A DNA stretch of 23,242 nucleotides. Source: a virus. Below are positions 1 to 23,242 of this stretch, in pieces. Every line of letters begins with the position of its first letter. The first letter of the stretch is position 1. A model generated the notes under the pieces. It searched no databases. It was given only the letters and a program-made list of their open reading frames with translations, and had not been told where the DNA came from. The stretch lies in IMG/VR virus record IMGVR_UViG_3300032326_000095, positions 1 to 23,242 of that record. One strand, written 5' to 3'. A program made the position numbers and the translations under genes.

Positions 1-1013
1 GATGGATTATTTTCTAACATTTCTTGTAACTCTTTGGCTTGGAACTTAAATTCTTCACCAGTTTCAGTATCAACATATGTGTACCACGCTCCACCTTGCT
101 TAACAAAGTTATAATCTTTCATTGCTCCCAACCATGCTCCGTAGTTATCAATACCTCTATCAAAGAAAATATCAAAATCCGCTGAACGTAATGGTGGTCC
201 TAATCTATTCTTAATTACATTGGCTCTTACTTTGATACCAACGATTCTCTCATTACCTTTCTCATCTTTTGCTTTGATTTTACCAGTTGATGCTAATCTC
301 AACCGAACCGAAGCATGGAAAGCAATTGCTTTACCACCCGATGTAGTCCAAGGGTCTGAAAATGCCATTGCGTTCATCTTTTGGCGTAATTGGTTTGTGA
401 ATACTAATGTAATCTTTTGTCTACCAATCACATTTGTGATTTTACGCATTGCCTTTGAAATGATGATTGCCTTATCAGTTGCGTAACCATCCTTATCGTA
501 ATCAGCTTCCAGCTCTCTCTTTGTAGATGCTGCTGCTACTGAATCAACTACGATAGTTACTAACTTATCCTTATCACCTTTTCGTACTTGCTCAATGATT
601 GTATCAATTGTTTCAAATATATCCTCTACGGTATCTGCCGTAATATATAATAATTTGGATACATCTACACCAATTGCATCAAAGAACTCTCTACTTACCG
701 CAGTTTCGGTATCAATCAATACTGCAACACCACCTTGCTTTTGCGTTTCCGCTAACACGTGTGCTGATAATAATGATTTACCACTCTGCTCTAATCCCGT
801 AATTTCCGTAATTCTACCAATTGGAAAACCTCCAAATGGTCTATTGGAAACTGCAACATCCAACATAGTTGCCCCAGAGGACACCCACCCCGTTATGTTG
901 GTGGGTGCATCCTCCGAGTCATCATCTAAAAAGAAAGCAACCTTTTGGTCTTTGTATTTCTTATTTAGATTATCGGCAATTTGTTGTGCTAAATCTGCTT
1001 GAACTTTTGCCAT
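1..1013 (-). CDS. recA: RecA-type recombinase (partial, C-terminus off window)
   Basis: ATP-dependent strand-exchange protein acting in phage recombination and replication. My translation from the ATG at 1013 gives about 337 residues with no stop before the window edge. Walker A is GLEQSGKS at residues 73-80 (K79). The Walker-proximal catalytic glutamate lies in LIDTETAVS near residue 103. A DNA-binding loop region appears as FTNQLRQK followed by GGKAIAFHASVRLRL, and the core ends with a RecA-like FDIFFDRGI. These features are closer to bacterial RecA than to T4 UvsX, whose P-loop differs. A strong Shine-Dalgarno (AAGGAG) lies 6-7 bases before the ATG in the 17-base gap after the gp32-like gene, so the two are almost certainly co-transcribed. 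The C-terminus lies beyond the window. The identification is firm; only calling it RecA rather than UvsX is a matter of convention. Confidence 0.93.
   Translation of the reverse strand, partial: MAKVQADLAQQIADNLNKKYKDQKVAFFLDDDSEDAPTNITGWVSSGATMLDVAVSNRPFGGFPIGRITEITGLEQSGKSLLSAHVLAETQKQGGVAVLIDTETAVSREFFDAIGVDVSKLLYITADTVEDIFETIDTIIEQVRKGDKDKLVTIVVDSVAAASTKRELEADYDKDGYATDKAIIISKAMRKITNVIGRQKITLVFTNQLRQKMNAMAFSDPWTTSGGKAIAFHASVRLRLASTGKIKAKDEKGNERIVGIKVRANVIKNRLGPPLRSADFDIFFDRGIDNYGAWLGAMKDYNFVKQGGAWYTYVDTETGEEFKFQAKELQEMLENNP
882..907 (-). other. GC-rich inverted repeat inside recA
   Basis: Arms of 8 bases (CACCCACC at 882-889, GGTGGGTG at 900-907) flank a 10-base loop. They lie around codons 36-44 of recA, before the Walker A region. 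The surrounding codons are GC-rich compared with the rest of this AT-rich gene. The RNA on the coding strand could form a stable early-ORF hairpin. No function is demonstrated. Confidence 0.4.
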
Positions 1014-1030
1014 TGTAACTCCTTTTTATT

Positions 1031-1891
1031 TTATGAATTGAATAAATCTTCAAATGCCGATGCTACATCAACCTTTGTAGAAGCAGGTTTTTCTTCTGCT
1101 ACATCCCAAGGTAACTCTGTAATTGGCTCTGCTGATTTAGGTACTGAAACAGGTTGAGGTGCTACTTGCTCTTGAACCGATTGTGGTTTAGGTGCTAATG
1201 TTTCAGATGCAACCGATGGTGCAGGTGATTCTTCATCCTCATGTTGTGCAGTTGGGTTTAACCAATTTTCCAAAACACCTTTTAATTCAGCGTAAGATAA
1301 CTCACTATAAATGTCAGTAATTTCTGTCTGCTCATTTAATAATTTGTTTTCTAACTCTGGGTTTTCAGTTAGTTTTGTTACATTTGGTTTTACTCTGATA
1401 CGAGTCTCTGGATATGTTTTACCAGCTTCTTCTACGATTTCGATTACCACATCACGACCTTCGTTCTCATCGGTAATATCACCATAATCAGGGTCTGCAA
1501 TGATTGCAAGAATCTCTTGATATACAGTTTTACCAAATCCCCAAAACTTAACTCCTTCGTTTTCTTGTCCACGAATAACCACAGGTGCGAATGTACGCAA
1601 TTTAGGCTCCATCTTCTTACCTGCTTTCCAATTTTCAGTATCACCTAATCGTTTTAACTTTTCGGCAAACTCTAAAATCGGGTCAGGTCTTCCAAAAGAA
1701 GCTGGTGATAAATAAGTTTTGTTGTTAATGTTGTAATGAAATAAAAGTTCAATAAAAGGATTTTGTTTGTTGAACTTATAAGGAACTATGCGTAATACAT
1801 ATTTTCCTGGTTTTGGTTTCCAAAGAGCATCTGTCTTTTTGGATGTGTTTTGCAACGAATTGAGACGCTGCTTGATTGCACTAATGTCCAT
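1031..1891 (-). CDS. gp32: gp32-like single-stranded DNA-binding protein
   Basis: Coats single-stranded DNA in phage replication and recombination and would partner the adjacent RecA. The protein has 286 residues (T4 gp32 has 301). The N-terminal basic region (residues 1-28) leads to a core resembling gp32: LWKPKPGKYVLRIVP, an LLFHYNI strand, then NEGVKFWGFGKTVYQEI, matching the T4 stretch around NEGKVFKYRFGKKIWDKI. A Pro/Gln/Ala/Val-rich linker (about 215-265) ends in an acidic, aromatic tail (ASAFEDLFNS), the usual docking peptide for partner proteins. The protein contains no cysteine, so the zinc ligands of T4 gp32 are absent. The start is the ATG at 1891. There is no good Shine-Dalgarno, but a long structured leader precedes it. 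The gene is followed after 17 bases by recA. Confidence 0.88.
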   Translation of the reverse strand: MDISAIKQRLNSLQNTSKKTDALWKPKPGKYVLRIVPYKFNKQNPFIELLFHYNINNKTYLSPASFGRPDPILEFAEKLKRLGDTENWKAGKKMEPKLRTFAPVVIRGQENEGVKFWGFGKTVYQEILAIIADPDYGDITDENEGRDVVIEIVEEAGKTYPETRIRVKPNVTKLTENPELENKLLNEQTEITDIYSELSYAELKGVLENWLNPTAQHEDEESPAPSVASETLAPKPQSVQEQVAPQPVSVPKSAEPITELPWDVAEEKPASTKVDVASAFEDLFNS

Positions 1892-1933
1892 AATGTACGT
1901 TTTTTGTTTTTAAGTTTTATTTATTTTAGATTT

Positions 1934-1956
1934 TAAGATTATCGCGATAAATCTTA
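1934..1956 (-). promoter_or_regulatory. Palindrome in gp32 leader
   Basis: Arms TAAGATT and AATCTTA surround ATCG/CGAT with one bulged A, giving an 11-base-pair near-perfect palindrome 43 bases before the gp32-like ATG. It lies downstream of both candidate promoters, so it would be in the transcript. T4 gene 32 is autoregulated by gp32 binding to a structured leader. A comparable role here is an inference. Confidence 0.45.
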
Positions 1957-1960
1957 CACG

Positions 1961-1970
1961 TATAAATATC
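1961..1970 (-). promoter_or_regulatory. Candidate phage late promoter before gp32
   Basis: The coding-strand decamer GATATTTATA lies 69 bases before the gp32-like ATG. The same motif, [T/G]ATATTTATA, recurs before five structural transcription units. No -35-like element is evident, as in T4 late promoters. Confidence 0.45.
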
Positions 1971-1990
1971 GGATTCTTAAAATATTGAAA

Positions 1991-2022
1991 CAAAGATACG
2001 AATATTTTTTCGTATCTCCAAA
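1991..2022 (-). promoter_or_regulatory. Bacteroidetes-type promoter (gp32-recA unit)
   Basis: On the coding strand, TTTG (2022-2019), exactly 20 bases, then TATCTTTG (1998-1991). This matches the Bacteroidetes primary sigma consensus TTTG-N19-21-TAnnTTTG without mismatch. It would produce a leader of about 95 bases for the gp32-like gene. The spacer contains a 9-base-pair inverted repeat. Confidence 0.6.
1994..2017 (-). terminator. Hairpin after halogenase, overlapping promoter spacer
   Basis: A perfect 9-base-pair stem (AGATACGAA / TTCGTATCT) with a 6-base loop begins 7 bases after the halogenase stop codon. The following tract on the coding strand (TTGTTTC) is only weakly T-rich. It could terminate the halogenase operon, serve as an operator between the -33 and -7 boxes of the next promoter, or do both. 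Confidence 0.45.
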
Positions 2023-2023
2023 A

Positions 2024-3559
2024 TTAATTGAGGATAATTTTATTTGTTTTAATTAACTCAATTAAATCTTCATGAGAATATGCAAGTGTTTCTGCATAGT
2101 TTATATCATTATCGTATTTCATAAACCAATTTGCCAATTTATTATCTAAATCGTATTCTTCATTTTCACGTTTATATACTGATTTATCAATTATCCCATT
2201 ACCAGTTGCAACTAAAAACCAACTATAATCTTCAAATTGTGTAAACATATTATCAGTATCCATAGTATTTGGTGTTCTCCGTTTCCAACTATCTAATCTA
2301 CGTTTCATTTTTGGAGATAAAGTAGTTGTTTTTTGGTAATCTTTCCAAAAATCAGTATCATTTCTATCGGTAAAATAATGAAATTGTAAAAAATCAGTTG
2401 TTGTTTCACAAGTATCTGAAATTAATGTGTTGTAATCATACATTTCATCTTCGTGCATATTGTGAATGTGGTCAGATGATAAATTCCGTAATTGTGTTAT
2501 TATTAACCAAATAGATGTTGCTTCAATTGGTTCGGTAAAAGTAGAACTTAATCCAATTGCTATACAATTTTTAACCCAAGATGTAACATATCTTCCAGCA
2601 TCGAATGGTATAACTTTATTGATTTTTATTTCCTGTCCTACCATTTCTTCAACCTCTTTCTTTGCTTCTTCTACACTAATATATTTATCATCGAATACAT
2701 ACCCACATCCCCATCTATTTTGTAAAGGTATTTGCCACATCCAACCATATTTCATTGCTACTGCTTTAGTATATGGCGGTAAAGTATCTGATTTTGGTAA
2801 AAAGAATGGTATTGCTTTACTTACTTTTAATTTATCCTGATACGATTTCCATTCTACACCAAAATGTTTTCCAATAAACAAACGATTGAATCCCGTACAA
2901 TCAAATACAAAATCGGTTTTTATTTCAATATTATCACATTTAATTACACCAATACCACCATTTTCATTAGATATAATATCAGTTATTTTACCTTCTATTC
3001 TTTTTATACCACGTTCTTCGGCTTTCATTCTTAAAAATTTAGCCAATAAACTTGCATCAAAATGATAGCTATAATTTGAAACAAAACTTACATTTCCATT
3101 TTCTTTTATAAATGGGGATTTATTTCCATACGCCAATTTGGAAACCAAATTAACATCACCAATTGTTTCTTCGTTTGCAATAGCATTTATATATGCGTAT
3201 TGTTGTCCATTATCTGGCAATCCAGCTACTAATGTATTTTTTGATGGTGTAAAATTATAAGGACTTAAATTAGAATCTGAAACTTTAAAGTTGTGCATAT
3301 ATTTTTTACCATCACCTCTCCAATTTTCAAAACTAATACCCATTTTAAAAGTAGCATTTGTATATTGTATCAGTTCATTTTCACTAATACCCAATGCATA
3401 TAATATCCAAGGTAGTTGTGGAGTAGAACCTTCACCTGCTCCCAATATACCAATATCTTCACTTTCTACAAGTGTTATATTATCTTTTGGGCATATGAGT
3501 TGTGCATATAATGCAGTCAACCATCCAGCAGTTCCACCACCAGCTACTACTATTTCCAT
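2024..3559 (-). CDS. Flavin-dependent (tryptophan-type) halogenase
   Basis: An FADH2-, O2- and halide-dependent enzyme of the tryptophan halogenase family (PrnA/RebH-like). Its 511 residues match the family length. The FAD-binding GxGxxG appears as GGGTAGW at residues 7-13. The catalytic lysine that receives HOX is K72 in TFKMGISFENW. The signature WxWxIP is WMWQIP at 273-278, and FTEPIEATS at 341-349 holds the conserved glutamates (E343/E346) near the active site. All key elements are intact. Its ATG overlaps the stop of the Nmad1-like gene (TAATG), implying translational coupling. Halogenases of this family are known in marine phages, including a characterised cyanophage enzyme with broad substrate range. 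The substrate here is unknown: free tryptophan, a host metabolite or a nucleobase are all possible. No flavin reductase gene is visible in the window. Confidence 0.93.
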   Translation of the reverse strand: MEIVVAGGGTAGWLTALYAQLICPKDNITLVESEDIGILGAGEGSTPQLPWILYALGISENELIQYTNATFKMGISFENWRGDGKKYMHNFKVSDSNLSPYNFTPSKNTLVAGLPDNGQQYAYINAIANEETIGDVNLVSKLAYGNKSPFIKENGNVSFVSNYSYHFDASLLAKFLRMKAEERGIKRIEGKITDIISNENGGIGVIKCDNIEIKTDFVFDCTGFNRLFIGKHFGVEWKSYQDKLKVSKAIPFFLPKSDTLPPYTKAVAMKYGWMWQIPLQNRWGCGYVFDDKYISVEEAKKEVEEMVGQEIKINKVIPFDAGRYVTSWVKNCIAIGLSSTFTEPIEATSIWLIITQLRNLSSDHIHNMHEDEMYDYNTLISDTCETTTDFLQFHYFTDRNDTDFWKDYQKTTTLSPKMKRRLDSWKRRTPNTMDTDNMFTQFEDYSWFLVATGNGIIDKSVYKRENEEYDLDNKLANWFMKYDNDINYAETLAYSHEDLIELIKTNKIILN

Positions 3560-3918
3560 TATTTACCCCATTTTTTGTTTTGTACAATCTGTGCAATGAT
3601 GCCATATACTGAAAGGTCTTGGTATGTATCTGTTAAAGATTCACCTACATTATCTTGTGCACCAATAATAATCATTTGCTTCAATCTATTGATTTTATCA
3701 TTGATACGAAACCATAATCCAGTAAGAGATAGTTTTATATCACCATCACTTCTACATTCAGTTCCTACTGAAATGTTACCTGGTCCGTAGTTTGATTGTT
3801 TGCGGCAGAATAGTTCGTATTGTTCTACCATAATGCGTTTGTATTCTGCAGTAGTTTCTGGATAGTCTTTTTCCGCTTGAGCCACTATTTGTGGGTCTGT
3901 GTAATCGTTCTGTAACAT
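3559..3918 (-). CDS. Nmad1/DUF1599-like protein (nucleotide-modification associated)
   Basis: A 119-residue, mostly helical protein. From residue 25 it shows the pattern of the DUF1599 family, renamed Nucleotide modification associated domain 1: YKRIMVEQYELFCRKQSNYG, then GLWFRINDKINRLKQM (about 67-82), then ESLTDTYQDLSVYGIIAQI near the C-terminus. The DKxxRL and ESxxDTxxDLxxY motifs are acidic and resemble those of all-alpha NTP pyrophosphatases such as MazG, so nucleotide binding is plausible but not shown. Its stop overlaps the halogenase ATG, and it follows the 137-residue unknown by 14 bases. Family assignment is from remembered motif patterns; the biochemical role is unknown. Confidence 0.65.
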   Translation of the reverse strand: MLQNDYTDPQIVAQAEKDYPETTAEYKRIMVEQYELFCRKQSNYGPGNISVGTECRSDGDIKLSLTGLWFRINDKINRLKQMIIIGAQDNVGESLTDTYQDLSVYGIIAQIVQNKKWGK

Positions 3919-3932
3919 ATTTTATTTTGGTT

Positions 3933-4346
3933 TTAATTAATTTGCAATCCTTCAATCTCAATCACATCAAATACTCTCGTTGTTATTTTTCTAACTCCTT
4001 CCGCATTTGTAAGTAATATACAATTTCTATACTCTTCCCAATCTACCTCATACTTTTCATCCAACATACCACCCGTCTTTTCCATTATTAATTGGTTTAG
4101 AGCGTTGATTGTATATAAGGTATTGGTTTGTTTTTTTCTATGTACTAAAATAGTCTTTAATTCGCTTTCTGGATGCTGTCCTTCCACAACTACATTATAA
4201 GTTACAAACAAATCGTTAGGGACGTTTTTGTTCTGCAATACATAAATGTAGTTATATGCTAATTTATAACTTTTTTTTATAAAATCCAAATTATTCTCAA
4301 TATCTTTTTTAGTTGAGAATGTACATAGTAACTGCGTCTTTATCAT
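3933..4346 (-). CDS. Conserved phage-type hypothetical protein (137 aa)
   Basis: I do not recognise a functional family. The protein has a basic, aromatic N-terminal half and a segment NTLYTINALNQLIMEKTGG around residues 75-93. An acidic EVDWEEYRNCILLTN follows, and it ends in a beta-like stretch with VFDVIEIEG. Its size and pattern look like small phage regulatory or host-takeover proteins with a compact alpha/beta fold, but this is only an impression. It sits first in a tight group with the Nmad1-like and halogenase genes (14-base gap, then a one-base overlap), so it may be part of the same function. The start is the ATG at 4346. The 40-base gap before it holds a weak GGGAG and a degenerate TATACTTATA. 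Confidence 0.75.
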   Translation of the reverse strand: MIKTQLLCTFSTKKDIENNLDFIKKSYKLAYNYIYVLQNKNVPNDLFVTYNVVVEGQHPESELKTILVHRKKQTNTLYTINALNQLIMEKTGGMLDEKYEVDWEEYRNCILLTNAEGVRKITTRVFDVIEIEGLQIN

Positions 4347-4386
4347 ATCTTAATTTTATACTCCCTATAAGTATAATAAAAACAGA

Positions 4387-6033
4387 TTATTGTTTAAGAA
4401 ATGTATTTAATTCAGTTTCTTTTGGTATTGTCTTTCCAATTGGTTCTAAATTATCTATACCATCATAATGTTTGTTTGAACCAACTGCACGAGTTCTACT
4501 ATTTAAACCCAATACATTTTTACTCAAATCAATACATCTTTCTCTGTAATCTTTTATTTGTTGATTATTTTCATTTGCAGTTTGTATTGCAACATTTGCA
4601 TCTTGTTTTCTAATAACACCAATTTTAGGAACTGGATTACCCTCTGTGTAATGTATAGCAGCAGTATCTCCCGTTGCAGTTATTTCTATATTACTTCTTA
4701 ATACACTATCACCAATTACATATGCCATCGTATTGTGTAAATCATATAATGTATATTTCCCACCCCCTTTACGAACATCATTTAGTAATGTAGATTTAAT
4801 AAATTCTTTTGTATTTGATAATTCATCTTTATCTACTATTTGATTTGGGTTTCCTTTTGATGGTTTTTGTAAATTAGTAAAAAATTTATCATTTGCTGGA
4901 TTATCAAGTAAATCATTTATTTCTTTTTCAGTCAATGTTTGATTTCTTAAAAATGTACTTTGTGATTTAAAATATAACTTACCATTATCAGCTTTTACAA
5001 TATCAGTTTCTTTTGTATTTGGATATTTTTCTTTGGTATATTCAGTTAGTTTTTGTTTTTTACCATTTATTCGAACTTCCTCACAAGTGTATTTATTAAA
5101 AAACGCACTTTTAACATCAATGATAGAACCAATTACATTTGTTGATTTTAGTTTTACGGCTTTGCCATTAACTTTTGTTTCATATTCATCATCACCATTA
5201 TGTGATAATTTATCCAAATCTGCTTTACAATTCGCACCACGTTTATTTACCCCACCATCACCTTTGGTTGTTTTTACGGATACATAACCTATAAATAATT
5301 CACCCTTTTCACCATTTGGTTTTACAAATGCAATATCATTTTTTCTTTCCGAGTCTGTAAGTAGATATGCTTCTACACCGGCATCCAAAGATTGTTTTAA
5401 TGTTTGCAATTCACCAACTTCTCCTAACCATTTTTGTATAACATTTACACCCGAATTAAATGTTTTTATTGCTAATTTTGTTTTATCATCAAACTTTTTT
5501 ATTCTCTCATCTAACAATTTAGATGCTTGTTTTCTACCACTATCGGTTGATACATCTATAATATTTCCACTTTCATCTACTAATTGTCTAACTAATGTTC
5601 CATTTGGTAATTCTTTATATTCGGGAGATGTTAATCCCTGCGTTGTTTCTGATTTTTGTGAAAATATAACCTTTAAATCATCAATTTGTGTTGTAGATAA
5701 TTTTTCATCAGGAGTTTTTGCTTTACTAACATCATCTCTTTTTGCCTTTTTAATAGCAGCTGCGGATGGTTTTTTATATTTTCCAGGATTAGATTTGGCA
5801 GTATCTTTACTTACATCATATACATTTCCTGTTTTTACATTTTGGACCGTAACATCATTTGCTTCACACATTGCTTCAATACAAATATCTTTATATGGTG
5901 ATAGCTTTGTATCACTAATAATTTCACCCAATATAAAAATATGAGATGGGTTTTTAAAATCAACTATACCAACTCTGTAAGTTAATTCTTCTAATATAAT
6001 ATCATATATTTCTTCTAAATTATCTAAAATCAT
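4387..6033 (-). CDS. Unknown 548-residue protein, possible PD-(D/E)XK-like core
   Basis: I do not recognise the family. The ATG at 6033 is preferred over the GTG at 6042 because AGGTG lies 7 bases before the ATG. The gene overlaps the end of the polymerase gene by 14 bases, indicating coupling. An N-terminal helical segment leads into a lysine-rich low-complexity region (about 75-110). The middle holds GEVGEL (about 204-209), then an aspartate in KNDIAFV (about 233) and GYVSVKTT with a lysine near 254. That order and spacing recall the E...D...(D/E)xK core of restriction-type nucleases, with serine in place of the acidic residue. This is a weak resemblance and should not be taken as an assignment. 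The C-terminal part is polar, with no membrane segment or signal peptide. Context suggests a DNA-metabolism or injected internal protein. Confidence 0.8.
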   Translation of the reverse strand: MILDNLEEIYDIILEELTYRVGIVDFKNPSHIFILGEIISDTKLSPYKDICIEAMCEANDVTVQNVKTGNVYDVSKDTAKSNPGKYKKPSAAAIKKAKRDDVSKAKTPDEKLSTTQIDDLKVIFSQKSETTQGLTSPEYKELPNGTLVRQLVDESGNIIDVSTDSGRKQASKLLDERIKKFDDKTKLAIKTFNSGVNVIQKWLGEVGELQTLKQSLDAGVEAYLLTDSERKNDIAFVKPNGEKGELFIGYVSVKTTKGDGGVNKRGANCKADLDKLSHNGDDEYETKVNGKAVKLKSTNVIGSIIDVKSAFFNKYTCEEVRINGKKQKLTEYTKEKYPNTKETDIVKADNGKLYFKSQSTFLRNQTLTEKEINDLLDNPANDKFFTNLQKPSKGNPNQIVDKDELSNTKEFIKSTLLNDVRKGGGKYTLYDLHNTMAYVIGDSVLRSNIEITATGDTAAIHYTEGNPVPKIGVIRKQDANVAIQTANENNQQIKDYRERCIDLSKNVLGLNSRTRAVGSNKHYDGIDNLEPIGKTIPKETELNTFLKQ

Positions 6034-7363
6034 AATTTTCACCTGTTACTATTGTTGCTGGAAACTCTTTTGAATCTATTATTTTTTCGTATATTTCTTC
6101 ATATAAATATGTAATTTCGTAATTAGGAACATCAAATACAAATGCATCATAGTTATACATTATCAGTTTTCCCAATCCTTTATACTTTTCTTTTATTTGT
6201 TTTAGGATTTGAATGTTTCGTTCTGTTTCGTATGCTTGAATTACATAGTTTAATACTTTTGCTGGTGGTGGATTATCTTCACCAAACTTTTCCTTTTTGA
6301 TTTGTATATTATAGTGTGGTGTCATCACAAACCCATGTCTATCCAAATCTGCTTTGTATTTTAATGCTAATAAATTTACCTCATTAAAGAATGGCAACTC
6401 TTGCATTTCAGAACTTACCCCACCATATATAGATTGGAATACTAATTGTTTTGCTCCATCTCTTGCACCATCTAAATCAGCTACACCACATATAGCAGCA
6501 ATCCAATCGTAAAAATCTAATTGACTATTGAATTTACTCATCCATTCTTTAACTCCAATTTGATTTTTAATTAAATCAATAAGTAAATGTGGGTGATATG
6601 CTGAATAATCTATACTCACTAACTTACCATCTTTGAATCTACTAACGAATGCCTTGCGTACATCACTCTTTTTTGGGATGGCTGAATAGTTTACACCACC
6701 ATGCCTATTTGAAGGCCGTAGAGTGGAAGTAAATAGGTTATATTCGGTAAATACTAACCCATCCTTATTGATATGTTTTTGTGGTAGTAAATCCCTTAAT
6801 TTTTCATCTACAAATATACCTGATTTTTCTATCCATTGGAATACTTCGGTTGCATCTTTTACAAAATTAAATACAGATTCACCAACTCCATCTTCTAATT
6901 CATACTTTAATATGTTTTTTATTATACCAACTTGCTTTGATAATGGAATACTATCGTTTAAGTTAGTTTGATATTGTTGTGGTGTACTTCGTTTGTAGAA
7001 TGATTGTATTTCTCTGAATGGTTCTTCTTCGTTTGGTCCGCTTGTAATGAATCTGTATAAATCAATATCAACCGATTGTTTTAATTCGATTAAATGTTGC
7101 ACACTCTTACCATTTATGAGTGCTTTACTTCGTGGTGATTCTTCTAATAACTTTAACGCATCTTCTCTTAAACTTAAACCATCGGTGTGGTTTATATTGA
7201 TTACATAAAGTTTTTTCATAGAACTAACCACAATGAATGATATGCGATTGTTTAGAGCATGCTTATCCACATCCGAAAGTTGAATGTAAATTCTACTTGG
7301 ACGAGTATTAAACTCCAATAAGAAATCATTAAACGATTGAGAATCCTCTATGTATATAACCAT
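6020..7363 (-). CDS. polA: Family A DNA polymerase with degenerate exonuclease region
   Basis: Phage replicative or repair polymerase of the Pol I family; 447 residues is short for the family. The polymerase motifs are complete: TSTLRPSNRHGG (about 212-223, the T-x-G-R-L-like element), motif A with catalytic D252 in SIDYSAYH, motif B with R301, K305, F309, Y313 and G314, the NYVIQAYETERN helix, and motif C with catalytic D406 in MYNYDAF. The N-terminal 110 residues align by pattern with a 3'-5' exonuclease (YIQLSDVDKHALNNRISFI, then ALINGKSVQHL) but lack the D-x-E pair and the H-N-x-K-x-x-D residues. Proofreading is therefore probably lost. Motif A has His where Pol I has E710, the steric-gate glutamate. 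F309 corresponds to Pol I F762. A host-type promoter lies just upstream, and the 548-residue gene overlaps its end. Confidence 0.88.
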   Translation of the reverse strand: MVIYIEDSQSFNDFLLEFNTRPSRIYIQLSDVDKHALNNRISFIVVSSMKKLYVININHTDGLSLREDALKLLEESPRSKALINGKSVQHLIELKQSVDIDLYRFITSGPNEEEPFREIQSFYKRSTPQQYQTNLNDSIPLSKQVGIIKNILKYELEDGVGESVFNFVKDATEVFQWIEKSGIFVDEKLRDLLPQKHINKDGLVFTEYNLFTSTLRPSNRHGGVNYSAIPKKSDVRKAFVSRFKDGKLVSIDYSAYHPHLLIDLIKNQIGVKEWMSKFNSQLDFYDWIAAICGVADLDGARDGAKQLVFQSIYGGVSSEMQELPFFNEVNLLALKYKADLDRHGFVMTPHYNIQIKKEKFGEDNPPPAKVLNYVIQAYETERNIQILKQIKEKYKGLGKLIMYNYDAFVFDVPNYEITYLYEEIYEKIIDSKEFPATIVTGENYDFR

Positions 7364-7367
7364 CTTA

Positions 7368-7399
7368 CAAATATAACAAAAAGATTTGGTATATCCAAA
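7368..7399 (-). promoter_or_regulatory. Bacteroidetes-type promoter before DNA polymerase
   Basis: On the coding strand, TTTG (7399-7396), exactly 20 bases, then TATATTTG (7375-7368), a full match to TTTG-N20-TAnnTTTG. It sits in the only gap between the tail genes and the polymerase. The -7 box ends 4 bases before the polymerase ATG, so the transcript would be leaderless or nearly so. That close spacing is the main reason for caution. Confidence 0.55.
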
Positions 7400-7759
7400 T
7401 TATCCTCTATAAAATTTTGTAAGGTTTTTCACATAAGTATCTATGTTACCCATAGTTTCTTGTGCGTAGTTTATGGAACGTTGATTTAGTTGTTCTACCT
7501 CAAACTTATTGCCACCTGCTATTTTCCATCTCAAAGTACAAGTCAAATAATTATCCATATACTTATATGAATCATAATTACTTTTATCAACTTCGTATAT
7601 TATACCAGTTACATCATTTCGTTTTCTTACAAAATAGCGTAAGATATAACCCGCCATATAATCTCTTTCGTTTGGAGACGGTTCGGAGGTTGTTATTCTT
7701 TTTTCAATTGTTTTTGAACCAATTTTTAACCCCAAATATGTAGATACATTATTATCCAT
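7400..7759 (-). CDS. Small tail/baseplate-associated hypothetical protein (119 aa)
   Basis: I do not recognise a named family. The protein is polar with mixed alpha/beta character. It contains ERDYMAGYILRYFVRKRND (about 31-49), a lysine- and tyrosine-rich centre, TCTLRWKIAGG, and a C-terminal helix ending NLTKFYRG. Its ATG overlaps the stop of the hub-like gene by one base (TAATG), so it is translationally coupled to it and is probably a virion or assembly protein. It is the last gene before a host-type promoter and the polymerase, so it appears to close the tail operon. Confidence 0.8.
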   Translation of the reverse strand: MDNNVSTYLGLKIGSKTIEKRITTSEPSPNERDYMAGYILRYFVRKRNDVTGIIYEVDKSNYDSYKYMDNYLTCTLRWKIAGGNKFEVEQLNQRSINYAQETMGNIDTYVKNLTKFYRG

Positions 7760-9795
7760 TAGTTTCCTGGTCTATATTTGAATTTTATACTAGTTTGCCA
7801 TAATGCAGAATCTACTGTATGATTTACTTCTACTACTTGCAATAACCCTTTACTATCGTTAAATGGTAAATCCTCTATATTACATATTTTACCAACCGTA
7901 ACACCTGATACTCCTAATGTTGTTATTTCTAATTCAATTGGTAGTAATGGATTATTTTTTGTAGTACCACTATCCTTTCCAAAATAAAGATATTTTAATA
8001 ATTGTGTATCTTTTACAGAAACTTTAAATCCATTTTTATCTGTTGGTACATTAAATTCAAATTCATTGTGTTTATAACTTATAATAGTGCAATTTTCATC
8101 AACTACTCCACTAATTCCAGTCATACCTTCATATGCACCTTCTACTGCACTAAATATTTTTTTAATACCTTCCCAAGATTTTTTAGCCAATTCAACCGCT
8201 TCATCTGCTAATTTGATTTGGTCTTTTGGAACTCCCGTGCCTCCTACAATTGGTATTTTATCAGCTGATTCTTTGTATCCAAAACAATCACACTTATCTG
8301 GGTTGTATTCAAAAAATAAATTTTTACCAATTTCTCTATTTTTTTGGTCTCTATTTTGTGTCATAGCCATTGCTGCTATTTCTTTTGGTAAATCACTTAC
8401 AAAATTTACACCCGTAATCGTTGTATTATCTCCAAATAAGTTTAATGTAGATACCTTTGGTGGAGTTGGTGGAATTAATGAATAGTCTACAATGGTATAT
8501 ACCATTTTATTCTTATCTTTTGTGGAAGAAACTTGTGGAGCAAGGTCTGTTAAACCAGCTGATGCTTTATTTATTTCTGTACATAAATCCGCCAATATAT
8601 CTTTTGAATTACCATTTGAATGTTTATTAAATAATTCCTCTAAAAATTCTTGCTTAACATAAATATTTTTTATATACCCCCATCGGCCAGCATCAAAGTT
8701 TACAACTCCCCCATCTATATCCCAACTAGTACCAGTTTGTTGTACATACGTTTGACCTTTTCCTCTATGCTTTATATCTTGTGTATTTAAAATATCTAAT
8801 ATCAATTTACCATCTGCCGATTTTGTTGGATTTGCTGCTTTTTCATTTGTAAAAATTATATTTTCCGAATTACTCAACATATTTGGGTGAGCACAAGCAA
8901 TAGCTCTATCTATATCTACAATAAACGAATTTTTTTCGCCATTGTTTTTATTTATTGTAAAGCGGACAATCCATTCCATATCAATATAAATTGAGTCTGA
9001 TGTGGAATCATATGATAAACCAGCTGCTTCAGCTAATAAAGATGTACCTTTTTCAACTATACCACGATTAGAATACCCATAGTTAATAAAATGGTCTCTA
9101 AACGCATTATAGTTTGATTTTAATTTTTTAAACTCCTCATCTGATAAATTAAATAAAGATGAAATTTTACCATCTAATTTTTCTTGTGTAGATGATGCGG
9201 TTGTTGAATCTTTATCTTTTACAGTATTTCCAAAAAATGCAGATATTTCATTTTTACTACCTACTTTAAATATTACATCAACGGTTGCATCATCATTTAC
9301 AGATATACTAAAATCCATAAGTGGTCCAACTATAATATCTTTTGAATTACCAGCACTATTACAATATGTTCTCCATGCACTTACATCATCAACCAATTGT
9401 TTAGCCTGACCGCAAGTCAATGGTGATGCATCTTGTGGTGTACCATCTCTTTTCTTACTCCACCCCCAAACAATAGATTTTGCAGAACCTACTCTAAAAA
9501 AGTCCTGATATTGTTTTAGTTGACTCATTGATGCAAACTTAACAGTAACACTACCTTCGCGTATTACACCAAGAGAACCTGTTGGTTTTATTTCCAAATT
9601 TGTTATTACAGGTGGAAACCTTTCAGTTCCTCTATTACTATATTCGTAACTGGCGTTTGTACCGATTGTTTTATCTCCGTTATATTCGCTGAATAAAACA
9701 AATGGAGCAGCTCCGCTAAATAAAGTCCTATCTACATTTTGAATTTTTTTCAAAATGTCTAACTCTAATGGTGTAAAAAATGGAAAACTATTCAT
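7759..9795 (-). CDS. Probable baseplate hub protein (gp27/gpD-like)
   Basis: A large structural protein of 678 residues. The N-terminal quarter carries beta-rich segments typical of baseplate proteins (VITNLEIKPTGSLGVIREGS, then SIVWGWS). The middle is long and polar, with cysteines near CDCFGY. The C-terminal 60 residues (TLGVSGVTVGKICNIEDLP, LQVVEVNHTVDSALWQTS, then FKYRPGN) resemble the end of tail-hub proteins of the gp27 and late-control gene D type, where a beta-barrel sits on the tail tube and binds the spike. The gene follows the LysM-like gene by one base and overlaps the next gene by one base. T4 gp27 is 391 residues, so this protein is much longer. The hub assignment is an inference from its C-terminus and position. 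Confidence 0.6.
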   Translation of the reverse strand: MNSFPFFTPLELDILKKIQNVDRTLFSGAAPFVLFSEYNGDKTIGTNASYEYSNRGTERFPPVITNLEIKPTGSLGVIREGSVTVKFASMSQLKQYQDFFRVGSAKSIVWGWSKKRDGTPQDASPLTCGQAKQLVDDVSAWRTYCNSAGNSKDIIVGPLMDFSISVNDDATVDVIFKVGSKNEISAFFGNTVKDKDSTTASSTQEKLDGKISSLFNLSDEEFKKLKSNYNAFRDHFINYGYSNRGIVEKGTSLLAEAAGLSYDSTSDSIYIDMEWIVRFTINKNNGEKNSFIVDIDRAIACAHPNMLSNSENIIFTNEKAANPTKSADGKLILDILNTQDIKHRGKGQTYVQQTGTSWDIDGGVVNFDAGRWGYIKNIYVKQEFLEELFNKHSNGNSKDILADLCTEINKASAGLTDLAPQVSSTKDKNKMVYTIVDYSLIPPTPPKVSTLNLFGDNTTITGVNFVSDLPKEIAAMAMTQNRDQKNREIGKNLFFEYNPDKCDCFGYKESADKIPIVGGTGVPKDQIKLADEAVELAKKSWEGIKKIFSAVEGAYEGMTGISGVVDENCTIISYKHNEFEFNVPTDKNGFKVSVKDTQLLKYLYFGKDSGTTKNNPLLPIELEITTLGVSGVTVGKICNIEDLPFNDSKGLLQVVEVNHTVDSALWQTSIKFKYRPGN

Positions 9796-9796
9796 A

Positions 9797-10078
9797 TTAA
9801 AATTTTCTTGTAACCGATGATGCGTTGTTTGGGATTCTTAATTGTAATCCCGGTTCTAATTTTGTATCTATATCTGTAAGATTATTGTATGTTGCTATTA
9901 CCCACCACAATTTAGAATCACCATAAAATTGATTTGCTAACAAATCCAATCTGTCATCTTCTTCTGTTATTATTAAAATATCAGAATCAACTGGTTCTAT
10001 ATATGGCAATAATATAGAATTATATACTAATCCTTTAGCATTTTTGTATTCTACCGATAAATTACTATATCTTCCCAT
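9797..10078 (-). CDS. LysM-like baseplate protein (gp53/gpX-like)
   Basis: A 93-residue protein. Its C-terminal half reads DDRLDLLANQFYGDSKLWW, then VIATYNNL and LEPGLQLRIP, the pattern of the LysM-like fold of phage tail protein X and the gp53 baseplate wedge protein. The aromatic WW and the PGxxLRIP end are typical. In contractile tails such proteins help lock the baseplate to the tube or wedge; this copy is predicted to be a virion component. It lies 10 bases after the 815-residue gene and one base before the hub-like gene, in the usual tail order. The N-terminal half is specific to this group. Confidence 0.8.
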   Translation of the reverse strand: MGRYSNLSVEYKNAKGLVYNSILLPYIEPVDSDILIITEEDDRLDLLANQFYGDSKLWWVIATYNNLTDIDTKLEPGLQLRIPNNASSVTRKF

Positions 10079-10088
10079 ATTTTTTTAA

Positions 10089-12536
10089 TTAATTTTGAGC
10101 ATTATCAACGGCTCTTACTTTGAAAAGTTTATCTTTACCAAAAATATTCTTTTTCCAATCACCTGTTTTCGGGTCATATTCTTTCTGTTTTCCCCATTTT
10201 GGAGTCTGTACAGGTGAATCATTTGAACTTGGGGTTATTGCTTTGTTTACTGTAAATGAATTAGATTCAGCTGCATTAGCTGTACCTAATGTGGGTGTGC
10301 TAGTTTGTTTCAAATAATCAGCTGCTGCATTTGTTTGTTGAATATCTGCATTTGCTTCTAGTGTAGGTAAATCTGTTCTTGTTGAATTTAAATATTCTTC
10401 TGCTTTTTGTGTATCGTATAAATCATTATCTGCTTCTACAAATGTTTGATATGGAGACATTTCCCCAGCACCTTTTGGTGTAAATTCAAATTTATTTAAA
10501 GCAGTTTTAGGTAACTGAACCATATCTATTGTTGGCATAGATGGTCTAGGTGGTAGTTGTAAAGGTGGAAGTGGTATTCTACCTTCTTTTTCCAATGTAC
10601 TATATAAATATCCCGGAGGAGTTATTCCATCATAGAAATTTTCTTTTCTTCCAACATTCAAAACTTTATATGTAAAATCCATTTCACACATAAATGGTGA
10701 TTGTGATTTTTTTTGAATTTCCCAAGGTGAATTATCCGGAACTGTCATTGTGCAATTAGTTAAAAATCCACTTTCTTCATTTATTAAATTGCCTATTTTC
10801 AATTTTAGTAATTTACCAAATATGCCCTGATTTGTACCAAATCCAGATGGTTTTGTTAATTGCATTAATGCATTTACTTTTTTCCAAAGTTCTCCTAATT
10901 CAAGTTCGTTTGTAGCATATAATTGAACTTTAAATGATATTTCTCTTTCAAAACTTTCATAAAAATAAAACTTGTATGGAGAACCAATGCCTTTGGCTTC
11001 TGACCAATTAGGTGTAGGTGTATCTGTTAAACCTGTCAATGTTGACATTAATTTTATTTCTACTCCTGATTTTCCTTCTATCAAAGTAAAAGATACTTCA
11101 ATTAAATCATACCCTTTATCATTTAACGCATCTTTTGATAAATTTCTATGCTCTTTGTTTATTTTACCAACTAAATTATCACCGGTTCTATTATCATAAC
11201 CTCCAAATAATCCAGTATTTACATCATTATCTTCATCATAAGCCATATCCGAAAATCTTTTTGGCTTATTTACATTGATTACATCTATAATTTTATACTC
11301 ACCAGCTCTAGTATTACCAATTGGTGAATTTGTAACATTTAAAAATCCTTCTCTATCGTAATAAACTCCACCAAGTTCTACTTTGTCAGTTCGATATGTA
11401 TTTAAACCCTCTGATTTTGATTGTAATACACTATTTGCTTTTGGAGAATTAAATCCTAATGTGGGAACACCATCTACATTATTTCGTTTAATAGCAAGAT
11501 TATCTAAATCCTGTGTAGTAGCTAAATTTGTAGCATTTACTAAATAATCGTCCTTTTTGGTAAATGTATAAATTAAATTAGTATCATACAATCTCTTACC
11601 AGAATCAGTAACGAAAATATTTAATTTTGCATTATATCTACGAGATGAATTAGCGTTATATATTATACTTTGTGGGTTTATATTTTCTACTAAATTACCA
11701 CGAAGATGTTTTGGAACTCCTGGATTATTTTCCGTAACCCCATATAAAGTACCATCGTATATTTGGCCAATATTTGGCTTTCTTGCAAATTGAGATTGGT
11801 TAAAATTTACACCATTCTGTGGATTAGTATATCCGTTAGATTTATCAAACTTGTAATTTACTTTTTGACCATTTACTAACCCATCAACATACATAGATGG
11901 ATACATAGTTTGCTCTCTTTTAACTCCACCGACAATTCCACCTAATAATGTAGGTTCTTCGGCACCCTGTTTTCCAATTCCCAATTGATTTGCAACACCA
12001 CCTACTTTTTTCGAAGCATAATCTGCTATAACACTTGTTGCTGCAGGTCCTATGTTTTGTATATATTGTGTTGGAGTGGCAAATGAACTTAAAAAATTAC
12101 CAACTGCGGTTTTTTTGTTTTCAACACCACCAGTTAGCATATCAGTATATAGGCCTTTTGTGGTAGATGTTCCTTCAATTAAATCACTTGGTAATTGTGG
12201 TTTAATAGTTTCATTTAATTTGTTATTTAGAAAACTACCAGCACTTTTACCAATACCACCAAGTTTACCTAATCCTTTTTCAATTAAATTACCAGCTACT
12301 TTTAATGATTTTTGTTTTAATTTTTTTGTATCTACTTTACCTTGTGTAAGAATACGCACCGAATCCGTACCATATATAGTTGGTATGTTTTCAACAAGGT
12401 TTTTTAATTGCTTTACATCGTTTGAAAATTTATCATTTGGCTTTGGAGAAAGCATATCTGATTTAACATTTCTAGGATTTAAATTATTATCCTGAAAATT
12501 GTGTTCGTTCAATAAATCTCTTAATGCTTTTCCCAT
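10089..12536 (-). CDS. Large tail-tube-initiator/baseplate-like structural protein
   Basis: An 815-residue protein encoded directly after the tape measure gene. The N-terminal ~220 residues are lysine-rich with short helical and glycine-rich stretches. A recognisable domain spans about 525-635: FEREISFKVQLYATNELELG, then LWKKVNALMQLTKPSG, LKLKIGNLI, LTNCTMTVPDNSPWEI and FMCEMDFTYKVLNVG. This pattern recurs in baseplate and tube-cap proteins of many phages and fits gp48/gp54-like tube initiation. The C-terminal ~180 residues are low-complexity, rich in Pro, Thr and Asn. The start is the ATG at 12536 with AAGGA upstream. The long N- and C-terminal extensions are unusual for tube initiators and may be separate functions. 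The role is inferred from the domain pattern and gene order. Confidence 0.6.
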   Translation of the reverse strand: MGKALRDLLNEHNFQDNNLNPRNVKSDMLSPKPNDKFSNDVKQLKNLVENIPTIYGTDSVRILTQGKVDTKKLKQKSLKVAGNLIEKGLGKLGGIGKSAGSFLNNKLNETIKPQLPSDLIEGTSTTKGLYTDMLTGGVENKKTAVGNFLSSFATPTQYIQNIGPAATSVIADYASKKVGGVANQLGIGKQGAEEPTLLGGIVGGVKREQTMYPSMYVDGLVNGQKVNYKFDKSNGYTNPQNGVNFNQSQFARKPNIGQIYDGTLYGVTENNPGVPKHLRGNLVENINPQSIIYNANSSRRYNAKLNIFVTDSGKRLYDTNLIYTFTKKDDYLVNATNLATTQDLDNLAIKRNNVDGVPTLGFNSPKANSVLQSKSEGLNTYRTDKVELGGVYYDREGFLNVTNSPIGNTRAGEYKIIDVINVNKPKRFSDMAYDEDNDVNTGLFGGYDNRTGDNLVGKINKEHRNLSKDALNDKGYDLIEVSFTLIEGKSGVEIKLMSTLTGLTDTPTPNWSEAKGIGSPYKFYFYESFEREISFKVQLYATNELELGELWKKVNALMQLTKPSGFGTNQGIFGKLLKLKIGNLINEESGFLTNCTMTVPDNSPWEIQKKSQSPFMCEMDFTYKVLNVGRKENFYDGITPPGYLYSTLEKEGRIPLPPLQLPPRPSMPTIDMVQLPKTALNKFEFTPKGAGEMSPYQTFVEADNDLYDTQKAEEYLNSTRTDLPTLEANADIQQTNAAADYLKQTSTPTLGTANAAESNSFTVNKAITPSSNDSPVQTPKWGKQKEYDPKTGDWKKNIFGKDKLFKVRAVDNAQN

Positions 12537-12540
12537 TTAA

Positions 12541-15243
12541 TTATCCTTGACTATTATTTTTAATATTTTGAACATGTCCTTTGTAAATTTGTCTACTATC
12601 CAAACTAACAACAACCGCCAAGTTTTTAATATCTGCCCTTAAACCTCTAATTTCTTCTATCAATCCACCATCTCCACCGTCACCACCGGAGGAATTGCCA
12701 CCTAACATTACATCACCACCCAATGCCATAAATCCACCAACTGCTAACAAACCAGGAAGTGCCAAAAGAGATGCTCCGGCAAAGGCCATTAACGATGCTG
12801 ATAATGCAGCAAAGCCACCTGCCATTGCAAGTAATCCTAATGCAGAATCAATTGATAATAATGGTAATAACGCCGTCATCATAGATGTTATACTACCTAC
12901 AATTACTGAAATACCAGTTGCTATTGATGTTATAACACTCGTTATAACTACACCAATTGCTTGGATTGCTGGAGTCATTAAACTTAATCCATATCCAAAT
13001 GCAACAAATGCACCTGCTAGTGCAAGTATAACCCCAACACCTAACAATCCAAAAGTTCCTGCGGTTGCTCCAAATGATACCAATGCAGGTCCTAATAAAT
13101 TTAATCCAGCTGCTGCGGATGATGCAGCTAATCCGAATAACCCCATCCCAATTGCACCAGGTATCATAAGTATAAATGCACCTGCGGTTGCTGCTAATGT
13201 ACCAACTGCGAGAAGTGGAACTGTTGCAAATGATAACAAACCAACTGCCAATTTAGATAAACCCTTACCAGCCGTTGCTCCAAATGCACCAACTGCCATC
13301 ATACCAGGTGTACCCAATGATAATAATAATAAAGCAGGACCTGCCAATGCAGTATTTAATATACCCATACTAACACCCGGCTTCCCCATAGCTTGAAAAC
13401 CTTTGGCCATTTGTGTTTGTTGATTTGTGGAACTTTTACTTGGAGGTGTAGTTGGTGTTATAGCTCCGCCTTTTCCTAAATTTTTAATTGTTTTTATTTC
13501 TTTGGTATCCGTTATACCACCAAAACCTTGAAACCCCTTTCCAGTAAGCAATCCCCCAACTCCTTTTGCAGCATCTTTTAAAAAACTAAATCCTTCTTTG
13601 GCATCTGCAACTTGAGATTTAAAGTCTTTCATACCAATCAACATACCACCAATACCTTTAACAGCAGTTCCGGTTATACCAGCTCCCATTTCTCTTATCG
13701 TAGCGGTAATTGAGTTAAATGAACCTTCTAATTGTCCAACTGGTGTTAATGCTTTTTTCTCATTTGCAACCATTTGCATTAATTCAGCATTAGATACACC
13801 AATAGCCTTTGCCAAAGCTGCTCTTTCAACTGGACCCATTGCTTCTAATTCTGCCAAAGTACCAGCAGCCTCTATTGCCGCTTTCATTGCTCCAGCACTA
13901 TCACCCGCAAATGCCAACTCTCTTGCTTTATTTAAATTTATATTTTTACCTATTATAACAGATGCTTCCATTTCGGCGGCTACTGATGATTGGTAATCTA
14001 ATAAACCATCACTTATCTTTGAAGCCGTTGCTAAATCAACACCCAATCTTTTAGCCTGTACTGCTGCTTCTGCTATGTTACTACCACCATTTTTTGAGTA
14101 TAATGCAAAGAACTCTGTGTTTTCTGCAATATCTTTCATTACACCTGCAGGAGCTACACCATTAGCCGATGCTAATTGAGATGCAGCTTCTAACGTATTC
14201 ATTGCAAATTCAGATGAACGACCTGATAGATTACCGAACTGATTTACTAATGTAGCTGCTTCTTCACCACTAACACCCAATCTACCTGTCAATGCACCAA
14301 CACCAAGACTCAATTTAAGTGTTACATCATTTGCATCACCCAATTTTTCAGCTAAAGATGTTACACCTTTTGCTGCATCATCACCCAATAGTTTTGATAC
14401 TAAAAATGATTGAGATTTTAGTTGGAACATTTGACCAACAGTACCACCAACACTTTTAGATAAATCATTAAAATCGTCTACCAATCCACCAATGTATATC
14501 AATGACATACCAGCCATATTCTTAAACGATGAAAAGAATACCTCAATGGTGGCTGCTATTTTTTTAAATTGTGTGTTTAAATTATTTAAATCACCATAAA
14601 CATCACTATAAATATCTTTAATTTCTTTCGATGTATTTGCAATCGAATTTGCTTCTAATACTATATTTTTTAATGCCTCAATTTGTTTTTGTAAATTTTG
14701 AAATGTTTCATTTTCTTTACCATTTATCAATGCATATGCATCGGCTTGGGTTTGTAGTAAATTTAAAGATTTTTCAATTTCATTATTTTGTATGCTACGT
14801 TCTAAAGTATCCTCTTTATTTAGTGAAGATAATTCAGTAGCTAATGATAGGGTTTGATTATATGTTGATGCAAAAGCTGTTAATTCTGCTTTCTTTGCAC
14901 CAGAGGCGGCTTTGGCAGATGCAGTTAATTTTTGTGAAATGGATAATGTATCCATCATTCTACTCTTAAACCCGCTTAATGAATCTGGTATTTGTTTATA
15001 AACATCTGCTAAACTTTTAGTTTCTTGTAATTGTTTAGTTTGTTTATCTAATACTAAATTTTGAGCATTTCGTATTTTTTTAAAAGCAGATATTGTTTTA
15101 TTTAATTCAGAATTTATATTGGATATAGCAGTAGATTGGTCACCCAAAGTAGATGACAATCCTTTTTTGATTGCATCCAACTCTGTTTGGAAATCTCGTA
15201 TTTGTTTTACGAGTTTTTCTACATCTTGATTTTGCTTTGCCAT
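12541..15243 (-). CDS. Tail tape measure protein
   Basis: Sets tail length and is released during infection. The protein has 900 residues. The first ~220 are coiled-coil with heptad-like Leu/Ile and many Lys/Gln. A short hydrophobic patch follows near 245-260 (GMSLIYIGGLVDDF). The centre is Ala-rich and helical. Residues ~625-850 are an extended Ala/Gly/Leu-rich hydrophobic region with several potential membrane segments, and a polar tail ends the protein. This architecture and its position after the chaperone genes are characteristic of tape measures. At roughly 0.15 nm per residue it predicts a tail of about 135 nm. It is preceded after 6 bases by a 67-residue gene and followed by a 4-base gap. 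The antisense open frame over its C-terminus is a by-product of Ala/Gly codon bias. Confidence 0.9.
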   Translation of the reverse strand: MAKQNQDVEKLVKQIRDFQTELDAIKKGLSSTLGDQSTAISNINSELNKTISAFKKIRNAQNLVLDKQTKQLQETKSLADVYKQIPDSLSGFKSRMMDTLSISQKLTASAKAASGAKKAELTAFASTYNQTLSLATELSSLNKEDTLERSIQNNEIEKSLNLLQTQADAYALINGKENETFQNLQKQIEALKNIVLEANSIANTSKEIKDIYSDVYGDLNNLNTQFKKIAATIEVFFSSFKNMAGMSLIYIGGLVDDFNDLSKSVGGTVGQMFQLKSQSFLVSKLLGDDAAKGVTSLAEKLGDANDVTLKLSLGVGALTGRLGVSGEEAATLVNQFGNLSGRSSEFAMNTLEAASQLASANGVAPAGVMKDIAENTEFFALYSKNGGSNIAEAAVQAKRLGVDLATASKISDGLLDYQSSVAAEMEASVIIGKNINLNKARELAFAGDSAGAMKAAIEAAGTLAELEAMGPVERAALAKAIGVSNAELMQMVANEKKALTPVGQLEGSFNSITATIREMGAGITGTAVKGIGGMLIGMKDFKSQVADAKEGFSFLKDAAKGVGGLLTGKGFQGFGGITDTKEIKTIKNLGKGGAITPTTPPSKSSTNQQTQMAKGFQAMGKPGVSMGILNTALAGPALLLLSLGTPGMMAVGAFGATAGKGLSKLAVGLLSFATVPLLAVGTLAATAGAFILMIPGAIGMGLFGLAASSAAAGLNLLGPALVSFGATAGTFGLLGVGVILALAGAFVAFGYGLSLMTPAIQAIGVVITSVITSIATGISVIVGSITSMMTALLPLLSIDSALGLLAMAGGFAALSASLMAFAGASLLALPGLLAVGGFMALGGDVMLGGNSSGGDGGDGGLIEEIRGLRADIKNLAVVVSLDSRQIYKGHVQNIKNNSQG

Positions 15244-15249
15244 TTATTA

Positions 15250-15453
15250 TTAAAATCCGTGCTTTTTCATTATACTACGAAATTCTTCGTTTTCATCACT
15301 CATACGTTTCATAGCATTTACCACTTCAACTGGTGCTCCCGCTTTTTTAGCTGCTGCTGCATATCTATCAGCTACACCTTGTTGTAATCCTTTGAAAAAA
15401 TTATCAACAATTTTTACTAAAATTCCTTCTTTTAGTTGTTTTTTATTATCCAT
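15250..15453 (-). CDS. Small hypothetical protein before tape measure (67 aa)
   Basis: A 67-residue, strongly helical, lysine-rich protein with an alanine-rich centre (DRYAAAAKKAGAPVEVV) and a charged C-terminal helix (MKRMSDENEEFRSIMKKHG). I do not recognise a family. It starts a new transcription unit: a terminator and a late-type promoter motif lie immediately upstream, and the tape measure ATG follows its stop by 6 bases. Short genes at this position often encode tape-measure-associated or tail-completion factors, but nothing in the sequence shows which. Confidence 0.75.
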   Translation of the reverse strand: MDNKKQLKEGILVKIVDNFFKGLQQGVADRYAAAAKKAGAPVEVVNAMKRMSDENEEFRSIMKKHGF

Positions 15454-15472
15454 AATACTAGATTTATTCTTA

Positions 15473-15482
15473 TATAAATATC
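15473..15482 (-). promoter_or_regulatory. Candidate late promoter, tape-measure operon
   Basis: The coding-strand decamer GATATTTATA lies 19 bases before the ATG at 15453 and just after a terminator. It would drive the 67-residue gene, tape measure and downstream baseplate genes. Confidence 0.55.
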
Positions 15483-15489
15483 CATAAAC

Positions 15490-15520
15490 AAAAAAAGTTA
15501 GGATTTTATCTCCTAACTTT
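15490..15520 (-). terminator. Intrinsic terminator after gp26-like/chaperone unit
   Basis: A perfect 10-base-pair stem (AAAGTTAGGA / TCCTAACTTT) with a 7-base loop is followed on the coding strand by seven T. The upstream arm overlaps the last codons of the 71-residue frame ending at 15506. Confidence 0.85.
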
Positions 15521-15721
15521 ACTATTTGCTTTACTGATTTGCTCTTGTTCTGCTTTTTTAATTTTCATTAAATTATTCACATACAACCTTCTTATATGTA
15601 GTGGTAGATTATAAACATCCGAAAATGTAAATCCACCACTACTACCCATTATCAAAAAGAATATCTCTTCGTGTAGCTTTAAACTATAATCAGTTGGAAG
15701 GGTAAAAAAAGTTAATCCCAA
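15506..15721 (-). CDS. Second tail-assembly chaperone frame (gp51-like), no ATG start
   Basis: An open frame of about 71 codons overlapping the end of the gp26-like gene by 32 bases. The content looks real: LHEEIFFLIMGSSGGFTFSD, then VYNLPLHIRRLYVNNL and a Lys/Gln-rich helix. This resembles the small gp51-like hub-assembly proteins of T4-type phages. There is no ATG until the internal codon in FLIMGSS; the only early start-like codon is a TTG at 15721, with a GGAGG about 15 bases away. A T7 run at 15704-15710 lies in the overlap. The frame is +1 (or -2) relative to the gp26-like gene, so expression as a frameshift fusion is more likely than TTG initiation. Position directly upstream of the tape measure operon matches the lambda G/GT chaperone layout. 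A terminator overlaps its stop. Confidence 0.7.
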   Translation of the reverse strand: MGLTFFTLPTDYSLKLHEEIFFLIMGSSGGFTFSDVYNLPLHIRRLYVNNLMKIKKAEQEQISKANSKVRR

Positions 15722-16526
15722 ACGGGATGTCTAGCGCCTCCTCTTCGCCTGTGATTTCAGAAACAAAATCGTATTTAAGGTTCAAATCCGGTGAGATTGT
15801 TTTTACATATTCCCTAAATGCTCTAGTATCTTTTGCTAACATATTTTTAGCAAATCTACCAATATTTCCTCTATCAGTATCACCATCAACAGATACAATC
15901 ATATATTTTAAACGAGTAGATACATCGGATGAATTATCTTTGTTTTTAGATAATCTTTCCATTGCTTGTGTTTCTGCGTTTATATCTTTTTCATCTTTGT
16001 GAGTTAATAACTTAAATGTTATTTTCTTTTTACTTAATGGTAATTCTAATTCATAACGATTTTCTGGATTAAGAATTGATAAATCAATATCTTTTGTTTG
16101 TATTTCCGATAAATCAATTACTACTTTTTGTTTTTCACCACTAAATGGGTCTGTAACCTCTACATCATAATCAGGTCCATATCCTAATACACGAGTTGCT
16201 AAAAATACAGCGTTCTTATCACCGATAACCAAATCATCTGGATTTACACCCAACTGAACTACTACCGATTCAAATAGTTTATCTAACACCACACCTTTAC
16301 GGATTAGATTTTGAGAAGAAAGTATATCTTCTTCCTTTGCTGTCATATATTTAATTTCCAAAGTTCCTTTACTTAAAGGATTTCCTACTGCATAACACTT
16401 ACCTTCCGATGGTAATGAAATGATTTGAGTTGGAAAATCAAATGTTTTTACTGGTGTTGGTTGTTCTGTTTTAGGTTGCGTTTTTATTGGTTGCGAACCT
16501 CTTGAAATGTTTAATTCTTCTTCCAT
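15690..16526 (-). CDS. gp26: gp26-like baseplate/tail-assembly protein
   Basis: A 278-residue protein of the T4 baseplate gp26 type (T4 gp26 has 208 residues). After a Gln/Pro/Thr-rich N-terminus (about 1-28) comes the conserved block: QIISLPSEGKCYA, then GTLEIKYMTAKEEDILSS, GVVLDKLFESVVV, DLVIGDKNAVFLATRVLGYG and YDVEVTDPFSGEKQ. The C-terminal half is a mixed domain ending INFFYPSN. In T4, gp26 works in baseplate hub assembly. Here its end overlaps a second frame through a T7 run, as in split tail-assembly chaperones, so it may act as the G-like part. The ATG is at 16526, 2 bases after the stop of the Cys-rich gene. Frameshifting would give a longer fusion of about 340 residues. Confidence 0.75.
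   Translation of the reverse strand: MEEELNISRGSQPIKTQPKTEQPTPVKTFDFPTQIISLPSEGKCYAVGNPLSKGTLEIKYMTAKEEDILSSQNLIRKGVVLDKLFESVVVQLGVNPDDLVIGDKNAVFLATRVLGYGPDYDVEVTDPFSGEKQKVVIDLSEIQTKDIDLSILNPENRYELELPLSKKKITFKLLTHKDEKDINAETQAMERLSKNKDNSSDVSTRLKYMIVSVDGDTDRGNIGRFAKNMLAKDTRAFREYVKTISPDLNLKYDFVSEITGEEEALDIPFGINFFYPSN
15704..15710 (-). other. T7 slippery run, probable programmed frameshift site
   Basis: On the coding strand the gp26-like frame reads AAC TTT TTT TAC CCT and then stops at TGA (15692-15690). After the second TTT, a -2 slip re-pairs perfectly on T, and a +1 shift also gives ACC CTT CCA. Both enter the gp51-like frame, which otherwise lacks a good start. Confidence 0.6.
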
Positions 16527-16528
16527 AA

Positions 16529-16756
16529 CTATAATAAATTGTTGTTGTTTATTCCTATTCTTCTAATACAATCCGGTCTTGCACATAGTTCGTTTGGTAA
16601 ATTGCCACAAGAACATTTATTCTCATCTATGTGAGATGAAAACTTTTGTACACTATCCAAAAGTAATCCTTTAGTTTGAGCAGGTTGTTGCTCTTTGAGT
16701 AAATCTCTAATTTCAGTTAATAGAGATTTTATTATTGCAAATTGTCCTAATTCCAT
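16529..16756 (-). CDS. Small Cys-rich protein, possible zinc knuckle (75 aa)
   Basis: I do not recognise a family. The protein starts with an amphipathic helix (MELGQFAIIKSLLTEIRDLL). A Gln/Lys linker leads to a compact cluster: H42, C48, C50, C58 and C63 in KCSCGNLPNELCARPDC. The C-x-C-x7-C-x4-C spacing could bind one zinc ion. The ATG at 16756 is chosen over the upstream in-frame TTG at 16792, which lies inside the late promoter and the terminator's T-run. The gp26-like ATG follows the stop by 2 bases, so both are co-expressed. The helix-plus-metal-site layout suggests a small adaptor or assembly factor, but this is an inference. Confidence 0.72.
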   Translation of the reverse strand: MELGQFAIIKSLLTEIRDLLKEQQPAQTKGLLLDSVQKFSSHIDENKCSCGNLPNELCARPDCIRRIGINNNNLL

Positions 16757-16773
16757 AACATTATTTTTGTATA

Positions 16774-16783
16774 TATAAATATA
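16774..16783 (-). promoter_or_regulatory. Candidate late promoter, Cys-rich/gp26-like unit
   Basis: The coding-strand decamer TATATTTATA lies 17 bases before the ATG at 16756, directly after the terminator of the tail-tube gene. Confidence 0.55.
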
Positions 16784-16789
16784 CCAAAA

Positions 16790-16821
16790 CAAAAAAAGTG
16801 TGTAAAAAATTACACACTTTT
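16790..16821 (-). terminator. Intrinsic terminator after tail tube gene
   Basis: A perfect 12-base-pair stem (AAAAGTGTGTAA / TTACACACTTTT) with a 4-base loop is followed on the coding strand by TTTTTTTG. It begins 24 bases after the tail-tube stop codon and is the strongest hairpin in the window. Being nearly symmetrical with an A-run on one side and T-run on the other, it might also work in the opposite direction. Confidence 0.9.
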
Positions 16822-16845
16822 CTTAAATTTTTAATTTTGTTAATA

Positions 16846-17334
16846 TTAGTATTCTAATACACAATAATCTACTGATAAAGTGATTGTGATGTTTACGGGG
16901 TCATTTGAACTCCAATCCATTTCACCAAATTCAGCTGATGCAATAAATGCTCCAACTAATTTCCAGTTTTCAATTTTATCACCAACAGGTCCTAATGCGT
17001 AGATGTCAATATTTTTCTTATAGAAATCTGAATAACCATCACGACCAGTAATAGATTCGTGCGAAGTTCTAATCCATTCCATTACCGCCTGTGCTCCAGA
17101 TGGAACAATTGGGTCATATAATGTGATAGTTAAATCATCCCAGTTAGATTTTCCTTTTATCTTACGTTTTACGTTGATATGGTCCAATGTGATAGTTTCA
17201 CTTGTATATTTTGGTCTATTAGCTGCTTTTATCATAAATGATGGGATACCATCCACTTCCATTACGAAACGTTGAGCTAATTTAGGTTCAAAATTAGTAT
17301 AGAACATTTTATCAAACCCTAATACTTCTGCCAT
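16846..17334 (-). CDS. gp19: Tail tube protein (gp19-like)
   Basis: Stacked hexamers form the inner tail tube through which DNA passes. Its 162 residues are almost the length of T4 gp19 (163). The sequence follows the T4-like tail tube family: an N-terminal FYTNFEPKLAQRFVMEVDG strand, IPSFMIKAANRP, a central DHINVKRKIKGKSNWDDLTIT, the loop DPIVPSGAQAVMEWIR, DIYALGPVGDKIENWKLVGA, and a C-terminal SVDYCVL strand. A strong Shine-Dalgarno (TAAGGAG) lies 9-10 bases before the ATG, consistent with very high expression. It has its own late-type promoter 25 bases upstream and its own terminator, so it forms a single-gene unit, as expected for a protein needed in many copies. Confidence 0.93.
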   Translation of the reverse strand: MAEVLGFDKMFYTNFEPKLAQRFVMEVDGIPSFMIKAANRPKYTSETITLDHINVKRKIKGKSNWDDLTITLYDPIVPSGAQAVMEWIRTSHESITGRDGYSDFYKKNIDIYALGPVGDKIENWKLVGAFIASAEFGEMDWSSNDPVNITITLSVDYCVLEY

Positions 17335-17359
17335 TTTTTATTTCTCCTTATATCTTTTA

Positions 17360-17369
17360 TATAAATATA
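17360..17369 (-). promoter_or_regulatory. Candidate late promoter, tail tube
   Basis: The coding-strand decamer TATATTTATA lies 25 bases before the tail-tube ATG, in the 50-base gap after the sheath gene. A strong ribosome binding site separates it from the start. Confidence 0.6.
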
Positions 17370-17384
17370 TCTTTTTTAAATTTA

Positions 17385-19664
17385 TTATGCTCCAAACGTT
17401 GCACCAGTTGGTAAAATGTTGAAGTCAATTTGGATAAATTCAGCAGTTTTAGTAGGTTGTAAGAAAATTGCTCCTTGTAAGATGTTTCTATCAATCACAT
17501 CTGGTGTGTTGTTTGAATCATCCATTACAACTCTAAATGCGTATAAACCTTGTCTTTGTTGGATACCCTCTAAATATGGATTTACAGTATTTAAGAATTT
17601 GTTTCTAGTCTCTGCCGTATTTTGTTCAAATACTAAATATCTAGATGTAGATGCGATATACTTTTTAACAGTAATCAACAATCTTCTTACGTTGATTCTA
17701 TCTAATGCAGATGGTCTAGATTGTAAAGTCTTTTGTCCAAATGCTACGATACCTTGTCCTGGGAATTGTGCGATTGGATTGACTTTTCCTTCGTATAATG
17801 TATCTCTATCAGAGTGAGTTAAACGATTTACTACACCAATTGCTCCAGTAATACCACCACGATTTAAACCTGCTGGTGCGAACCATTCAGCTGCCGTATT
17901 ATCGTTTGCTGCAAATACCGCTGGCATCAATACCGATGGTGGAACTGCTACCATTTTGTTAGTATTCAAATCAATTGTCTTAATCCAAGGGTAGTAAGTT
18001 GCTGCGTAGTTAGTATCTAAACCTTCTGCTACCTCAACTGCTCCATCAATTGTACCATCTTGTGCTACTGAATCCATAATGTAGAAACAATCAGTACGAG
18101 CTTCACACAAATCAATACCCGCTTGTGCTACTGATGGGTGTAATGTTTGAATAACACCTGGCATTACTACCAAGTTAATATCGTATTCATCTTGGTTAGA
18201 AATTGCATCCAATGCTTTTTGGTATGCTATCGAACCATTTTTTGCAGATGTTGATAAATCAAATCCTTGTGAGTTTACATTTGTAATAGAAGTTCCTTTA
18301 GCTATTGTTTTAGCCGGGCTCATACCATCAAAACCACCTTGTAATGCTACTGCAAATGTTCTTTTAGATACATCACCCGCATTCGAACCAGTTAATGGTA
18401 GTCCAGCATCACCATCCAATGAGAATGTAAGTGTAGTTGTTGCGTTAGCAGGAATTGGTTTTAAGAATTGTGCATTATCTGTTGCAAATGTTCCTTCAAA
18501 ATCAAATCCACTTACATAAGATGAAGTAGTTGCTGATTTTGTTTGGTATCCAACTTTTGGTAAGTAATTTAATACTGCACCAGTTGCGTATATTGGATAT
18601 TGATAACCAGCATTACCATATGGTGCAGCGGTTACAGGAATTACATCTGGATTTATTGGTGTAATGTAAATATAACGAGATTTGTTAGAATAATCACCAT
18701 ATTCAGTAATTTTTCCACTTGCATCTGTTTGTATATATCTATCACCAATTGCTCTTGCAATATAGTTAGGTGATGTTGGGTCTAAATTTAAATTAGAATA
18801 AGTTTCTAATACATTTTTTCTCTTATCGGTATCAGCGTATTTTCTAACTTGCAATGTAAATGTTGCGTAATCTGAACCAGCAACTGAACCAGCTGCCTTA
18901 ACATCTGAAATTATAATTTTAAATCTTGTGTTTTCAGCATTACCATCGGAAATTGTATTTACTTTAAATAAATCATAACGGCTACCACCTATTAGTTGTG
19001 ATTGAATATATGGAGTTGAAGCTCCAACTGCATCACTATTAAAATTTTGTAATGGTAAAACTACAAGTGATGCTGAATTAATAGCCGATGCACTAATAGA
19101 TGCAGCATCTGTAAATGATACATATGAGTAAGCGTTTTTGTTACCCATTGCATTTGTTCCAAATACTTTAGTTACTGCTAATGGGTCAGCTGGGTTTAAT
19201 GATGCATAATATGTATCACCAATTTGACTACCAGCTATTTCAATATGGTGTGAACCAATTGATTCATAGTGAGTTCCAACAAATGAAGCAGATGTATTAG
19301 ATTGTTCTGTATTGTTTAATACATATAACAATGATGATGATACTGCTACTCCACCAGTAATACTACCAATTAATCCAATTGGTCCTAATTCTTTATATCC
19401 ACCCAATCCAGCAACTCTTACGATTGTTGCTACACCAGTTTCTCTTAAATAATTTTGTACTGCATTTTCAGTATAATAAGTGCTATCAACAACACCAAAA
19501 ATATCTTCAAATTCAGATTGAGTATTTACAATTGTAGGTTTGAATGCTGGTCCCTGCTTTAAAGGTCCGATGAAAACTCCACCGATTGCACCAACACCCT
19601 GTGCTATAAAAGATAAATCATTCTCTCTAGTGAAAACACCAGGTGATACGATTTTTTCAGCCAT
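17385..19664 (-). CDS. gp18: Tail sheath protein (gp18-like)
   Basis: Forms the contractile sheath around the tail tube. It has 759 residues (T4 gp18 has 659). The N-terminal KIVSPGVFTRENDLSF and the following GVGAIGGVFIGPLKQGPAF are the standard sheath start. The centre (about 130-400) is a variable, surface-type insertion rich in Ser, Ala and Thr. The C-terminal third (about 560-759) is the conserved sheath core: AEWFAPAGLNRGGI, then INVRRLLITVKKYIAS, RYLVFEQNTAETRNKF, and the beta tail EFIQIDFNILPTG. A strong AAAAGGAG Shine-Dalgarno precedes the ATG by 9-10 bases, and a late promoter motif lies 38 bases upstream. This sheath is sufficient to classify the phage as contractile-tailed. Confidence 0.95.
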   Translation of the reverse strand: MAEKIVSPGVFTRENDLSFIAQGVGAIGGVFIGPLKQGPAFKPTIVNTQSEFEDIFGVVDSTYYTENAVQNYLRETGVATIVRVAGLGGYKELGPIGLIGSITGGVAVSSSLLYVLNNTEQSNTSASFVGTHYESIGSHHIEIAGSQIGDTYYASLNPADPLAVTKVFGTNAMGNKNAYSYVSFTDAASISASAINSASLVVLPLQNFNSDAVGASTPYIQSQLIGGSRYDLFKVNTISDGNAENTRFKIIISDVKAAGSVAGSDYATFTLQVRKYADTDKRKNVLETYSNLNLDPTSPNYIARAIGDRYIQTDASGKITEYGDYSNKSRYIYITPINPDVIPVTAAPYGNAGYQYPIYATGAVLNYLPKVGYQTKSATTSSYVSGFDFEGTFATDNAQFLKPIPANATTTLTFSLDGDAGLPLTGSNAGDVSKRTFAVALQGGFDGMSPAKTIAKGTSITNVNSQGFDLSTSAKNGSIAYQKALDAISNQDEYDINLVVMPGVIQTLHPSVAQAGIDLCEARTDCFYIMDSVAQDGTIDGAVEVAEGLDTNYAATYYPWIKTIDLNTNKMVAVPPSVLMPAVFAANDNTAAEWFAPAGLNRGGITGAIGVVNRLTHSDRDTLYEGKVNPIAQFPGQGIVAFGQKTLQSRPSALDRINVRRLLITVKKYIASTSRYLVFEQNTAETRNKFLNTVNPYLEGIQQRQGLYAFRVVMDDSNNTPDVIDRNILQGAIFLQPTKTAEFIQIDFNILPTGATFGA

Positions 19665-19702
19665 TTTTAATTTCTCCTTTTAATAATAATTTTTTATCTT
19701 AA

Positions 19703-19712
19703 TATAAATATA
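19703..19712 (-). promoter_or_regulatory. Candidate late promoter, tail sheath
   Basis: The coding-strand decamer TATATTTATA lies 38 bases before the sheath ATG, with an AAAAGGAG ribosome binding site between them. Confidence 0.6.
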
Positions 19713-19740
19713 TAAGATTGTGATGAAAAGATATATTTGT

Positions 19741-19983
19741 TTATTGTTTTGGTGTAAATTCCCCAGTATCAATATCTAAATTTCCTTCACCATATTCGGT
19801 TTGGATTTTAGATAATAATTCTTTCTCTTCTAAACCAAATTGTTGATATTGTTCTTGTAAGAATTTTTCATCTCTTTCAATTGTAGCTTTCTGAATTGCT
19901 AATTGACCTAATGAAATAACAATATCATTGAAACTATCACGCAATTCAATAATTTTATTCTTGTATTCTTCTTTAATTTGCAT
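19741..19983 (-). CDS. Small coiled-coil hypothetical protein (80 aa)
   Basis: An 80-residue protein, predicted to be almost entirely helical with heptad-like spacing of Ile/Leu (KNKIIELRDSFNDIVISLGQ, then FLQEQYQQFGLEEKELLSKI). A short acidic tail ends DIDTGEFTPKQ. I do not recognise a family. It is monocistronic by context: its own late-type promoter upstream, a separate promoter for the sheath downstream. The position between the fibre genes and the sheath suggests a virion or assembly role, such as a fibre or neck chaperone, but that is only context. Confidence 0.78.
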   Translation of the reverse strand: MQIKEEYKNKIIELRDSFNDIVISLGQLAIQKATIERDEKFLQEQYQQFGLEEKELLSKIQTEYGEGNLDIDTGEFTPKQ

Positions 19984-20007
19984 AACTTATATTGTTTATT
20001 TTATATA

Positions 20008-20017
20008 TATAAATATA
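20008..20017 (-). promoter_or_regulatory. Candidate late promoter, coiled-coil gene
   Basis: The coding-strand decamer TATATTTATA lies 24 bases before the ATG at 19983, in the gap after the second fibre gene. Confidence 0.55.
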
Positions 20018-20042
20018 TGGTTTTCTACTCAAACGTTAAAAT

Positions 20043-20966
20043 TTAACCGATTTTTTCTTTAATTTCTTCAATTTGTTTTTGTTGTTCCTTAATTGCTTCA
20101 ATTAACAATGCTACTATTTTTTCGTATTGAACTGCAAGGTATCCACTATTTCTTTCTACCACTATTTCAGGTAGTATTTCTTGTATCTCTTGTGCTATTA
20201 CCCCAACATCTTTACCTTTGTGAGAATGTATTTCATCAAATCCTTCTTTCCAATCAAATGTATTTCCACTAATTTTGTTTATTTTGGATAATGCATCTAC
20301 AATTGGTTCAATTTTTTCTTTTAATCTTCTATCCGATGTATCGTAAGCGGTAATATCACCCGTTGCAGTAATAGAACCTTGTACTGCTATACCACCTGTA
20401 AAAGTTCCACCACCAAATGGATTACCCGTCGGACCTGTTGGTCCTTGTGGACCTGTTGAGCCGTTAGAACCAGCAGTTCCTTGTACACCTTGTATTCCTT
20501 GTATTCCTTGTACACCTTGTGGACCAGTTGGTCCTTGTGCACCTTGTGGGCCGGTTGAACCATTGTTTCCGTTTGGTCCCTGATTTCCTTGTGGGCCGGT
20601 TGAACCATTGTTTCCGTTTGGTCCTTGATTACCTTGTGGACCGGTTGAACCATCGTTTCCGTTTGGTCCTTGATTACCTTGTGGTCCTTGTACTCCAGAT
20701 GTACCAGAAGTAGCCGCAGTATATGATGTACCATTTATACTTAATGGTCCTAATAATGATAATGAACCAGTTAAACCAAATGAACCAGTCATAGTATGTG
20801 CATCATCTAACGAATTACCAAAGTTAAATGAACCTGATACAGATGATTGCGTAACATAATATACAGATGTTGATATGATATATTGTTCGGCAGTAATATT
20901 TCCTTTTACAGATAAACTACCTGTTACATTTAATGAGCCAGTAATCGAACTACTATGTATTTGCAT
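20043..20966 (-). CDS. Tail fibre with collagen-like repeats and S74 chaperone
   Basis: A trimeric adhesin of 307 residues. Residues 1-80 are beta-type repeats (SLNVTGSLSVKGN, then TGSFGLTGSLSLLG). Residues ~91-182 are collagen-like Gly-X-Y, dominated by [11 protein letters not shown]. The C-terminal ~100 residues are an intramolecular chaperone of the S74 type (endosialidase-like): SDRRLKEKI at 211-219 with the Ser211/Lys216 dyad, then GNTFDWKEG, KDVGVIAQEIQEILPEIV and a terminal coiled coil ([20 protein letters not shown]). The dyad has the same five-residue spacing as the known self-cleaving enzymes, so the chaperone is probably released by autoproteolysis. It starts 2 bases after the stop of the larger fibre gene and has no clear Shine-Dalgarno, suggesting translational coupling. 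It is paralogous to that gene at its C-terminus. Confidence 0.88.
   Translation of the reverse strand: MQIHSSSITGSLNVTGSLSVKGNITAEQYIISTSVYYVTQSSVSGSFNFGNSLDDAHTMTGSFGLTGSLSLLGPLSINGTSYTAATSGTSGVQGPQGNQGPNGNDGSTGPQGNQGPNGNNGSTGPQGNQGPNGNNGSTGPQGAQGPTGPQGVQGIQGIQGVQGTAGSNGSTGPQGPTGPTGNPFGGGTFTGGIAVQGSITATGDITAYDTSDRRLKEKIEPIVDALSKINKISGNTFDWKEGFDEIHSHKGKDVGVIAQEIQEILPEIVVERNSGYLAVQYEKIVALLIEAIKEQQKQIEEIKEKIG
20553..20687 (-). repeat. Three tandem 45-base collagen repeats in fibre
   Basis: Three consecutive 15-residue units ([11 protein letters not shown] followed by D/N-GST) are also nearly identical as DNA, differing at only a few positions. Such repeats allow length change by slippage or recombination. 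Confidence 0.85.
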
Positions 20967-20968
20967 TA

Positions 20969-23242
20969 TTAACTATTTTTTAATTTTTCTATTTCGTTTC
21001 TTAACTCTACAATTTGAGATTGTTGTTCTTTTATTGCTTCTATTAATACCGCAGTTAAACCCCTTTCTCTTACCGTTAAATATCCATTATCACCCATTCT
21101 AACTAATTGTGGGAATACCTTTTCTACTTCTTGTGCTATAACCCCTATATCTTTTGTAACACCCATAAAGGTTGCGTGGATTGCTTTACCATTCCATTCG
21201 TATTCGTATCCATTTAATCCCATTACCTTATCCAATGCTCCAGCGATTGGAGTTAGATTATCTTTTAATTGAATATCAGATGGAGTACCAAACGATGCAA
21301 CATCACCACTTGCTACAATTGAGCCTGAAACTTGTAATCTATCGGTTGTATTATCAGATGCAACAGGTCCAATTAAAACATTAGTACCATTATCAGTAAT
21401 TTGAGTTGCAGTTCCTAATGTAGATGAGGTTGCAAATTTAACTACTTTATTTGTAGTTCCACTTACAGTTACCGTACCACCAGTTGCCGATGTACCCGAT
21501 GTTCCACTTGCTCCAGTTGCTCCTTGATTTCCTTGTGGACCGGTTGGTCCAGTTGAGCCAGCTGCTCCTTGTGGTCCAGTTGCTCCTTGTGCTCCACTTA
21601 CACCCGATGTACCAGTTGCTCCTTGATTTCCTTGTGCTCCGTTTATTCCACTTGTACCATCAATTCCACTTGTACCATTTAATCCACTTGTACCACTAAC
21701 ACCTGATGTACCAGATGTTCCGTTTGCTCCCGATGTTCCATTTTCTCCATTTGAGCCAGTATTACCTTGAGGTCCTTCTGCACCTTGAGGTCCTATTAGA
21801 CCAGTTGCACCTTGATTGCCTTGCGGACCAGTTGGTCCTTGATTACCCTGTGCTCCACTTGTACCATTCGTTCCAAAGAAAGTACCATTTACACCCGATG
21901 AACCAGATGAACCAGATACCCCCGTTCCTACACCAAATGTAAACATAGCATAACCAGCGAATGGAACACTAAATGTTATTGTTGTTTGGTTTATAGAATC
22001 GGATTTAATTGATTGTGGTATCATTACATACCCATTAACATCATATATGGTTACTGATGGGTATTCATTTCCTAAAGCATGGGTTATTACCCAAGTTGTA
22101 TCTTCTACTACTTGTGTATGTGTGTATGCCGAACCATTTGTTGTTCCCGATGTACCAGTTGTACCGGATGTTCCACTTGCTCCTTGATTTCCTTGTGGTC
22201 CAATTGGTCCTAAATCGGAAATGTTAATCGTTCCTTGCATTGAAGAATGAAACTGACAAACATAGTATAGTGTACTAGGAGCATTGTATGGTATTGCAAA
22301 TGTAATCGTACCACTTTGAGTTCCGTTATTTGTTACACCACTATTATATACATTACCAGAACTATATGCTCCAGCAGTAGTTTGTATCCAAAACGGATGA
22401 CCTGTTGCACTTACTGTAAATGTATATGTAAATCCACGTATTAAATTTAAAGTTGGATTAGATGCACCATCTATTGTATATGCAGATGCTCCACTATTAA
22501 CAACGCTAAAGTTTCTTGCTCCACTTATTCCAGATGTACCAATTGTACCTTGCGGTCCTTGTGCCCCATCTACTCCACTTGTTCCATTTGCTCCGTTTAC
22601 TCCGGATGTACCATTTGTACCATTTGCTCCAGATGTTCCACTTACACCCGATGTTCCATTTGTACCATCTAAACCAGAAGAACCCGATGTTCCGTTATTT
22701 CCACTACTTCCCGATGAGCCACTTAATCCACTAGTACCATTTTCTCCGGATGTTCCAGATGAGCCACTTAAACCATGCGTTCCACTACTTCCAGAAGTTC
22801 CATTTACACCACTTGTACCATTTGCACCAGTTTCTCCTTGAACTCCTTGAGGTCCAGTTTCACCCTGATTTCCTTGTGGGCCGATTGGTCCTTGTCTACC
22901 TTGTGAACCATCATCACCTTGCGGACCAGTTGGTCCTTGATTTCCTTGCTGTCCATTTGGTCCTTGATTTCCTTGTGGACCAACATTTCCTTGTACTCCG
23001 GTTTCTCCTTGTGTTCCTTGTGGTCCTTCAATACCTTGATTACCCTGCGGTCCAGTATTTCCTTGATTACCTTGATTACCTTGCGTTCCTTGTGGACCTG
23101 TGTTACCAGTTGGACCTTGCAAACCAGTTATTCCTTGCGGACCACTATCTCCTTGTCTTCCTTGCGGACCAGTATTACCCAATGCACCTTGTGCACCAAT
23201 ATCTCCTTGAACTCCTTGCGGTCCAGTTGGTCCTTGATTACC
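20969..23242 (-). CDS. Large tail fibre: collagen-like, cupredoxin-like and S74 domains (partial)
   Basis: The N-terminus lies beyond the window; at least 757 residues are visible. A TTG at 23182 is not the start, because Gly-X-Y codons continue in frame to the edge. Order: collagen-like GPQGNQG repeats to ~22850; GTSG/SGSSG repeats to ~22530; a beta domain at ~22210-22520 with a possible type 1 copper site (GHPFW, then CQFHSSM); a short linker; a beta domain at ~21930-22140 ([20 protein letters not shown]) of a kind common in phage fibres; more collagen-like and GTSG repeats; and an S74 chaperone at ~20969-21300 with PSDIQLKDN (Ser/Lys five apart), [18 protein letters not shown] and a final coiled coil. 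It should bind the host surface as a trimer. It is followed after 2 bases by the smaller fibre gene. Confidence 0.88.
22210..22520 (-). other. Cupredoxin-like domain within fibre
   Basis: The region translates to [20 protein letters not shown], then [12 protein letters not shown] and [19 protein letters not shown]. The beta pattern and the His (22397-22399), Cys (22256-22258), His (22247-22249) and Met (22238-22240) order match a type 1 copper site. The spacing is C-x2-H-x2-M. Similar domains with YxCQxHSSM occur in marine phage structural proteins. Copper binding is unproven. Confidence 0.6.

Follow-up and report, generated by a model that had tools for sequence, protein, structure and literature searches.

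In the window (the whole stretch of DNA analysed here, a 23,242-base IMG/VR virus record), the end of a T4 gp26-like gene on the minus strand overlaps a second open frame, and this raises the question of how that second frame is translated. A preliminary description of the locus had proposed that a programmed frameshift joins the two, and the coordinates and sequence that it gave for the overlap and its run of T are correct. The gp26-like frame (16526-15690) ends in ATT AAC TTT TTT TAC CCT TCC AAC TGA, and the second frame, which is open over 15730-15506 on the same strand, lies one base forward of it and reads FFTLPTDYSLKLHEEIFFLIM..., a relation confirmed as +1 or, equivalently, -2. Comparison of relatives lends strong support to a programmed shift. 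From these sequence comparisons we consider it very probable that the locus encodes a T4-type myophage tail assembly chaperone, made as a short form and, through a +1 frameshift, as a long form.

The minus-strand gene order is tail sheath, gp19-type tail tube, an 87-aa ORF, the gp26-like gene, the second frame, a 67-aa ORF and a putative tape measure gene. The chaperone locus thus sits between the tail tube, upstream, and the putative tape measure, downstream, as in loci of the G/GT type. The features of the region are as follows.

12541-15243, minus strand: putative tape measure protein, 900 aa, assigned by position and length; it follows the 67-aa ORF downstream of the tail.
15494-15520, minus strand: terminator-like hairpin and T-run (fold -11.3 kcal/mol), overlapping the end of the tail frame and preceding the 67-aa ORF.
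15506-15703, minus strand: +1-frame tail domain (gp51-like, TAC-C), 65 aa after the shift, stop included in the coordinates; identified by an alignment of 25 tails and by hhalign.
15690-16526, minus strand: putative gp26-like short tail assembly chaperone (TAC-N), 278 aa, assigned by PF12322, phrog_150 and a structure model.
15704-15710, minus strand: slippery run TTT TTT T; a YTT codon with a pyrimidine after it is found in 83 of 83 loci and in a further 112 of 117.
15711-15713, minus strand: codon AAC before the T-run; its last base is never T in the relatives counted (0 of 54 representatives; 0 of 112 in two later scans).
15715-15728, minus strand: candidate 5' hairpin ATCCC-GTTT-GGGAT, a possible +1 stimulator, proposed from an upstream folding excess, with weak covariation.
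15719-15721, minus strand: TTG, rival start of the second frame; the sole start-like codon upstream of the conserved block, not conserved.
16846-17334, minus strand: T4 gp19-type tail tube protein (PF06841, E 3.9e-9; phrog_4542, E 5.3e-30).

The gp26-like protein matches the T4_baseplate family PF12322 (E 7.3e-9, 36.1 bits, above the curated cut-off of 24.5) and the baseplate hub family phrog_150 (E 1.8e-12). Its AlphaFold model has a mean pLDDT of 86.6 and, in a Foldseek search of BFVD, matches a protein of Bacillus phage SP-15 (E 4.6e-19) and T4-like baseplate hub proteins. Neither structure model matched a solved structure at E 0.001; the HK97 tail assembly chaperone, fourth among the solved structures with an E of 1.6, was set aside. 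For the putative tape measure protein, the best Pfam match (E 0.0056) stays under its cut-off, with 16.6 of the required 43 bits, and PHROG gives nothing below E 0.19; the ORF at the same place in Flavobacterium phage immuto is annotated as tape measure. At 16790-16825, past the tail tube gene and before the 87-aa ORF that precedes gp26, lies another terminator-like hairpin, the longer of the two.

The arrangement is widely shared. The first set began with 80 viral loci, the best 80 of 599 matching the gp26-like protein, and was read as 83 loci after the window, Microcystis phage Mel-JY01, immuto and SP-15 had been added and one locus in which no stop was reached (L034) had been dropped. Near the gp26 end, 83/83 of these loci have YTT (Phe or Leu) and then a pyrimidine, with the +1 frame open into the tail; the tail is readable in one and the same frame throughout and aligns as protein across 25 of them, well in excess of what chance would give. 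The commonest contexts are TTT TTT TGG CCT (40 loci) and TTT TTT TAC CCT (36), followed by TTC TTT TGG (2) and single cases of TTC TTT TAC, TTT TTT TAT, TTT TTT TGG CCA, TTT CTT TGG and TTT TTT CAC. Since the 83 loci include near copies, 54 representatives at 80% identity were also used. A further 17 loci were read by eye, 13 of them from 12 genome contigs (two loci of one contig have like endings) and four from phage records, with L114, which was cut short, left out. Sixteen of these 17 have the tail in the +1 frame, and one, from megaphage LR756511, has it in the -1 frame. The +1 tails include those of a Streptococcus phage, a Listeria phage and LR756508, with slips at TTT C, TTT T and TTT C, respectively. 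Scans with other queries gave one locus for SP-15 gp26, ten for T4 gp51 and six for T4 gp26. The third set comprised 117 loci from two scans with distant queries (37 loci, and the best 80 of 599), and the layout and slippery codon pair recurred in 116 of them: 112 have the standard site, including 34 with TTT CTT TGG, one with TTT CTT TAC and four with TTC TTT, and four have TTT CTA, which was read as a TTT C slip. The remaining locus has no stop, and seven tails among the 112 run off the contig.

Codon choice at the slip site is strongly constrained. Judged by synonymous usage in those genes, a T-ending codon would be expected before the run in 30.5 of the 54 representatives, and it occurs in 0 (log10 P -22.5); TTC would be expected as slip codon in 12.9 of 53 and likewise occurs in 0. 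These probabilities treat the representatives as independent, which they are not fully, and the P-values are therefore too extreme; at 60% identity, the count of T before the run is still 0 of 19. Among the 112 further loci the third base before the run is G in 52, C in 51, A in 9 and T in none. Avoidance of T at this position removes the -1 heptamer T TTT TTN, and the canonical -1 heptamer X XXY YYZ is absent from the window family, in which the second frame is +1 and the preceding base is T in 0/54.

The preliminary description had left the direction open between +1 and -2, and here only the former is supported. A -2 slip would carry the Phe tRNA back two bases on the seven Ts with perfect pairing and give a product with an extra Phe (NFFFT); other tail chaperone genes are known to shift in this way, 78 of 83 loci have the run TTT TTT T (SP-15 has TTT TTT C), and the first Phe codon favours T at its wobble position, with TTC in 3 of 54 against 13.2 expected, for which we offer no explanation. 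Perfect -2 re-pairing is indeed possible at the T7 of the window, but it requires T at both positions preceding the slip codon, and these are broken in TTC TTT (3/83 and 4/112 loci), CTT (1/83 and 35/112) and TTT CTA (4 loci) sites. The TTC TTT T, TTT CTT T, TTC TTT C and TTT CTA lineages nevertheless share the same second frame, which argues for +1 and not -2, and at such sites tRNA-Phe or tRNA-Leu can pair one base forward. A +1 slip suits every site across the scanned sets save that of LR756511 (-1), and we regard the -2 reading as highly unlikely. Of the two junction peptides that had been foreseen, NFFTLPTD follows from the +1 slip, and the extra-Phe product expected of -2 is left unsupported. 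The same broken runs bear on transcriptional slippage, in which a mixed mRNA population would arise at the T-run. Runs of this kind can make RNA polymerase slip, and the homopolymer T7 of those 78 loci would suit it; yet the TTTCTTTGG, TTTCTATGG and TTCTTTTGG sites keep the frame relation with no long homopolymer, which makes this explanation extremely unlikely. The conserved direction of the proposed shift is supported as +1.

Alternatively, the second frame could be a separate small gene, read by re-initiation or from the TTG, as is annotated for cyanophage gp51. In the window, in agreement with what had been described before, no ATG precedes the conserved block and the TTG at 15721-15719 is the only start-like codon ahead of it; the next candidates lie inside the block. 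When the region from the last second-frame stop to three codons past the slip was searched in relatives, 73 of the 83 loci had no ATG and 38 had none of ATG, GTG and TTG; the corresponding counts were 47 and 25 for the 54 representatives and 89 and 51 for the 112 third-set loci. The preliminary description had asked whether homologues conserve the T-run and the missing ATG, and the slippery codon pair is indeed present in 83/83. The opposite pattern, a normal ATG with no slippery run, was not seen as a pattern, yet an in-frame ATG occurs in 10/83 and some ATG, GTG or TTG upstream of the block in 45/83, and separate initiation may apply at those loci. A separate gene would also fit the ATG that 45 of the best 80 of 276 cyanophage-type loci have near the gp26 stop, and the TAATG at the junction in phages VP-1 and D506. 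Against it stand the 38 window-family loci that offer no start codon before the conserved block, and a slip-site codon choice that is under selection. In 15 of the 54 representatives only two codons separate the second-frame stop from the shifted slip codon, which leaves ribosomes a stretch of no more than a few bases in which to pass into the frame of the tail. For the window family as a whole we therefore hold separate initiation to be unlikely by a wide measure, and a +1 frameshift is the preferred reading.

What, then, is the tail that the shift would add? In T4, PF12322 matches both gp26 (8.8e-64) and residues 1-201 of gp51 (3.9e-52), and the two profiles align with an hhalign E of 4.2e-16, as paralogues of which gp51 is longer at its end by about 45 residues. 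The gp51 annotated in cyanophage S-PM2 is only 57 aa long and directly follows gp26; its PHROG matches are phrog_634 (1.9e-27) and the final segment of phrog_150 (1.7e-6), and the isolated tail of T4 gp51 matches the same two families (3.9e-7 and 3.3e-19, respectively). The window tail itself had no PHROG match at E 1 or below. In profile comparisons, window-type and cyanophage-type tails align with a probability of 95.2 (E 2.6e-8), against at most 2.8 for reversed and 30 column-shuffled controls, and cyanophage-type tails align to the T4 gp51 tail at 97.9 (E 6.3e-13). The fused proteins behave similarly, with 98.5 (E 2.9e-15) for window-type against cyanophage-type and 99.6 (E 9.7e-24) for cyanophage-type against T4 gp51, the last being a comparison without shuffle control. 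The tail of the SP-15 type scores 95.2 to the window type, 70.4 to the cyanophage type and 1.8 to T4. Thirty column shuffles in each of five comparisons gave a probability of at most 10.2; one tail row (L104) was short in these profiles, having been begun at a TTT later than the T7. Compared directly with T4 gp51, the window type scores only 12.1 (tail) or 3.9 (fusion against whole gp51), and the homology of the tail hence rests on the chain through the cyanophages. Judged from these profiles, cyanophage gp51 is a homologue of the second-frame product and so, via that protein, is the C-terminal tail of T4 gp51. The name gp51-like thus holds through the cyanophage intermediates, whereas a direct match to T4 (probability 12.1) is weak, and the earlier proposal that gp26 and gp51 belong in the G/GT scheme is strongly supported by comparison.

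It is possible to outline how the two forms would arise. Most ribosomes would stay in the gp26-like frame until its stop, which yields the short form. We infer that the shift does occur and that its efficiency is such that a minority of ribosomes would make it, pausing with peptidyl-tRNA-Phe on the second UUU and a sense codon ahead (UAC in the window; UGG or UAC in most relatives). The P-site tRNA-Phe would then slip +1 from the UUU at 15707-15705 to that at 15706-15704. By analogy with lambda G/GT, the short form would act as a chaperone that coats the tape measure protein, and tail tube subunits would be brought in by the tail that the long form carries.

A stimulatory RNA element may contribute to the slip. 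In the window family no downstream structure stands out: the mean folding z-score is close to -0.6 for each of two 3' windows, and it is -0.78 for one of 60 nt on the 5' side (39-40 of the 54 representatives). Folding of the 24 nt before the run is better than that of synonymous recodings, with a mean z of -1.38 over 54 sequences against -0.07 over 162 control windows elsewhere in the gene; z falls below -1.65 in 37% of the upstream regions and in 7% of the controls. Covariation in the register of the hairpin at 15715-15728 is weak, all five pairs being present in 23 of 53 sequences (0.43, against 0.31 when shuffled), and partial pairing gave higher scores in two other registers, neither of which has a complete helix (z 5.3 and 3.8, against 2.5). 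The 5' hairpin is thus a candidate stimulator of the +1 slip only. At the prfB spacing of an internal Shine-Dalgarno element, 3 nt upstream of the P-site codon, GGG stands in 17 of the 54 representatives and AAC in 16.

Several known systems resemble parts of this scheme. Lambda G/GT likewise makes a short and a long chaperone as two products of overlapping tail-region frames, as outlined in a section of the 2016 review PMC5009743; it shifts -1, whereas the window would shift +1, and the likeness is one of gene arrangement, sequence homology aside. The same section describes G-T frameshifting as conserved in long-tailed phages "except T4" and considers it very likely that the archaeal myovirus HSTV-2 uses +1. 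T4 gp26 and gp51, of the same PF12322 family as the window protein, provide the short and long forms from two genes, whereas the window has one gene and a proposed +1 shift. Both T4 proteins are listed as hub assembly chaperones in a part of the T4 review PMC3004832. The T4 duplication was published by Vladimirov, Gautam and Davidson in 2022, as cited in passages of PMC10885494 and PMC12846349, and the former, the PRFect paper, notes with reference to that study that certain T4-like phages do not frameshift here and have separate short and long copies instead. In an excerpt of the Adele paper (PMC12846349) the 2022 study is cited for poly-T -1 signals in T4-like phages, so that the -1 variant of cyanophages and VH7D is probably known. 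For +1 shifting in this T4-type family we found no report in the literature, where the 2022 study, represented here by the papers that cite it, may include a +1 version.

The closest mechanistic parallel is prfB (RF2), in which a P-site YUU followed by U re-pairs one base forward (described for prfB in a passage of PMC10885494), as is proposed for the window family. The A site of prfB holds a stop, whereas that of the window family holds a sense codon (TGG, TAC, TAT or CAC in the 83 loci). In immuto (L083) and 35 of the 112 third-set loci (among L254-L333), CTT replaces the second Phe codon, which gives the CUU-U slip found in prfB. Schwartz and Curran reportedly dealt with +1 slippage at UUU-pyrimidine in 1997. 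As +1 sites without an A-site stop, these loci should be useful for asking what drives such slippage on a sense codon.

The gp26-gp51 pair of cyanophages (Kyanoviridae) and of Schizotequatrovirus VH7D has the same two domains in the same order as the window family, and a Phe-pair slip a few codons before the gp26 stop, but with the opposite codon choice and direction. Among the best 80 of 276 S-PM2-like loci, T TTT TTC lies in register at the gp26 end with the -1 frame open into gp51 in 80/80, and 48 distinct sequences have a preceding codon ending in T (48/48) and TTC as second Phe codon (48/48). Their junction has no ATG in 35/80 and none of ATG, GTG and TTG in 27/80 (24 and 18 among the 48 distinct). 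The 34 nt 3' of the slip show a folding excess over shuffles (mean z -2.42; controls -0.31); RNAalifold found no common structure in the slip region, and hairpins lie in differing registers by eye. Often one follows the slip, as with CCCTCT...AGAGGG in L148:2700-2771 (among L127-L206). From this comparison cyanophages appear to use -1 at T TTT TTC, and their gp51, annotated as a separate gene, is probably a frameshift product. Nine other phages were read by eye, and T-run heptamers with the tail in the -1 frame were found in pf16, ACP17, VH7D, OLIVR6 and RHph_I1_9. The tail is also in -1, with shorter runs, in VP-1, D506 and Kevin, which may use re-initiation or another signal.

In a tree of 58 proteins, a single group (100/100) takes in every +1 user and also LR756511. 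T4 gp26 and gp51 rows form one group (99/99) within which gp51 is one group (100/98), and three T4-type gp26 rows lie nearer gp51, on long branches. With a midpoint root only, this fits one switch to +1, one change back and a duplication in the T4 lineage. On present evidence we lean slightly towards a history in which one orthologous gene reversed its direction of frameshifting while the Phe-Phe slip point and the tail domain were retained across T4-type phages. In one clade the choice of codons, [C/G/A] UUU UUU Y, would impose +1 on a sense codon, possibly helped by a 5' hairpin; its relatives would use U UUU UUC and a 3' hairpin for -1, and T4 would have given up shifting for a duplicated gene. 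If true, +1 and -1 signals at the same site would form a natural mirror-image pair. More broadly, one base of a short U run appears to be skipped across a large group of phages with contractile tails, while relatives slip back or, like T4, hold two genes. As +1, -1 and duplicated genes are seen in the same family, the loss and reversal of frameshifting can be traced within one gene.

Some individual loci depart from these types. Inside the +1 group, the direction appears to be reversed in megaphage LR756511 (L118:2501-3271), which has GGT TTT TTC TTC and a tail in the -1 frame. The gp26 frame of Stenotrophomonas phage IME-SM1 (L209:1471-2400) is longer; after GAT TTT TCG a gp51-like tail lies in the frame one base ahead, near an in-frame ATG. 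The TAATG of VP-1 (Ackermannviridae) and Vibrio D506 overlaps the gp26/tail junction, and Serratia phage Kevin has neither a junction ATG nor a long T-run (all three among L212, L213 and L214). The tail is annotated as a hypothetical protein in Mel-JY01, is unannotated in Listeria phage LIS04, and appears as fragments of 36 and 39 aa in immuto and SP-15, so that the annotations of cultured phages can be corrected.
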